A DNA stretch of 64,000 nucleotides from the NCBI RefSeq assembly GCF_010682065.1, contig NZ_JAAGWG010000001.1, positions 1 through 64,000 of the forward strand, given 5' to 3'. Position numbers and translations under genes: made by a program. This document shows, piece after piece, positions 1 to 64,000 of this stretch. The notes under the pieces were generated by a model. That model saw only the letters and a program-made list of their open reading frames with translations, had not been told where the DNA came from and did no database searches. This DNA is from Blastococcus saxobsidens. GTDB taxonomy: Bacteria; Actinomycetota; Actinomycetes; Mycobacteriales; Geodermatophilaceae. Positions within the stretch are counted from its first letter, which is position 1, and each line of letters begins with the position of its first letter.

Positions 1-566
1 GCGGCGGTGATCGTGCTCTCCCGGTGGCGGGCGGGCATGGCCAGCGACGTCACCGCCACCTCGTCGCCGATCCACACCGACGAGTCGCGGGTGAACAGCA
101 GGTTGGGCAGCGGCGGGACGACGAAGTCCGAGCGGTCCATGAGCTGGTAGGCCAGCCCGTGCCCGCGCAGCTCGTCGTGGGCCAGGCCGGCGATCAGGGC
201 GGCGGCGAGGTCCTCGGGGGACAGCCAGGCCAGGTGCCGGGTGGCGTCGCGCTGCAGGGTGGCCCCCAGCCGCGGGTCGTCGACGGCGGCGCCGATCAGC
301 TCGGCACGGGCGGCCGGGAAGGACAGGATCTCGGCCAGCAGGGCGTCCAGGTGCAGCACCTCGACGCCGCGGTCGGTGAGCGCCTGGGCGAACGCGTCGT
401 GCTCCTCCTGCGCGCGGTCCACCCACGGGACGCCGTCGAAGAGCAGCTGGTCGTTGTTGCGGGGCGTCAGCCGGCGCAGCTCGGGGCCGGGCCGGTGCAG
501 CATCACGGTGCGCAGCGGGCCGACCTCGCTGGTGGCGCCCACGGACGGCGCGGCGGGGTCGATCAT
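1..566 (-). CDS. arcA: Arginine deiminase, N-terminal part (cut by window edge)
   Basis: This is the first 188 residues of an arginine deiminase, which hydrolyses arginine to citrulline and ammonia in the cytoplasm (ADI pathway). I read NNDQLLFDG at residues 37-45 followed by a PWVDRAQEEHD-type stretch, both hallmarks of the family. PNLLFTRDSSVWIG lies at about residues 154-167 and includes the conserved catalytic Asp of the FTRD motif. The catalytic His and Cys would lie beyond base 1. The start is the ATG at 566; no clear Shine-Dalgarno is visible before it. The gene is divergent from the SDR gene at 682. Nothing in the visible part looks broken, so the truncation is only the window edge. 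Confidence 0.93.
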   Translation of the reverse strand, partial: MIDPAAPSVGATSEVGPLRTVMLHRPGPELRRLTPRNNDQLLFDGVPWVDRAQEEHDAFAQALTDRGVEVLHLDALLAEILSFPAARAELIGAAVDDPRLGATLQRDATRHLAWLSPEDLAAALIAGLAHDELRGHGLAYQLMDRSDFVVPPLPNLLFTRDSSVWIGDEVAVTSLAMPARHRESTITA

Positions 567-681
567 GCTCGCAGGCTGGCACACCGGCGCGGCCCGGCGC
601 TCGTTCCGGTGTCGGGAACCGCCTGGTTAGGGTGCCCCTGGGGCCGGTGTGCCGGCCCGGACGCCGACTGCGGAGGTACCC

Positions 682-1449
682 GTGCACCTGTTCGACCTGA
701 CCGGCAAGGTGGCTGTCGTCACCGGTGGCACCCGGGGCATCGGCCTCATGATGGCCCGCGGTCTGCTGCAGGCCGGCGCGTCGGTGTACATCAGCTCCCG
801 CAAGGCCGAGGCCGGTGACGCCGCCGTCGCCGAGCTCCAGGAGTTCGGGAAGGTCGTCTCCGTCCCGGCGGACCTCTCCACCGAGGCCGAGTGCCTGCGG
901 CTGGCCGAGGAGGTCGGCAAGCACGAGCAGCGCATCGACATCCTGGTCAACAACGCCGGCGCGAACTGGGGCGAGCCGCTGGAGACCTTCCCCGCCTCGG
1001 CGTGGGACAAGGTGCTCGACCTGAACCTGAAGTCGCCGTTCTTCCTCACCCGCGCGTTCCTGCCGCTGCTGGAGGCCGCCGGTGCTCCGGGCGAGCCGGC
1101 CCGCGTGGTGAACGTCGGCAGCATCGACGGGCTGCACGTGCCCGGGCTGCCCACCTACTCGTACTCCTCGTCCAAGGCGGCGCTGCACCACCTCACCCGC
1201 GTGCTGGCGCAGGAGCTGGGCCGCCGCAACATCACGGTCAACGCCGTGGCCCCCGGCCCGTTCGAGTCCAAGATGATGGCCGCCACGCTGGAGGCCTTCG
1301 GCGACGCGATCGCCGAGAAGGCGCCGCTGGGCCGCATCGGCCGCCCCGACGACATGGCCGGCGTCGTCGTCTACCTGTCCTCCCGGGCCGGGTCGTACGT
1401 GACCGGCGCCGTCATCCCCGTCGACGGCGGCATCGCCACCACCATCTGA
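682..1449 (+). CDS. SDR family oxidoreductase
   Basis: A classical short-chain dehydrogenase/reductase of 255 residues. The Rossmann glycine motif TGGTRGIG lies near residue 14, the NNAG motif near 85-95, and the Ser/Tyr/Lys catalytic set is visible (GSIDG, then YSYSSSKAAL). The C-terminal VDGGIATTI is typical of FabG-like enzymes. I chose the GTG at 682 because GGAGG (672-676) sits five bases upstream and the protein then begins VHLFDLTGK as in relatives; a GTG at 649 is in frame but has no such site. The substrate cannot be inferred. Its 3' end faces the AgpS-like gene across a strong hairpin. Confidence 0.9.
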   Translation: MHLFDLTGKVAVVTGGTRGIGLMMARGLLQAGASVYISSRKAEAGDAAVAELQEFGKVVSVPADLSTEAECLRLAEEVGKHEQRIDILVNNAGANWGEPLETFPASAWDKVLDLNLKSPFFLTRAFLPLLEAAGAPGEPARVVNVGSIDGLHVPGLPTYSYSSSKAALHHLTRVLAQELGRRNITVNAVAPGPFESKMMAATLEAFGDAIAEKAPLGRIGRPDDMAGVVVYLSSRAGSYVTGAVIPVDGGIATTI

Positions 1450-1460
1450 GCCGGCCACCG

Positions 1461-1519
1461 CCGCCGCGTGGTGACGACCGCCGCGCTGCAACGCGGCGGT
1501 CGCGGCCACCACGCGGCGG
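1461..1519. terminator. Long nested hairpin between convergent genes
   Basis: The outer arms 1461-1473 and 1507-1519 are exact inverted repeats. An inner stem (1475-1485 with 1492-1502) closes a six-base loop, CTGCAA. There is no U tract, as is usual for GC-rich actinobacteria. It lies between the SDR stop and the AgpS-like stop, so it probably terminates both transcripts. Confidence 0.75.
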
Positions 1520-1529
1520 CGAGGCGGTT

Positions 1530-3191
1530 CTAGTCGGGGAGCAGGACTCCGGGGTTGCAGATGCCCTGGGGGTCCAGTCGCTGCTTGACCGCGCGCAGCA
1601 CCTCGACGCCGAGCGGCCCGACCTCGCGCTCCAGCCAGGGGCGGTGGTCGGCGCCGACGGCGTGGTGGTGGGTCAGCGTGCCGCCCGCGGCCAGCAGCGC
1701 GTCGGTGGCCGCCCGCTTGGCGCCCAGCCACTGCTGGATCGGCAGCGCGTCGTCGCGGTCGGCGATCACGGTGAAGTACAGCGAGGCGCCGGTCGGGTAG
1801 CCGTGCGAGAGGTGGGTCATCACCAGCGGCTGGTGGCCGGTGCGGACCAGCGACTCGCGCAGCGCCCGGCGGACCGAGTCGTAGACCGTCGGCAGCGCCG
1901 TCCAGGTGGCGGCGGTCTCCAGCGTCTCCACCAGCAGGCCGCCGTCCATCAGCCGGTCGCGGGTGTACGGGGCGCCGTAGCGGTGCGACCGCCACGACTC
2001 GCCCACGCGCCGGCCCAGCCGCACCGCGCCGCCGTCGCGGAGCAGCGACGACGCCGCACGCATGCGGGCCCGCACCACGTCGGGCACGCCCTCCCAGCCG
2101 ACGACGAGCATGCAGCCGTCGCCCCGGCCGCGGGCCCGCAGGCTGCCGCGCAGAGCCTTCGCCCCCGTGCCGCCGGCCATCAGCAGGTTGGCGCGGGTCT
2201 CGTCGGGGTCGGAGAGCCGGACGACGTCGGGCAGCAGGTCGAGCCGGGCCAGGTTCTGCAGCGCGGCCAGCCCGGCCGGCCAGGTGCGGAACGACCAGCC
2301 CTCGTAGGAGGAGACCGAGGGCTTGGGGCGGACCCGCAGCTTCAGTTCGGTGATCACACCGAGGGTGCCCTCCGAGCCCAGCGCCAGGCCGAGCAGGTCG
2401 GGGCCGGCGGCCGAGGCGGGGGCGTGCCCGAGCTCGAGCACCCCCGACGGCGAGGCCAGCGTCAGCCCGGCGACCAGGTCGTCGAACCGGCCGACGCCGG
2501 TGGAGGCCTGCCCGGCCGACCGGGTGGCGGCGTACCCGCCCAGGGTCGCGAACTCCCAGCTCTGCGGCAGGTGGCCGAAGGTCAGCCCCTGCCGGCCGAG
2601 CTCCTGCTCCAGCGCCGGCCCGCGCATGCCCGGCCCGACGGTGACCATCGACGACGGCACGTCCAGCGCCTGCACCGAGGCCATGCGGCCCAGGTCGACC
2701 GCGATCGTCGGCCGGTCGTCGGGGTCCACGCCCGCGAGCCCGCCGACGACGCTGGTCCCGCCACCGAACGGCACGACGACGACGCCGAGCTCGCTGCAGG
2801 TGGCCAGCAGCGCCGCCGTCTCCTCGGTGGTGCCCGGCAGGACCACGGCGTCGGGGGCGTCGGAGGCGTCGCCCTCCCTGCGGCGCAGCAGGTCCAGGTA
2901 GCTCTTGCCACCGGCCCGGCGCAGCCGCGACTCGCGGTCGGTGCGCACGTTGTCGGCCCCGAGCAGGGCCGCCAGCGCATCCCGCGCGGCCTCCGGCAGC
3001 CGGCTGGGCGCCAGCGCGATCTCCTCGACCGGCACCGGCGGGGTGGCGCGCGGCGTCCAGCCCAGCTCGCGGACGAGGTGGCGGCGCGCGGCCTTGGTCA
3101 GGACGCCGTCGAGGCCGTTCCCGCCCTGCTCGGTGGGGGCCGCGGGGGCGGGCCCCCATCCCTGGATGGTCAGTTCCGGCTGCTCGGGCAC
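1530..3191 (-). CDS. AgpS-like FAD-binding oxidase (alkyl-DHAP synthase family)
   Basis: A 553-residue VAO/PCMH-type flavoprotein. The FAD-binding loop PFGGGTSVVGG, the block GHLPQSWEFATLGGYAATRS and SEGTLGVITE are all present. Near the C-terminus come the histidine run THHHAVG and the ending LDPQGICNPG, as in alkyldihydroxyacetonephosphate synthase and mycobacterial AgpS (about 530 residues). Such enzymes exchange an acyl for an alkyl chain on DHAP; whether this one makes ether lipids is inference. The GTG start at 3191 gives the usual N-terminus and lies only 15 bases from the divergent glpD start, so the two genes share one very small control region. Pairing with GlpD fits a glycerol-phosphate or DHAP theme. 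Confidence 0.85.
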   Translation of the reverse strand: MPEQPELTIQGWGPAPAAPTEQGGNGLDGVLTKAARRHLVRELGWTPRATPPVPVEEIALAPSRLPEAARDALAALLGADNVRTDRESRLRRAGGKSYLDLLRRREGDASDAPDAVVLPGTTEETAALLATCSELGVVVVPFGGGTSVVGGLAGVDPDDRPTIAVDLGRMASVQALDVPSSMVTVGPGMRGPALEQELGRQGLTFGHLPQSWEFATLGGYAATRSAGQASTGVGRFDDLVAGLTLASPSGVLELGHAPASAAGPDLLGLALGSEGTLGVITELKLRVRPKPSVSSYEGWSFRTWPAGLAALQNLARLDLLPDVVRLSDPDETRANLLMAGGTGAKALRGSLRARGRGDGCMLVVGWEGVPDVVRARMRAASSLLRDGGAVRLGRRVGESWRSHRYGAPYTRDRLMDGGLLVETLETAATWTALPTVYDSVRRALRESLVRTGHQPLVMTHLSHGYPTGASLYFTVIADRDDALPIQQWLGAKRAATDALLAAGGTLTHHHAVGADHRPWLEREVGPLGVEVLRAVKQRLDPQGICNPGVLLPD

Positions 3192-3194
3192 GGC

Positions 3195-3200
3195 TACAGT
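3195..3200 (+). promoter_or_regulatory. Putative -10 (TACAGT) of a leaderless glpD transcript
   Basis: TACAGT ends six bases before the glpD GTG. It also lies between the two divergent start codons, only four bases from the AgpS-like GTG, so any regulator bound here would affect both genes. Confidence 0.5.
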
Positions 3201-3206
3201 CTGCCG

Positions 3207-4736
3207 GTGCCGCCCGGGACCAGGAACCAGGGAATCGGCTCGCTGTCGCCGGACCGGCGAGCCCGGGACGTCCAGGGGCTGGCCGGATCGGCGGTCGACG
3301 TCGTCGTGGTCGGCGGGGGAGTGACCGGTGCGGGCGTCGCCCTGGACGCCGCCTCGCGCGGTCTGTCGGTGGTGCTCCTGGAGCGCACCGACCTCGCCGC
3401 GGGCACCAGCCGGTGGTCGTCGAAGCTCGTGCACGGCGGGCTGCGGTACCTGGCGCACGGAGAGATCGGGCTGGCCCGCGAGAGCGCCCGCGAACGCGCC
3501 GTGCTCATGGGGGCGACCGCGCCGCACCTGGTCCGTCCGCTGCCCTTCCTCGTCCCGGACGCCGCGGGGCGGGACGTGACCGCGCTGGCGGGGGCCGGTG
3601 GCCGGCTCGGCGACGCGGTGCGGCTGTCGGTCCCGGGCGGGCGGCGCTCGCTGCCCTCGACGCGGCGGGTGCGCGCCGACGACGTCGCCCGGATGACCCC
3701 GGGCGTGCGCCCGGGGCTCGGTGGCGTCGTCTTCTGGGACGGGCAGCTCACCGACGACGCCCGCCTGGTGGTGGCGCTGGCCCGAACCGCCGCGGCCCAT
3801 GGGGCGCGGGTGCTGACCGGCGCCGACGTGCTGGCGGTGGACGACGGCGAGGTGCACGTCCGGGTCGACGGGGCGGAGCTGTCGCTGCGGGCCGGCGTCG
3901 TGGTGAACGCCGCGGGGGTGTGGTCGCAGCGGCTGGCGCCGCGGATCCGGCTGGTGCCCTCGCGCGGATCGCACCTGGTGGTGCCGGGGGAGCGGCTGGG
4001 GTCGCCGTCGGCGGCGCTCACCGTGCCGCTGCCCGGTTCCCGCTCGCGGTACGTGTTCGCGCTGCCGCAGGCCGACGGGCTGGTCTACCTCGGCCTGACC
4101 GACGAACCGGTGGACGGCGCGGTGCCCGACGAGGACCCGGTGCCCTCGGACGCCGAGGTGCAGCAGCTGCTGGACACGGTGAACCAGGTGCTGTCCTCGC
4201 CCCTGGGCCGCGACGATCTCGTGGGCGCCTACGCCGGCTACCGGCCGCTGGTGCTGCCGGAGTCGGCCGGGACCGGGCCGGGCGGCGCGACCGCGGACCT
4301 CTCCCGCAAGCACCTGCTGATGTGGGACGGACCGGTCCTCTCCGTGGTGGGCGGGAAGCTGACCACCTACCGCGCGATGGCCGAGGAGACGGTGGACGCC
4401 GTCGTCGCCCGGCTCGGTCGTGGCGCCCGGCGGACGACGACGGCGCGGCTGCCGCTGGTCGGAGCGGCGCCGCGGGTGGCGCTGGACCGCGTGCCGGCGC
4501 CGGGCCGCCTGGTTGCCCGCTACGGCACCGAGGCGCCGGTGGTCGAAGCGCTGGGCCCGGCGCTGGTGGTGGCCGGCCGCCCGGAGACGGTGGGGGAGCT
4601 GCGGTTCGCCGTCCGGCACGAGGGGGCGCGGACCGTCGCCGACCTGCTCGACCGGCGCACCCGCATCGGCCTGGTGCCCGCGGACCGCGAGCGGGCCGTC
4701 CCGGTCGCCGAGCAGGTGCTCGCCGCCGAGCTCTGA
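3207..4736 (+). CDS. glpD: Glycerol-3-phosphate dehydrogenase, FAD-dependent
   Basis: A 509-residue GlpD, which oxidises sn-glycerol-3-phosphate to DHAP and passes electrons through FAD to the quinone pool at the membrane. The dinucleotide fold GGGVTGAGVALDAASRG is near residues 34-50. The family signature AAGTSRWSSKLVHGGLRYL follows, and VGGKLTTYRAMAEE is near the end of the core. The C-terminal domain is shorter than in some homologues but complete to the stop. The GTG at 3207 is preceded by a TACAGT box rather than a Shine-Dalgarno, which suggests leaderless translation. It is divergent from the AgpS-like gene and followed after 72 bases by a methyltransferase. Confidence 0.92.
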   Translation: MPPGTRNQGIGSLSPDRRARDVQGLAGSAVDVVVVGGGVTGAGVALDAASRGLSVVLLERTDLAAGTSRWSSKLVHGGLRYLAHGEIGLARESARERAVLMGATAPHLVRPLPFLVPDAAGRDVTALAGAGGRLGDAVRLSVPGGRRSLPSTRRVRADDVARMTPGVRPGLGGVVFWDGQLTDDARLVVALARTAAAHGARVLTGADVLAVDDGEVHVRVDGAELSLRAGVVVNAAGVWSQRLAPRIRLVPSRGSHLVVPGERLGSPSAALTVPLPGSRSRYVFALPQADGLVYLGLTDEPVDGAVPDEDPVPSDAEVQQLLDTVNQVLSSPLGRDDLVGAYAGYRPLVLPESAGTGPGGATADLSRKHLLMWDGPVLSVVGGKLTTYRAMAEETVDAVVARLGRGARRTTTARLPLVGAAPRVALDRVPAPGRLVARYGTEAPVVEALGPALVVAGRPETVGELRFAVRHEGARTVADLLDRRTRIGLVPADRERAVPVAEQVLAAEL

Positions 4737-4808
4737 GTCCCAGCTCGCGGTCCCAAAGGAATGGGAAGGCAGTTTCGTAGAGTGGGACAGGCGGAGTAGG
4801 ACTTCCCC

Positions 4809-5603
4809 GTGGACACCTACACGCACGGGCACGCGGAGCCCGTCCTGCAGTCGCACCGCTGGCGCACGGTCGAGAACTCGGCCGCCTACCTGATGCCGCA
4901 CCTGCGCCCCGGGCTCGATCTGCTCGACGTCGGCTGCGGGCCCGGCACGATCACCGTGGACCTCGCCGCGCGGGTGGCGCCCGGTCGCGTGCTCGGGCTC
5001 GACCTCTCCGCGGACCCGCTGGACGAGGCGCGGACCAACGCCCAGCGGGCCGGCGTGGCGGCGACCTTCGCCGTCGGCGACGTCTACGCCCTGGACCTGC
5101 CCGACGACTCCTTCGACGTCGTGCACGCCCACCAGGTGCTCCAGCACCTGACCGATCCGGTCGCCGCGCTGCGCGAGATGGCACGGGTATGCCGGCCGGG
5201 CGGCGTGATCGCCGTGCGCGACGTCGACTACGCCGCGACGACGTGGTTCCCGCTCGACGCCGGTCTCGACCGGTGGCTGGACCTGTACGAGCAGGTGGCC
5301 CGCCGCAACGGCGCCGAGCCCGATGCCGGCCGCCGGCTGCTGTCCTGGGCGCACGCCGCGGGTCTGCGCGACGTCACGGCGACGGCGGGCACGTACTGCT
5401 ACGCCTCGGCCGAGGAGCGGCAGTGGTGGGGCCGCAGCTGGGCGGGCCGGGCGACGTCGTCCGCCTTCGCCGAGCAGGCGGTCGGCTACGGGCTGGCGAC
5501 ACCGGACGAGCTCACGGAGGTCGCCGCCGCCTGGTTGCGTTGGGCCGAGGCCGACGACGGCTGGCTCGGCATGCTGCACGGCGAGCTGCTGATCCGCCGC
5601 TGA
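4809..5603 (+). CDS. Class I SAM-dependent methyltransferase
   Basis: A 264-residue cytoplasmic methyltransferase. Motif I is LLDVGCGPGTITVDLA near residues 38-52, the acidic end of beta-2 is LGLDLS, motif II/III is VGDVYALDLP, and HQVLQHLTDP marks the UbiE/Methyltransf_11 type. The GTG start at 4809 has GGAGTAGGA just upstream (4792-4800). The substrate is unknown. It could be co-transcribed with glpD (72-base gap), but a TAGAGT box at 4777 may give it its own promoter. The gene ends at a family A hairpin shared with the convergent TipA-type gene. Confidence 0.85.
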   Translation: MDTYTHGHAEPVLQSHRWRTVENSAAYLMPHLRPGLDLLDVGCGPGTITVDLAARVAPGRVLGLDLSADPLDEARTNAQRAGVAATFAVGDVYALDLPDDSFDVVHAHQVLQHLTDPVAALREMARVCRPGGVIAVRDVDYAATTWFPLDAGLDRWLDLYEQVARRNGAEPDAGRRLLSWAHAAGLRDVTATAGTYCYASAEERQWWGRSWAGRATSSAFAEQAVGYGLATPDELTEVAAAWLRWAEADDGWLGMLHGELLIRR

Positions 5604-5633
5604 GAGGGGCCGAAGTGGCGATTTCGGCCCCTC
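5604..5633. repeat. Family A palindromic repeat, probable bidirectional terminator
   Basis: GAGGGGCCGAA (5604-5614), loop GTGGCGAT (5615-5622) and TTCGGCCCCTC (5623-5633) form an 11-bp perfect stem. The same loop and almost the same arms recur at 37952-37987, and a degenerate copy lies near 61971-62000. It sits between two convergent genes. Confidence 0.8.
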
Positions 5634-5643
5634 CCGGACGACG

Positions 5644-6396
5644 TCAGGCGCGCCGGGCGGCGTTGGCCTGGACGGCGGTGCTCACGTACTGCGCCAGGCC
5701 GGGCGCGATCCGTTCGTAGTACGCGGTGAACCGCTCGTCCTCCACGTACATCCGCCCGAGACCGGCGTGCATCTCCGGGCCGCAGTCGTAGAAGTTCCGG
5801 CTGATCTGCTGCCGGTGCTCCTCCGCGAGGTCCATCGCCCGCTCCGAGTCCGGGGCGACCCCCGACCGGAGTGCCTCGGAGAACCGGCGCTCGACGTCGT
5901 CGCTCTCGGCCTTGACCCGCAGCCAGTCGTCCTTGGTCATGGCGCGGGTCCGCTGCTGGGACTGCGCCCAGGCCTCGGTCTCGCCCCACTTCTGCTCGGC
6001 CTCCGCCGCGTACTCCTCCGGCAGCCAGTCGCCGAACACCTCGAACCGCTCCTCCGGGGTCAGTGAGATCCCCATGGCGTGTGCCTCCATCTCCTTCTCG
6101 ACGGCCGCGACCATCGCCGACGTCCGCTCCAGCCGGTCCCGCAGCAGCCGGTGCTGCCGGCGCAGGTGCTCCGCGGGATCGGCGGACGGGTCGTCCAGCA
6201 GGGTCGCGACCTCCTCGAGGGGGAACCCGAGCTCGCGGTAGAGCAGCACCGAGTGCAGCCGGGTCAGGTCGGCCGGCGAGTACTGCCGGTAGCCGGCCGC
6301 GGTGCGCCCGGACGGCGACAGCAGCCCGATCCGGTCGTAGTGGTGCAGGGTGCGCACCGTGACGCCGGCCAGCGCGGCCACTTCTCCCACGTTCAT
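5644..6396 (-). CDS. TipA-type MerR family transcriptional regulator
   Basis: A 250-residue regulator. Residues 1-70 are a MerR winged helix (MNVGEVAALAGVTVRTLHHYDRIGLL), residues about 75-110 are the dimerising helix, and residues about 120-250 are a TipAS antibiotic-recognition domain. The latter includes WGETEAWAQSQQRTRAMTKD and a final YVSTAVQANAARR helix. TipA proteins bind thiopeptides and other multidrug ligands covalently or tightly and autoactivate their promoter. GAGGAGGAAC lies just before the ATG at 6396. The upstream region has a textbook MerR promoter with a 19-bp spacer, which supports autoregulation. The ligand here is unknown. Confidence 0.9.
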   Translation of the reverse strand: MNVGEVAALAGVTVRTLHHYDRIGLLSPSGRTAAGYRQYSPADLTRLHSVLLYRELGFPLEEVATLLDDPSADPAEHLRRQHRLLRDRLERTSAMVAAVEKEMEAHAMGISLTPEERFEVFGDWLPEEYAAEAEQKWGETEAWAQSQQRTRAMTKDDWLRVKAESDDVERRFSEALRSGVAPDSERAMDLAEEHRQQISRNFYDCGPEMHAGLGRMYVEDERFTAYYERIAPGLAQYVSTAVQANAARRA

Positions 6397-6424
6397 CTTC
6401 GTTCCTCCTCCTCTGACGGCGACG

Positions 6425-6455
6425 AGCCTGCGGCCTGACGTCGCGTCAGGGTCAA
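6425..6455 (-). promoter_or_regulatory. MerR-type promoter/operator of the TipA-like gene
   Basis: Read on the minus strand, -35 TTGACC (6450-6455) and -10 CAGGCT (6425-6430) are separated by 19 bp. Inside the spacer is the inverted repeat CTGACG-N3-CGTCAG (6435-6449). The long spacer with a central palindrome is the hallmark of promoters untwisted by MerR-family activators. Confidence 0.75.
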
Positions 6456-6481
6456 GCAGCTTTCCCGACGACGGTCGCCGA

Positions 6482-6487
6482 TAGGGT
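6482..6487 (+). promoter_or_regulatory. Putative -10 (TAGGGT), leaderless methyltransferase
   Basis: TAGGGT ends six bases before the GTG at 6494 and no Shine-Dalgarno can fit between, so this gene is probably translated from a leaderless mRNA. Confidence 0.5.
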
Positions 6488-6493
6488 CGCGCG

Positions 6494-7210
6494 GTGACCG
6501 AGGAGGGCCCGGGCGGCTGGAGCACGCCGCTGTACGAGGCCGTGCTCGAGGCCACCGGTATCGGGCCCGGCACCACCGTGCTCGACCTCGGCTGCGGCGT
6601 GGGGCTGTTCGCCCGGGCCGCCGCCGACCGGGGCGCGCGGGTGACCGGCGTGGACACCGATGCCGACGCCGTCGCCGTGGCCACCGCGGAGGTCCCCGAG
6701 GGCACGTTCCTGGTGCGGAACGCCCAGGACCCGCCGCGCGGCCCGTTCGACGTGGTGGCCGCGGTGCAGCTGCTCATGCACGTCGCCGACCCGCTCACCG
6801 TGCTCAGCCGGGCCAGGCGCTCGGGCGGGGTGGTCGCCGCCACGGTCTGGGGCCGGGAGCGCGAGTGCGACCTGCGCGTGTTCGAGGAGGCGCTCGCCCC
6901 GTGGTCGGGGCCGAGCCGGCCCGCGCGGGGGCAGTCGGTCGGCGAACCGGCCCGGCTGCGCTCGATGGCCGAGCGGGCCGGACTCGTCGTGGAGCGGCTC
7001 GACGAGGTGGCGGTCCCGTTCCACTACGCCGGCGAGGACGCCATGTTCCGGTCCCTGATGGCCGCGCCGCTGGCCCGCGCGGTGGCGGAGCGGACCGACC
7101 CCGGCACGTTGCGGGCGGCGGTGCTCGAGCACCTCGAGCCCTACCGCACCGCCGACGGCGGCTACCGGCTGCAGAACCTGTGCCGGATGCTGGTCGCCCG
7201 GCGGGCCTAG
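6494..7210 (+). CDS. Class I SAM-dependent methyltransferase
   Basis: A 238-residue methyltransferase. VLDLGCGVGLFARAAA (about residues 29-44) is motif I, VTGVDTDADAV gives the acidic ribose-binding residue, and VAAVQLLMHVADPL is motif IV. The short C-terminal half, with a hydrophobic helix and HLEPYRTADGGYRLQN, is a common actinobacterial form with no assigned substrate. The GTG at 6494 lies six bases after a TAGGGT box. It is divergent from the TipA-type regulator across about 97 bases, so it may be a target of that regulator; this is inference. Its last four bases overlap the end of the convergent YdeI-like gene. Confidence 0.83.
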   Translation: MTEEGPGGWSTPLYEAVLEATGIGPGTTVLDLGCGVGLFARAAADRGARVTGVDTDADAVAVATAEVPEGTFLVRNAQDPPRGPFDVVAAVQLLMHVADPLTVLSRARRSGGVVAATVWGRERECDLRVFEEALAPWSGPSRPARGQSVGEPARLRSMAERAGLVVERLDEVAVPFHYAGEDAMFRSLMAAPLARAVAERTDPGTLRAAVLEHLEPYRTADGGYRLQNLCRMLVARRA

Positions 7211-7653
7211 CGGGTCTTCTTCCCGGCGGCGACCGACTCGACGGTCTTCGCGACCCGGGCGGACCGGGTCTCGGGCTTCTTCGCCTCGGTCACCCAGCGG
7301 ACCCACTCCTTGCGGTGCGAGTACGCCAGCGCGTCGAAGGTCGCCCGGACGTCGTCGCCCAGGGCCGCGGCCAGGTCGTCGGGCACTTCGACCTCGCGGG
7401 GCGCGTCGTCCCGCTCGACGGTGACGGTGACCTCGTCGCCGGCCCGCACCCCCGCGGCTTCGCGGTGCTCGGCGGCCAGCGGGATCCAGGACGCGCCGCC
7501 CATCGGGGCCACCGTCGTCCGGTAGGTGTGGCTGCCCACCGTGACCACCACCGGAGGCCGTCTGCCGCCGCCGAGGGCGTCGACCACCTCGTCGGGAACC
7601 TGCAGGCCGGTGGCCGTCTTGCCGCCGAGGGTCACCGTCGTCCGGAACTCCAT
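7207..7653 (-). CDS. YdeI/OmpD-associated family protein with DUF1905 domain
   Basis: A 148-residue protein in two parts. Residues 1-85 match the DUF1905 beta-barrel fold (MEFRTTVTLGGKTATGLQVP, with GGASWIPL further on). Residues 90-148 match the bacteriocin-protection/YdeI C-terminal helical motif (FDALAYSHRKEWVRWVTEAKKPETRSAR). The molecular function is not established. The ATG at 7653 is preceded by TAGGTT at seven bases, so it is probably leaderless even though it lies only 17 bases after the cation-transporter gene. The C-terminal end is basic (KKTR). Confidence 0.85.
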   Translation of the reverse strand: MEFRTTVTLGGKTATGLQVPDEVVDALGGGRRPPVVVTVGSHTYRTTVAPMGGASWIPLAAEHREAAGVRAGDEVTVTVERDDAPREVEVPDDLAAALGDDVRATFDALAYSHRKEWVRWVTEAKKPETRSARVAKTVESVAAGKKTR

Positions 7654-7660
7654 GACGGAC

Positions 7661-7666
7661 AACCTA
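7661..7666 (-). promoter_or_regulatory. Putative -10 (TAGGTT), leaderless YdeI-like gene
   Basis: On the minus strand TAGGTT ends seven bases before the ATG at 7653. It lies in the short gap after the upstream transporter gene. Confidence 0.45.
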
Positions 7667-7670
7667 GGGC

Positions 7671-8267
7671 TCAGACCAGCGCGCGGACCGTCTCCACGGC
7701 GGCGACGACGGCGAACACGAGGAACAGGCCGGCGGCGACCCGGCGGATGAGCGGGATCGGCAGCCGGTCGGCCAGCTTCTTGCCGAGGAAGACCGCGAGG
7801 CCGGAGACGACGAGCAGCGCGGCCCAGGCGCCGACGAACACCGACAGCGGCTCCTCGTAGCGGGCGGCCAGGCCGGCGGTGGCCAGCTGCGAGAGGTCGC
7901 CCCACTCGGCGGCGAACAGCACTCCGAAGGAGATGGCTGCCGCGCGCAGGAACGACGTCTGCTCGCGGCGGTCCGCGGCCGTCCCGCCGTCCTCGGCCTC
8001 CCCCGTGGCGCTGCGCCAGAGGATTCCCGCGCCGACCAGGAACAGCAGCGCCACGACGCCGGTGACCAGCGCCTCGGGCAGCAACGACAGCAGCGAGCCG
8101 GCGGTGACGGCGATGGCGACCTGCAGGCCGAACGCGGTGCCGACGCCGACGAACACCGGCAGCGGGGGGAAGCGGGTGGCGAGCACCAGGCTGGCGAAGA
8201 GCGTCTTGTCCGGCAGCTCCACCGGGAGCACCAGGACGAACGCGGCCAGCACGACCGACCAGATCAC
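7671..8267 (-). CDS. GDT1/TMEM165 (UPF0016) family cation transporter
   Basis: A membrane protein of about 198 residues with six predicted helices in two inverted halves. The two signature motifs of the family are present: ELPDKT in the first half and EWGDLS in the second. A charged loop (RSATGEAEDGGTAADRREQT) separates them. Family members export Mn2+ or exchange Ca2+/Mn2+ for protons across the membrane; Mn2+ export is the likeliest role in bacteria. I start at GTG 8267, which puts the GGAGG at 8278-8282 (read on the minus strand) at normal spacing; the longer GTG at 8291 would precede that site. I found no convincing Mn2+ riboswitch in the short leader. Confidence 0.85.
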   Translation of the reverse strand: MIWSVVLAAFVLVLPVELPDKTLFASLVLATRFPPLPVFVGVGTAFGLQVAIAVTAGSLLSLLPEALVTGVVALLFLVGAGILWRSATGEAEDGGTAADRREQTSFLRAAAISFGVLFAAEWGDLSQLATAGLAARYEEPLSVFVGAWAALLVVSGLAVFLGKKLADRLPIPLIRRVAAGLFLVFAVVAAVETVRALV

Positions 8268-8369
8268 GTCGAACTCTCCTCCGCGGCTCACTGCCGGGCG
8301 GGGCTCGGGCAGGCGACCTCTCGGCGACCACGGTAGCGGGCGGGGTGCCCGGTGTTCGCGACCGGCGGG

Positions 8370-9845
8370 TCAGACGGGCTGGCGCGGCCGGATCACGCCG
8401 GGCCGGCGTGCTGCCTTCACCCGGTACATCGCGGCGTCCGAGCTGGCCAGTGCGCTGTCGGCGGTGTCGTCGGGCCCGCAGAGGGCGACGCCGATGCTGA
8501 TCCCCACCGCGTGCTCGGCGCCACCGGAGCGGCGCAGCGGCCGGTCGAAGGCGGCGGTGATCCGGTCGGCGATGACCTGGGCGGCCTGCTCGGAACCCAC
8601 CTCGGGGCAGAGGACGACGAACTCGTCGCCGCCGATCCGCGCCACCGTGTCCCCCGGCCGGACGGCCGCGGCCAGCCGGCGCGCCGCCTCGACGAGCACC
8701 TCGTCGCCCGCGGCGTGACCGGCCGTGTCGTTGACCGGCTTGAACCCGTCCAGGTCGCAGTAGAGGACCGCCATCGGCCGCTGGGCCCGCTCGGCAGCGG
8801 CCAGGCTCTGGTCGAGCCGGTCCAGCAGCAGGTTGCGGTTGGGCAGCCCGGTCAGGGGGTCGTGCAGCGCCGCCTCGCGGAGGGCGGCCTCCAGCGCCCG
8901 CTGCTCGGTGACGTCGGAGATGGTGACGACGATGCCGAGCATGGTGCCGTCGTCGTCGTGCACCTGGACGCCCGAGCCGGACACCCGGCGCAGCGGTCGG
9001 CCGGGGAGGGCGATGGCCATCTCGGCGCCGTCCACGCGGCCCTCGCTGTAGACCCGGCTGAACGGGACGTCGTCGTAGGCGAGGGGCGTGCCGTCGACGT
9101 CGGTGAGCCCGAAGGTGCTCGGGATGTCCTCGACGGCGACCGTCGGGTCGGCGTCCAGGCCGTGCCAGGCGCGGGCGGCGGCGTTGAAGAGCGTGACCCG
9201 CCCCTCGGCGTCCCCGCCGACGACGCCGACGGGCAGCACCTCGAGCAGGGAGCGGGTGAACGCCGCCGAGCGGGCGAGCTCCTGGTGCGCTCGCGCCGTC
9301 TCGGCCCGGGCGAGCTGGCTGGCCGCGGCGAGGTCGGCCAGCTGGCGGGCCTGCTGGGCGGCGCGGACCAGCGAGGCGACGGCGACGGCGACGTCGGCGA
9401 GCCGGCTGCGCTCCTCGTCGGTGAAGGCGTGCGGCTGGTCGTCGAAGACGCAGATGGCGGCGAGCGCGACGTCGTCCACCACGACCGGGACGGTGCCGAA
9501 GGCGCGCATCCGGCCGCGTCGGCCGTCGACCCACGGGCTCCCGGCGAATCCGGGCACCAGGCTCAGGTCGTCGCAGGTCTGCACGCCGGTCCCACCGTCG
9601 AGCACCGTCGCGACGATGGAGCCCTCCCGCGGCCAGGAGGCGCCACGGAAGCCGTGGACGGCCATCACGCGCATGATGGCCGTGTCCATGGTGATCACCG
9701 AGGCGCAGCGCATCCCGATGACGGCCGCGGCGACCCGGACCAGCCCGTCGAGCGCGGGGTCGGCGTCCATGACCGGCAGCTCCGTGTCGGGGGCGAGGGC
9801 AGCCGGACGGCCGAGCACCGGTGCGGGCTCAGCCGTGCTGGTCAT
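8370..9845 (-). CDS. Diguanylate cyclase with GAF and PAS sensor domains
   Basis: A 491-residue cytosolic protein: GAF domain about 30-165, a coiled linker about 165-195, PAS domain about 197-312 (with the PAC-like ending VTISDVTEQ), and a GGDEF domain about 325-488. The active site is a canonical GGDEF at 405-409. The product-inhibition site RPGD lies at 396-399, exactly five residues upstream. It should make c-di-GMP from two GTP under GAF/PAS control and be feedback-inhibited. A GGAGGG lies ten bases before the ATG at 9845. There are no transmembrane segments, so the signal is likely intracellular or diffusible. Confidence 0.93.
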   Translation of the reverse strand: MTSTAEPAPVLGRPAALAPDTELPVMDADPALDGLVRVAAAVIGMRCASVITMDTAIMRVMAVHGFRGASWPREGSIVATVLDGGTGVQTCDDLSLVPGFAGSPWVDGRRGRMRAFGTVPVVVDDVALAAICVFDDQPHAFTDEERSRLADVAVAVASLVRAAQQARQLADLAAASQLARAETARAHQELARSAAFTRSLLEVLPVGVVGGDAEGRVTLFNAAARAWHGLDADPTVAVEDIPSTFGLTDVDGTPLAYDDVPFSRVYSEGRVDGAEMAIALPGRPLRRVSGSGVQVHDDDGTMLGIVVTISDVTEQRALEAALREAALHDPLTGLPNRNLLLDRLDQSLAAAERAQRPMAVLYCDLDGFKPVNDTAGHAAGDEVLVEAARRLAAAVRPGDTVARIGGDEFVVLCPEVGSEQAAQVIADRITAAFDRPLRRSGGAEHAVGISIGVALCGPDDTADSALASSDAAMYRVKAARRPGVIRPRQPV

Positions 9846-9997
9846 CCTGGGATCCCTCCGCGTACGGCCGGTGACTCCGATCCGTTCAGTTTCGCAACGG
9901 CGCGGCGGGACGCGCTATTGAGGCTCGCCGGAGCACTTCCCCCGCACGGGTGGTGCCGGCCGCTCCGGCCGCACGCCGGACCTGCCGGGCAGGCCGC

Positions 9998-11197
9998 TCA
10001 CCCCCACAGCGGGGGTGCCTCCGCGGTGCTGACCGGGTAGGCGTCCTCCGCGGCCGCGGTGGCCGCGCGGAGCACCTCCTTGACGGGCAGGTCCCGCTCC
10101 CGGGCGAGGGCCGCGACGTCCTCGAACTCGACGCTGACGTTGGCCAACCGCCCGCCGGAGACGGCCAGCTTCACGCCGACCTGACCGCCGAGGACGTCCA
10201 CGGTCGCGTGCGCCCGCTCCAGGGCCACCTTGCCGACCTCCACCACCCGCAGGCCGATGGTGGAGGTGGTGGCGAAGACCGCCGCCTGCACCGCGGCCAC
10301 GGCATCGGGCCGGCAGAGCGCCGACAGCGTGTGCGCCGGCCGGCCCTTCTTCATCAGGATCGGCGTGAGCCACGCGTCGGAGGCGCCGGCGGCGAACAGT
10401 GCGTCCAGCACGCCCGGCCACAGCCGCGGGTCGAGGTCGTCGACGTTGGTCTCCAGCACCACCGGGCGGGCGGGGGCGGGGGCGTCCGGCTCACCGAGGA
10501 CCAGCCGGACGACGTTGGGCAGTTCCTCGGGGTCGCGGCCCCCGGCGCCGGTGCCCACCCGCTCCGGGCGCAGCGCCGGCAACGCCGTCCACTCGTCGAC
10601 CCGTGCGGCCAGCAGCGCGGCCCCGGTGGGCGTGCACATCTCCGCGGGCACCGGCCCGGCGAGCACCGGTACGCCGGTCAGCAGCTCGAGCACGGCCGGC
10701 CCGGGGATCGGGACCACGCCGTGCGAGCTCCGGGCCGAGCCGCTGCCCAGGGCGACGGGTGAGGCGGTGAGCCGGTCGAGCGCCAGGTACTCCAGCCCGG
10801 CGACGACGCCCACCACGTCGGCGAGCGCGTCGAGCGCACCGACCTCGTGGAAGTGCACCTGGTCGGGGTCGACCCGGTGCACCCGGCCCTCGGCGACGGC
10901 CAGCCGTTCGAACACCGCGAGGGCGCCGTCGCGCACGGGCGGGGGCAGGGCGGAGTCCTCGAGCAGCGCCCGGACGTCGGCCCAGCTGCGGTGCACGTCC
11001 GAGGGCGGGGCGTGCACGTGCACGCGGGTGGCGCCCAGCCCGTGGCGGGTCACCGGCTCGGCGACCAGGTGGACGTGTTCCACGTGCAACGCCGCGACGG
11101 CCTCGGCCGGCACGTCCAGCGGCACCCCGGCGTCCACCAGCGTGCCGAGCAGCATGTCGCCCGACGCGCCGGCCGCCAGGTCCAGCCAGCCGATCAT
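9998..11197 (-). CDS. larC: LarC, nickel insertion protein for the nickel-pincer nucleotide
   Basis: A full-length 399-residue LarC. The N-terminus IGWLDLAAGASGDMLLGTLVDAG, the HFHEVGALDALADVVG motif, SSHGVVPIPGPAVLELL, and the C-terminal LETNVDDLDPRLWP and ILMKKGRPAHTLSAL blocks are all characteristic. LarC is a CTP-dependent cyclometallase that puts nickel into the pincer cofactor used by lactate racemase and related LarA-type enzymes. Unlike Lactobacillus, the gene is not split by a programmed frameshift. A GGAGGGGG lies just before the ATG at 11197, and the gap to the upstream GGDEF-LarB-like gene is 18 bases, so the two are co-transcribed. No LarE or LarA is in this window. Confidence 0.92.
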   Translation of the reverse strand: MIGWLDLAAGASGDMLLGTLVDAGVPLDVPAEAVAALHVEHVHLVAEPVTRHGLGATRVHVHAPPSDVHRSWADVRALLEDSALPPPVRDGALAVFERLAVAEGRVHRVDPDQVHFHEVGALDALADVVGVVAGLEYLALDRLTASPVALGSGSARSSHGVVPIPGPAVLELLTGVPVLAGPVPAEMCTPTGAALLAARVDEWTALPALRPERVGTGAGGRDPEELPNVVRLVLGEPDAPAPARPVVLETNVDDLDPRLWPGVLDALFAAGASDAWLTPILMKKGRPAHTLSALCRPDAVAAVQAAVFATTSTIGLRVVEVGKVALERAHATVDVLGGQVGVKLAVSGGRLANVSVEFEDVAALARERDLPVKEVLRAATAAAEDAYPVSTAEAPPLWG

Positions 11198-11215
11198 GCT
11201 GCGCCCCCTCCGGGA

Positions 11216-13996
11216 CTACCGGCGGGCGCTCCTCCGCGCCACGCGGGCGGCGAAGACCCCGGCGGAGTAGCCGTTGTCGATGTTGCTCACCGTCATGCCG
11301 GGGGTGGCCGCGGTCAGCATGGTCATCAGCGCGCCGAGGCCGCCGAACGCGCTGGGCTGCCCGGTGGAGGTGGGCACCGCGACGACCGGCACGTCGGTGA
11401 GGGAGCCGATCACCGTCGCCAGGGAGGCGTCCATCCCGGCGACGACGACCAGGCAGTCGACGTCGTCGAACAGCGACCGGTCCGACAGCAGGGTGCGGAC
11501 GCGGCCGCCGGCCACGTCGTCCATGCGGACCACCTCGGCCCCGGCCACGCGGGCGACGAAGGCGGTCTCGGCGGCCACCGGTGCGTCGGCGCCACCGGCG
11601 CAGAGCACGGTGATGCGGCCGGTGGGCTCGGGCACCGGGCCCACCGCGGCGGCCGAGGCCGCGGCGTCCATGGTCGTGTACGCGTCGTGCTCCGTGGCCA
11701 GGGCGACCAGGGTCTCCGGGGTCGCGCGCAGCACGAGCGCCGGGCGGTCGGGGTGCTCGGCGCGGGCCGCGCGGACCAGCGCCAGCACCTGCTCGGTCGT
11801 GCGCCCGGTGGCCCAGACCACCTCGGGCTCCACGGCGGCCGGCGTGCCGGCCAGCGGCTGCGCGGCGGGGGACTCCTCGACGGCGGTCTGACCGGCGGAC
11901 TGCTCGACGGCGGACTGCTCGACGGCGGACTGCTCGACGGCGGACACCGGCACCGGGCCCAGCAGCGGCTCATCGGGCCGGTCGGTGCCGAGCGGCGGGT
12001 GCGGGGTCAGCAGGGCGGCGAAGCCCGGCGTCTCCTCGCGCACGGCGGTGACCGCCCGGTGGACGTCGTTCCCCGGAGCAGCCTGCACCTCCGCCACGAC
12101 ATCGGCGTCCGGCGTCGGATCCGGGCTGTCGTCTGCCGTGTCGGCAGCTGCCGGCGGGGGCCCGAAGAGCACGTCGAGCGGGCTCGCGGCGGCCCGGGTC
12201 TGCGTGACGGCCGACAGCCGCACGACCCGGTCCCGCCCGCTGCGCTTGGCGTCGTAGAGGACGCCGTCGGCCGCGGCGAACAGGGTCTTGCGGTCGTCGC
12301 CGCGGGTGGCCGACGCGATGCCGACGCTGATCGTGACCGGCACGTCGAGCCCGAGCTCGGACCACGAGTAGCGGGCCACCGAGGCCCGGATGCGCTCCAG
12401 AGCGCGTTCGGCCTGCTCGGCGGTGGTCTCCGGCAGCAGGATCACGAACTCGTCCCCGGCCCAGCGGCACACCTCGTCGGTGTCGCGGACCCCGGCCACC
12501 AGCAGCTCGCCGACCGCCCGCAGGACGGCGTCGCCGCCGGGGTGGCCGATGGCGTCGTTGATCGACTTGAACCGGTCCACGTCCACGACGGCGAGGGCCG
12601 GGACGTCGCCGGCGGCCAGCAGGCCGTCGAGCCGGGCCTCGGCGTAACGCCGGTTGGGCAGGTGGGTGAGCGGGTCCTCGTAGGCCTGCCGGCGCAGCTG
12701 GCCGGCGGCGCGCTCGGTCTCCAGCAGGCTCTTGCGGCGGCCGAACAGCTCCACCCAGCGGGTGCGCCGCTCGTCGACGCGGTCCAGCTCGTCGGAGAGG
12801 TAGGCCTGCAGGTAGGGCAGCGCGCGGTCGGCGTCGTTGAGGTCGGCGTGCAGGGTGCACAGCTCCCGCAGCGCGGCGCGGCGGACCCGGGGCAGCCCGT
12901 GCTCGGTGGCCAGGTCCAGCGCGGCGACGAGGTGCTCGTCGCCGGTGCGGCCGTCGCCGTTGCGGCGCAGCGCCCGGCCCAGCGCCAGCTGCGCCGAGGC
13001 CAGCCGGGCGCGGTCGGCCGACGCCGAGGTCAGCCGGACGGCGGCGCGCAGCGGGCCGACCGCCGCGGCCTGCTCACCCATGCCGACCAGGGCCCAGCCG
13101 TGCACGATCTGCGCGGGCACGATGCCGGCCGAGTCGGGCGGCAGCTGGACCAGGGCCTGCTCGGCCAGCCGGCGGGCCTCGGCGAAGTAGGGCGCCGCGG
13201 ACTCCGGCACGCCGTCGTCGAGCAGTCCCTCGCCCAGCTCGGCGCACAGCTCGCCCAGCCGGGTGGCGGCGACGGCGACGAGCACGTCGGGGTCCGCGCC
13301 GTCGCGGGCCAGCACGTCGGGGTCGGTCGCCGCGGCGAGGGCCGTCTCGTGCGCCCGCCGCTGGTAGTCCAGCGCGAGTGGCATGAGCTCCAGGTCGGCC
13401 AGCACGCCGGCCAGCGTGCCCAGCGTGTCGACCAGCAGGACGCCCGGCGGGAGCGTCGGGTCGAGCAGGCTCGCGGCCTCCACGGCCTCGTCCATGGCGG
13501 CGTCGATCCGCCGGGACAGCAGCTCGATGCGGGCGTGCCGGGCGAGGCCGGCGGCGCGCTGCAGGTCGTCGTCGGCGGCGTCGAAGGCGGCCTTCGCCGA
13601 GCGGACCAGCGCGATGGCCAGCGCCGCGCGCGAGGCCGACTCCGAGCGGGCGTCGGCTCCGCCGCCGGTGCCGTCGAGCAGCTCGGCGACGCCGGCGTGC
13701 AGGTCCAGGGCGGGTTCGGCGGAGGACTCGGGGGAGACCGGGTCGCCCACCAGCGTGAAGCCGGCGACCCGCAGGCGGCGGACGAGCAGCTCGGCGCGGA
13801 GCGTGTCGGCCCAGGCCCGGCCCAGCGACATCGGGGCGCCCTCGACCGCGTCGGCGCCCGGAACGGCCGCGACGTAGGGGGACGGGTCCCGCTCCACACC
13901 TGCGAGCAGCTGCTCGGCGTCGTCGAGCTGCCAGTTGCTCAAGGCGGCGGTCACCCGGTGATGCAGGGCTCCCGGTGGCACGAGCGCACTGTGCAT
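11216..13996 (-). CDS. TPR-like - GGDEF - LarB-like fusion protein
   Basis: One uninterrupted 926-residue frame. Residues 1-430 are Ala/Leu-rich helices resembling a TPR solenoid. Residues 440-592 form a GGDEF domain (DPLTHLPNRR, DVDRFKSINDA) with the active-site variant AGDEF at 513-517 and an intact RDTD inhibition site at 504-507. Residues about 595-721 are a Pro/Ala/acidic linker with three VEQSA repeats. Residues 722-926 are a LarB/PurE-type domain (EPEVVWATGRTTEQ, CAGGADAPVAAETAF, VVAGMDASLATVIGSL, VSNIDNGYSAGVFAARV). LarB carboxylates and hydrolyses NaAD in pincer synthesis. Here the usual NSCA segment reads TAAT at 895-898, so the catalytic Cys appears absent. I could not find an in-frame stop between the domains. 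The exact start (ATG 13996, or GTG at M/V15) is uncertain. Confidence 0.85.
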   Translation of the reverse strand: MHSALVPPGALHHRVTAALSNWQLDDAEQLLAGVERDPSPYVAAVPGADAVEGAPMSLGRAWADTLRAELLVRRLRVAGFTLVGDPVSPESSAEPALDLHAGVAELLDGTGGGADARSESASRAALAIALVRSAKAAFDAADDDLQRAAGLARHARIELLSRRIDAAMDEAVEAASLLDPTLPPGVLLVDTLGTLAGVLADLELMPLALDYQRRAHETALAAATDPDVLARDGADPDVLVAVAATRLGELCAELGEGLLDDGVPESAAPYFAEARRLAEQALVQLPPDSAGIVPAQIVHGWALVGMGEQAAAVGPLRAAVRLTSASADRARLASAQLALGRALRRNGDGRTGDEHLVAALDLATEHGLPRVRRAALRELCTLHADLNDADRALPYLQAYLSDELDRVDERRTRWVELFGRRKSLLETERAAGQLRRQAYEDPLTHLPNRRYAEARLDGLLAAGDVPALAVVDVDRFKSINDAIGHPGGDAVLRAVGELLVAGVRDTDEVCRWAGDEFVILLPETTAEQAERALERIRASVARYSWSELGLDVPVTISVGIASATRGDDRKTLFAAADGVLYDAKRSGRDRVVRLSAVTQTRAAASPLDVLFGPPPAAADTADDSPDPTPDADVVAEVQAAPGNDVHRAVTAVREETPGFAALLTPHPPLGTDRPDEPLLGPVPVSAVEQSAVEQSAVEQSAGQTAVEESPAAQPLAGTPAAVEPEVVWATGRTTEQVLALVRAARAEHPDRPALVLRATPETLVALATEHDAYTTMDAAASAAAVGPVPEPTGRITVLCAGGADAPVAAETAFVARVAGAEVVRMDDVAGGRVRTLLSDRSLFDDVDCLVVVAGMDASLATVIGSLTDVPVVAVPTSTGQPSAFGGLGALMTMLTAATPGMTVSNIDNGYSAGVFAARVARRSARR
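11899..11943. repeat. Three 15-bp tandem repeats inside the fusion linker
   Basis: Unit ACTGCTCGACGGCGG occurs three times head to tail and encodes three copies of the pentapeptide VEQSA in the linker before the LarB-like domain. It is a small in-frame tandem expansion. Confidence 0.9.
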
Positions 13997-14082
13997 GCCG
14001 GTACCGACAGTGTCGAGAACCGGCCCCGGAACGCGCCGTCCCCTGTCCGTCGCGTCCCTCCCGTCCCACGCGTGCGGGAAGC

Positions 14083-15765
14083 TCACGCGCCGGCTCCGCG
14101 CTTCCGCGCGGCGGCGCGGAGGACGTCGGGCGGGGCGTGCGCGCGGACCCGGTTGCGCCCGCCGCGCTTGGCGGAGAACAGGTGCAGGTCGGCGGTGTCG
14201 AACAGCGCCCGCCAGCCGACCACGGGGCTGGGCTGCCCGGCGGGGACGGCCGGGGCGGTGGCCACCCCGATGCTGACGGTCACGTCGGCGGAGAGCTCCA
14301 GCTCGGTCCAGTCGGCCGCGGCGACGGCGGAGCGCAGCCGCTCCATCACGACCACGGCCTGCGCCTCGGTGGCCGTGGGCAGCACCACGAGGAACTCGTC
14401 GCCGGCCCAGCGGTACACCTCGTCGCCGTTGCGGCTGTGCTCCCGCAGCAGGTCGGCGACCCGGCGGAGGACGGCGTCCCCGTGGGTGTGCGAGGCGGCG
14501 TCGTTGACCTCCTTGAACCGGTCGACGTCGACCACGGCCAGCGACAGCGGCTCCTCGCCGAGCCGCAGGGCGCCCAGCCGGCGCTCGGCGCTGCGCCGGT
14601 TGCCGAGCCCGGTGAGCGGGTCCTCCAGGGCGTGCCGGCGCAGCATCGCGGCCTGGCGCTCGGCCTCCCGCAGCCGGCTGCGGCGGACGAACATCTCCGC
14701 CCACATCTCCCGGCCGCGGGCGTGCGCCCGGCCGGTGTCGGAGCGGTAGGCCTCCAGCCAGTGCAGCGCCTCCGCGGTGCGGCCCAGGTCGGCGTTGTCC
14801 TGGCCCAGCTCGAGCAGGCTCTGCCGGTAGCGGCGCCGGTCGCCGGTGGAGGCGAACGCGCCCGCGGCGTCGACCAGCAGCCCGATGGCCTCCTCGCCGA
14901 CGGCGACGTCGCCGTCCCGGCGGGACAGCGCGCGCAGCAGCCGGGCCAGCGCCAGGTCGGTGTAGCCGCGCAGCCAGACCCCGCCGTCCCGCTGCACCGA
15001 GCGGCGGACCCGGCGCAGCGGCCCGAGCGCGCCGTCCAGGTCGCCGCTGACCACCAGGGCCCACCCGTGCACGACGTCGAGCAGGTCGCCCTCGGCCGGC
15101 TCCGGCTCCCACGGCAGCTCGCGGGCGGCGGTCGCGCAGGCGATCGCCTCGGTGGCCAGCTCGGCGGCGCGCTCGGTGTCGCCGCGGCGGCGCAGCGTCT
15201 GGGCCAGCTCCGCGTGCTGCCGCGCCCCGAGCAGCAGCAGCCGGCCGTGGTCGCCGACGTCGGGCAGCCCGGCGGCCACCTGGTGCCCGCGGACCGCGTG
15301 CGCGACGGCGAGCTCCTCCAGGTCCAGGCCGCAGAGGGTGAGCGACAGCCAGCGGTGGGCCTGCAGCAGCGCGCGCGAGGGCTGCGCCTGGCCGTCGGTG
15401 AGCAGGCTCGCGTCGACGGCGAGCAGCATCGCGTGGTCGAAGTGGTCGGCGGTCATCTCGACGTGCGCGAGGTAGGCCATGAGCAGCGCCGTCTCCGACG
15501 ACACCGGGCAGCGGTCCAGCAGGTCGCGGGCGGCGGTGACCTCGTCGGCGGTGGTGTCGGGGTCGCGGTCGAGCGTGGCCCGGCGGGCGGAGAGCGCGTG
15601 CCGCCAGGCGGTCCAGGTCGGCTCGCAGCCGTCGGCGAAGGTGTCGGCGGACTCGTCGAGCAGGGCGAGGAACGGCTCCGGGTCCTCGACGTGGCTGGCG
15701 TCGAGGTACCGCCACAGCGCCGCCTGGAGGACTCCGGGGGCGACGCGGGCCGGGCCGGGGGTCAC
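14083..15765 (-). CDS. TPR-like GGDEF protein (paralogue of the fusion's first half)
   Basis: A 560-residue cytosolic protein. Residues 1-360 are helical repeats with TPR character (HGWALVVSGDLDGALGPLRR, AEALHWLEAYRSD). Residues 370-540 form a GGDEF domain with VVDVDRFKEVNDA, active-site AGDEF at 454-458 and RNGD inhibition site at 445-448. It closely resembles the protein at 11216-13996 in architecture and wording (both have EVxRWAGDEF), so the two probably arose by duplication. GGAGG sits a few bases before the GTG at 15765. It is first in the minus-strand series GGDEF, GGDEF-LarB-like, LarC, with an 86-base gap to the next gene. AGDEF variants can be active cyclases; activity here is likely but not shown. 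Confidence 0.88.
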   Translation of the reverse strand: MTPGPARVAPGVLQAALWRYLDASHVEDPEPFLALLDESADTFADGCEPTWTAWRHALSARRATLDRDPDTTADEVTAARDLLDRCPVSSETALLMAYLAHVEMTADHFDHAMLLAVDASLLTDGQAQPSRALLQAHRWLSLTLCGLDLEELAVAHAVRGHQVAAGLPDVGDHGRLLLLGARQHAELAQTLRRRGDTERAAELATEAIACATAARELPWEPEPAEGDLLDVVHGWALVVSGDLDGALGPLRRVRRSVQRDGGVWLRGYTDLALARLLRALSRRDGDVAVGEEAIGLLVDAAGAFASTGDRRRYRQSLLELGQDNADLGRTAEALHWLEAYRSDTGRAHARGREMWAEMFVRRSRLREAERQAAMLRRHALEDPLTGLGNRRSAERRLGALRLGEEPLSLAVVDVDRFKEVNDAASHTHGDAVLRRVADLLREHSRNGDEVYRWAGDEFLVVLPTATEAQAVVVMERLRSAVAAADWTELELSADVTVSIGVATAPAVPAGQPSPVVGWRALFDTADLHLFSAKRGGRNRVRAHAPPDVLRAAARKRGAGA

Positions 15766-15859
15766 CTGTCCTCCACTCGGGTTCGGCGGCCAGCCGGCCG
15801 GTCCTGCCGTAGTGAGGCCGATCCTCCCGGGCGGGACGTGCGCCTCGCCCCGTCGGCAC

Positions 15860-15865
15860 TACCCT
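15860..15865 (+). promoter_or_regulatory. Putative -10 (TACCCT), leaderless pheA
   Basis: TACCCT ends six bases before the pheA ATG at 15872, leaving no room for a ribosome binding site. Confidence 0.5.
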
Positions 15866-15871
15866 CGTCGG

Positions 15872-16819
15872 ATGCCCGGGATGCCACCCAGTACACCTCC
15901 GACGCGATTCGTGTACCTGGGACCGGAGGGTACCTTCACCGAAGCGGCCCTGAGCAGGGCGATTCCGTCGACGGAGGGATCGCGCGCTCCCCGGCCGAGC
16001 GTGGCCGCCGCGCTGTCCGCCGTCCGATCGGGGGAGGCGGACGCCGCCCTGGTCCCGTTCGAGAACTCCGTCGAGGGCTCGGTGCCCGCGACCATGGACG
16101 GCCTGGCCGACGGCGACCCGCTGGTGATCACCCGCGAGGTGTTCCTCGAGGTGGCCTTCGTGCTCGCCGTGCGCCCCGGCACCGCGCTGGCCGACGTCCG
16201 CTCGGTGACCAGCCACCCGCACGCCCTGGCCCAGACCGCCGGCCGGCTGGCCGAGCTCCTGCCCGGCGTCACCCCGATGCCCGCGACGTCGACGGCGGCG
16301 GCCGCGGCGTCGGTGGCCGCGGGCGAGGTCGACGCCGCGGTGTGCGCGGCGATCGCGGCGTCCCGCTACGGGCTGGAGGCGCTGGCCGACGACGTCGCCG
16401 ACCACGCCGGCGCGGTCACCCGGTTCGTGCTGGTCGCCCGCCCCGGCCCGCTGCCCGCGCCCACCGGCAACGACAAGACGTCGCTGGTCGCCGTCGTCGC
16501 CGACCGGACCGGCGCCCTGCTGGACCTGCTGAGCGAGTTCGCCGTCCGGGGGATCAGCCTGACCCGGATCGAGTCGCGCCCCACCCGGCAGCGGCTCGGC
16601 GCCTACTCGTTCTCCCTCGACTGCGAGGGGCACGTGGCCGAGCCGCGGGTGGGGGAGGCGCTGTCGGCCCTGCACCGGATGTGCGAGGACCTGCGCTTCC
16701 TGGGGTCCTATCCGCGGGAGGACGGCCGGGAGAACCGGCCGGTGCCGGCGGAGTCCGCCGACGCCGCCTTCGCCGAGGCCGGGGACTGGCTGACCCGCCT
16801 CCGCTCCGGCGCCGTCTGA
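15872..16819 (+). CDS. pheA: Prephenate dehydratase
   Basis: A 315-residue monofunctional prephenate dehydratase, which converts prephenate to phenylpyruvate in phenylalanine synthesis. The PDT domain runs from FVYLGPEGTFTEAAL (about 13-27) through ALVPFENSVEGSV to the catalytic TRF motif (AVTRFVLVA). A C-terminal ACT domain (about 210-290) with TGALLDLLSEFAVRGISLTRIESRP carries the ESRP phenylalanine-binding motif, so feedback inhibition by Phe is expected. The ATG at 15872 is likely leaderless; a second ATG lies nine bases later. It is divergent from the GGDEF gene and convergent with panE. Confidence 0.94.
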   Translation: MPGMPPSTPPTRFVYLGPEGTFTEAALSRAIPSTEGSRAPRPSVAAALSAVRSGEADAALVPFENSVEGSVPATMDGLADGDPLVITREVFLEVAFVLAVRPGTALADVRSVTSHPHALAQTAGRLAELLPGVTPMPATSTAAAAASVAAGEVDAAVCAAIAASRYGLEALADDVADHAGAVTRFVLVARPGPLPAPTGNDKTSLVAVVADRTGALLDLLSEFAVRGISLTRIESRPTRQRLGAYSFSLDCEGHVAEPRVGEALSALHRMCEDLRFLGSYPREDGRENRPVPAESADAAFAEAGDWLTRLRSGAV

Positions 16820-16909
16820 GCTCCGGCGGGTGGAGCCGTGGCGGCGACTGATCTTCGTCTGGGCCGCCTACCCCGTCGTCGCCGCGGGTTGAGCCGCGTC
16901 AGCGTCCCT

Positions 16910-16933
16910 GGAGCCGCGTCGTGGCACGGCTCC
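16910..16933. terminator. Hairpin between pheA and panE
   Basis: GGAGCCG (16910-16916) and CGGCTCC (16927-16933) form a 7-bp stem over a ten-base loop, about 90 bases after pheA and 60 before the panE stop. The rest of the 173-base gap shows no gene or other element. Confidence 0.5.
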
Positions 16934-16992
16934 GGGGGCGGTGGCCCGGCTAGACCCCCGTCCGGCGCACCGCCGATCGCCGGCGGGTCGGC

Positions 16993-17871
16993 TCATCCGA
17001 GCCGCTTGCGGAGCTCCTCGACGATCGACCGGGTGACCGGCACGTCCACGCCGTGCCGGTCGGCCGCCCGCAGCACCGCGCCGCCGATCGGCTCCAGCTC
17101 GGTGGGATTGCCCTCCGCGGCGTCCCGCTCCATCGACGAGCGCATCCCGTCCGGCAGCGACCAGGCGAAGTCGCGGGTGGCGGCTGGGTCGGAGGCCGCC
17201 CCCTCGGCGCGGGCGACGGCGGCGACCTCGGTGATGACGGCGGTGAGCTCCTCGCCGTGCCCTTCGCGCACCGCCCCGAGCGGCTGCCGCGTCCGGGTGG
17301 TGAGCAGCGCCATCGGCGCGAGGAAGCAGAGCTTGTCCCACAGCAGACCGGCCTCGTCGGGGCGGACGGTGACGTCCACCCCTGCCGCGTCGAGGGCAGC
17401 GGCCAGCCGCTCGGCGCCGGGCGCCAGCTGGACCGCGGCGAGCTGCCCCTCGTGCCGGATCACGCCGGGACCGGGCCGGGAGGCGAACACCCGGATCGTG
17501 CCCGCGACCACGGAGGCGGCGGGGTAGCGCTCGCGGAGCAGCGCCAGGTGCTCGACCCCGTTGAGCAGCGGCACGACGACGGCGTTCCCCAGCACGTCGG
17601 CCGGCACCCGGTCGAGCGCGGCGTCCAGGGCGGTGGCCTTCGTCGTCACCAGGAGGACGTCGACCGGCCCGTCCAGCCGCTCCACCCCGCGCACGGTGGC
17701 CGTCAGCTCCCCGTAGCGGTCGCTGCGGACGGCCAGACCGGCGCGGTCGAGGTGCTGCGCCGTCCCCGGGCGGGCCAGGCAGCTGACCGCGTGCCCGTCG
17801 CGGGCGAGCAGGGCAGCCAGCAGGCCGCCGACGCCGCCGGGTCCCAGGACCGCCACGCGCAAGGTCTCCAC
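16993..17871 (-). CDS. panE: 2-dehydropantoate 2-reductase (ketopantoate reductase)
   Basis: A 292-residue NADPH-dependent reductase of the PanE/ApbA family. The N-terminal VAVLGPGGVGGLLAALLARDGHAV is the dinucleotide-binding fold. VTTKATALDAAL, PLLNGVEHLALLRERYP and the catalytic lysine region EAGLLWDKLCFLAPM follow, then a C-terminal helical domain with SMERDAAEGNPTELEPIGG. It reduces ketopantoate to pantoate for pantothenate/CoA synthesis, though some homologues act on other 2-keto acids. The GTG start at 17871 has no strong Shine-Dalgarno. The MMPL gene upstream on the same strand ends about 100 bases before it. Confidence 0.87.
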   Translation of the reverse strand: METLRVAVLGPGGVGGLLAALLARDGHAVSCLARPGTAQHLDRAGLAVRSDRYGELTATVRGVERLDGPVDVLLVTTKATALDAALDRVPADVLGNAVVVPLLNGVEHLALLRERYPAASVVAGTIRVFASRPGPGVIRHEGQLAAVQLAPGAERLAAALDAAGVDVTVRPDEAGLLWDKLCFLAPMALLTTRTRQPLGAVREGHGEELTAVITEVAAVARAEGAASDPAATRDFAWSLPDGMRSSMERDAAEGNPTELEPIGGAVLRAADRHGVDVPVTRSIVEELRKRLG

Positions 17872-17968
17872 GCGGTCAGCCTGCCATCGGCCCTCCGGCG
17901 TCGAGTGAGCAGTCGTCGTCGCCTCGGCTGACGGGGAGGCGACCGCAACCGACCACTCGGCGGGGGGC

Positions 17969-20098
17969 TCAGACGCGCTCGAGCTCCCGGTCCTCCGTCG
18001 GCGCCGTCGGCCCCTTCGCCAGCTTGCTGGGCCACCACACCTTGTCGCCGATGAGGTGGACCGCGGCGGGCACCAGCAGGGTGCGGACGACGAAGGTGTC
18101 CAGCAGCACGCCGAAGCCGACCAGGAACCCGAGCTGGATGAGGATGACCAGCGGCAGCACGGTGAGCGCCCCGAACGTCGCGGCGAGCACCAGCCCGGCC
18201 GAGGTGATCACCCCGCCGGTCACCGCCAGCGCCCGGAGGATGCCGGCCTTCGCGCCGTGCCGGATCGACTCCTCCCGCGCCCGGGTCATCAGGAAGATGT
18301 TGTAGTCGATGCCCAGGGCCACCAGGAAGACGAACCCGATCAGCAGCACCTGCGGATCGCTGCCCGGGAACTGGAACAGGTGGTCGAAGACCAGCGCGGC
18401 GACGCCGACGGTCGCGGCCGTGCTGAGCGCGACCGTGCCGACCAGCAGCAGCGGGGCCACGACCGCCCGCAGCAGCAGGGCCAGCACGACGGTGATCACC
18501 AGCAGCACCAGCGGCACGATCACCAGCAGGTCGCGGGCCGCCGTCTCCTGGGTGTCGAGGTCGCTGGCGCTGGAACCGCCGACCAGGGCGTCGGGGTCGA
18601 CGTCGCTGACGGCCGTCCGCAGTGCGGAGACGGTGGCCTGCGCGGCCTCGCTGTCCGGGGCGTCGTCCAGCGTGGCGTCGAGACGGACCAGTCCGTCCAC
18701 CTCGACGGGTTCGGTGGCGCCGGCGCCGGGCGGGCCGCCCTGCTGACCGGTGAAGGGCGCCACCCCGGCCACGCCGTCGGTCGCGGCGGCCGCCTCGGCG
18801 ACGTCCTCCCAGCCGTCGGCCGGGGTGATGATCACCGCCGGGCTGGCCGCACCGGCCTCGTAGTGGCGGGCCAGGGCCTCCTGGCCGGCGCCGGACTCCG
18901 AGCCGCCGCGCACGGCCTCCGACAGCGGGATGCCGTCGGAGTCGAAGGTCGGGACGAACAGCGCGAGGACGACGAGCGCCCCGGCGCTGCCCAGCAGGTA
19001 GCGGCCCGGACGGCGGCCGACCGAGGTGGAGATCCGCTCCCAGCCGCGGCCGTGGGCCTGCTCCTCGCCGTGCTTCGGGCGGAACGGCCAGAAGGCGGCG
19101 CGGCCGAACAGCACCAGCACGGCGGGCAGGAAGGTGAGCGCGGCGAGCATGGCGAAGGCGATGCAGACCGCGGAGATCGGCCCGAGCCCCCGGTTGGAGC
19201 CGAGGTCGGAGAACAGCAGGCAGAGGACGCCGAGGATCACCGTGCCGCCCGAGGCGAGGATCGGCTCCCACGACTGCTTGAGCGCCACCCGCATCGCGGT
19301 GTACTTCGACTCCTCGCGGCGCAGCTCCTCGCGGTAGCGGGCGACCAGCAGCAGGCCGTAGTCGGTGGCCGCGCCGACGACGAGGATCGAGGCGATGCCC
19401 TGGCTCTGGCCGTTGACCGCGATCCAGCCCTGCTTCGCGAGGAAGTAGGCGACGGCGAGCGAGACGACCAGCGCCATCGCCGCGGTGCCGATGACCAGCA
19501 GCGGCAGCAGCGGGCTGCGGTAGACGACGAGCAGGATCAGCAGGACGACGCCGAACGCCGCGATGAGCAGCAGTCCGTCGATGCCGGAGAAGCCCTCGGC
19601 GAAGTCGGAGAAGATCGCCCCGGGCCCGGTCACGTACGCCGTGGTCCCGTCGATCCCGGGCAGGTCGCGCAGCTCGCCGATGACCTCGCCAAGGGTGTCG
19701 CCCAGGTCCGGGTCGAAGGGCAGCACCGCCTGGACCGCCTCGCCGTCCTCCGACGGGAGAGCCGGGGACGGCTCGCCCCGGAGCGCGTCGGCGTCCTGGG
19801 CGATCCCGACGGCCGCGTCGACGCGTTCCTGCGCCTCGGCCAGGGCAGCCGGGTCGAGGGCGCCGTCGTCGCTCTCCCAGAGCAGGATGACCGGGAGGGC
19901 GCGCTCGGTCTGGAACTGCCGCTGCAGCTCGGTGACCCGGGTGGACTCCGCGCTGTCGGGGAGGAAGGCGGCGGAGTCGTTCTCCGAGACCTCTCCGAGC
20001 TTGCCGCTGAACGAGCCCAGCGGGCCGGCCAGGCCGAGCCAGGCGATGGCGATGAGGGCCGGGATCAACCAGCGGAGGATGCGGGTACGGCGGGGCAT
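17969..20098 (-). CDS. MMPL family (RND superfamily) transporter
   Basis: A 709-residue inner-membrane exporter. TM1 is near residues 7-27, a periplasmic domain follows (about 35-170), then TM2-6, a second extracytoplasmic domain (about 385-510) and TM7-12. The proton-relay Asp-Tyr pairs are present in both halves (ATDYGLLLVARYREE and GIDYNIFLMTRAREES). MMPL proteins use the proton gradient to export lipids, siderophores or drugs; the cargo here is unknown. It is divergent from a MarR regulator across 77 bases that contain a perfect 15-base operator-like palindrome, so MarR repression is likely. An AAGGA lies before the ATG at 20098. Confidence 0.9.
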   Translation of the reverse strand: MPRRTRILRWLIPALIAIAWLGLAGPLGSFSGKLGEVSENDSAAFLPDSAESTRVTELQRQFQTERALPVILLWESDDGALDPAALAEAQERVDAAVGIAQDADALRGEPSPALPSEDGEAVQAVLPFDPDLGDTLGEVIGELRDLPGIDGTTAYVTGPGAIFSDFAEGFSGIDGLLLIAAFGVVLLILLVVYRSPLLPLLVIGTAAMALVVSLAVAYFLAKQGWIAVNGQSQGIASILVVGAATDYGLLLVARYREELRREESKYTAMRVALKQSWEPILASGGTVILGVLCLLFSDLGSNRGLGPISAVCIAFAMLAALTFLPAVLVLFGRAAFWPFRPKHGEEQAHGRGWERISTSVGRRPGRYLLGSAGALVVLALFVPTFDSDGIPLSEAVRGGSESGAGQEALARHYEAGAASPAVIITPADGWEDVAEAAAATDGVAGVAPFTGQQGGPPGAGATEPVEVDGLVRLDATLDDAPDSEAAQATVSALRTAVSDVDPDALVGGSSASDLDTQETAARDLLVIVPLVLLVITVVLALLLRAVVAPLLLVGTVALSTAATVGVAALVFDHLFQFPGSDPQVLLIGFVFLVALGIDYNIFLMTRAREESIRHGAKAGILRALAVTGGVITSAGLVLAATFGALTVLPLVILIQLGFLVGFGVLLDTFVVRTLLVPAAVHLIGDKVWWPSKLAKGPTAPTEDRELERV

Positions 20099-20120
20099 GA
20101 TGTCCTTCGGTGGTCGAAAG

Positions 20121-20135
20121 TCTCGATCATCGAGA
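20121..20135. promoter_or_regulatory. Probable MarR operator
   Basis: TCTCGATCATCGAGA is a perfect 7-1-7 inverted repeat in the gap between the divergent MMPL and marR genes. Size and symmetry fit a MarR dimer site controlling both directions. Confidence 0.7.
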
Positions 20136-20175
20136 GATTAGGTCGGGATCCGGCCGGACGCGAACGGAGGTACCG

Positions 20176-20652
20176 GTGTCCGAGGACGACGAGCGCGCGC
20201 GGCGGGAACTGGCACTGCTCCTTCGCCGGCTGACGGTCGAACTGGATGCAGTCGGCCAGAGATTCGCCCAGCGGCACGGCCTCAACCGCACCGACGTGCG
20301 GGCGCTGGTCGCGATCATGGACGCGGCGCGTCGCGGCGAGGAGCTCACCGCCGGCCGGCTGGGCGAGGCCGTGGAGCTGCGGTCGGCGTCGGTGACGGCG
20401 CTGGTGGACCGGCTGGAGAAGGTCGGTCACCTGCGCCGCGCACGGGACGCCGAGGACCGCCGGCGGGTCGTGCTGCAGATGTCGGACAGCGCGATGGCGG
20501 CGGGTGCCGAGCACTTCGGTGGGCTCGCCCGCGACCTCTCGGCCGCGATGGAGGGCTATACGCCCGACGAGCTCGCCGTCGTCCGGCGGTTCCTGGTCGA
20601 GATGACCGACGTGATCGTCGCGCACGCCCGCACGCCCGAACCCCAGGAGTGA
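20176..20652 (+). CDS. MarR family transcriptional regulator
   Basis: A 158-residue winged-helix repressor. The recognition region reads LTAGRLGEAVELRSASVTALVDRLEKVGHLRR and the wing DAEDRRRVVLQMSD, both typical of MarR. N- and C-terminal helices form the dimer interface. I start at GTG 20176 because GGAGG (20166-20170) lies five bases upstream; an earlier in-frame start at 20110 would run the coding region through the operator palindrome. It most likely represses itself and the divergent MMPL exporter in response to a small lipophilic ligand. Confidence 0.88.
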   Translation: MSEDDERARRELALLLRRLTVELDAVGQRFAQRHGLNRTDVRALVAIMDAARRGEELTAGRLGEAVELRSASVTALVDRLEKVGHLRRARDAEDRRRVVLQMSDSAMAAGAEHFGGLARDLSAAMEGYTPDELAVVRRFLVEMTDVIVAHARTPEPQE

Positions 20653-20672
20653 TGGTCCCGCCTACGGGGCGG

Positions 20673-21020
20673 TCACGGAGCCGAGGAGGCGAGGGCGGCG
20701 CTCCGGGCGAGCAGGGGGATGCCCACCAGGGCGGCCAGAGCCGCGGCGACCAGCGCGTAGTACGCCCAGATCGACGGCGCGACCGGGGTGGCCAGCAGCA
20801 GCACCGTGGCCAGCAGCGCCACGTTCAGGACGGCGAGGACGGCATAGGCGGCGTCGCTGCCGCGGAACGCCAGCAGCCCGATGACCGCGAGGACCACCAG
20901 CCAGCCGCCCGGGACGGTTCCCGGATCCCCCGGCAGGGCGGCGACCACCGCGGTCGCGGCGACGAACACCGCCCACACGCCCACGGCGGCGGAGCGGGGT
21001 CGAGCGGCGACGCGCGTCAT
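20673..21020 (-). CDS. Small hypothetical membrane protein
   Basis: About 115 residues with four predicted transmembrane helices (AAVGVWAVFVAATAVVAAL, GGWLVVLAVIGLLAF, YAVLAVLNVALLATVLLLA, IWAYYALVAAALAALVGIP). No family is recognised. The start is uncertain: ATG at 21020 (MTRVAARPRS) and ATG at 21029 are both in frame and neither has a clear Shine-Dalgarno. It lies between the convergent marR gene and the divergent ADH operon, whose MerR-type promoter begins about 60 bases away. Codon use matches its neighbours, so it is probably a real gene. Confidence 0.6.
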   Translation of the reverse strand: MTRVAARPRSAAVGVWAVFVAATAVVAALPGDPGTVPGGWLVVLAVIGLLAFRGSDAAYAVLAVLNVALLATVLLLATPVAPSIWAYYALVAAALAALVGIPLLARSAALASSAP

Positions 21021-21086
21021 GGCGAGCATGCTGGCGGCGCGCGCCGCCCGGGTCAACGAGCCCGGCCGCCCGTCACCTGCTCGGGG

Positions 21087-21117
21087 TTGCGCTGGAGTGC
21101 ACTCCAGCTCCTAGCGT
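21087..21117 (+). promoter_or_regulatory. MerR-type promoter/operator of the ADH-SDR-MerR operon
   Basis: TTGCGC (21087-21092) and TAGCGT (21112-21117) are 19 bp apart, and the spacer holds nearly all of the perfect 16-base palindrome CTGGAGTGCACTCCAG (21092-21107). The last gene of the operon is a MerR regulator, which is the obvious candidate binder. TAGCGT ends seven bases before the ADH ATG, so the transcript is probably leaderless. Confidence 0.8.
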
Positions 21118-21124
21118 CCGCCGC

Positions 21125-22153
21125 ATGAGATCGGTGACGGGATATGCGGCCTCCGGGCCGGACGGGCCACTGCGGCCGCTGGAGCTCACCCGCCGGGACC
21201 TGCGCGCCGACGACGTCGCCGTGCGGATCACCCACGTGGGGGTCTGCCACAGCGACCTGCACGCCATCGAGGGCCTCGCGCCCGGTGCGGCGCCGCTGGT
21301 GCCCGGCCACGAGTTCGTCGGCGAGGTGACCGAGGTCGGGCCGGACGTCACCCGCTTCCGGGTCGGCGATCCGGTCGCCGTGGGCAACATCGTCGACTCG
21401 TGCGGCGCGTGCGAGAACTGCCTCGCGCACCGGGAGCCCTACTGCCGGGAGGTCCCCACGCTCACCTACGGCGGCCGCGACCGGTACGACGGCACGCCGA
21501 CGCAGGGGGCGTACTCCACGGAGTACGTCGTCCGTGACGCCTTCGTCTACGCCCTCCCCGCCGGGCTCGACCCGGCCGCGGTCGCGCCGCTGATGTGCGC
21601 CGGGGTCAGCACCTGGGGGCCGTTGCGCCGGGCAGGGGTCGGCCCCGGGCAGCAGGTCGGCGTCGTGGGCCTGGGCGGGCTGGGCCACCTCGCGGTGCGG
21701 TTCGCTGCCGCGCTGGGTGCCCGCGTCACGGTGTTCACCACGTCGCCGGCGAAGGAGGCCGACGTCCGGGCCCTCGGCGCGCACGACGTCGTCGTCTCCA
21801 CCGACGCCGCGGCGATGGAGGCGGTCGCCGGCCGGCTGGACTTCGTGCTGGACACCGCCTCGGGCGCGCACGACCTCGCGCCGTACCTGGCTGCGCTCCG
21901 GCTGGACGGGACGCTGTGCGTGCTCGGTCTGCCGGAGCGGTACGTGGTGCCGCCGATGAGCCTGCTCGGCCGCTCGCTGACCGTCTCCGGCTCCGGGGGC
22001 ACCGTGGAGACCCAGGAGATGCTCGACTTCTGCGGCGAGCACGGCCTGGTCGCCGACGTCGAGGTGCTGCCGCTCGACCAGGTGAACACGGCGGTGGAGC
22101 GACTCGGGCGCAACGACGTCCGGTACCGCTTCGTGCTGGCGGTGGGGTCGTGA
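21125..22153 (+). CDS. Zinc-dependent alcohol/aldehyde reductase (MDR family)
   Basis: A 342-residue medium-chain dehydrogenase of the CAD/YahK group. Catalytic zinc ligands are GVCHSDLH and GHEFVG with MCAGVSTW. The structural zinc lobe is CGACENCLAHREPYC. The Rossmann motif is VGLGGLGHLAVRFAA. It should interconvert aldehydes and primary alcohols, probably with NADP(H). It is the first gene of an operon whose last gene is a MerR regulator of the kind that senses aldehydes or electrophiles, so a detoxification role is a reasonable inference. The ATG at 21125 overlaps the promoter's +1 region; it stops inside the next start codon (GTGA overlap). Confidence 0.9.
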   Translation: MRSVTGYAASGPDGPLRPLELTRRDLRADDVAVRITHVGVCHSDLHAIEGLAPGAAPLVPGHEFVGEVTEVGPDVTRFRVGDPVAVGNIVDSCGACENCLAHREPYCREVPTLTYGGRDRYDGTPTQGAYSTEYVVRDAFVYALPAGLDPAAVAPLMCAGVSTWGPLRRAGVGPGQQVGVVGLGGLGHLAVRFAAALGARVTVFTTSPAKEADVRALGAHDVVVSTDAAAMEAVAGRLDFVLDTASGAHDLAPYLAALRLDGTLCVLGLPERYVVPPMSLLGRSLTVSGSGGTVETQEMLDFCGEHGLVADVEVLPLDQVNTAVERLGRNDVRYRFVLAVGS

Positions 22154-22983
22154 GCCGGGTGGAGTGGGGCGGGCAGACGACGCTGGTCACCGGCGCGAGC
22201 GCGGGGATCGGGGCCGAGTTCGCCCGGCAGCTCACGGCGCGGGGCTCGGACCTGGTGCTGGTGGCCCGTCGCGCCGATCGGCTGGACACCCTGGCCGCCG
22301 AGCTGACTGCGGCCTCCGGGGTCCGGGTGGCCGTCGTCCCCCTGGACCTGGGGCGGCCGGCGGCAGGGCAGGCGCTCGCCGCCGAGGTCGACCGCCGCGG
22401 GATCCCGGTGACCAGCGTGGTCAACTGCGCCGGGTTCGGCACGCACGGGCCTTTCGCCCAGGAGGACGCCGATCGGCTGGCCGAGGAGATCGCCGTCGAC
22501 GTCACCGCGCTGGTCGACGTCAGCCGCGCCTTCATCGGCCGGCTGCAGGCGGCCGGAACCGGCGTGCTGGTGAACGTGGCCAGCATGGCCGCCTACGCAC
22601 CGAGCCCGAACATGGCGGTGTACGCCGCCGGCAAGGCGTTCGTGCTCAGCTTCACCGAGGCGCTCTGGCAGGAGTCGCTGGCCAGCGGGCTCCGGGTGCT
22701 GGCGCTCTCGCCGGGCGCCACCGACACCGAGTTCTTCGACGTCCTCGGCAACGATGCGGCCGACGGCGGGCGGGGGAGGCAGGCGCCGCGCCTGGTGGTG
22801 ACCACCGCCCTGCGAGCACTGGACCGGCGGAACCCGCCGCCGAGCGTGGCGGTGGGCCGGCTCAACCAGGTGGTGGCGACGGGCGCGCGGCTGCTCAGCC
22901 GCCGGCGCGCGGTGCTCGCCATGGCGGCGCTCACGGGACGGGCCGTGGTCCGGACCGGGCCGGGTAGTGGCGCGCACGCCTAG
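22150..22983 (+). CDS. SDR family oxidoreductase
   Basis: A 277-residue short-chain dehydrogenase of the DltE/YqjQ-like cluster. TGASAGIGAEFARQL (about 15-29) is the cofactor motif and VVNCAGFG replaces NNAG. The catalytic residues are in VASMAAYAPSPNMAVYAAGKAF (split here as Ser, Tyr, Lys). SPGATDTEFF follows, and a C-terminal amphipathic region may associate with membranes. Start GTG 22150 overlaps the ADH stop by four bases, which indicates translational coupling. The substrate is unknown; with the ADH it could clear reactive carbonyls. Confidence 0.87.
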   Translation: MSRVEWGGQTTLVTGASAGIGAEFARQLTARGSDLVLVARRADRLDTLAAELTAASGVRVAVVPLDLGRPAAGQALAAEVDRRGIPVTSVVNCAGFGTHGPFAQEDADRLAEEIAVDVTALVDVSRAFIGRLQAAGTGVLVNVASMAAYAPSPNMAVYAAGKAFVLSFTEALWQESLASGLRVLALSPGATDTEFFDVLGNDAADGGRGRQAPRLVVTTALRALDRRNPPPSVAVGRLNQVVATGARLLSRRRAVLAMAALTGRAVVRTGPGSGAHA

Positions 22984-22986
22984 CCT
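22981..22986 (+). promoter_or_regulatory. Possible internal -10 (TAGCCT) before merR
   Basis: TAGCCT, whose TAG is also the stop codon of the upstream SDR, ends seven bases before the first of three in-frame ATGs of the MerR gene. It could give a leaderless internal transcript. Confidence 0.4.
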
Positions 22987-22990
22987 CGCG

Positions 22991-23029
22991 GTCATGGACT
23001 CGGTCATGGACTCGGTCATGGACTCGGTC
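22991..23029 (+). repeat. Tandem 12-bp repeat creating three start codons
   Basis: GTCATGGACTCG occurs three times, followed by a GTCGTGG remnant. It places in-frame ATGs at 22994, 23006 and 23018 (MDSVMDSVMDSV) at the beginning of the MerR gene. Confidence 0.9.
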
Positions 23030-23512
23030 GTGGTTCCGGCATCGCAGCAGGCCCTCGGGATCCGCCAGGTCTCCGAGGAGACCGGCCTGAGCATCGACAC
23101 GCTGCGCTGGTACGAGCGCGTGGGGCTGTTGCCGCTCGTGGAGCGGGCGTCCGACGGCAGGCGTCGCTACCCACCCGACGCCCTGCGGTTCATCCGGCTC
23201 GTCCAGGCGCTCCGCCGCACCGGGATGCCGGTGGCCGACGTGCGGCAGTTCATCGAGCTCGGTGGCGGCGAGCTGGCCAACCACCCGGAGCGCATGGCGC
23301 TGCTGGAGCGGCAGTGCGCCCAGATCGAGGAGCGGATGGTCGAGCTGCGGGACGACCTGGCGGTCGTGCAGGCCAAGATCGAGACCTACCGCGACCTGAT
23401 CGCCCGCGGGCTGGACTGCGAGGACGACCTCCCCGACGACATGGTCGAACAGCTGCAGGCCGACGAGCTGCTGGCCGGGACCCTGCCCGCGGTGCCGCGG
23501 CGTCAGAGGTAG
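22994..23512 (+). CDS. MerR family transcriptional regulator
   Basis: A regulator of 172 residues (164 if translation starts at the third ATG). The winged helix GIRQVSEETGLSIDTLRWYERVGLL starts near residue 19. VERASDGRRRYPPDALRFIRLVQALRRTGMP and a long dimerising helix follow. A C-terminal tail with a single Cys (GLDCEDDLPDD) resembles aldehyde- or electrophile-sensing AdhR/NmlR-like regulators. It follows the ADH-SDR pair by ten bases, and the operon promoter has a MerR-type 19-bp spacer, so autoregulation is likely. Three tandem ATGs make the true start ambiguous. Its end overlaps the convergent GroES-like gene by ten bases. Confidence 0.88.
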   Translation: MDSVMDSVMDSVVVPASQQALGIRQVSEETGLSIDTLRWYERVGLLPLVERASDGRRRYPPDALRFIRLVQALRRTGMPVADVRQFIELGGGELANHPERMALLERQCAQIEERMVELRDDLAVVQAKIETYRDLIARGLDCEDDLPDDMVEQLQADELLAGTLPAVPRRQR

Positions 23513-23832
23513 AGGCCGGTCGATTCCTCGATGCGCTCGGCGGCGACGGCGTGCACGTCGCGCTCGCGCAGGATGATCAGGTCCTCGCCGTGCACCTCGA
23601 CCTCGTGCTGGTCCTCGGGCGAGAAGAGCACCTGGTCGCCGAGCTTCACCTGGCGCACGCTCGGGCCGACGCCCTTGGCCTCCCCCCACACCAGCCGCTT
23701 GGCCACCTGGGCGGTCGCGGGGATGAGGATGCCGCCGCTGGAGCGACGGTCGCCGTCCTCCTTGCGGAGCGCGACCAGGATGCGGTCGTGCAGCATCTTG
23801 ATCGGCAGCTTGCCGGCGTTGTCCTCGGGCAC
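23503..23832 (-). CDS. GroES-like co-chaperonin family protein
   Basis: A protein of about 109 residues of the GroES beta-barrel family: LPIKMLHDRILVAL, RRSSGGILIPATA (mobile-loop position), VKLGDQVLFSPEDQHEVEVHGEDLIILRERDVHAV. It is a divergent actinobacterial paralogue, with DAVAAERIEESTGLYL-type ending, not the groES of a groESL operon (no groEL is adjacent). I use the GTG at 23832, eight bases after a TAGCGT box on the minus strand; a TTG at 23841 is an alternative. The client and partner are unknown. Confidence 0.82.
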   Translation of the reverse strand: MPEDNAGKLPIKMLHDRILVALRKEDGDRRSSGGILIPATAQVAKRLVWGEAKGVGPSVRQVKLGDQVLFSPEDQHEVEVHGEDLIILRERDVHAVAAERIEESTGLYL

Positions 23833-23864
23833 GTCGGTCAACGCTACCCGTCGCCGTCCCCCAC

Positions 23865-23906
23865 GCTTCTCCGCGGAAGAGGCGGGGTGACTTTCCGCGG
23901 AAAAGC
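23865..23906. repeat. Family B palindromic repeat (CCGCGGAA type)
   Basis: GCTTCTCCGCGGAA (23865-23878) and TTTCCGCGGAAAAGC (23892-23906) form a long imperfect hairpin enclosing GGGGTGA. A perfect version is at 49453-49494. It lies in the gap after the metalloprotease gene stop (23912) and before the GroES-like start. Confidence 0.8.
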
Positions 23907-23911
23907 TCGGG

Positions 23912-24244
23912 TCAGCCCCAGCCGAGCTCGTGGAGGCGGTCCTCCTCGATGCCGAAGTGGTGCGCGATCTCGTGCACGACGGTGATCGTGACCTCCTCGA
24001 CCACCTCGTCCTCGGTCTCGCAGATGTCGCAGATCGCCTCGCGGTAGATCATGATCCGGTCCGGCAGCGCGCCGCCGTAGTCCCAGCCGCGCTCGGTCAG
24101 CGCGTACCCCTCGTAGAGGCCCAGCAGCTCGGGCTCGTCGGGGTGCCGGTCCTCCACCAGGACGACGACGTTGTCCAGCAGCTCCATGAGCTCGGCCGGC
24201 ACCTCGTCCAGCGCGTCGGCGACCAGCGCCTCGAACACCGGCAT
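23912..24244 (-). CDS. Metallopeptidase family protein (minimal zincin)
   Basis: A 110-residue minimal zincin (PF06262 type). The zinc site HEIAHHFGIEEDRLHELGW is at the C-terminus; the two His and Glu of HExxH are intact and a downstream Glu can act as third ligand. The N-terminus is MPVFEALVADALDEVPAEL, as in mycobacterial homologues. Its biological substrate is unknown. The ATG at 24244 lies eleven bases after the guaB1 stop, so the two genes form an operon. Confidence 0.88.
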   Translation of the reverse strand: MPVFEALVADALDEVPAELMELLDNVVVLVEDRHPDEPELLGLYEGYALTERGWDYGGALPDRIMIYREAICDICETEDEVVEEVTITVVHEIAHHFGIEEDRLHELGWG

Positions 24245-24255
24245 GGGCAGCGCCT

Positions 24256-27151
<2,896 letters not shown>

Positions 27152-27155
<4 letters not shown>

Positions 27156-28060
27156 GCCACGAGCAGCCGAAGGCCCTGCCGGCCCACGGCGTCCTCCCCG
27201 GCGCCGACGAGGTGGTCGTGCTCGGGGACCTCGGGAACTGGCGTCCCAAGCTGGTCGCCACCGACCTCGACGGCACCCTCCTCGACGCCGCCGGCGAGGT
27301 CGGCCCGCGCACCCGGGCGGCCCTCGGTGCCTGTTGGGACGCCGGCATCCCGGTGATCGGCGTGACCGGGCGCGGACCCCGGCTGCTGGACAGCGTGCGG
27401 GTCGCCCTGGACGGGCGGGGGATCGCCGTGCTGGCCCAGGGCGGGTTCGTCGTCGACCTGGAGCGGGACGATGTGCTGCGCACCGTGGCGCTGCCGCGCG
27501 ACCGAGCGGCCGCGGTCATCGAGCGGATCGAGGCCGTGGCCGGGGAACTCGTCCTCGCCGTCGAGGACGCCGCCCAGCAGGCCGAGGTGCACGCCCGGCT
27601 GCGCGTGCAGCACGGCTTCGACTGGCCCTACCCCGAGGGCACGCAGCTGCTGTCCCGCGCGGACGTGCTGCCGGCCGAGGCGGTGCTCAAGGTCTTCCTG
27701 CGTTCACCCACGCTGGACCAGGACGAGCTGCTGGCCCGCGCGCGCGGCGTCGTCGACCCGGCCGACGCGGAGGTGACGCACGCCGGTCTCGGCTTCATCG
27801 AGGTGCTGCCGCCCGGCGTCACCAAGGCCACCGGGCTGGCGGTCGCGCTGGAGCGCTACGGCGTCGACCTCGGCGACGTGCTGGTCTTCGGCGACATGCC
27901 CAACGACCTGCCGATGCTCACCGCCGTCGCCGAAGCCGGTGGCCGGGCGATCGCGGTCGCCAACGCACACCCCGCGGTGCGGGCCGTGACGCACGGGCGG
28001 ACCAGCGGCCACCACGCCCACGGCGTCGCCCGCTACCTGGAGGCCCTGCTCGATGTCTGA
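27152..28060 (+). CDS. HAD superfamily hydrolase (Cof-type)
   Basis: A 302-residue HAD-IIB phosphatase. Motif I is [11 protein letters not shown] near residues 34-44 with nucleophile Asp and acid/base Asp. VTGRGPRLL carries motif II Thr. [12 protein letters not shown] gives the motif III Lys and [12 protein letters not shown] motif IV. A cap domain lies between (about 95-210). It has a 30-residue N-terminal extension before motif I. The substrate is probably a sugar phosphate or cofactor phosphate but cannot be assigned. It overlaps serS upstream and the second HAD gene downstream by eight bases. Confidence 0.87.
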
Positions 28061-28856
28061 CTGGAAGCCGCGGCTGATCGCCAGCGACATGGACGGCACG
28101 CTGCTCCGCTGGGACGACACCGTCAGTGAGGCGACCGTCGCCGAGCTCGGACGCTGGCGGGCCGACGGCGTCCCCGTCGTGCTGGCCACCGGCCGCCCGC
28201 CGCGCTGGATGCACCGCATCCGTGAGGTGCTGGGGCACGGAACGGCGGTGTGCTGCAACGGCGCTGTCCTGCTGGACCTGGAGAGCTTCGAGATCCTGCA
28301 CGAGGAGCCGCTGCTCCCCGACGTTCTCCGGGCCGTCACTGCAGAGCTGCGGCGGCGGCAGCCGGACACCTGGTTCGCCGTCGAGTACGGGCTGGAGTTC
28401 CGTCACGAGCCCGTCTACAAGCCGCGGTGGGACGTCGACGCTCCGGGGGTCGCGGAGGCGACGCTGGAGGAGATGATGCTGCAGCCGGCGGCGAAGCTCC
28501 TGGCCCGCCATGAAGATCTGCCGCGCGACGAGTTCGTCGCCCTGGTGGAGGAGGTCGCCGGCGGTCAGGCGACGGTCACGTGCTCCTCGACCGACGCGCT
28601 GGCCGAGATCTCGGCCCCCGGCGTCACCAAGGCCACCGGCCTGGCGAAGGTCGCGGCGCGTCACGGGGTCGGGCCGGAGGACGTCGTCGTGTTCGGCGAC
28701 ATGCCCAACGACATCGCCGCGTTCGAGTGGGTGCGCGACGGTGGCGGCCGGGCGGTGGCGATGGCGCACGCGCACCCGGACCTGCTGGCGGTGTGCACCG
28801 ACGTCACTGTTGGCAATGACGAGGACGGCGTCGCCGCGTTCCTGTCCTCGCTCTAG
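28053..28856 (+). CDS. HAD superfamily hydrolase (Cof-type)
   Basis: A 267-residue HAD-IIB phosphatase, paralogous to the gene before it. It has [15 protein letters not shown] (motif I), [10 protein letters not shown] (motif II), [14 protein letters not shown] (motif III) and [14 protein letters not shown] (motif IV). The cap contains [15 protein letters not shown]. Its ATG overlaps the end of the previous gene by eight bases, so the serS-HAD-HAD genes form one translationally coupled operon. The two phosphatases share the NDxxxF-type end of motif IV but differ in the cap, suggesting different substrates. Confidence 0.87.
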
Positions 28857-28887
28857 CACCTTCTGCCCGCTCCGGGGGCAAGTCGGC

Positions 28888-28914
28888 TCAAGATCGGGCG
28901 GTTCCTGCCGAAAT
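28888..28914 (+). promoter_or_regulatory. Sigma-28 (FliA)-type promoter of the chemoreceptor
   Basis: TCAAG (28888-28892), a 14-base spacer, and GCCGAAAT (28907-28914) match the flagellar sigma-28 pattern (TAAA/TCAAG -35, GCCGATAA-like -10). It ends about 42 bases before the chemoreceptor ATG, where AGGAGA provides the ribosome site. Confidence 0.7.
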
Positions 28915-28956
28915 GGCCTCCGAACGTGTCATCGGTACACAGGAGAGCAGGCACGC

Positions 28957-30600
28957 ATGGAGCACGCGCACGACCCCGCACCCCCGACCGCAGACGGCGC
29001 GGAGCGGGACCAGGACGGGGCCACCGGCTACCGCTTCGGCCTGCGCGGCCGGATGCTCGGCGCCATCCTCGTGGTCGCCGTCACGACCGTCGGCGTCGGC
29101 GCCTTCGGGATCGACCGGATGTCGATGCTGAGCGACCAGGCCAAGAACGTCTACGACGAAGGCGCCGTGCCGCTCAGCGCGCTGCGGCAGCTGGAGACGG
29201 ACTGGTGGCGGCTGTCGACCAACGTGGCCCGGGCGTCCATCCCGACGCTGCCGGCCGAGACGATCGCCAAGGCGCGTCAGGGCACGGCCGAGACGACCGA
29301 GGCCCTGGCCGAGCACACCGCCGCGGTTGCCGAGATGCCGCTGAGCGCGGACGCGCGGGCGGCCTTCGAGACCTTCAGCGCAGCCACCCAGGCATATCTG
29401 ACCGCGCTCGCCCAGCTCCAGCAGCAGGCCGCCACCAACCCGGCGGCCATGCCGCCGCTGCTGCGGACGATGGCGGAGAACGAGGCCGTCATCGGCGCCT
29501 CGCTCGCCGAGGCCACCGAGGCCGCGTCGGCAGAGGCGCTCGCCACCGCGACCGAGGCCGAGGAGGCCTACGAGACCGCCCGAACCCTCACCCTCGTGAT
29601 CATCGTCGCCGGCCTGGCCATCTCGGTGGTCCTGGCCATGCTCGTGGCCCGCGGCGTGATGCGCCCCGTGCAGCGGATCCGCGAGATCCTCGGCCAGGTC
29701 GCCGAGGGTGACCTCACCGTGCGCGCCGGTCGCACCGGCGGCGCCGAGCTCGGCGAGATGGCCGTGTCTCTCGACCACACGCTCGACGCCATCGGCAACG
29801 TGCTCGTGCTCGTCGGCGACTCCTCGACGCGTCTGGCGGCTGCCTCGCAGCAGCTCAGTGGCGCGGCCGAGGGGATGCGGCAGAACGCGCAGACGGCTGC
29901 CGGTCAGGCCGACGACGTCGTGGCCTCCGCGGGTGCGGTGGCCTCCAGCGTGGACACGGTCGCGACCGGGTCCTCGCAGATGGAGTCCGCGATCCGGGAG
30001 ATCTCGCAGAACGCCAGCGAGGCCAGCCGGGTGGCCAGTCAGGCCGTGGACGTCGCGGAGGACACGACCCGGACGGTCGGCAAGCTGGGTGACTCCTCGG
30101 CGGAGATCGCCACGGTGATCAAGCTGATCAACGGCATCGCGGAGCAGACGAACCTGCTGGCGCTGAACGCCACGATCGAGGCGGCGCGCGCCGGGGAGGC
30201 CGGCAAGGGCTTCGCCGTCGTCGCCTCCGAGGTCAAGGAGCTGGCGCAGGAGACGGCTCGGGCGACCGAGGACATCTCCAAGCGGGTGGAGGCGATCCAG
30301 GCCGACACCGCCGGTGCGGTGGACGCGATCGGCCGGATCAGCACGGTCATCGGTGAGATCAACGACTTCCAGGCGACCATCGCCGCGGCGGTCGAGGAGC
30401 AGACGGCGACGACGAACGAGATGAACCGCAACGTCGCCGAGGCGGCCAGTGGTTCGCAGGGGATCGCCGCGGCGATCACCGGGCTGGCCGCCGGCACCGC
30501 CGAGACCAATCAGCGGGTCGAGGACGCCCAGCGGGCGGCCGGCGAGCTGGCCCGCATGAGCGGCGAGCTGCAGGACGCGGTGGCTCGCTTCCGGGTGTAG
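28957..30600 (+). CDS. Methyl-accepting chemotaxis protein
   Basis: A 547-residue chemoreceptor: short cytoplasmic N-terminus, TM1 about 32-52, a four-helix-bundle ligand domain about 55-208, TM2 about 210-231, HAMP about 232-285, and a long signalling coiled coil. The conserved tip [32 protein letters not shown] is present (cited here as two halves: [19 protein letters not shown] and [14 protein letters not shown]). It signals through CheW/CheA to the flagellar motor. No C-terminal CheR pentapeptide is seen (ends ARFRV). A sigma-28-type promoter precedes it, so it is part of the flagellar regulon although no other motility gene is adjacent. Confidence 0.93.
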
Positions 30601-30611
30601 CAGCGACCGCA

Positions 30612-30663
30612 CGACGCACGACGGCGCCGTCCTCCTGCGCGGGGGCGGCGCCGTCGTGCGTCG
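30612..30663. terminator. 18-bp stem hairpin after the chemoreceptor gene
   Basis: Positions 30612-30629 and 30646-30663 are exact inverted repeats (18 bp) with a 16-base loop. They start 12 bases after the chemoreceptor stop and end just before the stop of the convergent small membrane protein gene. Confidence 0.8.
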
Positions 30664-30671
30664 GTGGCGCC

Positions 30672-30941
30672 TCAGGTGAGGATGTTGTAGGCGATCACCA
30701 TGTTCACGATCGCCACGACGACTGCCACCGCACCGGTGGCCACGCCCGCGGTCGCCTGGCCCCGCTGCGTGCCGGAGCGGCGCGCGAAGATTCCCAGGGC
30801 CACGGCCACGAGGCCCAGGGCCAGGCCGATGATCGCGAACAGCACCGCGAAGACGATGCCGACGATGCCGGTGACGAGCGCGGCGATCGCGAGCCCGTTC
30901 TGGCCGCTCCGGGTGCTGGGGGTGCTCGACTGAGTGGTCAC
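30672..30941 (-). CDS. Small DUF4190-like membrane protein
   Basis: An 89-residue protein with a short hydrophilic Thr/Ser N-terminus and two Gly/Ala-rich helices (LAIAALVTGIVGIVFAVLFAIIGLALGLVAVALGI, given here only as the region about 17-50; and VATGAVAVVVAIVNMVIA near 67-84). ARRSGTQRGQATAG sits between them, as in DUF4190 proteins. The function is unknown. Start GTG 30941 has GGAGG at 30947-30951 (minus strand). It follows bpa on the same strand by 134 bases of GC-rich inverted repeats. Confidence 0.7.
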   Translation of the reverse strand: MTTQSSTPSTRSGQNGLAIAALVTGIVGIVFAVLFAIIGLALGLVAVALGIFARRSGTQRGQATAGVATGAVAVVVAIVNMVIAYNILT

Positions 30942-31075
30942 GGGGTCCTCCCGGGGTCGGGCCGGGTGGTCCCGGCCACGGGCCCGGGGGATGGGCGCCC
31001 GGGCACCCCGGGAAACCGCGGATGATCATGATTCACCCGGTCAGGGGAACCGGTTGGTTCCGCCTCCATCGCGCC

Positions 31076-31630
31076 CTACAGGTACTGGCCGCCGCCCGGC
31101 CGGAGGTCCGGCTGGGCGCCGGGCTGCTGCCCACCGGGCAGGGCCTTGCGGCGCATCTCCTCCAGCTGGGCGCGGGCAGCCATCTGCTGGGCGAACAGCG
31201 CCGTCTGGATGCCGTGGAACACGCCCTCGAGCCAGCCCACCAGCTGCGCCTGCGCGATCCGCAGCTCGGCGTCCGACGGCGTCTGGTCCTCGCTGAACGG
31301 GAGGGTGATCCGCTCCAGCTCCTCCCGCAGCTCCGGCGCCAGGCCCTGCTCGAGCTCGCGGATCGAGGAGGCGTGGATGTCGCGCAGCCGGTTGCGGCTG
31401 GCGTCGTCCAGCGGAGCCGCCCGGACCTCCTCCAGCAGCTGCTTGATCATGGTGCCGATCCGCATGACCTTGGCCGGCTGCTCGACCAGCTCGCCCACGG
31501 CGAGGGCGCCGGCGTCGTCGCCCTCCTGCGCGCCCGAGGGGGCCACGGGCACCGCGCCCAGCGGGCGCCCGTCGGGCCCGACCACGACCACCTGGTGGGG
31601 ACCTCCGCTGCCGTTCTCCGGTGCTGTCAT
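31076..31630 (-). CDS. bpa: Bacterial proteasome activator Bpa (PafE)
   Basis: A 184-residue ATP-independent activator of the 20S proteasome. The core VGELVEQPAKVMRIGTMIKQLLEEVRAAPLD and the helix ERITLPFSEDQTPSDAELRIAQAQLVGWLEGVFHG are diagnostic of the family (DUF2587). The last residues GGGQYL are the HbYX-like tail that docks in the proteasome alpha ring and opens the gate. Bpa forms a dodecameric ring that feeds unfolded proteins such as HspR. The ATG at 31630 gives the standard N-terminus MTAPENGSGG. The gene predicts a proteasome elsewhere in this genome. It is divergent from the PLP enzyme at 31741. Confidence 0.94.
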   Translation of the reverse strand: MTAPENGSGGPHQVVVVGPDGRPLGAVPVAPSGAQEGDDAGALAVGELVEQPAKVMRIGTMIKQLLEEVRAAPLDDASRNRLRDIHASSIRELEQGLAPELREELERITLPFSEDQTPSDAELRIAQAQLVGWLEGVFHGIQTALFAQQMAARAQLEEMRRKALPGGQQPGAQPDLRPGGGQYL

Positions 31631-31727
31631 GCCCCCATCCTGCCCCGTGCTCCCGACGGCGACCGACCGGCCGGGCGACGCCCGCGACAGGACCCGGGAC
31701 GGTGCGTCGGGGACCCGGTGGAGCAAC

Positions 31728-31733
31728 TAGGGT
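31728..31733 (+). promoter_or_regulatory. Putative -10 (TAGGGT), leaderless class V PLP enzyme
   Basis: TAGGGT ends seven bases before the ATG at 31741 with no possible Shine-Dalgarno between. Confidence 0.5.
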
Positions 31734-31740
31734 GCGCGAC

Positions 31741-32964
31741 ATGTCAACGGGGGCCGGACGGCTGGACGTCGCGCGTCTGCGCGGTCTCTTCCCCGCCCTC
31801 GCCGACGGCTACGTGCACGCCGACGGCCCGGCCGGCTCCCTGGTGCCCGAGAGCGTCGCGCACGCCGTCGGCACGGCCATGCGGATGCCGGTCGCCAACC
31901 GCGGCGGTGTGTTCCCCGCGTCGGGGCGCTCCGAGGCGCTGGTCACCGGGGCGCGGGCCGCCGTCGCCGATCTGGTGGGCGGGCAGCCCGGCGGGGTGGT
32001 GCTGGGGCCCAACATGACCACCCTGACGTACGCGATGGCCCGGGCGCTGGCCCGTACGTGGCGCCCGGGCGACGACATCGTGGTCAGCCGGCTCGACCAC
32101 GACGCCAACGTGCGGCCCTGGGTGCAGCTGGCGGCGAGCGTGGGCGCAGAGGTCCGCTGGGCCGAGGTGGACATCGAGACCGGCGAGCTGCCCGCGTGGC
32201 AGTACGCCGACCTGATCGGCCGCCGCACCCGCCTGGTGGCGGTGACCGCGGCCAGCAACGCGCTGGGCACCCGGCCGGACGTCGCGGGCATCGCCGCGCA
32301 GGCGCACGCCGTCGGCGCGCTCGTCTACGTCGACGCGGTTCACGCCGCCCCGCACGTCTTCCTCGACAAGCGCTCCCTGGGTGCGGACTTCGTGGCGGTG
32401 TCGGCCTACAAGTGGTGCGGGCCGCACGTGGGCGCCGTCGTCGCCGACCCCGACCTGCTCGGGTACCTGCACCCCGACAAGCTCGTGCCGTCGTCGGACA
32501 GGGTGCCCGACCGGTTCGAGACCGGCACGCCGCCGTTCGAGCTGTACGCCGGCGTGAGCGCGGCCGTCGACCACCTGGCCGGGGTCTGCGGCGATGCCCC
32601 CGGTACGCGCCGGGAGCGGCTGCGGGCCGCGATGGCCGCCGTCGCCCGGCACGAGGGGGACCTGTTCGAGTGGCTGGACCAGGCGCTGCGGGCGATGCGC
32701 CACGTCCAGGTGCTGGGCCGGCCCGAGCGCAGCACCCCCACGCTGTCGTTCACCGTGGCCGGGATGCGCCCGCGCCAGGTGGCCGCCGAGCTCACGCGGG
32801 ACGGCATCTGCGCGTGGGACGGCGACTTCTACGCCCGTGAGCTGTTCGACTCCCTCGGCGTGAACGAGACCGGCGGCGCGGTGCGCCTGGGCCTCATGCA
32901 CTACAACACCGCCGACGAGGTGGGCCGGATCATCGACGCCGTCGCCGCGCTGCGCCCGCGCTGA
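31741..32964 (+). CDS. Cysteine desulfurase-like class V aminotransferase
   Basis: A 407-residue PLP-dependent enzyme of fold type I, class V. VYVDAVHAAPH holds the PLP-contacting Asp and SAYKWCGPHVG the Schiff-base Lys. The N-terminus starts LDVARLRGLFPALADGYVHADGPAGS and the C-terminal domain contains TLSFTVAGMRPRQVAAEL and VRLGLMHYNTADEVG. It belongs to the cysteine-desulfurase-like subfamily (TIGR01976 type), whose members often lack the mobile-loop Cys; I see none at the usual place. The biological substrate is unknown. It converges with the quinone reductase gene only seven bases away. Confidence 0.85.
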   Translation: MSTGAGRLDVARLRGLFPALADGYVHADGPAGSLVPESVAHAVGTAMRMPVANRGGVFPASGRSEALVTGARAAVADLVGGQPGGVVLGPNMTTLTYAMARALARTWRPGDDIVVSRLDHDANVRPWVQLAASVGAEVRWAEVDIETGELPAWQYADLIGRRTRLVAVTAASNALGTRPDVAGIAAQAHAVGALVYVDAVHAAPHVFLDKRSLGADFVAVSAYKWCGPHVGAVVADPDLLGYLHPDKLVPSSDRVPDRFETGTPPFELYAGVSAAVDHLAGVCGDAPGTRRERLRAAMAAVARHEGDLFEWLDQALRAMRHVQVLGRPERSTPTLSFTVAGMRPRQVAAELTRDGICAWDGDFYARELFDSLGVNETGGAVRLGLMHYNTADEVGRIIDAVAALRPR

Positions 32965-32971
32965 TCGGCCG

Positions 32972-33961
32972 TCAGTCGGCGAGCAGCAGCACCTTCCCCA
33001 CGTGCTCGCTGGCCTCGACCACGCGGTGCGCCTCGGCGGCCCGCGACATCGGCAGCCGGCGGTCGACGATCGGCCGGATCGAGCCCCGCTCGACGTCGGG
33101 CCACACGTCGTGCCGGACCGCGGCGACGATCTCCTGCTTGCCGCCCGGGCCGGTGGCGGGGCGGGAGCGCAGCGCGGTGGCGTGCACCGAGGCCCGCTTG
33201 CCCAGCAGCGTGCCGATGTCCAGCTCCGCCTTCGAGCCGCCCTGCATGCCGATGATGACCAGCCGGCCGCCGACGGCGAGGGCGTCGACGTTGCGGCCCA
33301 GGTACTTCGCGCCCATGTTGTCCAGCACGACGTCGGCCCCGCGGCCGCCGGTGGCCTCGCGCACCCGCTCGACGAAGTCCTCGTCGCGGTAGTTGATGGT
33401 GGTGTCGGCACCCAGCTCGCGGCAGACGTCGAGCTTCGCGGCCGTGCCCGCGGTGGTGAGCACCCGCGCACCGGCCCGGGCGGCCAGCTGGATGGCCATC
33501 GTGCCGATGCCGCTGGACCCGCCGTGCACCAGGAAGGTCTCCCCGCGCTGCAGCCGGGCCAGCTGGAAGACGTTGGACCACACGGTGCAGGTGACCTCGG
33601 GCAGCGCGGCGGCGGTGGCCAGCTCGACGCCGGAGGGCTTGGGCAGCAGCTGCACGGCCGGGACGGAGACCCGCTCGGCGTAGCCGCCCCCGGCCAGCAG
33701 CGCGCACACCTCGTCGCCGACCTGCCAGCCGAGGACCCCCTCGCCGATCTCGCTGACGATCCCGCTGCACTCCAGGCCCAGGATCTCGCTGGCGCCCTTC
33801 GGGGGCGGGTAGAAGCCCTGCCGCTGCAGCAGGTCGGCCCGGTTCACCGCGGTGGCGGCGACGTCGACGATCACCTCACCGGGTCCGCAGACCGGGTCGG
33901 GCACCTCGGCCCAGGTGAGGACGTCGGGGCCGCCGGGTTCGCTGATCGTCACCGCACGCAT
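32972..33961 (-). CDS. NAD(P)H-quinone oxidoreductase, zinc-independent MDR
   Basis: A 329-residue medium-chain reductase of the QOR/PIG3 type. It has VNRADLLQRQGFYPPPKGAS, GLECSGIVSEIG, GDEVCALLAGGGYAE and the NADPH loop VHGGSSGIGTMAIQLA. No catalytic zinc ligands or structural zinc lobe are present. It reduces quinones or enones with NADPH. The ATG at 33961 lies six bases after a minus-strand TAGGGT box, so it is probably leaderless. Immediately upstream lies the 63-bp tandem repeat array. Confidence 0.9.
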   Translation of the reverse strand: MRAVTISEPGGPDVLTWAEVPDPVCGPGEVIVDVAATAVNRADLLQRQGFYPPPKGASEILGLECSGIVSEIGEGVLGWQVGDEVCALLAGGGYAERVSVPAVQLLPKPSGVELATAAALPEVTCTVWSNVFQLARLQRGETFLVHGGSSGIGTMAIQLAARAGARVLTTAGTAAKLDVCRELGADTTINYRDEDFVERVREATGGRGADVVLDNMGAKYLGRNVDALAVGGRLVIIGMQGGSKAELDIGTLLGKRASVHATALRSRPATGPGGKQEIVAAVRHDVWPDVERGSIRPIVDRRLPMSRAAEAHRVVEASEHVGKVLLLAD

Positions 33962-33967
33962 GCCCCG

Positions 33968-33973
33968 ACCCTA
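33968..33973 (-). promoter_or_regulatory. Putative -10 (TAGGGT), leaderless quinone reductase
   Basis: On the minus strand TAGGGT ends six bases before the ATG at 33961. The end of the family C repeat (GGGGTCCTT) abuts it directly. Confidence 0.5.
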
Positions 33974-34187
33974 GAAGGACCCCGTCGCCCCCCGCCGCTC
34001 GCACGCTCGCGCCGGGACCCTGCGACGGGGCCGTTCCAGCCCGGCACCAGCCCCCCGCCGCTCGCCCGCCCGCGCCGGGACCCTGCGCCGGGGCCGTTCC
34101 AGCCCGGCACCAGCCCCCCGCCGCTCGCACGCTCGCGCCGGGACCCTGCGACGGGGCCGTTCCAGCCCGGCACCAGCCCCCCGCCGC
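33974..34187. repeat. Family C repeat: 63-bp unit in tandem, three full copies plus a partial
   Basis: Units begin at 33988, 34051 and 34114, and a partial fourth at 34177. They are nearly identical (unit 2 differs in the CTCGCACGCTCGC segment). The array fills most of the 325-base gap between the quinone reductase and acyl-CoA ligase genes. Single related copies lie at 39932-39979 and 45212-45275. Confidence 0.9.
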
Positions 34188-34204
34188 CGGCCCGCCCCGT
34201 GGAC

Positions 34205-34260
34205 GAGCATGGCGCCGGGGCCACCGGACGACGCTGGCCGGTGGCCCCGGCGCCATGCTC
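34205..34260. terminator. 23-bp perfect stem hairpin after the acyl-CoA ligase gene
   Basis: Positions 34205-34227 and 34238-34260 are exact inverted repeats with a ten-base loop ACGACGCTGG. It lies 27 bases beyond the stop of the minus-strand ligase gene and probably terminates it. There is no U tract. Confidence 0.8.
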
Positions 34261-34286
34261 GCGCTCAGGGGAGTGCTGTGCGGGAT

Positions 34287-35882
34287 TCAGCGGGCCTTGA
34301 GGTCCTTGCGCAGGATCTTGCCGGCGGCCGACTTCGGCACCTGCTCGATGAACTCCACGAAGCGGATCTTCTTGTGCGGGGCCACCTTCTCGGCCATGTA
34401 GGCCATGACGGCGTCCTCGGTCAGCTCCGAGCCGGGCGCGCGGACGACGAAGGCCTTGGGGAGCTCCTCGCCGCTCTCCTTGTCCGGCACGCCGATGACC
34501 GCGGCGTCGGCGATCTCCGGGTGGTTGATCAGCACGGCCTCGAGCTCGGCCGGGGCCACCTGGTAGCCCTTGTACTTGATCAGCTCCTTGACGCGGTCGA
34601 CGACGGTGTAGCAGCCGTTCTCGTCGACGATCGCGACGTCGCCGGTGTGCAGCCAGCCCTCGGAGTCGAGGGTGGCGCGGGTGGCCTCCTCGTTGTTGAG
34701 GTAGCCCTTCATCACCTGCGGACCGCGCACCCACAGCTCACCGCGCTCGCCGGGGGCCGCGTCCTCGCCCGTGGACGGGTCGATCAGCCGGCACTCGGTG
34801 TTCGGGATCGCGAAGCCGACCGAGCCCTTGGGGATCTCGATGGAGACGCCCGGGGGCTGGGCGTCCAGGTCGGGGCTGGTGTGGGAGACCGGGGAGAGCT
34901 CGGTCATGCCGTAGCCCTGGCCGACGACGACGCCGCTGTCGGCGCCCTTGCGCAGCCGGGACTGGGCCGACAGCGCCAGCTGCTCGTCGAGCGGCGCGGC
35001 ACCCGACAGGATCGAGGTCAGCGACGAGAGGTCGTAGTTGTCGACGATCGGGTGCTTGGCCAGCGCCAGCAGGATGGGGGGCGCCACGAAGGCCCGGGTG
35101 ATCTTCTGGTCCTGGATCGTGCGGAGGAAGTCCTCCAGGTCGAAGCGCGGCAGCGTCACGACGGCGCCGCCGAGCGCCAGGCCCTGGTTCATCAGCACGG
35201 TCAGGCCGTAGATGTGGAAGAACGGCAGGACGGCGATGATCTTCTCGTCCGCGCCGGTCTTGAGCAGCGGCAGGCACTGGGCCACGTTGGCCACCAGGTT
35301 GCGGTGGGTGAGCATGACGCCCTTGGGTAGGCCGGTCGTGCCGCTGGAGTAGGGCAGCGTGACCAGGTCGTTGGCCGGGTCGATGTCGACGGTGACCGAC
35401 GGCGCGTCGGCGCCGAGCAGGTCGAAGAGGTTGGCGTGCCCCTCGGCGCCGTCGAGCACGATGATCTCGTCGACCGGCGACTTCTCCGCGGCGGCCGTGG
35501 CGCGGTCCAGGAAGAGCCCGATAGTGATCAGGATCTTGGCGCCGGAGTCCTTGAGCTGGAAGGCGATCTCGTCGGGCGTGTAGAGCGAGTTGATCGGGCT
35601 CATCACGCAGCCGGCGGCGGCGATGCCGTGGAACACCACCGGGAACCAGGGGGTGTTCGGGCAGAAGACGGCGACGACGTCGCCCTTGCGCAGCCCACGG
35701 GCGTGCAGGTTGGCGGCGACGCGGTCGACGTAGGCGGCCAGCTGGCCGTGGGTGATCACGTCACCCTTGAGCCCGTCGATCAGGGCCGGCGCGTCGGGCC
35801 GCTCCTTGCCGGCCGCCAGGACGAACTCGGGGACGGAGACGTTCGGGATCTCGACGTCGGGATAACGGCTGGCCAGAGCCAC
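34287..35882 (-). CDS. Acyl-CoA ligase, 4-coumarate-CoA ligase family
   Basis: A 531-residue ANL-superfamily enzyme that adenylates a carboxylic acid and transfers it to CoA. The P-loop is LPYSSGTTGLPKGVMLTHRN and the A5 motif is VGQGYGMTELSPVSH. The A8 hinge is GWLHTGDVAIVDENGCYTVVDRVKELIKYKGYQV, cited as its two halves around DVAIVDE and DRVKELIKYKG. The C-terminal catalytic Lys is in PKSAAGKILRKDL. It looks closest to plant-type 4CL, so aromatic or medium-chain acids are likely. I start at GTG 35882, preceded by GAGGAGGAAC; a GTG at 35900 lies before that site. It is followed by a strong hairpin. Confidence 0.9.
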   Translation of the reverse strand: MALASRYPDVEIPNVSVPEFVLAAGKERPDAPALIDGLKGDVITHGQLAAYVDRVAANLHARGLRKGDVVAVFCPNTPWFPVVFHGIAAAGCVMSPINSLYTPDEIAFQLKDSGAKILITIGLFLDRATAAAEKSPVDEIIVLDGAEGHANLFDLLGADAPSVTVDIDPANDLVTLPYSSGTTGLPKGVMLTHRNLVANVAQCLPLLKTGADEKIIAVLPFFHIYGLTVLMNQGLALGGAVVTLPRFDLEDFLRTIQDQKITRAFVAPPILLALAKHPIVDNYDLSSLTSILSGAAPLDEQLALSAQSRLRKGADSGVVVGQGYGMTELSPVSHTSPDLDAQPPGVSIEIPKGSVGFAIPNTECRLIDPSTGEDAAPGERGELWVRGPQVMKGYLNNEEATRATLDSEGWLHTGDVAIVDENGCYTVVDRVKELIKYKGYQVAPAELEAVLINHPEIADAAVIGVPDKESGEELPKAFVVRAPGSELTEDAVMAYMAEKVAPHKKIRFVEFIEQVPKSAAGKILRKDLKAR

Positions 35883-35970
35883 GGTGGTTCCTCCTCGCAC
35901 GGTGTTGTGGCCCCAGTCTCACACCCGGCGTGTCGGGGCTCACAAGGGGGTTACCGGCGGGTTCGCCCGA

Positions 35971-36396
35971 TCAGCGGGGCCAGAGCACCGACTGCGTGCA
36001 GCGGAAGAGAGCGATGGTCTTCCCGGAGTCGGCGTTGGTCACCACCGCGTCCCACACCTGCGTGGTCCGCCCGGCGTGCACGTTGGTCGCGGTGCAGGCG
36101 ATCCGGCCCTCGCGCGCGGTGCCCAGGTGGTTGCTCTTCAGCTCGATGGTGGTGAAGCCGGTCGAGCCCTCGGGCAGGAGGGCCCGGGTGGGCAGGCCGC
36201 AGCTGGTGTCGGCCAGGGTGACCACCGTGCCGGCGTGCAGGTAGCCGTTGGGCGCCAGCAGCTCGGGGCGGACGTCGAGGTGGCTGGTCAGGCGCCCGCG
36301 CTCGTGCGTGTCGATCACGATGCCCAGCAGCCCCGGGAAGGTGCCCGGGAGCAGGTCGTTGAGCTCGTCGGCGGTCAGGAACCCGGTGTCGGCCAT
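35971..36396 (-). CDS. PaaI-type hotdog-fold thioesterase
   Basis: A 141-residue single hotdog domain: VRPELLAPNGYLHAGTVVTLADTSCG carries the PaaI signature (N-G-x-L-H-A-G then the catalytic D-T-x-x-G helix). FTTIELKSNHLGTAREGRIACTATNVHAGRTTQVWDAVVT is the second strand set, cited in part. It should hydrolyse acyl- or aryl-CoA thioesters. It sits directly upstream of the acyl-CoA ligase on the same strand (88-base gap), so the two may work on the same aromatic or acyl substrates. ATG 36396 lies eight bases after a minus-strand TAGGTT box. Confidence 0.88.
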   Translation of the reverse strand: MADTGFLTADELNDLLPGTFPGLLGIVIDTHERGRLTSHLDVRPELLAPNGYLHAGTVVTLADTSCGLPTRALLPEGSTGFTTIELKSNHLGTAREGRIACTATNVHAGRTTQVWDAVVTNADSGKTIALFRCTQSVLWPR

Positions 36397-36404
36397 GGGA
36401 AGGG

Positions 36405-36410
36405 AACCTA
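36405..36410 (-). promoter_or_regulatory. Putative -10 (TAGGTT) of the thioesterase gene
   Basis: On the minus strand TAGGTT ends eight bases before ATG 36396, which suggests a leaderless or nearly leaderless transcript. Confidence 0.4.
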
Positions 36411-36555
36411 GCGGCAACGTCGTCGACGGCAGTGCGGAGTGGACCGGTCGCGGGGGCCCGGAGGGTCTCCCGACCGGGACATGGGCAGCGGCTCAACGGC
36501 AGTGGGCGACGGCAATTGGCCGCGGTGCGGGCCGGAGGACCGCGATGTCATCGCA

Positions 36556-37416
36556 TCAGGCGAGGCCGCGGACGGTGCGCACGGGCGGGCGGGTGCCCTG
36601 GATGGAGGCGACCATGTCCAGCGTCTGCCGGGTCGCGGCGGCGTCGTGCACGCGGAACACCCGGGCGCCCAGCCAGGCGCTCACCGCCGTCGCCGCCAGG
36701 GTGCCGGTGAGCCGCTGGTCCAGCGGGACGTCGAGGGTCTCGCCGACGAAGTCCTTGTTCGACAGCGCCATCAGCACCGGCCACCCGGTGTCCACCAGCT
36801 CGCCGATCCGCCGGGTGGCCTCCAGCGAGTGCCGGGTGTTCTTGCCGAAGTCGTGCCCCGGGTCGACCAGCACCCGCTCGCGGTCCACACCCGAGGCGAC
36901 GGCGGCCTCGGCCAGCGCCGTCGTGCGGGTCACGATGTCGGCGACGACGTCGTCGTAGGCGACCCGGTGCGGCCGGGTGCGCGGCGGCAGCCCGCCGGCG
37001 TGCGTGCAGACGATGCCGGCGCCGGCCTCGGCGGCGACCTCTGCCAGCCGCGGGTCCACCCCGCCCCACGCGTCGTTGACGACGTCGGCGCCGGCGGCGA
37101 GGGCCTCCCGCGCGACCGGCGCCCGCCAGGTGTCGATCGAGATCGGCAGCGCCGGGTGCGCCGCGCGGATGGCGGCGACCAGGTCGACGGTCCGGCGGAT
37201 CTCCTCGGCGGGGGAGACCTCCTCGCCGGGTGCCGCCTTCACGCCGCCGACGTCGACCATGTCCGCACCCTCGGCGACCACCTGGTCCACCCGCTCGACG
37301 GCGGCGGCCAGCTCGTAGGTGGCGCCGCGGTCGTAGAACGAGTCGGGGGTGCGGTTGACGATCGCCATGACCACGAACCGGCCGTCGGGCACGTCGAGGG
37401 CCCCCAGTCGCAGCAA
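36556..37416 (-). CDS. Dihydropteroate synthase-like protein (FolP2 type)
   Basis: A TIM-barrel protein of about 286 residues in the DHPS family. The pterin loop reads VMAIVNRTPDSFYDRGAT where true DHPS has ILNVTPDSFSDGG. ISIDTWRAPVAREAL, VNDAWGGVDPRL, LVDPGHDFGKNTRHSLEATR and MVASIQGTRPPVRTVRGL closely follow mycobacterial FolP2 (Rv1207), which is reported not to complement DHPS loss. So this is probably not the folate enzyme. No folB/folK/folE is adjacent, which agrees. The start is uncertain: a TTG at 37416 has GGGGAG upstream; an in-frame ATG at the MAIVNRT position would cut the first strand. Confidence 0.8.
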   Translation of the reverse strand: MLRLGALDVPDGRFVVMAIVNRTPDSFYDRGATYELAAAVERVDQVVAEGADMVDVGGVKAAPGEEVSPAEEIRRTVDLVAAIRAAHPALPISIDTWRAPVAREALAAGADVVNDAWGGVDPRLAEVAAEAGAGIVCTHAGGLPPRTRPHRVAYDDVVADIVTRTTALAEAAVASGVDRERVLVDPGHDFGKNTRHSLEATRRIGELVDTGWPVLMALSNKDFVGETLDVPLDQRLTGTLAATAVSAWLGARVFRVHDAAATRQTLDMVASIQGTRPPVRTVRGLA

Positions 37417-37486
37417 CCCGCTCCCCGTCCGATCGTGGCGTGTGGTGGAGTCAGCCAACCAGACCGTGTACGAGGAGGCAGAGCTG

Positions 37487-37948
37487 ATGGCGCAGACGAC
37501 GGCCGAGGGTGTCGAAGGGGTCCAGGGCCTGGTGGGCCAGCACCTGGGCCACAGCGACTGGGTGGAGATCACCCAGGAGCAGGTGAACCAGTTCGCCGAG
37601 GCGACCGGTGACCACCAGTGGATCCACGTCGACCCGGAGCGCGCGAAGAAGGAGAGCCCGTTCGGCGGCCCGATCGCCCACGGCTACCTGACGCTGTCGC
37701 TGCTGCCCTCGCTGGTGCCGCAGATCGTGGAGATCAGCGGCTTCCGGATGGGCGTCAACTACGGCACGGAGAAGGTGCGCTTCCCCTCGCCGGTGCCCGT
37801 GGGCGCGCGGGTGCGGGCGGGGGCGACGATGGAGGCCGCGACCCCGTTCGAGGGCGGCGTCCAGATGAGCCTCACCGTGACCGTGGAGATCGAGGGCGGC
37901 ACCAAGCCCGCGATGGTCGCCACCGTCGTCTACCGCCGCTACCTGTAG
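37487..37948 (+). CDS. MaoC-like (R)-specific enoyl-CoA hydratase
   Basis: A 153-residue hotdog-fold hydratase. The hydratase-2 motif is QFAEATGDHQWIHVDPERA with catalytic Asp and His. GGPIAHGYLTLSLLPSL and VNYGTEKVRFPSPVPVGARVR complete the MaoC signature. It hydrates 2-enoyl-CoA in an R-specific manner, for fatty-acid or PHA-type metabolism. GAGGAGG (37472-37478) lies eight bases before the ATG at 37487. It is divergent from the FolP2-type gene and ends at a family A hairpin shared with the convergent serine hydrolase gene. Confidence 0.92.
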   Translation: MAQTTAEGVEGVQGLVGQHLGHSDWVEITQEQVNQFAEATGDHQWIHVDPERAKKESPFGGPIAHGYLTLSLLPSLVPQIVEISGFRMGVNYGTEKVRFPSPVPVGARVRAGATMEAATPFEGGVQMSLTVTVEIEGGTKPAMVATVVYRRYL

Positions 37949-37951
37949 CCA

Positions 37952-37987
37952 CCAGAGGGGCCAAAGTGGCGATTTTGGCCCCTCTGG
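37952..37987. repeat. Family A palindromic repeat, probable bidirectional terminator
   Basis: CCAGAGGGGCCAAA (37952-37965) and TTTGGCCCCTCTGG (37974-37987) form a 14-bp perfect stem around loop GTGGCGAT, the same loop as the copy at 5604-5633. It lies between the convergent MaoC and serine hydrolase genes, as the first copy does between two other convergent genes. Confidence 0.85.
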
Positions 37988-37994
37988 GGCGGGG

Positions 37995-39251
37995 TCAGGT
38001 GACGATGGACGCGTTGACCAGCTGGCGCAGGTAGTTGCGGATCGGCAGCGTGCTCGAGGGCAGCAGCTGTGTGTAGAAGCTGACGGTGAGGTCCTCGACC
38101 GGGTCGACGTAGAACGCCGTGGACGCCGCGCCGCCCCAGCTGTAGTCCCCGGCGCTGGCGACGCCGCCGTAGCGCGCCGGGTCCAGGATCATCGAGAAGC
38201 CCAGGCCGAACCCGACCCCGCGCAGCGGCGTCTCGGCGAACAGCGGCCGGCCGAAGGTCTCCAGGTCCTGCCCGCCCGGGATGTGGTTGGTCACCATGTG
38301 CGCCAGCGTGCGCGGCCCGAGCAGCCGGCCGCCGTCGAAGGAGCCGCCGCGGCGCAGCATCTCCACGAACCGCAGGTAGTCCCCGGCGGTGGACACCAGC
38401 CCGCCGCCGCCGGAGAGGAACGCCGGCTTGGCCAGGGCCGCGGCGCCCATGGCGTCGAGCGGGGCGATGCCGGTCGGCGCGCCGCCGGGCTGCCCCGGCA
38501 CCGCGGTGTAGAGCCGGGCCAGCGAGTCGGGGTCGTCCTCCGGGCGGAGGCCGAAGGACGTGTCGGTCATGCCGAGGGGGGCGAAGATTCGCTCGGCGAA
38601 GAACTCGTCCAGCGGCTGCCCCGAGACGACCTCCACGAGCCGGCCGAGGACGTCGGTGGAGACGCCGTAGTTCCACTCGGTGCCCGGCTGGAAGACCAGC
38701 GGCGCCGACGCCCACTGCCGGCAGACCTCGGCGGAGTCCGCACCCGGCGGCGTGCCCCACTCGTGACCCATCGCCCGGTACATGGCGTCGACCGGGTGGG
38801 CGTGGTGGAAGCCGTAGGTGAGCCCGGACATGTGGGTCAGCAGGTGCCACACCCGGATCGGCTCGGTCTGCGGCGCGGTCACCGGCTTCATGGCCGATCC
38901 GGCGACGTAGACGCGGGTCTCGGCGAACTCCGGCAGCCACCGCGCGATCGGGTCGGTGAGCTGGAAGGCACCTTCCTCGTACAGCATCATCGCCGCGACC
39001 GAGGTGACCGGCTTGGTCATCGAGAAGATGCGCCAGCGGGTGCCGGGCTCGACCGGGCGGCCGTTCTCCACGTCCCGGGAGCCGCCGCGGCCCACGTGCA
39101 CGAGCTTGCCGTGCCGGGCCACGGTGACGAGGAACCCGGGCAGCTGCCCGTCGTCGACGTAACGGGCCATCCGGCGGTCGATGCGGGCCAGCCGGCCGGC
39201 GTCCATGCCCACCTCGGCCGGATCGGTGTCCACCTGCAGATCGCCGCTCAC
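37995..39251 (-). CDS. Class C beta-lactamase-related serine hydrolase
   Basis: A 418-residue member of the Beta-lactamase/family VIII esterase group. The nucleophile motif SMTK is at 77-80 and a Tyr motif in GTEWNYGVSTDVLGRLVE supplies the general base. There is no signal peptide, so it is probably cytoplasmic and acts as an esterase or peptidase, not a resistance enzyme. The region HMSGLTYGF and LSGGGGLVSTAGDYLRF are family features. I start at GTG 39251, seven bases after GGAGG on the minus strand. It is convergent with the MaoC gene. Confidence 0.88.
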   Translation of the reverse strand: MSGDLQVDTDPAEVGMDAGRLARIDRRMARYVDDGQLPGFLVTVARHGKLVHVGRGGSRDVENGRPVEPGTRWRIFSMTKPVTSVAAMMLYEEGAFQLTDPIARWLPEFAETRVYVAGSAMKPVTAPQTEPIRVWHLLTHMSGLTYGFHHAHPVDAMYRAMGHEWGTPPGADSAEVCRQWASAPLVFQPGTEWNYGVSTDVLGRLVEVVSGQPLDEFFAERIFAPLGMTDTSFGLRPEDDPDSLARLYTAVPGQPGGAPTGIAPLDAMGAAALAKPAFLSGGGGLVSTAGDYLRFVEMLRRGGSFDGGRLLGPRTLAHMVTNHIPGGQDLETFGRPLFAETPLRGVGFGLGFSMILDPARYGGVASAGDYSWGGAASTAFYVDPVEDLTVSFYTQLLPSSTLPIRNYLRQLVNASIVT

Positions 39252-39381
39252 GCGCACCTCCGGGTCCCGGACGCCGTCCGCCGCCGGGCGACGCCTCGAC
39301 CTGCATCCTGGCTCACGCCGTTGTGAGCCCGGACACACGGGGGTCGGGCGCCCGCCCGGCGGCGGACAGTTCCGCTCCGGA

Positions 39382-39666
39382 TCAGACCGGGACGGAGCTC
39401 GCAGCCTTCTTCAGGTTCGAGCCGGCGGTCACCTTGACGGTGTTGGCCGCGGGGATGTCGATCGACTCACCGGTCTGCGGGTTGCGGCCGGTGCGCGCGG
39501 AGCGCTGCGTGCGCTCGACGGTGATGAGGCCGGAGACGGCGACCTTCTCGCCGCGGGTGATCGCGTCGACGAGCTCGTCCTGCAGCCCGGCGAGGACGGA
39601 GTCCACGGTCGAGGCGGGGACATCGGCGCGCTTCGCGATGGCGGAGACCAGTTCGGCCTTGTTCAT
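39382..39666 (-). CDS. DNA-binding protein HU
   Basis: A 94-residue HU-type nucleoid protein: MNKAELVSAIAKRADVP, then LITVERTQRSARTGRNPQTGES with the DNA-intercalating arm (RNPQTG) and IPAANTVKVTAGSNLKKA. It lacks the long Lys/Ala-rich tail of mycobacterial HupB, so it is the short HU form. It binds and bends DNA as a dimer. GAGAGGAAG precedes the ATG at 39666. The gene stands alone; upstream is a 330-base gap. Confidence 0.94.
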   Translation of the reverse strand: MNKAELVSAIAKRADVPASTVDSVLAGLQDELVDAITRGEKVAVSGLITVERTQRSARTGRNPQTGESIDIPAANTVKVTAGSNLKKAASSVPV

Positions 39667-39931
39667 GTGCTTCCTCTCGTAGGCGGTGGCGGTGCCAAGG
39701 GTTCGGCACGCAGCCGGCTCCTCCTCCCGGGCGCCGCACGGCCCCGCGGGAGCCCCCGGTGACCGGCGCGCGCGGCGCGCGGTGCCCGGGGAGCCCGGCC
39801 TCGTGAGGAGGTCGGACGGTGGAACGCTGCCATGTCGCCCGGGCATCTGACCAGCGGGGGGTGCCCGGAACCCCGCAGCAGACCCGGAAGTCACAGCAGT
39901 TTCAGCACGCGCGGGACGCTCAGGCCCTCCT

Positions 39932-39979
39932 GCAGGGGCCCGTCGCGAGCGTGCGAGCGGCGGGGGGCAGGAGGGTCCT
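39932..39979. repeat. Single copy of family C repeat
   Basis: GCAGGGGCCCGTCGCGAGCG followed by TGCGAGCGGCGGGGGG matches the reverse complement of the 63-bp tandem unit at 33988. It then runs into AGGAGGGTCCTTT, the same end as the other copies. It directly abuts the -10 box of the aldo/keto reductase gene. Confidence 0.8.
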
Positions 39980-39984
39980 TTGGC

Positions 39985-39990
39985 TAGCGT
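39985..39990 (+). promoter_or_regulatory. Putative -10 (TAGCGT), leaderless aldo/keto reductase
   Basis: TAGCGT ends six bases before the ATG at 39997. The family C repeat lies immediately upstream in the -35 region. Confidence 0.5.
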
Positions 39991-39996
39991 GGGGGC

Positions 39997-40923
39997 ATGC
40001 CGCTGATCCCGCACACCGATCTGACCGTCAGCGACCTCTGCCTCGGTGGCAACGTCTTCGGCTGGACGGCGGACGAGGCGACGTCCTACGCCGTCCTGGA
40101 CCGCTACCTCGACGCCACCCCGAGCACCCTGGCGCCGTTCGTGGACACCGCGGAGATGTACGGGGAGGGCACCTCCGAGCGGATCCTCGGGGCCTGGATG
40201 GCCGACCGCGGCGTGCGGGACCGGATCGTGGTGGCCACCAAGGCGTCCCCGGGACAGAAGGACCACCCGCTGTCGGCCGGTGAGATCCGCAGCGCCGCCG
40301 AGCGGTCGCTGCGCAACCTGCGGACCGACGTCATCGACCTCTACTACGCGCACTACGACGACGAGACGACGCCGCTGGAGGAGACCCTCACCGCCTTCGA
40401 CGAGCTGGTTCGGGCCGGCAAGGTCCGGTACGTCGCGGCGTCGAACTACTCCGCCCCCCGGCTCACCGAGGCGCTGGGCACGGCGGAGCGCGCCGGGACC
40501 GCGGGGTACGTGGCGCTGCAGACCCACTACAACCTGATGGAGCGGCCGGCGTTCGAGGCCGAGCTGCGCGACGTCGTCACCGCGGCCGGGATGGGCGTGC
40601 TGCCCTACTTCGCGCTGGCCAAGGGGTTCCTGACCGGCAAGTACCGGCCCGGCGAGCAGATCGACTCACCGCGGGCGAAGGGCGCCGCGGCCTATGCGGG
40701 GCAGCGCGGCGACCGGGTGCTGGCAGCGCTCTCCGAGGTCGCGGGCGAGCACGGGGTGCCGATGGCCGCCGTCGCACTGCGCTGGCTGGCCGACCAGCCC
40801 ACCGTCGTCGCGCCGATCGCCAGCGGCCGGACGGTGGAGCAGCTGGCCGACCTGCTCCCGATGCAGGACCTGGAGCTCACCGCCGAGCAGCGGCAGCGCC
40901 TGAGCGCCGCCTCCGACGGGTAG
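39997..40923 (+). CDS. Aldo/keto reductase
   Basis: A 308-residue NADPH-dependent reductase. The catalytic tetrad is visible: Asp and Tyr in FVDTAEMYGEGTSERILG, Lys in VVATKASPG, and a His in DLYYAHYDDETTPLEETL. ASNYSAPRL and the C-terminal cofactor-binding PIASGRTVEQL segment follow. It belongs to the YajO/Tas-like AKR group acting on carbonyl compounds; the substrate is unknown. The ATG at 39997 appears leaderless. It converges with the DUF1059 gene, whose stop is six bases away. Confidence 0.9.
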   Translation: MPLIPHTDLTVSDLCLGGNVFGWTADEATSYAVLDRYLDATPSTLAPFVDTAEMYGEGTSERILGAWMADRGVRDRIVVATKASPGQKDHPLSAGEIRSAAERSLRNLRTDVIDLYYAHYDDETTPLEETLTAFDELVRAGKVRYVAASNYSAPRLTEALGTAERAGTAGYVALQTHYNLMERPAFEAELRDVVTAAGMGVLPYFALAKGFLTGKYRPGEQIDSPRAKGAAAYAGQRGDRVLAALSEVAGEHGVPMAAVALRWLADQPTVVAPIASGRTVEQLADLLPMQDLELTAEQRQRLSAASDG

Positions 40924-40928
40924 CGGCC

Positions 40929-41102
40929 TCAGGCGTGCTGGATCGCGGGGACGACCAGCACGTCGGAGTCCGTGCCCGGCTCGGCCGCGCCGTGCGACTC
41001 GACGGCGTGCCGGCGGGTCTGCACGAGGATGCCCTCGTCGTCGGCGGCGGTGAACGTGGCGTCGCAGCCGGGGATGATGTCGCCGCAGGCGAAGCTCTTC
41101 AC
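40929..41102 (-). CDS. DUF1059 small protein
   Basis: A 57-residue gene, too short for many gene finders. Translation gives VKSFACGDIIPGCDATFTAA, then DDEGILVQTRRHAVESHGAA and a short tail ending IQHA. The C-G-D-x-x-P-G-C-x-x-x-F start and the central HAxxxHG match the DUF1059 family. The two Cys and two His suggest a small metal site; this is inference. GAGGAGAA lies just before the GTG at 41102. It follows the EAL gene on the same strand by 43 bases and may be co-transcribed with it. Confidence 0.85.
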   Translation of the reverse strand: MKSFACGDIIPGCDATFTAADDEGILVQTRRHAVESHGAAEPGTDSDVLVVPAIQHA

Positions 41103-41145
41103 GGGGGTTCTCCTCAGGGTCGGATGTCGGTGTTCGGGGCGTGGG

Positions 41146-42243
41146 TCAGCGGGCGCGGGCGGCCGAGGCGAGATCCTCGATCCGCAGCAGCCCGAGCACC
41201 TGCCCGCTGGGATCGGTGCAGACGACGGGGTCGAAGCGCTGCGCGGGCGGGCGGGTCAGGGCCCGCTGGAGCGCCTCGCCGATGTCGGTCGAGGGGTGCA
41301 CCCGCAGGGACACCGGGGCGGTGTAGACCTCGAGGGTCCGCGGGTCGGACAGCAGCAGCGACGCCGGCTCCCCGTGCGGTCCCACCAGCACCGCCGGGGG
41401 GACGTCGGGGACGTCGTCCTCGCCGAGCACGCACTGGCGCACCGGCCGCATCAGGCTGGCCACGCTGTCGGTGAGGCGGGCGCGGGCGACCTGGGTGCGC
41501 ACGAGCTGGGCGACGTCGTCGGCCAGCGGCAGGAACTCCGGTGACGGGCGGCCGAGCAGCCAGCCCTGGGCCAGCGGGACGCCGAGCCGGGTGAACGCGG
41601 CCAGCTCGGCGGGGGTCTCGATGCCCTCGGCGAGCAGCCAGGCGTCGATCCTGCCCGCGAACTCGCCCATCATCTCGGCCAGCGCCATGCGCACCGGGTC
41701 GTCCTCGGCGTCGGCGACGAGCGAGCGGTCGAGCTTCACCAGCTGTGGGCGGACCGCGGCCATCTGCTGCAGGCCCGAGTAGCCGCTGCCGGTGTCGTCC
41801 AGGGCGATCAGCGCGCCGCGCTCGCGCAGGGCGTCGGTCTGGCTGCGCAGGCAGGACAGGTCGTCGACCGCGGTGTGCTCGGTCAGCTCGACGACGACGC
41901 GGTGCAGATCGGGGCGCACCGCCAGCGCGCGCTGGACGACGTCGGCGCCGAGCAGGTGAGGGCTGACGTTGACGGTCAGGAAGGTGTTGTCCGGCAGCCG
42001 GTCCACGGCGTCCAGCGCCTTGTGGATGGCCAGGGCCTCGAGCTCGGCGGCGATCCCGGCCTCCGCCGCGGCGGCGAACCACACGTCGGGTCCGGCCGTC
42101 CCGGGGAACCGGGCCAGCGCCTCGTAGCCGACGACGGTGGCCGCGGAGAGGTCGACGATCGGCTGGAACACCAGGGTGAGGTCGTCGGAGTCGGCGAGCA
42201 GTGGCCGGCAGTCGGGGAGCCGGTCCGTGCGCGTGCCGATCAT
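41146..42243 (-). CDS. EAL-domain c-di-GMP phosphodiesterase with CBS-like tail
   Basis: A 365-residue cytosolic protein. EAL is at residues 41-43 (YEALARF), followed by the metal and catalytic residues TVNVSPHLL, VVELTEHT, ALDDTGSGYSGL, LVKLDRS, AEGIET and QGWLLGRP. All key acidic residues and the Lys seem intact, so it should hydrolyse c-di-GMP to pGpG. Residues about 245-365 look like a CBS pair (VLVGPHGEPASLLL, VCTDPSGQVLGLLRIEDL), which could bind an adenine nucleotide and link degradation to energy state. It is divergent from the GAF-PAS-PP2C gene (169-base gap). An upstream GTG in frame could lengthen it. Confidence 0.88.
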   Translation of the reverse strand: MIGTRTDRLPDCRPLLADSDDLTLVFQPIVDLSAATVVGYEALARFPGTAGPDVWFAAAAEAGIAAELEALAIHKALDAVDRLPDNTFLTVNVSPHLLGADVVQRALAVRPDLHRVVVELTEHTAVDDLSCLRSQTDALRERGALIALDDTGSGYSGLQQMAAVRPQLVKLDRSLVADAEDDPVRMALAEMMGEFAGRIDAWLLAEGIETPAELAAFTRLGVPLAQGWLLGRPSPEFLPLADDVAQLVRTQVARARLTDSVASLMRPVRQCVLGEDDVPDVPPAVLVGPHGEPASLLLSDPRTLEVYTAPVSLRVHPSTDIGEALQRALTRPPAQRFDPVVCTDPSGQVLGLLRIEDLASAARAR

Positions 42244-42412
42244 GAGCTGTCCATCGGCTCCGCGCCGCCGCTCCTTGACCCGGGCCCCGAACCTCACCCC
42301 GGTGGGGGAGACGACCCGCCGTCGAGGCCGTTCCCGCGCCGGGGCGGCCCGCGTGCCAGCATGTGGACTCCAGCGCCCGGCCCGGGCGCCGCAGCCGGTG
42401 GGGAGGAGCACG

Positions 42413-45172
42413 GTGCCCACGCCCCGACCGGCCGTCCCCGGCCGCCCGACCGCGGAACCGGCCGAGGACCCGCTGACCGACCCCCTGCGGGTCGCCGCGG
42501 CCCGGCGGCTCCTGCTCGAGGTCACGGGGCCGGCGGCCTTCGACCGGCTCTCCGCGCTGGCCGCGCGGGTGCTCGGTGTCGGGCACGCGAAGGTCACGCT
42601 GTTCACCGACCACGACGTCGTCGTCGGCGGGTACGGCCTCCCCGCGGGCGTCGTCGGCGGGCCCGCGCTGCTCACCGGCGAGCTGTCCGCCATCACCGTG
42701 CGCACCGGCCGGCCCCTGGTCGTCCCGAACGCGGCGCAGGACGAGCGGGTCGCCTCCCTGCCCGCCGTCACCTCCGGGCAGGTCCTGGCCTACCTGGGCG
42801 CCCCGCTGGTGGCCGCCTCCGGGCAGGTCATCGGCGCCCTGGCGGTCTACGACTCCGTCCCCCGCGACTGGTCGGGCGACGCCACCGAGCTGCTCGAGCA
42901 GCTCGCCGCCTCGGCCGTGGCGGAGCTGGAGCTCTCCGCGGCGCAGTCGGCGGTCGGCACGTCCCGCGCCTGGCTGGAGGTGGCGCTGGAGGCCAGCTCG
43001 ATCGGCATCTGGGAGCGCGACCTGCGCACCGGGACGATCCACTGGGACGACCGGTGCGCGGCGCTGTTCGGTCTCGCCTCCGCCGTGGACCTCGACTCGC
43101 TGGAGGACGTGCTCGGCTCGCACGTGCACCCCGACGACCACTCCGCGATCGAGGACGCCATGCGGGTCGCGATCGAGGAGGGCGGCGACTACACCGTCGA
43201 GTTCCGGGCGCTGCGCGAGGACGGCGCCGTGCGCTGGGCGCTGGCCCGGGGGCGGGTGGTGGCCGACGCGAGCGGGGCCCCGGCCCGGGTGCTGGGCACG
43301 ATCCTGGACATCACCGAGGCCCGCGGGCAGGCCCAGCAGCGCCTCACCGCCGTGCAGCGGGCGGCCGCCATCGCCGAGGTCGCCGCCGAGCTGGCCAACG
43401 CCGCGCGGCTGGAGGAGCTCGCCGACGTGGTGCTGCGCGGCGCGCAGGTCATCGGGGCGCAGTCCAGCGGCCTGGCGATCTTCGACTCCCCGGGCGGGCC
43501 GCTGCGGCTGCACCTGACGCGGAACCTGCTGAGCACCGTGCGGGAGGAGAGCCCCGAGGCCGGCGACCTGGACGACGGCGTCGTCCTCCCGATGGACGAC
43601 GCGCTGCCGGCCCAGTACGTGGCCCGGCACGGCAGCCGGGTGCTGATCAGCGACGTCCAGGAGGCCGCCGCGCGCTTCCCGGGGCTGGCCGCGGTCACCC
43701 AGCTGCTCGGGCTGCGGGCGCTGGCCGCCGTCCCGCTGCGCGTCGAGGGCCGGGTGCTGGGCACGTTCCTCGCCGTCTGGACCGTCGACCACGACTTCGC
43801 CGGCGACGACGTCGAGGTGCTGGAGGCGCTGGCCGCGCAGATCGCGCTGAGCGTCTCCCGGCTGCAGTCCGACGCCGAGCGCGCCACGGCCGTCGCCGCG
43901 ATGGCGGAGGCCAACCAGCGGCTGCGCCTGCTGGCCGAGGCCGGCCGGGTGCTGTCGGGCACCCTCGAGATCGACCGGCAGATCGAGCAGCTGGCCTCCC
44001 TGGTCGTGCCCGACCTCGGGGACTGGTGCTGGATCGTGGTCACCGACGAGCAGGGCCGGCTGCACGACGTCGCCAGCGGGCACCGGGACCCCGCCCGGCG
44101 CGCGGAGGTCGAGGACTACGTGCGCGCCATGGTCGCGGGGATGACCGAGCAGGCCGCGGCCCGCACGGTCACCGCCACCGGACGCCCGGCGGTGATGCCC
44201 CGGATCGACTGGGACCACGTGGGGCGGGCGCTGCCCGATGCCGCCGTCCGCGAGCGGTTCGCCCGGCTGGGCGCCGGGTCCGGTGTGGTGGTCCCGCTGA
44301 TGGCCCGCGGGCAGGCGCTCGGCGCGATGGGCCTGTTCACGACCGAGGAGCGGGGATCGCTCACCGAGGCGCAGGTCGACACCGCCGTCGAGATCGGCCG
44401 CCGGGCCGGGCTGGCCCTGTACCAGGCGCGCCTCTACGGCCAGCAGCGCGACCTCGCCGATGCGCTGCAGCGCAGCATGCTCACCGAGCCGCCGCAGCCG
44501 GAGCACAGCGAGATCGTCGTGCGGTACGTCCCCGCCGCCGAGGGCGCCGAGATCGGTGGCGACTGGTACGACGCCTTCCAGCAGCGCGGCGGGGCCACGG
44601 TGCTGGCGATCGGCGACGTCGTCGGCCACGACACGCGGGCCGCGGCGGCCATGGGCCAGGTGCGGGGCCTGCTGCGCGGCATCAGCTACTCCAGCGGCGG
44701 CTCGCCGGCCGAGGTGCTCAGCGAGCTGGACCGGGCCGTCCAGGGGCTGGCCCTGAACACGATGGCCACCGCGCTGGTGGCCCACCTCGAGCCGGAGCCG
44801 GACGAGGAGACCGGCCGGGTGCGGCTGCGCTGGGCCAACGCCGGCCACCCACCGCCGGTGCTGCTCGCCTCCGACGGCAGCGTGGTGCTGCTCGACGGCA
44901 AGCAGGCCGACCTGCTGCTGGGCGTGGCCCCGGACTCGGCCCGCGAGGACCACGTGGCCGTACTGGCCCCCGGCTCCACCGTGCTGCTCTACACCGACGG
45001 GCTGGTGGAGCGGCGCGACCGGGACATCGATGCCGGCACCGACGAGCTGCTCCAGGTGCTGGGGGAGTGCGCCGGCCTGCCGCTGGACGAGCTGTGCGAC
45101 CGCGTGCTGGACCAGATGTTCCTGCCCGGCGCCGAGGACGACGTCGCGATCCTCGCCGTCCGCCTGCGCTGA
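42413..45172 (+). CDS. GAF-PAS-GAF-GAF-PP2C (RsbU/SpoIIE-type) phosphatase
   Basis: A 919-residue multi-sensor phosphatase: GAF about 25-165, PAS with PAC end about 185-305 (GTILDITEARGQ), GAF about 320-490, GAF about 510-680, and a SpoIIE-type PP2C domain about 690-919. The PP2C metal motifs are complete: GGDWYDAF, IGDVVGHDTRAAAAMGQ, LLYTDGLVERR and EDDVAILAV. It should dephosphorylate an anti-anti-sigma factor of the STAS type in a stress-sigma cascade. GGGGAGGAG precedes the GTG at 42413. No STAS or anti-sigma gene is adjacent. A stem-loop overlapping the stop codon follows. Confidence 0.9.
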   Translation: MPTPRPAVPGRPTAEPAEDPLTDPLRVAAARRLLLEVTGPAAFDRLSALAARVLGVGHAKVTLFTDHDVVVGGYGLPAGVVGGPALLTGELSAITVRTGRPLVVPNAAQDERVASLPAVTSGQVLAYLGAPLVAASGQVIGALAVYDSVPRDWSGDATELLEQLAASAVAELELSAAQSAVGTSRAWLEVALEASSIGIWERDLRTGTIHWDDRCAALFGLASAVDLDSLEDVLGSHVHPDDHSAIEDAMRVAIEEGGDYTVEFRALREDGAVRWALARGRVVADASGAPARVLGTILDITEARGQAQQRLTAVQRAAAIAEVAAELANAARLEELADVVLRGAQVIGAQSSGLAIFDSPGGPLRLHLTRNLLSTVREESPEAGDLDDGVVLPMDDALPAQYVARHGSRVLISDVQEAAARFPGLAAVTQLLGLRALAAVPLRVEGRVLGTFLAVWTVDHDFAGDDVEVLEALAAQIALSVSRLQSDAERATAVAAMAEANQRLRLLAEAGRVLSGTLEIDRQIEQLASLVVPDLGDWCWIVVTDEQGRLHDVASGHRDPARRAEVEDYVRAMVAGMTEQAAARTVTATGRPAVMPRIDWDHVGRALPDAAVRERFARLGAGSGVVVPLMARGQALGAMGLFTTEERGSLTEAQVDTAVEIGRRAGLALYQARLYGQQRDLADALQRSMLTEPPQPEHSEIVVRYVPAAEGAEIGGDWYDAFQQRGGATVLAIGDVVGHDTRAAAAMGQVRGLLRGISYSSGGSPAEVLSELDRAVQGLALNTMATALVAHLEPEPDEETGRVRLRWANAGHPPPVLLASDGSVVLLDGKQADLLLGVAPDSAREDHVAVLAPGSTVLLYTDGLVERRDRDIDAGTDELLQVLGECAGLPLDELCDRVLDQMFLPGAEDDVAILAVRLR

Positions 45173-45200
45173 CCCGCGCCGAGCCTGCGAGGCGCGGGTC
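45171..45200 (+). terminator. Stem-loop overlapping the phosphatase stop codon
   Basis: GACCCGCGCC (45171-45180) and GGCGCGGGTC (45191-45200) form a 10-bp stem with a ten-base loop, starting inside the stop codon. Confidence 0.7.
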
Positions 45201-45211
45201 AGCGTGACGCC

Positions 45212-45275
45212 CTGGAACGGCCCATCTCGCAGGGGCCCGCGCGAGCTCGCGAGCGGCGGGGGGCGAGGGGGTCCT
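45212..45275. repeat. Single copy of family C repeat
   Basis: CTGGAACGGCCC, then TCGCAGGG, then GCGAGC..GCGAGCGGCGGGGGG and GGGGTCCTC match the reverse complement of the 63-bp tandem unit at 33988-34176, with a few differences. It sits between the convergent phosphatase and acyl-CoA oxidase genes. Confidence 0.8.
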
Positions 45276-45276
45276 C

Positions 45277-47331
45277 TTACTGGCCGGGCGGGACGTCCAG
45301 GTCGGTCGCGGTCCCCTCCGGGGTGTCCTCGCCGTTCCGCGCGCGCAGCTCGGCGTCGCGGGCGGCCATGGCCGCCTGCCGGTCGGGCTCCTCCTCGAGG
45401 ATCGCCGCGGCCTTCCAGTGCGCCGGGATGGCGAACGCGTCGACCAGGGTGATCATGTGCGGCCGCAGCTCGCGGATCAGCTGGTTCACCGTCGCCGTCA
45501 GCGTCTTGGCGCGGGCCGGGGTGAGCTGCCCGTGCTCCAGGAACCAGGCCTTGTCCGCCTCGATGGTCGACAGCGCGTACAGGTCGCACTGCGAGTCCAG
45601 CAGCTGCCGGACCGCCGGGTCGTCGGTCCGGTCGACGCCGGCGACGAACGCCTCCAGGACGACCCGGTCGATGTGCGTCTGCGCCGTCTTGAGCACGTGG
45701 TCCTGGACGGAGTTGAACATGTCGAACGGCGCCATGCCCTCGGTCGTGGAGTTCTTGCGCAGCCGGCGGATCGCGCCCTCGAGCGAGTGCTTCTCGCGGA
45801 ACTCCAGCATCTTGAGCTGCCAGCCGCGCTCCAGCATCGGCACGTCGTCCACGCCCGGGACGGCGTCGACGAGCCGGGCGATGAGCGCGCGGGCCGCCGT
45901 CCGCTCCAGCACGGTCTCGCGCACCATGTCGGCGACGAACCCGACCCGGCCCCAGCCGTCGAGGGAACCGAAGTTGTCCCGGTAGCCGGTGAGCAGACCC
46001 TTCGCCACGAGCTGCAGCAGGACGGTGTTGTCGCCCTCGAAGGTGGTGAAGACGTCGGTGTCGGCCTTGAGGTGGGGCAGCCGGTTCTCCTGCAGGTAGC
46101 CCGCACCACCGCAGGCCTCGCGGCACATCTGGATGGTGGCGGTGGCGTGGGCCGTCTGGGCCACCTTGAGGCCGGCGGCCCGCGACTCCAGCTCGCGCTG
46201 GGCCTGCTCGTCGATCTCCTGGCCGTGCACGTGCACCGCCGTCTGCACGTCGTGCATGGTCTCGACCAGCTCGCCCTGCGCGAAGTGCAGCGCGTAGGTC
46301 TTGGCCAGCGCCGGCAGCAGCTTGCGCTGGTGCACCAGGTAGTCGTTGATGACGATCTCGCGGTCCTCGCCGGGGGCGGCGAACTGGCGGCGCACGTCGC
46401 CGTAGCGGACGGCGATGTCCAGGGCCAGCTTGGTCGCCGAGCCGGCCGAGCCGCCGACGCTCACCCGCCCGCGCACCAGCGTGCCGAGCATGGTGAAGAA
46501 GCGCCGGGTCTCGTTCTCGATCGAGGACGTGTAGGTGCCGTCCTCCGCGACCTGGCCGTACCGGTCGAGCAGCATGTCGCGGGGCACGCTGACGTGGTCG
46601 AAGCTCAGCCGGCCGTTGTCGACGCCGGGCAGGCCCGCCTTGGGGCCGTCGTCGCCGATGGTGACGCCCGGCATCGGCTGTCCGTCGGCGTCGCGGATCG
46701 GCACCAGCCACGCGTGCACCCCGTGGTTCGTGCCCTGGCTGATCAGCTGGGCGAAGACCACGGCCATCCGGCCGTCCTTGGCCGCGTTGCCGATGTAGTC
46801 CTTGCGGGCGGCCTGGTGCGGGGTGTGCAGGTCGAAGGTCTGCGTCTGCGCGTCGTAGGTGCAGGTGGTGCGCAGCTGCTGGACGTCGGAGCCGTGGCCG
46901 GTCTCGGTCATGGCGAAGCAGCCGGGCAGGTCGAAGCTCATGACGTCGCGCAGGTACTCGTCGTGCTGCCGCTTGCTGCCCAGCAGCTGCAAGGCGCCAC
47001 CGAACAGGCCCCACTGGACGCCGGTCTTGACCATGATGGAGAGGTCGTTGAACGCGACCATCTCGATGGAGGTCACCGAGCCGCCGGAGTCGTCCTGGCC
47101 GCCGTACTCCTTGGGGAAGCCGAGGACGACGCGGCCGGAGTCGGCCAGCTTCTTGGACATGCGGGTGACGCGCTCGCGGGCCTCCTGCATGGTCTCCCCG
47201 TACACCGGCAGCATCTCGGGGTCGTCGAGGTTCTCGCGTGCGTCGCGCCGGACGTGTGCCCAGCGGCCGTCCAGGACCTCCTGCAGGACCTTCGGGTCGA
47301 CCGACGAATTCACGGGGGTGCTGGTGGTCAC
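45277..47331 (-). CDS. Acyl-CoA oxidase/dehydrogenase (ACOX-like)
   Basis: A 684-residue flavoenzyme, the long acyl-CoA-oxidase form, not the 380-residue dehydrogenase. GCFAMTETGHGSDVQQLRTTCTYD is the FAD/substrate motif (cited in part). HVSVPRDMLLDRYGQVAEDGTY, YGDVRRQFAAPGEDREI, and CREACGGAGYLQENRLPHLKADTDVFTTFEGDN (cited in part) complete the core. A C-terminal alpha domain (about 500-684) follows. It introduces the trans-2 double bond in beta-oxidation, with O2 or an electron-transfer partner as acceptor. Start GTG 47331 overlaps the tetR stop by four bases and has GGAGG in front. Confidence 0.88.
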   Translation of the reverse strand: MTTSTPVNSSVDPKVLQEVLDGRWAHVRRDARENLDDPEMLPVYGETMQEARERVTRMSKKLADSGRVVLGFPKEYGGQDDSGGSVTSIEMVAFNDLSIMVKTGVQWGLFGGALQLLGSKRQHDEYLRDVMSFDLPGCFAMTETGHGSDVQQLRTTCTYDAQTQTFDLHTPHQAARKDYIGNAAKDGRMAVVFAQLISQGTNHGVHAWLVPIRDADGQPMPGVTIGDDGPKAGLPGVDNGRLSFDHVSVPRDMLLDRYGQVAEDGTYTSSIENETRRFFTMLGTLVRGRVSVGGSAGSATKLALDIAVRYGDVRRQFAAPGEDREIVINDYLVHQRKLLPALAKTYALHFAQGELVETMHDVQTAVHVHGQEIDEQAQRELESRAAGLKVAQTAHATATIQMCREACGGAGYLQENRLPHLKADTDVFTTFEGDNTVLLQLVAKGLLTGYRDNFGSLDGWGRVGFVADMVRETVLERTAARALIARLVDAVPGVDDVPMLERGWQLKMLEFREKHSLEGAIRRLRKNSTTEGMAPFDMFNSVQDHVLKTAQTHIDRVVLEAFVAGVDRTDDPAVRQLLDSQCDLYALSTIEADKAWFLEHGQLTPARAKTLTATVNQLIRELRPHMITLVDAFAIPAHWKAAAILEEEPDRQAAMAARDAELRARNGEDTPEGTATDLDVPPGQ

Positions 47332-48065
47332 TGTGCCTCCTCGATGCGGGGGGTCTGGGATTCCTCGGTCACGACGCCGGACAGGCCGGCCCACGCGAGA
47401 TCGGTCAGGTGTGCGGCGAGTTCGGAGCGGAGCATGGGCTGCCGGGCGCGAAGCCACCAGTCGGCGGCCGAGCGCACCAGCCCGACGACGCCGTGGCCCC
47501 AGGCCCCGGCGGCCGCCGGATCGCGGCCGGCACGCTCCAGCGCGACGGCCATGATCGTCGCCGCCTGGTCGCCGACGAGGTCGGCGAGCGTGGCGACGGG
47601 GTCGACCGGGTCGTTGCCCGGCACCGGGGTGACGACGAAGCGGTAGACCTCGGGATCGGCCTCCAGGAAGGCCAGGTAGGTGTCGATCGACGCGGCGGTC
47701 ATCTGCCGCGGGTGGTCGCTGCTCTCCAGCGCCTCCCGGAGCCGGGGGAGCAGCTGCTGGGCGACCCGGTTGCACACCGCGACGTGCAGGTCCGACCGGT
47801 CGGCGAAGTGCCGGTAGACGACGGTCTTGCTGGTGCCGGCCGCGGCGGCGATCTCCTCCATGCCCACGCCGGAGCCGTGCCGGCTCACCGCGGCGAGCGC
47901 GGCGTCCACGAGCTGCTCGCGGCGGGCGCGGCGGTGCTCGTCCCAGCGTGAGTTCCGCCGATCGCGGGTAACGACGGCGTTCGACTCGCGCGGGGCGCCG
48001 TCCTGCGCGATCTTGTCCTCCGTCGCGCGCAGCTGCGACGAGCGTCTCACCGCCTCGGCTTTCAT
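47328..48065 (-). CDS. TetR family transcriptional regulator
   Basis: A 245-residue regulator with a basic, disordered N-terminus of about 45 residues. A TetR helix-turn-helix follows (QLVDAALAAVSRHGSGVGMEEIAAAAGTSKTVVYRHFADR, cited here by its HTH core AAAGTSKTVVYRHF) and then a ligand-binding domain. It is the first gene of a two-gene operon with the acyl-CoA oxidase and is divergent from the fadA-fabG-htdX genes, so it is the obvious fatty acyl-CoA-responsive repressor of both. A minus-strand TACTGT box ends seven bases before ATG 48065, so it is likely leaderless. Confidence 0.88.
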   Translation of the reverse strand: MKAEAVRRSSQLRATEDKIAQDGAPRESNAVVTRDRRNSRWDEHRRARREQLVDAALAAVSRHGSGVGMEEIAAAAGTSKTVVYRHFADRSDLHVAVCNRVAQQLLPRLREALESSDHPRQMTAASIDTYLAFLEADPEVYRFVVTPVPGNDPVDPVATLADLVGDQAATIMAVALERAGRDPAAAGAWGHGVVGLVRSAADWWLRARQPMLRSELAAHLTDLAWAGLSGVVTEESQTPRIEEAQ

Positions 48066-48072
48066 GTGACAA

Positions 48073-48097
48073 ACAGTACCGCGTACCCTGAGTACCG
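48073..48097. promoter_or_regulatory. GTAC-rich control region between tetR and fadA
   Basis: The gap contains a minus-strand TACTGT (48073-48078), seven bases before the tetR ATG. It also has three GTACC units (near 48077, 48083 and 48092) and a plus-strand TACCCT (48084-48089). The GTAC cluster overlaps both possible -10 boxes and is a good candidate TetR operator. Confidence 0.5.
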
Positions 48098-48133
48098 GCC
48101 AACCCGGCCACCACCCCGACCTCGGAGGTCCCC

Positions 48134-49441
48134 ATGGCGAGCAACTCCAAGCCGGCGACTCGCAAGGCCGCGATCGTCGGCGGGAACCGGATCCCGTTCG
48201 CGCGCAGCAACTCCACCTACGCCCAGGCGTCCAACCAGGACATGCTGACGGCGACCCTCGACGGTCTGGTGGCCCGCTTCGGGCTGCAGGGCAAGGAGGT
48301 CGGCGAGGTCGTGGCCGGCGCCGTCCTGAAGCACGCGCGGGACTTCAACCTCACGCGTGAGTCGGTGCTGGGCTCCAAGCTCGCGCCGAGCACCCCCGCC
48401 TACGACGTCCAGCAGGCGTGCGGCACCGGCCTCGAGGCCGCGATCCTCGTCGCCAACAAGATCGCCCTCGGGCAGATCGAGTCCGGGATCGCCGGCGGTG
48501 TGGACACCACCTCCGACGCGCCGCTGGCCGTGAGCGACGACCTGCGCCGGGTGCTCATCTCGCTCAACAACGCCAAGTCCGTGCAGGACCGGCTCAAGGC
48601 GATCGCGAGGATCCGCCCGGGGATGATCGCCCCGGAGATCCCGCGCAACTCCGAGCCCCGCACCGGCCTGGCCATGGGCGAGCACGCCCAGCTGACCGCG
48701 CACGAGTGGGAGATCGGCCGGGAGGAGCAGGACGAGCTCACCGTCCGGTCGCACTCGAACATGGCCGCCGCCTACGACCAGGGCTTCTTCGACGACCTGG
48801 TCACCCCGTTCCTGGGCCTGAGCCGCGACCAGAACCTGCGGCCGGACTCCTCGCTGGAGAAGCTGGCCAAGCTCAAGCCGGTCTTCGACAAGGCTCTCCC
48901 CGAGGGCGCCGAGGCCACGATGACCGCCGGCAACTCCACGCCGCTCACCGACGGTGCCTCGGCGGTGCTGCTGGCCTCCGACGAGTGGGCCGCCGAGCAG
49001 GGCCTGCCCGTGCTCGCCCACCTGGTGGACGCGCAGACCGCCGCGGTCGACTACGTGCACGGCGGCGAGGGCCTGCTGATGGCGCCGGTCTACGCGGTGC
49101 CGCGGATGCTGGCCCGCAACGGCCTCTCGCTGCAGGACTTCGACTTCTACGAGATCCACGAGGCGTTCGCCTCCACGGTGCTCGCGACGATGAAGGCCTG
49201 GGAGGACCCGGCGTACTGCAAGGAGAAGCTGGGCCTGGACGCCCCGCTGGGCTCGATCGACCGGTCGAAGCTCAACGTGCACGGCTCGTCGCTGGCGGCC
49301 GGGCACCCGTTCGCCGCGACCGGCGGGCGGATCGTGGCCTCGCTGGCCAAGACCCTGCACCAGGCGGGCCCCGGCAAGCGCGGCCTGATCTCCATCTGCG
49401 CCGCCGGCGGCCAAGGCGTCGTCGCCATCCTCGAGTCCTGA
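48134..49441 (+). CDS. fadA: Acetyl-CoA C-acyltransferase (thiolase, FadA2/FadI-like)
   Basis: A 435-residue thiolase. The nucleophilic Cys is in QQACGTGLEAAIL, the His in YEIHEAFAS and the second Cys in SICAAGGQGVV. NVHGSSLAAGHPFAATGGR is the active-site glycine block. It cleaves 3-ketoacyl-CoA in beta-oxidation or runs the reverse condensation. GGAGGT lies before the ATG at 48134. It heads a row with FabG4-like and HtdX-like genes, the same trio as Rv0243-Rv0242c-Rv0241c in Mycobacterium tuberculosis. It is divergent from tetR. A family B hairpin follows its stop. Confidence 0.9.
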   Translation: MASNSKPATRKAAIVGGNRIPFARSNSTYAQASNQDMLTATLDGLVARFGLQGKEVGEVVAGAVLKHARDFNLTRESVLGSKLAPSTPAYDVQQACGTGLEAAILVANKIALGQIESGIAGGVDTTSDAPLAVSDDLRRVLISLNNAKSVQDRLKAIARIRPGMIAPEIPRNSEPRTGLAMGEHAQLTAHEWEIGREEQDELTVRSHSNMAAAYDQGFFDDLVTPFLGLSRDQNLRPDSSLEKLAKLKPVFDKALPEGAEATMTAGNSTPLTDGASAVLLASDEWAAEQGLPVLAHLVDAQTAAVDYVHGGEGLLMAPVYAVPRMLARNGLSLQDFDFYEIHEAFASTVLATMKAWEDPAYCKEKLGLDAPLGSIDRSKLNVHGSSLAAGHPFAATGGRIVASLAKTLHQAGPGKRGLISICAAGGQGVVAILES

Positions 49442-49452
49442 CCCACCCCCCA

Positions 49453-49494
49453 GCTTTTCCGCGGAAACTCACCCCTGAGTTTCCGCGGAAAAGC
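49453..49494. repeat. Family B palindromic repeat inside the fadA-fabG gap
   Basis: GCTTTTCCGCGGAAACTCA (49453-49471) and its exact complement (49476-49494) form a 19-bp stem with a CCCC loop. It lies 12 bases after the fadA stop and 26 before the fabG GTG, so it sits between genes that should be co-transcribed. A second, imperfect copy is at 23865-23906. Confidence 0.85.
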
Positions 49495-49519
49495 GCGGTC
49501 CATCGGAAGGAAGTCCCCT

Positions 49520-50875
49520 GTGGCTGACTGGTACACCACCTTCGCCAACTCCGGCTTCGGCACCACGATCACCAAGCAGCTGGGCCTCCCGCGCCCGGCG
49601 GTGCTGCGCCGCTACGAGCCCGGCCAGCCGCTGCTCCCGGGCCCGGTCGTCATCGGCTCGGCCGGCCAGGGCCGGCTGCGCGACACCGTCACCACCGTCC
49701 TCCGGGACGCCGGGGTGACCGTGCAGTCCCCGGTGACGGCGGACGGCGCGACCGACGGCGAGAAGCTCGGCGCGGTGGTCCTGGACGCGACCGGGCTGAC
49801 CGGCCCGGGCGACCTGGCCAGCGCGCACGACTTCCTGGCCTCGGCCATCAAGCGGCTGCGGCCCTCGGGGCGGGTGCTGATCCTGGCCGACCCGCCCTCG
49901 GACGCCGACTCCCCGGCGCAGGCGGCCGCCCGCCAGGCGGTGGACGGACTGGTCCGGTCCATCGCCAAGGAGCTGCTGAACGGCTCCACGGCCAACGCCG
50001 TCTACGTGCCCGAGGGCGCCGAGGCCTCGCTGGCCAGCCCGCTGGCGTTCTTCCTCTCCGGCCGGTCGGCCTACGTCGACGGGCAGCTGCTCGCGCTCTC
50101 GCCCGCCGACGTGCCCACCGGTGAGGACGCCGACAAGCCGCTGGCCGGCAAGGTCGCCGTGGTCACCGGCGCCGCCCGCGGCATCGGCGCCTCGATCGCC
50201 TCGGTGATGGCCCGCGACGGCGCGCACGTGGTCGCCGTCGACATCCCGGCCGCCGGGGAGAGCCTGGCCGCGGTCGCCAACGAGATCGGCGGCACGGCCC
50301 TCCAGCTCGACATCACCGCGCCGGACGCGGCGAACCGGCTCATCGAGCACCTCCGCGAGCGGCACGGCGGGGTCGACGTCGTCGTCCACAACGCCGGCAT
50401 CACCCGCGACAAGCTGCTGGTGAACATGGACGCCGCCCGCTGGAACTCGGTGATGGCGGTGAACCTGCAGGCGCAGCTGGACATCACCCAGGCGCTGCTC
50501 GACGACGGCGACGTGCTGAACGAGAACGCCCGGATCGTCTGCGTTTCCTCGCAGTCGGGCATCGCCGGCAACCGCGGGCAGACCAACTACGCGGCCAGCA
50601 AGGCCGGCGTCATCGGCATGGTGCGCGCCTGGGCCCCGCAGTTCGCCGAGCGCGGCGCCACGATCAACGCCGTCGCGCCGGGCTTCATCATCACCGAGAT
50701 GACGGCGAAGATGCCGGTCGGCACCCGGGAGGTCGGGTCGCGGATCAACTCGCTGTCCCAGGGTGGGCTGCCGGTCGACGTCGCCGAGACGATCGCGTGG
50801 CTGTCCCAGCCGGGCAGCGCCGGGGTCAACGGCCAGACCGTGCGGGTCTGCGGCCAGTCGATGCTGGGCGCCTGA
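49520..50875 (+). CDS. High-molecular-weight 3-ketoacyl reductase (FabG4-like)
   Basis: A 451-residue two-domain FabG. Residues 1-205 are a degenerate flavodoxin-like Rossmann domain (MADWYTTFANSGFGTTITKQLGLP and following, cited in part). Residues 210-451 are a full SDR: VVTGAARGIGASIA, VVHNAGITRDKLL, VSSQSGIAGNRGQTNYAASKAG with the Ser-Tyr-Lys triad (cited in part), APGFIITEMTAKMP. HMwFabG enzymes such as FabG4 use NADH and long-chain acyl-CoA. GGAAGGAAG precedes the GTG at 49520. The stop codon overlaps the HtdX start (TGATG). Confidence 0.9.
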   Translation: MADWYTTFANSGFGTTITKQLGLPRPAVLRRYEPGQPLLPGPVVIGSAGQGRLRDTVTTVLRDAGVTVQSPVTADGATDGEKLGAVVLDATGLTGPGDLASAHDFLASAIKRLRPSGRVLILADPPSDADSPAQAAARQAVDGLVRSIAKELLNGSTANAVYVPEGAEASLASPLAFFLSGRSAYVDGQLLALSPADVPTGEDADKPLAGKVAVVTGAARGIGASIASVMARDGAHVVAVDIPAAGESLAAVANEIGGTALQLDITAPDAANRLIEHLRERHGGVDVVVHNAGITRDKLLVNMDAARWNSVMAVNLQAQLDITQALLDDGDVLNENARIVCVSSQSGIAGNRGQTNYAASKAGVIGMVRAWAPQFAERGATINAVAPGFIITEMTAKMPVGTREVGSRINSLSQGGLPVDVAETIAWLSQPGSAGVNGQTVRVCGQSMLGA

Positions 50876-51738
50876 TGGCGGCCGAGGACGTGACGGTGCT
50901 GGAGTCGCCGCCGAACATGGCGGCGCTGTTCGCCAGGGCCGCGCTGACCGCGCGCGGCCGCAGCGGCGACCTGCCCGGCACCCGGCTCGCCCGTCGGGGC
51001 GTGACCGTGGACGCCGGGAACCTCGCCGGCTACGCCCGCGTGTGCGGCTTCCCGCTGGGCGACACGCTGCCGCCCACCTACCCGCACATGCTCGCCTTCC
51101 CGCTGCAGATGGCGCTGATGAGCGACCGCGCGTTCCCGCTGGCCCTGCCCGGGCTGGTGCACGTGCGGAACACGATCGACGTCGTCCGGCCGATCGGGGC
51201 GGGCGAGAGCCTGGACCTGGAGGTGTGGGCGGAGCGGTTCGCGAGCCACCGCAGCGGCGCCACCGTGGACCTCTGCGCGTCGGTGTCGGCCGGCGGCGCG
51301 GAGGTGTGGCGGAGCCGCTCGACCTACCTGGCCCGCGGCGCGAAGGCCCCGGCCGGTGCGCCGGAGGCCGACGTCACCGTGGCCGTCGGCGACCTCGAGC
51401 GGTCCGTGGCCACCTGGCGGATCCCCGACGACGCCGGACGGCGCTACGCCGCGGTCTCCGGCGACGTGAACCCGATCCACCTGTCCGGGCTGACGGCGAA
51501 GGCGTTCGGCTTCAAGCGCGCGATCGCGCACGGCATGTGGGTCAAGGCCCGGGTGCTGGGCGCCCTGGCCAACCGGCTGCCGGAGTCCTTCGCCGTCGAC
51601 GTCGGCTTCCGCAAGCCGCTGTTCCTGCCCTCGACGGTCACCCTCGCCACGGCGCAGGCCGGCGGCGGCTGGGACGCCGCGGTGCGGAATGCGAAGAGCG
51701 GCACCGAGCACCTGGTCGGCACGATCCGCCCGCTCTGA
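50875..51738 (+). CDS. MaoC-like 3-hydroxyacyl dehydratase (HtdX-like)
   Basis: A 287-residue double-hotdog dehydratase. The catalytic motif YAAVSGDVNPIHLSGLTAKAFGF with IAHGMWVKARVLGAL is in the C-terminal hotdog. The N-terminal half (about 20-140) is a non-catalytic hotdog with VHVRNTIDVVRPIGAGESL. With the FabG4-like and thiolase partners it would hydrate or dehydrate long acyl-CoA or acyl-ACP. ATG 50875 overlaps the fabG stop by one base. The last 14 bases of the gene and the bases just after it (51725-51742) are repeated exactly at 52950-52967, on the other side of the nitrilase gene. Confidence 0.9.
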   Translation: MAAEDVTVLESPPNMAALFARAALTARGRSGDLPGTRLARRGVTVDAGNLAGYARVCGFPLGDTLPPTYPHMLAFPLQMALMSDRAFPLALPGLVHVRNTIDVVRPIGAGESLDLEVWAERFASHRSGATVDLCASVSAGGAEVWRSRSTYLARGAKAPAGAPEADVTVAVGDLERSVATWRIPDDAGRRYAAVSGDVNPIHLSGLTAKAFGFKRAIAHGMWVKARVLGALANRLPESFAVDVGFRKPLFLPSTVTLATAQAGGGWDAAVRNAKSGTEHLVGTIRPL

Positions 51739-51742
51739 GACC
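51725..51742. repeat. Left copy of an 18-bp direct repeat flanking the nitrilase
   Basis: TCCGCCCGCTCTGAGACC includes the end and stop codon of the HtdX-like gene. The identical 18 bases occur at 52950-52967, immediately before the ribosome site of the acyl-CoA dehydrogenase. Confidence 0.9.
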
Positions 51743-51813
51743 GGGTCAGCCCCGGCCCGCGGCCCGACGAGGCCGTGGGCCGTGGCGGCGGGGCCGCGGT
51801 GGCTGCGGCCGGC

Positions 51814-52749
51814 TCAGCCGTGTGCGGACGGCTCCGTCGAGAACTCCACGGACGTCTTCGAACCCGTGTCGACGCGGAGGGAGAACACGTCCGGGCGCGA
51901 GTAGTGGCCCGTCGCGTCCATGTCGATGTGACCCCTCGTCTTGGCTCCGAGGTCGATGTCGGCGTACAGGATCGTCTCCTCGCCGAAGACGGGGCCGGCG
52001 AGCACGTTGCCCAGCGGATCGACGATCATGCTGCCGCCGCGCATGACCGTGTCCGGGGCGTCGTAGTCGAACTCGTAGTCGGCGGGATAGGCGTCCTTCG
52101 TGATCGCCTGGCAGGCGGACAGCACGAAGACGCGGCCCTCGAGCGCGATGTGCACCATGGAGCTCTGCCAGGTGGGTCGGTCGTCCGCGGTGGGAGCGCA
52201 GTAGATCTGCACACCCTGGGCGTACATCGCCTGCCGGAGCAGGGGCATGTAGTTCTCCCAGCAGATGACCGTGCCCAGGCGACCGGCCGGGGTGTCGACG
52301 ACGTCCAGCGTCGACCCGTCGCCGAAGCCCCAGACCAGGCGCTCGACGGCCGTCGGCATGAGCTTCCGGTGCTTCCCCACGACGCCCTTGTGCGGGTCGA
52401 TCATCAGGGCAGTGCAGTAGAGGGTGTTGCCGAGCCGTTCGATCACACCGATGACGACGAAGAGCTTGTGCTCGGCTGCCCCCTGCTCCAGCAGCGCGAC
52501 CTCCTCGCCGTCGAGCGTGATGGCGGCGTCGAAGTAGCGCTGGAAGAGCGCGCGCCCCTCCGGGCTGCGGTACCCGACCGCACTGCCGAAGGCCGATCCC
52601 TTGGGGTAGCCCCCGATGAACGCCTCGGGGAAGACCGCCAGCGTGGCGCCACCCTCGGCGCACTCGCGCATGAGGCCCATCGCCTTGGCGACGGCCGCCT
52701 TCCGGTCGAAGGGGACGGATCCCGCCTGCACCACCGCTGCTCGCGTCAT
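51814..52749 (-). CDS. Nitrilase (carbon-nitrogen hydrolase superfamily)
   Basis: A 311-residue true nitrilase-branch enzyme. The triad is Glu42 (FPEAFIGGYPKG), Lys129 (KHRKLMPT) and Cys163 (VICWENYMPLLR). The WGFGDGS motif before the Cys loop is typical of nitrilases and cyanide-degrading relatives; they turn nitriles into acid and ammonia. The start at ATG 52749 has only a weak ribosome site; a longer frame exists upstream. The gene is antisense to its neighbours, lies between two 18-bp direct repeats, and its base composition looks a little less GC-rich than the surrounding genes. All of this suggests insertion by horizontal transfer. Confidence 0.9.
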   Translation of the reverse strand: MTRAAVVQAGSVPFDRKAAVAKAMGLMRECAEGGATLAVFPEAFIGGYPKGSAFGSAVGYRSPEGRALFQRYFDAAITLDGEEVALLEQGAAEHKLFVVIGVIERLGNTLYCTALMIDPHKGVVGKHRKLMPTAVERLVWGFGDGSTLDVVDTPAGRLGTVICWENYMPLLRQAMYAQGVQIYCAPTADDRPTWQSSMVHIALEGRVFVLSACQAITKDAYPADYEFDYDAPDTVMRGGSMIVDPLGNVLAGPVFGEETILYADIDLGAKTRGHIDMDATGHYSRPDVFSLRVDTGSKTSVEFSTEPSAHG

Positions 52750-52792
52750 GTCGACCGTCGCTTTCTCGAGGGGGATGGTTGGTGCGCCCTTG

Positions 52793-52807
52793 GGTGTGAG
52801 CCACACC
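52793..52807. promoter_or_regulatory. Inverted repeat upstream of the nitrilase
   Basis: GGTGTG-AGC-CACACC lies about 44 bases upstream of the nitrilase ATG and could be an operator. No regulator gene is adjacent. The remainder of the 230-base gap up to the next gene shows no other clear element apart from the 18-bp repeat. Confidence 0.35.
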
Positions 52808-52949
52808 ACGGTCGCACGCCTGCGACCCGGCTGGCGACGATCTGGAGCGCTCCCTTGGCCCACGCAGCGGAGAGGTGGCCCCCCGGAAGCGGTGAGCGGA
52901 CCGCCCGGCGATGATCGACCCGACAGGCGTCCCGGGCCTCGTCGTCGCG

Positions 52950-52967
52950 TCCGCCCGCTCTGAGACC
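52950..52967. repeat. Right copy of the 18-bp direct repeat
   Basis: Identical to 51725-51742. It is directly followed by AGGAGATCCCGC and the acyl-CoA dehydrogenase ATG, so in an ancestor the HtdX-like stop may have led straight into this ribosome site. Confidence 0.9.
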
Positions 52968-52979
52968 AGGAGATCCCGC

Positions 52980-54195
52980 ATGGCCGTGTCGTTCGACCTC
53001 ACCGAGGACCAGATCGAGCTGCAGAAGTGGGTGCACGAGTTCGCCGCGAACGTCGTCCGCCCGGCGGCCGCCGAGTACGACGAGCGCGAGGACTTCCCCT
53101 GGGCGGTGCTCCAGGAGGCGGCGAAGATCGGGCTCTACTCGCTCGACTTCTTCGCCACCCAGTGGGTTCGACGAGTCCGGCCTCGGGATCCCGCTCACCA
53201 TGGAGGAGCTCTTCTGGGGTGACGCCGGCATCGGCCTGGCCATCGTCGGCACCACGCTGGCCGCCGCGTCCGTGAGGGCGAACGGCACCGACGAGCAGGT
53301 CGGGCAGTGGATCCCGGCGATGTTCGGCACCGAGGCCGAGCCCAAGGTCGCCGCGTTCTGCTCCAGCGAGCCCGACGCCGGGTCCGATGTCGGCGCGATG
53401 CGGACCCGCGCGGTCTACGACGAGAAGACCGACGAGTGGGTGCTGACGGGCACCAAGACGTGGGCCACCAACGGCGGCATCGCCGACATCCACGTGGTCA
53501 CCGCGGTCGTCGACCCCGAGCTCAAGGCCCGCGGTCACGCGAGCTTCGTCGTCCCCCCGGGCACGCCGGGGATCAGCCAGGGGCAGAAGTTCCTCAAGCA
53601 CGGCATCCGCGCCTCGCACACCGCCGAGGTCGTGCTCGACGGCTGCCGCATCCCCGGCGACTGCCTGCTCGGCGGCCGGGAGAAGCTCGAGGAGCGGCTG
53701 GCCCGTGCCCGGGAGGGCGTGAAGAGCGGCCGGACCCAGCCCTCGATGGCCACCTTCGAGCGCACCCGGCCCGCCGTCGGCGCGCAGGCGGTCGGCGTGG
53801 CCCGGGCGGCCTACGACTACGCGCTGGAGTACGCCAAGCAGCGCGAGCAGTTCGGCCGGGCGATCATCGAGAACCAGTCGATCGCCTTCATGCTCGCCGA
53901 CATGAAGACGTCGATCGACGCGGCCCGGCTGCTGGTGTGGCGGGCGGCGTGGATGGCCCGCAACGGCCAGCAGTTCACCGCCGCCGAGGGCTCGATGTCC
54001 AAGCTCGTCGCGGGGGAGACCGCCGTCCGGGTCACCGAGAAGGCGATGCAGATCCTCGGTGGCAACGGCTTCACCCGCGAGTACCCGGTCGAGCGGATGG
54101 CCCGCGACGCGAAGATCTACACGATCTTCGAGGGCACCTCGGAGATCCAGCGGCTGGTCATCGCCCGCACCATCTCCGGCGTGCACATCCGCTGA
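52980..54195 (+). pseudogene. Acyl-CoA dehydrogenase with a one-base frameshift
   Basis: A FadE-type acyl-CoA dehydrogenase of about 404 residues if repaired. The N-terminal helical domain ([19 protein letters not shown] onwards) reads in frame to TQW, then shifts into nonsense and stops at 53222. The correct continuation [19 protein letters not shown] resumes one base later and runs to the end: [82 protein letters not shown]. Removing one G from the GGG at 53164-53166 restores the whole reading frame. AGGAGA lies six bases before the ATG. Either the gene is newly broken or the base is a sequencing error; the rest of the protein is undecayed. A start at 53200 would make only a truncated enzyme. 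Confidence 0.88.
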
Positions 54196-54228
54196 GCGGC
54201 CCCGTCCGGGAGTTTCCCGCGCCGGTCC

Positions 54229-54240
54229 CGTACCGGTACG
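54229..54240. other. 12-bp palindrome in the gap before the surface protein gene
   Basis: CGTACCGGTACG lies in the 284-base gap 54196-54479. Otherwise I see no gene or clear promoter there; it is the presumed control region of the sortase-anchored protein gene. Confidence 0.4.
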
Positions 54241-54479
54241 AGAACGGCGTGAACTGATCCGCACAGTCCGCCCGGGCGCGGTTCGTCGCTATTTCGGCTG
54301 CACCGACGGCGCGCTGACCAGGGTTTTCGCGCTGCAGGTCACGATCGGGTCACGTGTGGTCCCAGCCGTTCCGCGAGCGTGGCGGCGGGATCTCGCGCTG
54401 CGGCCGCATGGTCTGGTTCGCGCCGTCCGGACCGCCGGGCCACCGCCCCGGCGATCCGGGACCCATCGAGGGAGCAGAC

Positions 54480-56078
54480 GTGCAGCTCACGTCATCACCC
54501 CGTCGTGCTCTCGGCCTCGTGGCCGTCGGTGCGATCGGGATGTCCACCGCAGTGCTCGGCGTCGCGGGCGTGGCCCAGGCCGCTCCGCTGACCCCCATCC
54601 CCTTCACCTCCAGCAGCAGCCCGCTGGTCATCTCCGCCGGCTACTGCAGCGTCGACTGGACGCTCGTCGGCGGGTCGGGCGGCGCGTCCCAGAGCGGCAC
54701 CCCCGGCGCCAACGGCGGCAAGCTCGTCGTCACCACCGACGTGTACGCCGACGAGACCTTCACCTTCTTCCCCGGCACCGAGGGGCAGCCGGGCGCCGGC
54801 GGGCTCGGTGGCGCCGGCGGCACGAACGGCGACGGTCAGGGCAACGGTGGTCTCGCCGGTGCGGACGGCGTCTCCGGCGGCGGTGGCGGCGGCGGGGCCA
54901 CCACCGTGCAGGCCGACGGCTTCCCCTTCCTCTTCGCCTTCGGCGGCAACGGCGGTGACGCCGACCCCGACAGCAGCGCCGGCTTCGGCCAGGGCAACGG
55001 CGGGAACCGGGTCGAGGGCACCGAGTTCGACCGGGTGGTCGCTCCGGGTGCCGGCAACGGCAGCGTGAGCGGCACGGTCCAGCCCTGCGAGATCGGCACC
55101 CCGACGGTGAACTGGATCGAGGGCGGCGAGAAGTCCGCCACCCTGCAGATCTGGGCCGGCGACCTGCCCGACGGCGCGTCCACGCCCGTCTACGAGTACA
55201 GCCTCGACGAGGGCCCCTGGCAGGCGCTCGTCACCGGCAACGACTTCCAGTACGAGCCCACCATCACCGGCCTGGTGAACGGCCGCACGTACTCGGTGCG
55301 CGTCCGCACGACGACGACCTGGGGCTCCAGCGAGCCGACCGTCGCCCAGACGGTCACGCCCCGCCACGTCCTGGGTGCGCCGACCGGCGTGACCGCGACA
55401 GCCGGCCCCGGCTCGATCACCGTCACCTGGGCGCCTCCGGCCGACCCGACCGGGATCACCGGGTACGAGGCCTGGGCGATGCCGGCCGGTGCGCAGTCCA
55501 GCGCCGGCCTGGTGAAGTGCCCGCCGCTGAGCGCGGCCGCCCGCAGCTGCACGATCGGCGTGCCCGTCGGGCAGGAGTACAGCGTGGGCGTCGTCGCCCT
55601 CGACGCCGCCGGTCGCGGCGAGTCGGCCTTCGTGCTCACGGGGAAGATCCAGGCCGCTGCCGCCCCGGCCACCCTGCCGAAGTCCTCCGGCGCGCTGTCC
55701 ACCACCAAGGGCGCGGTCAAGACGCTGGCCCCCGGCGCGTCGGTCACGCTGACCGGCGGCGGCTACCTGCCCGGGTCGACCGTGACCCTGCTCATGTACA
55801 GCACCCCGACCGTGCTCGGCACCACGGTGGCCGACGCCAGCGGCAACATCTCCGCCACGGTGACGCTGCCGGCCGGTTCCGGCAACCACACGCTGGTCGC
55901 CGGGGGCGTCGACCCGTCCGGCGCTCCGCACAACCTCACGATGGCCGTGACCCTGAAGGCCGGCGCCGGCCTGGCGAACACCGGTGCCGACATCGCGCTG
56001 CCGCTGGCCGGCGGCGCCGCGGCGCTGCTGCTGGGTGGCGGGCTGCTCGTCGCCTCCCGTCGTCGCTCGGCCGTCTGA
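54480..56078 (+). CDS. Sortase-anchored surface protein with LANTG motif
   Basis: A 532-residue secreted protein. Signal peptide: residues 1-36 (RR, hydrophobic core, AQA before cleavage). Then comes a Gly/Asn-rich domain (about 70-200, GGLGGAGGTNGDGQGNGG-like loops), a fibronectin type III-like region (about 215-410, ending each module with PEYxxRVRT- or VxVVALDAAG-like strands), and a Ser/Thr/Pro linker with an Ig-like repeat. At the C-terminus LANTG (498-502), a hydrophobic helix and RRRSAV form a cell-wall sorting signal. LAxTG is the class E sortase motif, and such a sortase is encoded 170 bases downstream. GAGGGAG precedes GTG 54480; an upstream in-frame ATG at 54354 would spoil the signal peptide. 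Confidence 0.87.
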   Translation: MQLTSSPRRALGLVAVGAIGMSTAVLGVAGVAQAAPLTPIPFTSSSSPLVISAGYCSVDWTLVGGSGGASQSGTPGANGGKLVVTTDVYADETFTFFPGTEGQPGAGGLGGAGGTNGDGQGNGGLAGADGVSGGGGGGGATTVQADGFPFLFAFGGNGGDADPDSSAGFGQGNGGNRVEGTEFDRVVAPGAGNGSVSGTVQPCEIGTPTVNWIEGGEKSATLQIWAGDLPDGASTPVYEYSLDEGPWQALVTGNDFQYEPTITGLVNGRTYSVRVRTTTTWGSSEPTVAQTVTPRHVLGAPTGVTATAGPGSITVTWAPPADPTGITGYEAWAMPAGAQSSAGLVKCPPLSAAARSCTIGVPVGQEYSVGVVALDAAGRGESAFVLTGKIQAAAAPATLPKSSGALSTTKGAVKTLAPGASVTLTGGGYLPGSTVTLLMYSTPTVLGTTVADASGNISATVTLPAGSGNHTLVAGGVDPSGAPHNLTMAVTLKAGAGLANTGADIALPLAGGAAALLLGGGLLVASRRRSAV

Positions 56079-56094
56079 CCCGTCACCGCACTCC

Positions 56095-56132
56095 CAGGAG
56101 CCCGGGCCACCGCGAGGTTGCCCGGGCTCCTG
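56095..56132 (+). terminator. Hairpin after the surface protein gene
   Basis: CAGGAGCCCGGGC (56095-56107) and GCCCGGGCTCCTG (56120-56132) form a 13-bp perfect stem with a 12-base loop, 17 bases after the stop codon. Confidence 0.8.
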
Positions 56133-56247
56133 CGCGTCCGACACCCGGTGAGGCGGGCAGAACCGGGTCGCGGGAGCCGTCTCGCCTAGCATTCGCAGCG
56201 TCGGCGGGAGCAGCGCCGGCGGCCAGGGAGAGGACCGGGGGAACGGC

Positions 56248-57126
56248 ATGGTGGACCCGGACGGGGATCGGCCCCAGGAACGGACCGATCGCTGGGACCG
56301 CGTGCCCGCGATGAGCGGGGCACCGCAGCGGACGCGACCGCCCGTGCCTCCCCGCACCGGCGCCCACCGGGCGCCTGACGAGGACAGCCCCGAGCCCGTC
56401 CGCGGGGACCGCTGGCGCAGCGTCGCCCGCGGCCTGGGCGAGCTGCTCGTCACCTGCGGCGCCGTCCTCCTGCTGTTCGTCGTCTACGAGCTCTACGTGA
56501 CCGACCTGCTCACCGACCGCCGGCAGGACCAGCTGGCCGAGCAGCTGCAGGAGGACTGGGCGGAGCCCGGTCCCGCGCGGGACCTGCGCGAGGTGGAGAT
56601 CGGGGACGCCTTCGGCGTCCTGCGCATCCCGCGGCTGGGCGAGGACTACGCCCGCGTCGTGCTCGAGGGGACGACGGAGGCCGAGCTCTCCCAGGGCCCC
56701 GGGCACTACGTGGGGACGGCGTTGCCCGGGGAGCCGGGCAACGTGGCGCTGGCCGGCCACCGGGTGGGCAAGGGATCGCCCTTCCTGGACCTCGACGCGA
56801 TGCAGCCGGGCGACCCGATCGTCGTGGAGACCGCCGACTCCTGGTTCGTCTACCGGGTGCTCGGCGACCCGGCGACCGGTGACCTCGCGGCCGACCCCAG
56901 CGGCATCCCGGGGCGGCAGATCGTGAGCCCGGCGGCGCTGGAGGTCATCTCCCCGACCCCGAACCAGGCGGCCGGGGCGGCACCCAGCGGCTCCTACCTG
57001 ACGCTGACCACCTGCCATCCGCGGTTCTCCGCCCGGCAGCGGCTGATCGTGCACGCCCGGCTCGACGGTGCGGCGATGCCCAAGGCGGAGTTCCCCGACG
57101 GCCCGCCGGCGCTCTGGGAGGGCTGA
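56248..57126 (+). CDS. Class E sortase
   Basis: A 292-residue membrane-anchored transpeptidase. Residues 1-57 are a Pro/Arg-rich cytoplasmic tail, a single TM helix lies at about 62-82, and the sortase barrel occupies about 110-275. The catalytic set is His171 (LAGHRVGKG), Cys256 (TLTTCHP) and Arg265 (ARQRL). Class E enzymes of high-GC actinobacteria cut at LAxTG, which fits the LANTG protein encoded just upstream. It would attach that protein to the peptidoglycan. A hairpin separates the two genes, so they are probably transcribed apart; a 52-residue membrane protein gene follows within four bases of the stop. Confidence 0.92.
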   Translation: MVDPDGDRPQERTDRWDRVPAMSGAPQRTRPPVPPRTGAHRAPDEDSPEPVRGDRWRSVARGLGELLVTCGAVLLLFVVYELYVTDLLTDRRQDQLAEQLQEDWAEPGPARDLREVEIGDAFGVLRIPRLGEDYARVVLEGTTEAELSQGPGHYVGTALPGEPGNVALAGHRVGKGSPFLDLDAMQPGDPIVVETADSWFVYRVLGDPATGDLAADPSGIPGRQIVSPAALEVISPTPNQAAGAAPSGSYLTLTTCHPRFSARQRLIVHARLDGAAMPKAEFPDGPPALWEG

Positions 57127-57130
57127 GGAC

Positions 57131-57289
57131 ATGTACGGCTGGATCTGGCGCCATCTGCCCGGCGGCACCGGGCTGAAGACGGTGCAGGCGCTGGTGCTGC
57201 TGCTCGCCGTCTGCGCGCTGCTGCTGTTCGTGGTGTTCCCCTGGGTGGAGCCGCGGCTGCCGTTCAACGACGTCACCGTGGGCGACTGA
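57131..57289 (+). CDS. 52-residue membrane protein downstream of sortase
   Basis: A short protein beginning MYGWIWRHLPGGTGLKTVQ, then one hydrophobic helix (ALVLLLAVCALLLFVVF) and the tail PWVEPRLPFNDVTVGD. Its ATG lies four bases after the sortase stop (TGAGGAC ATG), so it is translationally coupled. Small proteins with the same MYxxxWRxLPG start and FPWVEP tail are common beside class E sortases in actinobacteria. The function is unknown; a partner for the sortase or for cell-wall assembly is a guess. A longer start at 57068 in this frame lies inside the sortase gene and is unlikely. Confidence 0.8.
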   Translation: MYGWIWRHLPGGTGLKTVQALVLLLAVCALLLFVVFPWVEPRLPFNDVTVGD

Positions 57290-57418
57290 GGGGCCGTTCC
57301 GCCCGGAAGGTCTCGTCCCCGCAACGATCGTCGCGAGACGCCGTCTGGGGGTGCGGACCTGCGCGTATGGGTCCAGGGTCGTAGGGAGGACGACGTCTCC
57401 CGACACCCGGAGGTCCCT

Positions 57419-58945
57419 GTGCGCTCCCCTCGACTGCTCGCTCTCGCCGCCGCCGGCGGACTCCTGCTCACCGCCTGCGGAGGAGGCGGCGACAGCGTGG
57501 ACACCGGAGGCGGTGGCGGAGGCGGGGACAACGTCCTGGTCGCGGCGGTCAGCGCCCAGCCCGACCAGTTCGACCCGCACGTCACCAGCGCCTACCCGAG
57601 CTTCCAGGTGCTGGAGAACGTCTACGACACCCTCGCCGTCCCCGACGCCGAGGACCTGACGATGCAGCCGAGCCTGGCCGAGTCGTGGGAGACCAGCGAG
57701 GACGGGCTGACCTGGACGTTCACCCTGCGCGAGGGCGTCACGTTCCACGACGGCAGCGAGTTCGACGCCGCCGACGTCGTCTACTCCTACAACCGGATCA
57801 TCGACGAGGAGCTCAACAACGCCTACCGGTTCGCCACGGTCGAGAACGTCGAGGCCGTGGACCCGCAGACCGTCGAGATCACCGTCAGCCAGCCGACGCC
57901 CAACCTGCCCGCGCTGATCGGCGGCTTCAAGGGCATGGCGATCCTGCCCGAGGGCGCGGCCGAGGAGTACGACCTCACCACCGAGGCCGTGGGCACCGGC
58001 CCCTTCACGCTGGAGAGCTCCGACGCCAGCCGGACCGAGCTCGCCGCCTACGAGGACTACTGGGGCGGTGCGCCCGGCATCGACGGCGTGGAGTTCCGCT
58101 ACATCACCGAGCCGGCCGCCGCGCTCACCGCGCTGGAGAACGGCGAGGTGCAGTGGACCGACAACGTGCCGCCGCAGCAGATCGAGTCGCTGGAGGGCGA
58201 CGACGCCGTCGAGCTGGCCACCACGCCCAGCGTCGACTACTGGTACATGAGCATGAACTACGCCCGGGAGCCGTTCGGCAACCCGCAGGTGCGGCAGGCG
58301 ATCGCGACGGCCATCGACCGCGGCGCGGTGACCGAGGCGGCGCGGTTCGGGGCGGCCCAGCCCAACCAGACGGCCATCCCCGAGGACAGCTTCTACTACT
58401 ACGACTACGCGCCGTACGACGCGAACGTCCAGGAGGCGCAGTCGCTGCTCCAGCAGGCCGGCGTCCAGACGCCGATCACCATGGGCCTGATGGTCACCGA
58501 CGAGTTCCCGGAGACCGTCACCGCCGCCCAGGTGATCGCCAGCCAGCTGGAGCCGATCGGGATCACCGTCGACGTCCAGACCGTGGACTTCGCGACCTGG
58601 CTGGACCGGCAGGCACAGGGTGACTTCGACGCCTTCATGCTCGGCTGGCTGGGCAACATCGACCCGTTCGACTTCTACCACGCCCAGCACATCACCGACG
58701 GGTCCAGCAACTTCCAGGGCTACAGCAACCCCCAGGTCGACGAGCTGCTGAACTCCGCCGCCACGGAGACCGACGAGGCGGCCCGGAAGGACCTCTACGA
58801 CCAGGCGGCGAAGCTGATCGTCGACGACGTCTCCTACCTGTACCTCTACAACCCCGACGTCGTGCAGGCCTGGGCGCCGGGGCTGTCCGGGTACGAGATC
58901 CGCGCCGACAAGGCGATCAACTTCGAAGGCGTGGAGCTGCCCTGA
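57419..58945 (+). CDS. ABC transporter substrate-binding lipoprotein (family 5)
   Basis: A 508-residue peptide/nickel-type binding protein. The lipobox LLTACGGGG gives a lipid-anchored Cys at about residue 20. A Gly-rich tether (GGGGGGGD) and the SBP_bac_5 fold follow: TWTFTLREGVTFHDGSEFDAADVVYSYNR (cited in part), VGTGPFTLES, YWGGAPGIDGVEFRY, and a C-terminal lobe with DYWYMSMNYAREPFGNPQVRQAI. It probably binds short peptides or a related ligand outside the membrane and feeds the four downstream genes. GGAGGT lies five bases before GTG 57419. The stop codon overlaps the likely CTG start of the first permease gene. Confidence 0.92.
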   Translation: MRSPRLLALAAAGGLLLTACGGGGDSVDTGGGGGGGDNVLVAAVSAQPDQFDPHVTSAYPSFQVLENVYDTLAVPDAEDLTMQPSLAESWETSEDGLTWTFTLREGVTFHDGSEFDAADVVYSYNRIIDEELNNAYRFATVENVEAVDPQTVEITVSQPTPNLPALIGGFKGMAILPEGAAEEYDLTTEAVGTGPFTLESSDASRTELAAYEDYWGGAPGIDGVEFRYITEPAAALTALENGEVQWTDNVPPQQIESLEGDDAVELATTPSVDYWYMSMNYAREPFGNPQVRQAIATAIDRGAVTEAARFGAAQPNQTAIPEDSFYYYDYAPYDANVQEAQSLLQQAGVQTPITMGLMVTDEFPETVTAAQVIASQLEPIGITVDVQTVDFATWLDRQAQGDFDAFMLGWLGNIDPFDFYHAQHITDGSSNFQGYSNPQVDELLNSAATETDEAARKDLYDQAAKLIVDDVSYLYLYNPDVVQAWAPGLSGYEIRADKAINFEGVELP

Positions 58946-59883
58946 CCGGCTACCTGCTCCGGCGGGTCGGCCAGTCCGCGGTCGTCCTCGCCGGGGTGAG
59001 CGTCATCGTGTTCGCCCTGGTGCACCTCGTACCGGGCGATCCGGTGCGGCTCGCGCTGGGCACGCGGTTCTCCCAGGAGAGCTACGACGCCCTGCGCGAG
59101 CGGTCCGGCCTGGACCAGCCGCTGGTCGAGCAGTTCTTCGGCTGGGCCGGCCGGGCGCTCACCGGCGACCTGGGGGTGAGCTTCCGCAGCGGGGAGACGG
59201 TGACCTCGCAGATCGCCGAGCGGCTCCCGGCCACGCTGACGCTGGCGTTCGCCTCGATCCTCGTGGCGCTGCTGATCGCCATCCCGCTGGGGACGGTCTC
59301 GGCCCTGCGGCCCCGGTCGGTCATCGACCGCGTCGCCACGGTGATCAGCCAGTTCGGGATCTCGGTGCCCGACTTCTGGATGGGCATCGTGCTCATCCTG
59401 GTCTTCGCCGGGACGCTGGGCTGGCTGCCCTCGGGCGGCTACGTGCCGATCAGCGAGGACCCGGGCGCCTGGTTCTCCCGGCTGCTGATGCCGGCCCTGG
59501 TGACCGGTGTGGTGTCGGGCTCGGTGATCACCCGGTTCGTGCGCTCCAGCGTGCTGGAGGCCCTGGGCTCGGACCACGTGCGGACGGCGCAGGCGAAGGG
59601 GTTGCCGACGCGTCAGGTGTTCACCTGGCACGTGCTCCGCAACGCGCTGCTCCCGCTGGTGACCGTCACCGGCGTCCAGCTGGCCTACCTGCTGTCGGGC
59701 GTCGTCGTCGTGGAGATCGTGTTCTCCTGGCCCGGCCTCGGGCAGCTGGCGCTGCAGGCGGTCCAGGCCCGCGACTACCCGGTGCTCCAGGGCGCGATCC
59801 TGCTGTTCGCGCTGGTCTTCCTGGTGATCAACCTGGTCGTCGACCTGCTCTACACGGCCATCGACCCGCGGATCCGGCGATGA
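58942..59883 (+). CDS. ABC transporter permease (DppB-like), probable CTG start
   Basis: A 313-residue inner-membrane permease with six helices. VLAGVSVIVFALVHLVPGDPVRLALG is TM1 plus the PGDP signature; ERLPATLTLAFASI opens the BPD_transp_1 domain. The EAA loop is DHVRTAQAKGLPTRQVFTWHVLRNALLPLV. Homology demands residues LTGYLLRRVGQSAVV before the first GTG (58996). The only in-frame start giving them is CTG at 58942, which overlaps the upstream stop as CTGA and has GGAG (58933-58936) five bases before it. I therefore propose CTG initiation; using GTG 58996 would remove half of TM1. Confidence 0.85.
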   Translation: MTGYLLRRVGQSAVVLAGVSVIVFALVHLVPGDPVRLALGTRFSQESYDALRERSGLDQPLVEQFFGWAGRALTGDLGVSFRSGETVTSQIAERLPATLTLAFASILVALLIAIPLGTVSALRPRSVIDRVATVISQFGISVPDFWMGIVLILVFAGTLGWLPSGGYVPISEDPGAWFSRLLMPALVTGVVSGSVITRFVRSSVLEALGSDHVRTAQAKGLPTRQVFTWHVLRNALLPLVTVTGVQLAYLLSGVVVVEIVFSWPGLGQLALQAVQARDYPVLQGAILLFALVFLVINLVVDLLYTAIDPRIRR

Positions 59884-59911
59884 TCCCCAGCCGGGTCCTG
59901 CTGGTGACGAC

Positions 59912-60865
59912 ATGACCGGCGCCCCCGTCCCCGAGCCCGGCGGTTCCCCGGACACCCCTGCGGGGGCGCCGGGCACGTCCCCCGTCGCGTCGCTGAAGCC
60001 GGCCCGCCCCCGCTGGCGGGAGACGCTCGGTCTGCTGGCCCGCAACCCGACGGCCGCCGTCGCCTCGGTGGTGCTGCTGCTGATCGTCGTCGTGGCGGTC
60101 TTCGACGACACGTTCGCCCCCGAGGGCGCCAACGAGATCTCGGTGACCGACCGGCTGCAGTCCCCGAGCTGGGCCCACCCGTTCGGCACCGACGACCTCG
60201 GCCGCGACATCCTCAGCCGGGTGATCCTGGGCGCCTCGGTGTCGCTCAAGGTCGGCTTCCTGGCGGTCGGCTTCGCGCTGGTCGCCGGCACGATGATCGG
60301 CCTGCTCGCCGGCTACTACGGCAAGTGGGTCGACGACGTCCTGATGCGGTTCATGGACATGCTCTTCGCCTTCCCCGCGGTGCTGCTGGCGATTGCGGTG
60401 CTCGCCGTCCGCGGGCCGGGCTCGGGCAACACCGCGCTGGCGATCGGCATCGTCTACACGCCGATCTTCGCCCGGGTCACCCGCGCCAGCGTGCTCGGCG
60501 TGCGCGAGGAGGTCTACGTGCGGGCGTCCCGCTCGGTGGGCGCCTCGGACTGGCGGATCCTGACCCGCCACATCCTGCCCAACGCCGCTCCGCCGATCAT
60601 CGTGCAGACCTCGATCAGCCTGGCGTTCGCCGTGCTGGCGGAGGCGGCGCTGTCCTTCCTCGGGCTGGGCACCCAGCCGCCGAACCCGTCGTGGGGGCTG
60701 ATGCTGGCCGAGGGCCGCGGCTACATCGAGCTGGCCTGGTGGCTGGCGTTCTTCCCGGGGATGGCGATCTTCCTGACCGTGCTGTGCTTCAACCTGCTCG
60801 GTGACGGGCTGCGGGACGCGCTGGACCCGCGGCAGCGCACGCTGATGGCCGGGGGTGGCAAGTGA
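59912..60865 (+). CDS. ABC transporter permease (DppC-like)
   Basis: A 317-residue permease: a 35-residue Pro/Gly-rich cytoplasmic N-terminus, TM1 (AAVASVVLLLIVVVAVF), the conserved HPFGTDDLGRDILSRVILGA motif, then five more helices. The EAA loop is VYVRASRSVGASDWRILTRHILPNAAPPI. It pairs with the DppB-like subunit to form the channel. ATG 59912 lies 28 bases after the previous stop. Its stop overlaps the GTG of the next gene. Confidence 0.92.
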   Translation: MTGAPVPEPGGSPDTPAGAPGTSPVASLKPARPRWRETLGLLARNPTAAVASVVLLLIVVVAVFDDTFAPEGANEISVTDRLQSPSWAHPFGTDDLGRDILSRVILGASVSLKVGFLAVGFALVAGTMIGLLAGYYGKWVDDVLMRFMDMLFAFPAVLLAIAVLAVRGPGSGNTALAIGIVYTPIFARVTRASVLGVREEVYVRASRSVGASDWRILTRHILPNAAPPIIVQTSISLAFAVLAEAALSFLGLGTQPPNPSWGLMLAEGRGYIELAWWLAFFPGMAIFLTVLCFNLLGDGLRDALDPRQRTLMAGGGK

Positions 60866-62103
60866 GCGGACAGGGGCGTGAGCATCGCAGCGAGGCGGCC
60901 GCCGACAGGGAGGGAGCATCGCAGCGAGGAACGAGCGAGGAGCGGACCGACCGCGGAGGCGGTCTCGGCATGGGAGCGAGGAGCGGAGCGCCCCGCGGGA
61001 GCGAACCGGCAAGCGCAGTGACCGCGGGGACGGCGCCGGTGCTGGAGGTCGAGGACCTGCGGGTGCGGCTGCGCACCCCGCGCGGGCCGGCCGACGTCGT
61101 CAACGGGCTCAGCTACACCGTCGGCCCCGGGGAGACGGTGGCCGTCGTGGGGGAGTCGGGCAGCGGCAAGAGCGTCTCGGTGCTCGCCCTGCTGGGCCTG
61201 CTGCCCGCGCGGGTGGCGACGGTGACCGGTCGTGCCGTGCTGCAGGGCGAGGACCTGCTGACGATGAAGCCCGAGCGGCTGCGCCAGGTGCGCGGCCCGG
61301 GCGCCGGCATGGTGTTCCAGGACCCGATGACCTCGCTGAACCCGGTGCTCACCGTGGGCCGCCAGCTCGTCGAGGGCATCCGGGCGCACGGCGACGTCTC
61401 CAAGGAGGCCGCCCGCAGCCGCGCCGCGGACCTGCTGGGGGAGGTGGGCCTGCCCGACCCGAAGGGCGCGCTGGACCGGTATCCGCACGAGCTGTCCGGT
61501 GGCATGCGGCAGCGGGTGGTCATCGCGATCGCGCTGAGCAACTCGCCGGCGCTGCTGATCGCCGACGAGGCGACGACGGCGCTGGACGTGACGGTGCAGG
61601 CGCAGATCATCGACCTGATCGAGAACCTGCAGGCCGACCGCGGCACCGGGGTCATCTGGATCACCCACGACCTCGGCGTCGTCGCGGGCATCGCCGACCG
61701 GGTGCTGGTCATGTACGGCGGCCGGTGCGTGGAGGACGGCACGGTGGACGACGTCCTGGAGCGGCCGGCCCACCCCTACACCCGCGGGCTGCTCGGGGCG
61801 CTGCCCGACCTGGCGCGGCCCGCGGTCGACGGCGTGGTCCCGGACCTGGCCACGGTGCCCGGCACCCCGCCCGCGCCGACCGACCTGCCGGAGGGTTGCG
61901 TGTTCTGGCCGCGCTGCCCGGTGCGCGGGGACGCGCGCTGCGAGCACGAGCAGCCGCCGCTGGTGCAGATCCAGGGCCTAGATCGCCACTTCGGCCCCTC
62001 GGGGTTGCCGCACCGGGCGGCGACGTGGTGCACGGAGCCGACCTCCGACACCGGACTCCCGGCGTCCGGTACGGGGAGCACGGCGCTGGGAGGCGACCGA
62101 TGA
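60862..62103 (+). CDS. ABC transporter ATP-binding protein (DppD-like) with repeat-derived ends
   Basis: A 413-residue ATPase. Walker A is GESGSGKS, Q-loop FQDPMTSLNP, signature LSGGMRQRV, Walker B LLIADEATTALD and H-loop ITHDLG. The oligopeptide C-terminal Cys block is GCVFWPRCPVRGDARCEHEQPPLV. Two oddities are seen. The first 52 residues (to GTG 61018, a plausible alternative start before TAGTAPVLEVEDLRVRL) are repeat-like Arg/Gly/Ser sequence containing two copies of GAGCATCGCAGCGAGG (60880-60895, 60914-60929). And between QI and HRAATW lies QGLDRHFGPSGLP, encoded by a degenerate family A palindrome. It powers the importer with its DppF-like partner. Confidence 0.9.
   Translation: MSGQGREHRSEAAADREGASQRGTSEERTDRGGGLGMGARSGAPRGSEPASAVTAGTAPVLEVEDLRVRLRTPRGPADVVNGLSYTVGPGETVAVVGESGSGKSVSVLALLGLLPARVATVTGRAVLQGEDLLTMKPERLRQVRGPGAGMVFQDPMTSLNPVLTVGRQLVEGIRAHGDVSKEAARSRAADLLGEVGLPDPKGALDRYPHELSGGMRQRVVIAIALSNSPALLIADEATTALDVTVQAQIIDLIENLQADRGTGVIWITHDLGVVAGIADRVLVMYGGRCVEDGTVDDVLERPAHPYTRGLLGALPDLARPAVDGVVPDLATVPGTPPAPTDLPEGCVFWPRCPVRGDARCEHEQPPLVQIQGLDRHFGPSGLPHRAATWCTEPTSDTGLPASGTGSTALGGDR
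60880..60929. repeat. Two 16-bp direct repeats in the ATPase N-terminal extension
   Basis: GAGCATCGCAGCGAGG occurs at 60880-60895 and again at 60914-60929, the latter continuing AACGAGCGAGGAGCGG. They lie in the 52-codon extension before the conserved part of the ATPase. Confidence 0.85.
61971..62000. repeat. Degenerate family A repeat inside the ATPase coding sequence
   Basis: ATCGCCACTTCGGCCCCTC (61982-62000) is the exact loop and right arm of the family A element in reverse orientation; the left arm is decayed (CCAGGGCCTAG). It is translated in frame as QGLDRHFGPS. Confidence 0.75.
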
Positions 62104-63137
62104 GCAGCGACGTGCTGGTGAGCGTGCGCGGTCTCGAGGTGCACTTCCCGGTGCGGGGGGAGGGCATCCGCAAGAAGGGCGCCGGGGTGCTGCGCGCCGT
62201 CGACGGCGTGGATCTCGACATCCTGCGCGGCGAGACGCTGGGCCTGGTGGGGGAGTCCGGCTGCGGGAAGTCCACCCTCGGCAACGCCGTCCTCCGGCTG
62301 ATCCCCTCCACCGGCGGGTCGGTCCACTTCGCCGGCACCGACGTCACCTCGGTGGGCGGCAAGGGGCTGCGCGAGCTGCGCCGCCGGGCCGGGATGGTGT
62401 TCCAGGACCCGTTCGCCTCGCTCGACCCGCGGCGCACCGTCGCCCAGACGGTGAGCGAGCCGCTGGAGGTGCACGGGCTGCGCTCCGGCCGGCGCGAGCG
62501 GGCCGCCCGGGTGGGGGAGCTGCTCGAGCTGGTCGGCCTGGACCCGGCCGTGGCGGGCCGCTACCCGCACGAGTTCTCCGGCGGTCAGCGGCAGCGCGTC
62601 GGCATCGCGCGTGCGCTGGCCGGCGAACCGGACTTCCTGGTGTGCGACGAGGCGATCGCCTCCCTCGACGTGAGCGTGCAGGCGCAGGTGCTCAACCTGC
62701 TGCGCAGGCTGCAGAAGCAGCTCGGGCTCACGCTGCTGTTCATCTCGCACGACCTGTCGGCGGTGCGGCACATCTCCGACCGGATCGCGGTCATGTACCT
62801 CGGCCGGATCGTGGAGATCGGGCCGGCGTCGGCGGTGGGCTCGGACCCGCAGATGCCCTACACGCAGGCGCTGCTCTCGGCGGTGCCCCTGCCGCACCCG
62901 GCTCTGGAGCGGGAGCGGAAGCGGATCGTGCTGCGCGGCGACGTGCCCTCGCCGTCCGCCGTCCCCTCGGGGTGCCGGTTCCGCACCCGCTGCCCGTACG
63001 TCTTCGAGCCGTGCGACGACGTCGACCCCGCGTTGCAACCGGCCGGGGCGGCCGGTCAGCAGGCGGCCTGCCACCTGCACGGCGTCGTCGGCACGCCGGT
63101 GGAGCGCACCCCCGAAGGCGTCACCGCCGAGCCCTGA
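62100..63137 (+). CDS. ABC transporter ATP-binding protein (DppF-like)
   Basis: A 345-residue ATPase with Walker A GESGCGKS, Q-loop FQDPFASLDPR, signature FSGGQRQRVGIARAL, Walker B FLVCDEAIASLD, H-loop ISHDLS, and the C-terminal oligopeptide-transporter extension PSGCRFRTRCPYVFEPC. The Walker B Pro of most relatives (DEP) is Ala in both ATPases of this operon. ATG 62100 overlaps the previous stop (ATGA). It is the last gene of the five-gene importer operon and ends seven bases before the convergent MFS gene. Confidence 0.93.
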   Translation: MSSDVLVSVRGLEVHFPVRGEGIRKKGAGVLRAVDGVDLDILRGETLGLVGESGCGKSTLGNAVLRLIPSTGGSVHFAGTDVTSVGGKGLRELRRRAGMVFQDPFASLDPRRTVAQTVSEPLEVHGLRSGRRERAARVGELLELVGLDPAVAGRYPHEFSGGQRQRVGIARALAGEPDFLVCDEAIASLDVSVQAQVLNLLRRLQKQLGLTLLFISHDLSAVRHISDRIAVMYLGRIVEIGPASAVGSDPQMPYTQALLSAVPLPHPALERERKRIVLRGDVPSPSAVPSGCRFRTRCPYVFEPCDDVDPALQPAGAAGQQAACHLHGVVGTPVERTPEGVTAEP

Positions 63138-63144
63138 CCGCGGG

Positions 63145-64000
63145 TCAGACGGCCTCGCCGACGAGGCGCGGCCGGGCGGCGGCCAGCCCGATGGCCAGCT
63201 GGCCGGCGACGACGACCAGCAGCAGCACGAGCCCGGACGTCCAGGCGTGGGTGGAGTCGTGCAGCAGGCCGACGGCGAGCGGCCCGGTGGCCGCCACGAG
63301 GTAGCCGACGCTCTGCGCGGACGCCGACAGCCGCCCGGTCTGCCCGACGTCGCGGGTGCGCTGCAGGACCAGCGTCATCGCCAGCGGGAACGAGATGCCG
63401 GTGCCCAGCCCGCACAGCAGCGCCCACAGCAGCGGCGCGACCGCCGGGGCGACGAGCAGGCCGGTCAGGCCCGCGAGGATCGGGACCGTGCCCACCAGCA
63501 CCCAGCCGCCCTGACCGGGCCGCCGGGCGGCCAGCGGGGGGACGACGAGCGACATCGGGACCCCGAGGAGAGCCGCCAGCGCGACGTAGGCGCCCGCGGC
63601 GACGGCGGAGACTCCCGCCTCCGTCTGGAGCACGTCGGGCAGCCAGGTGAGGATCGCGTAGAACGCCAGGGACTGCAGGCCGAAGAACAGCGTGACGGCC
63701 AGGGCGACCCGGTCGCGGAGCACCGCCGTGCGGGCCCCCTGCGGCGCGGCTGCCGGCCGGGGGGCGCCGCGCCGGGCGCGGGCCAGGGCGGCCACCGATC
63801 CCAGCGCGACCAGCACCAGGACGCCCCACAGCAGCAGCCCGGTGACGGCGCTCCCGCCGGCGTCGGCCAGCGGCTGGGCGAAGCCGGCGCCGAGGCTGGC
63901 CGAGGCCGCCATCGAGGCGGTGATCATGCCCAGCACCAGGGCGCTGCGGCTGCCGTACTCGGCGCGCGCGACGGCGGGGAGCAGCACGTTGGCGACCGCC
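63145..64000 (-). CDS. MFS transporter (CynX/NimT-like), 5' end outside window
   Basis: The C-terminal 284 residues of a major facilitator, in frame to the window edge (AVANVLLPAVARAEYGSR at the edge). About eight helices are visible. They start with the end of N-domain helix 4, then TM5-6, a central loop ARARRGAPRPAAAPQGARTA, and TM7-12 (LAVTLFFGLQSLAFYAILTWLP, YVALAALLGVPMSLVVPPLAA and others). ANVLLPA and the FFGLQSLAFYAxLTWLP helix are typical of the CynX/NimT cyanate-nitroimidazole group. The substrate is unknown. The start codon lies beyond base 64000. Confidence 0.88.
   Translation of the reverse strand, partial: AVANVLLPAVARAEYGSRSALVLGMITASMAASASLGAGFAQPLADAGGSAVTGLLLWGVLVLVALGSVAALARARRGAPRPAAAPQGARTAVLRDRVALAVTLFFGLQSLAFYAILTWLPDVLQTEAGVSAVAAGAYVALAALLGVPMSLVVPPLAARRPGQGGWVLVGTVPILAGLTGLLVAPAVAPLLWALLCGLGTGISFPLAMTLVLQRTRDVGQTGRLSASAQSVGYLVAATGPLAVGLLHDSTHAWTSGLVLLLVVVAGQLAIGLAAARPRLVGEAV

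Follow-up and report, generated by a model that had tools for sequence, protein, structure and literature searches.

LarB is an oligomeric protein with a nucleotide pocket that takes part in nickel-pincer (NPN) cofactor synthesis. A 2021 report by Rankin, to go by its title, reportedly deals with a cysteinyl-pyridine intermediate in LarB and the role of its catalytic cysteine. We take this cysteine to be position 221, a number that fits the numbering of PDB entry 7mj0. About 15% of genomes carry larB, larC and larE without larA, according to the accessible part of a recent survey (mBio 2024, PMC11796402). As for GGDEF proteins, the Vibrio cholerae cyclase VCA0965, which carries an AGDEF motif, was reported to make c-di-GMP in the accessible portion of that study (PMC3974145).

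No description of a protein uniting GGDEF and LarB domains was found in the open-access literature that we searched on LarB, Lar distribution and GGDEF pseudoenzymes, in line with the preliminary description of the present locus, which knew of no such architecture. In the accessible parts of open-access papers on c-di-GMP in Geodermatophilaceae, whose members inhabit soil and stone, we found RsiG work and nothing on such a fusion. Here, we analyse a fusion gene of this kind in the window, i.e. a stretch of 64,000 nucleotides of Blastococcus saxobsidens DNA, in which a cofactor enzyme seems to have been converted into a non-catalytic component of a c-di-GMP protein.

Results

The fusion gene, a TPR-GGDEF fusion with a putative pseudo-LarB, occupies positions 11216..13996 on the minus strand, as do all features given below, and reads from an ATG start through 926 uninterrupted codons to a stop. 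Thirty full-length members, the one in the window included, were aligned. TPR-like helices, a GGDEF domain, a linker and a LarB domain had previously been read in one frame here, which is borne out by the 926-codon ORF together with Pfam and NCBIfam matches, the TPR matches coming from orthologues only. The profile scan gave no Pfam TPR match in the window's fusion protein; TPR_MalT was matched in 19/30 and TPR_12 in 13/30 orthologues, on which basis the N-terminal region (residues 1-430, 12707..13996) is assigned as TPR-like and helical. The GGDEF domain (residues 438-590, 12227..12685) scores 130.1 bits against a Pfam cut-off of 23.8 (PF00990, E 8.5e-38). Its AGDEF active-site motif (residues 513-517, 12446..12460) is identical in 30/30 members, and the RxxD inhibitory-site motif (residues 504-507, 12476..12487), correctly described as intact before, has R504 and D507 in 30/30. 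Altogether, 19 of the 19 checked GGDEF positions are invariant in the 30 fusion orthologues, and we infer that the domain is probably an active diguanylate cyclase.

The low-complexity linker with SAVEQ repeats (residues 600-722, 11831..12199), characterized by near-even codon-position rates, comprises 123 residues in the window and is open over 64-156 residues in the 30 aligned full-length orthologues. A start codon near the border is not conserved, as only 2/30 orthologues have an ATG in the last 40 codons ahead of the LarB domain. Because the linker is open throughout as well, a separate LarB start is unlikely, and an internal start giving a separate LarB was rejected. The seemingly degenerate LarB-type (PurE-like) domain (residues 723-926, 11219..11830) is covered by the NCBIfam LarB profile over residues 724-921, although its 157.9 bits do not reach the equivalog cut-off of NF033503 (175 bits). 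In a phmmer search, it was matched to PDB 7mj0 (E 5.5e-31), and the two PDB sequences matched are each represented by 18 chains in three entries. Pfam places AIRC at residues 845-921 (E 1.1e-9); a separate short match elsewhere in the genome may be purE. Among the fusion-type matches of other genomes, two just exceed the 175-bit cut-off (G507 and G510), and those of G005, G015, G016 and G024 score merely 60.9-68.8 bits.

A tabulation of such fusions in relatives, suggested earlier along with a domain search, found GGDEF and LarB in one ORF in 74 of 80 loci (the best 80 of 90 relatives, one genome per species), and the remaining six loci begin at a contig edge. All but two of the 80 carry Geodermatophilaceae names, with the fusion occurring in Blastococcus, Modestobacter, Geodermatophilus, Klenkia, Goekera and Trujillonella; the exceptions are labelled Frankiales and Bacillus sp. 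AZ43, the latter an unverified organism. Collinear matches were obtained in most family genomes in a search of 60 relatives, and the frame is continuous in genomes of one contig, too (e.g. G008, G018, G021 and G024). Nevertheless, the frame is broken in at least three relatives among the matches listed with short open frames. A frame change inside the linker puts the LarB part of G470 and G508 out of frame with the GGDEF part, and G455 has an in-frame stop within the TPR-GGDEF part; either sequencing error or decay would account for these. In G006 and G007 the break falls at contig ends, the halves of G006 lying on two of them. A frameshift in the linker, which the preliminary description had named as one finding that would undo the fusion, is thus present in G470 and G508 and absent from the window, for which frameshift or assembly error was rejected since orthologues carry the same continuous frame. 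These data confirm a real one-frame architecture that is conserved across most of Geodermatophilaceae.

Outside the family, none of the 40 class-level stand-alone LarB loci that were read is a GGDEF-LarB fusion; these loci come from 39 of the 79 extra-family genomes matching at E 1e-25, among 394 searched, and coverage beyond the class consists of the contig scan of the 90 relatives alone. For a wider view of the family, 112 genomes were tallied by hand from match scores, with E below 1e-60 counted as intact LarB and weaker matches as fusion type, frames and residues being read in individually examined loci only. A fusion-type LarB match is present in 102 of the 112, a figure partly inferred from match number among the matches listed. 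One genome that is 99% complete (G497) gave no LarB match at E 1e-12, and nine genomes of three genera (g6, g9 and g11) have an intact LarB only.

In the alignment with L. plantarum LarB, Ala897 of the window (codon 11306..11308) takes the place of Cys221. The missing catalytic cysteine had been overlooked in the preliminary description. Cys221 is found in 0/84 distinct fused LarB domains versus 69/69 distinct stand-alone LarBs, the fusions having Ala (61), Ser (11), Thr (6), Gly (4) or Pro (2) at this site. The residue counts omit contig-edge fragments (L047-L049, L081, L090, L099, L102, L117, L146 and L147) and duplicates (L040, L041 and L043), of which those that cover the site have no Cys, except L040, which duplicates the intact LarB of L039. 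The broken-frame relatives L198-L200 stand outside the counts as well. Further LarB residues are mostly lost from the 84 fusions, with Ser127 and Tyr204 kept in none, Gly156 and Arg159 in one each, Gly205 in 6, Thr126 in 7 and His158 in 10, and the conserved R, R and G directly N-terminal to the LarB domain are gone. Ser127 is Ala or Thr in 4/69 stand-alone LarBs, too. These losses lead us to regard the fused LarB domain as a presumptive pseudoenzyme that is catalytically dead. Pro199, Thr200, Ser201, Glu134, Asp231 and Gly233 are retained in 84/84 and Asp128 in 82/84, and new residues have become fixed by the exchanges Lys57 to Arg (83/84), Gly156 to Arg (76/84), Tyr204 to Gln (67/84) and Gly181 to Ala (84/84). 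Such fixation of new residues at active-site positions favours re-use over decay. On the other hand, one or more core residues are missing in 10/30 aligned LarB domains, and 12 to 22 are missing in 3/30 (L025, L032 and L034, which were left out of set A2); along with the four very low LarB scores mentioned above, this fits slow decay as well.

Downstream of the fusion lies a full-length larC (nickel insertase, 9998..11197), which exceeds the cut-offs of TIGR00299 and NF052512, starts 18 bases past the fusion stop, just as described before, and is the sole larC (PF01969 match) detected in the window's genome, itself 91% complete. A second, intact LarB (246.4 bits) adjoining larE is encoded elsewhere in this genome, in which no LarA match was found; it is a case of larB, larC and larE without larA. 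Upstream, a TPR-GGDEF paralogue without LarB (14083..15765, PF00990) ends 86 bases before the fusion. The pair of pheA and a TPR-GGDEF gene precedes the fusion in 71 of the 80 loci, the other nine having little or no upstream sequence, and the gap between paralogue and fusion amounts to 77-175 bases in the 71 measured. larC is less constant: it follows within 200 bases in 25 of the 74 fusion loci, is missing from the flank (up to 5 kb) in 33, and was detected in 82 of the 112 family genomes.

In a set of 36 family genomes, the same 19 encode an intact LarB and a LarE that each exceed the cut-off; the other 17 carry the fusion without either, and 12 of these 17 are also devoid of larC. By the hand tally, 73 of the 112 genomes have an intact LarB, 72 of them together with LarE, and 38 have a fusion-type LarB with neither intact LarB nor LarE (34 of the 38 are at least 95% complete). 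Fusion-type LarB without a LarE match amounts to 39/112, since one additional genome (G517) encodes an intact LarB, situated at the edge of a contig. With the gene tree of the TPR-GGDEF part serving as a proxy for the species phylogeny, the pathway state switches at least seven times, six of which are forced by well-supported branches, and most switches appear to be losses. Contrary to expectation, larC of pathway-less Blastococcus does not look neutral (ratio 0.37 vs 0.36), and conserved residues are broken in it.

We compared substitution rates at codon positions 1, 2 and 3 in pathway-less genomes, which were 0.188, 0.147 and 0.366 for the LarB domain, 0.361, 0.399 and 0.473 for the linker, and 0.083, 0.064 and 0.241 for GGDEF. 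Within a group of four closely related pathway-less genomes, identity is 90.5% over the LarB core and 52% over the linker. For this group, the rate at positions 1 and 2 relative to position 3 comes to 0.20 in the LarB core, 0.24 in the N-terminal part of the domain and 0.82 in the linker. This simple codon-position comparison, as distinct from a dN/dS model, indicates purifying selection on the fused LarB domain, in contrast to the linker. Twelve genomes carry both copies; among them, the core of the fused copy is 67% identical and that of the intact paralogue 93%, which, taken with the codon-position rates, suggests that the constraint on the catalytic core was lifted but not removed. The N-terminal part shows 73% identity in fused and intact copies alike, so its newly conserved sites are no clear gains, and this apparent gain of conservation was dropped as evidence.

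In a quick LarB tree of 100 sequences, the fusions form one clade (SH-aLRT 100) on a long stem (1.18), which groups, at a fork with support 89, with stand-alone larB preceding larC from other families and from two family genomes (G030 and G032); the larE-linked LarB copies of the family constitute a separate clade (support 99). That the two domains might be separate genes in relatives had been raised before. Stand-alone LarBs do exist outside the fusion clade, those read having the cysteine intact. In the simplest course of events that we envisage, the ancestor probably had an intact larB standing alone ahead of larC, an arrangement that other lineages still show, and this older copy would have been fused in frame with a TPR-GGDEF gene in the lineage leading to most Geodermatophilaceae. 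NPN synthesis may have passed to a distant second larB, located next to larE in most cases, which would have rendered the old larB redundant, and the fused copy could have lost the cysteine and most catalytic positions while retaining the fold-defining residues. NPN synthesis would later have been lost repeatedly, with the fusion mostly staying.

Discussion

On balance, we favour as the probable reading that the gene encodes a soluble diguanylate cyclase with TPR-type input, in which a C-terminal, larB-derived pseudoenzyme serves as a regulatory/assembly or ligand-binding module. Architecture, conservation, cysteine loss, purifying selection and presence without the NPN pathway were computed, and we infer the regulatory role from them: an apparently dead LarB domain that is retained where the NPN pathway was lost may by now have taken on a controlling function. 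It might set the pairing of GGDEF domains, and with it the c-di-GMP output, via LarB-type oligomerisation; alternatively, a nucleotide bound in the re-shaped LarB pocket might set this pairing. As the preliminary description also suggested, the domain may act on a nicotinate nucleotide of some kind. A more specific version, in which it binds NaAD, NaMN, NAD or another nucleotide (perhaps by means of the newly fixed arginines 57 and 156) and acts as a switch of the cyclase, making c-di-GMP a readout of the cell's NAD/nicotinate state, seems to us tentative and rather unlikely.

The pseudoenzyme might instead be a mere tail, that is, a redundant larB joined by chance and slowly decaying while TPR-GGDEF does the work. 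Such a fate would agree with the relaxed catalytic core relative to the intact paralogue of the same genomes, the three domains with large core deletions, the four lowest-scoring LarB matches, the LarB parts out of frame in G470 and G508, and the neighbouring TPR-GGDEF paralogue that manages without a LarB tail. We nevertheless hold it to be unlikely, as fusion-type LarB persists in nearly all of the hand-tallied family genomes among the matches listed, codon positions 1 and 2 are far more conserved than those of the adjoining linker, and residues are retained or newly fixed over 84 distinct fusions. Selection on the domain, the retained core motifs with Asp128 and Glu134, and the newly fixed active-site residues (e.g. 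Arg 57, Arg 156 and Gln 204) could speak for catalysis of another nucleotide reaction, devoid of cysteine chemistry and coupled to c-di-GMP. However, the fusions differ among themselves at the cysteine site and at 126, 127 and 159, and a known catalytic set is not recognised in them, which makes this quite improbable.

The preliminary description suggested that NPN synthesis may be tied to c-di-GMP through the LarB domain. Its joining of a LarB fold to a c-di-GMP enzyme stands, whereas the coupling to NPN synthesis does not hold up against the loss of Cys221 and most active-site positions, the separate intact LarB beside LarE in the same genome, and the persistence of the fusion without LarE and intact LarB; we have therefore rejected it as the main reading. 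A role of the fusion in NPN synthesis, e.g. as a subunit that regulates LarB or LarC, would be in keeping with larC close downstream in the window and in a third of the fusion loci, but is highly unlikely given that every fusion read has lost Cys221, that so many genomes keep the fusion type with neither LarE nor intact LarB, and that most of the pathway-less genomes in the 36-genome set lack larC altogether. Finally, breaks at or near the linker in some relatives (the contig ends of G006 and G007, the frame changes of G470 and G508) could hint at two genes joined by assembly or frameshift error, yet orthologues with one continuous frame, those of single-contig genomes among them, refute this for the family, and its probability is negligible.

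If the sensor reading is true, most members of a bacterial family have made a second-messenger sensor out of a biosynthetic enzyme. For the apparent conversion of the cofactor enzyme into a non-catalytic component, the states before and after are both alive, as intact larB-larC in a few family genera and other families and as the fused, presumably dead form in most of the family, and the fusion lends itself to testing what a pseudo-LarB is able to sense. For annotators, a LarB/AIRC match in Geodermatophilaceae is by itself no evidence of nickel-pincer cofactor synthesis.

Compared with known systems, the fusion shares homology with LarB (NF033503, PDB 7mj0) across residues 724-921, comprising the PurE-like core and the part preceding it. 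It differs in that Cys221 is absent, Ser127, Arg159 and Tyr204 are all or nearly all gone and His158 and Gly205 mostly so, and in that it sits behind a GGDEF domain, unlinked to larE and without the R, R and G before the domain. Its relation to PurE (AIR carboxylase, PF00731) is one of distant core homology (38.4 bits), and it stays far under the TIGR01162 cut-off (26.8 vs 149.6 bits). With TPR-GGDEF diguanylate cyclases, it has in common a complete GGDEF domain with active-site and RxxD motifs, from which it is set apart by AGDEF in place of GGDEF and by the additional C-terminal, putative pseudo-LarB.

The larC gene is kept at full length in five Blastococcus genomes in which intact LarB and LarE are missing (locus L010 in genome G014, L011 in G013, L013 in G003, L048 in G006 and L082 in G002). 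Conserved LarC residues, including His107, His117, Glu118, Asp123, Asp127, Lys283 and Lys284, are each altered in at least three of these five genomes, while constraint is still visible at the codon positions of the gene. Judging from these sequences, the product of the five larC genes is perhaps a pseudo-LarC, too, in addition to the pseudo-LarB domain of the fusion.

The frame of the fusion is broken in at least three relatives, with the LarB part in a frame other than that of the GGDEF part in L198 (G470) and L200 (G508), and a stop within the TPR-GGDEF part in L199 (G455). Genome G497, which is 99% complete and belongs to a fusion-bearing genus, gave no LarB match at E 1e-12, and loss of the fusion is possible there. 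Besides, G010 (L060) and G034 (L061) carry a larE-larB pair from a different LarB lineage, accompanied in G034 by larC, and these pairs look like replacements via horizontal transfer. A fused-type LarB end with 77% identity to that of the window was also found at L102, whose record bears the title UNVERIFIED_ORG Bacillus sp. AZ43, a label that is probably wrong.

In the window, the fusion lies within 7.4 kb (8370-15765) harboring three GGDEF genes, namely GAF-PAS-GGDEF, the fusion and TPR-GGDEF. A GDT1-type cation/proton antiporter gene is located at 7671-8291, and such a gene is close to the fusion in 60 of the 80 named loci, some of them devoid of larC. The window's genome (G000) yielded 34 GGDEF matches. 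Contigs C28 and C74 each have a GGDEF match with the same coordinates (15427-15885) and the same score, which suggests that a contig start is present in duplicate in this assembly.

LarA (PF09861) was found in two of 36 Geodermatophilaceae genomes, whereas LarB, LarC and LarE are all present in 18; it is therefore possible that the family has a protein of unknown kind that uses the nickel-pincer cofactor. Such a protein has been proposed for cyanobacteria, according to PMC11796402.
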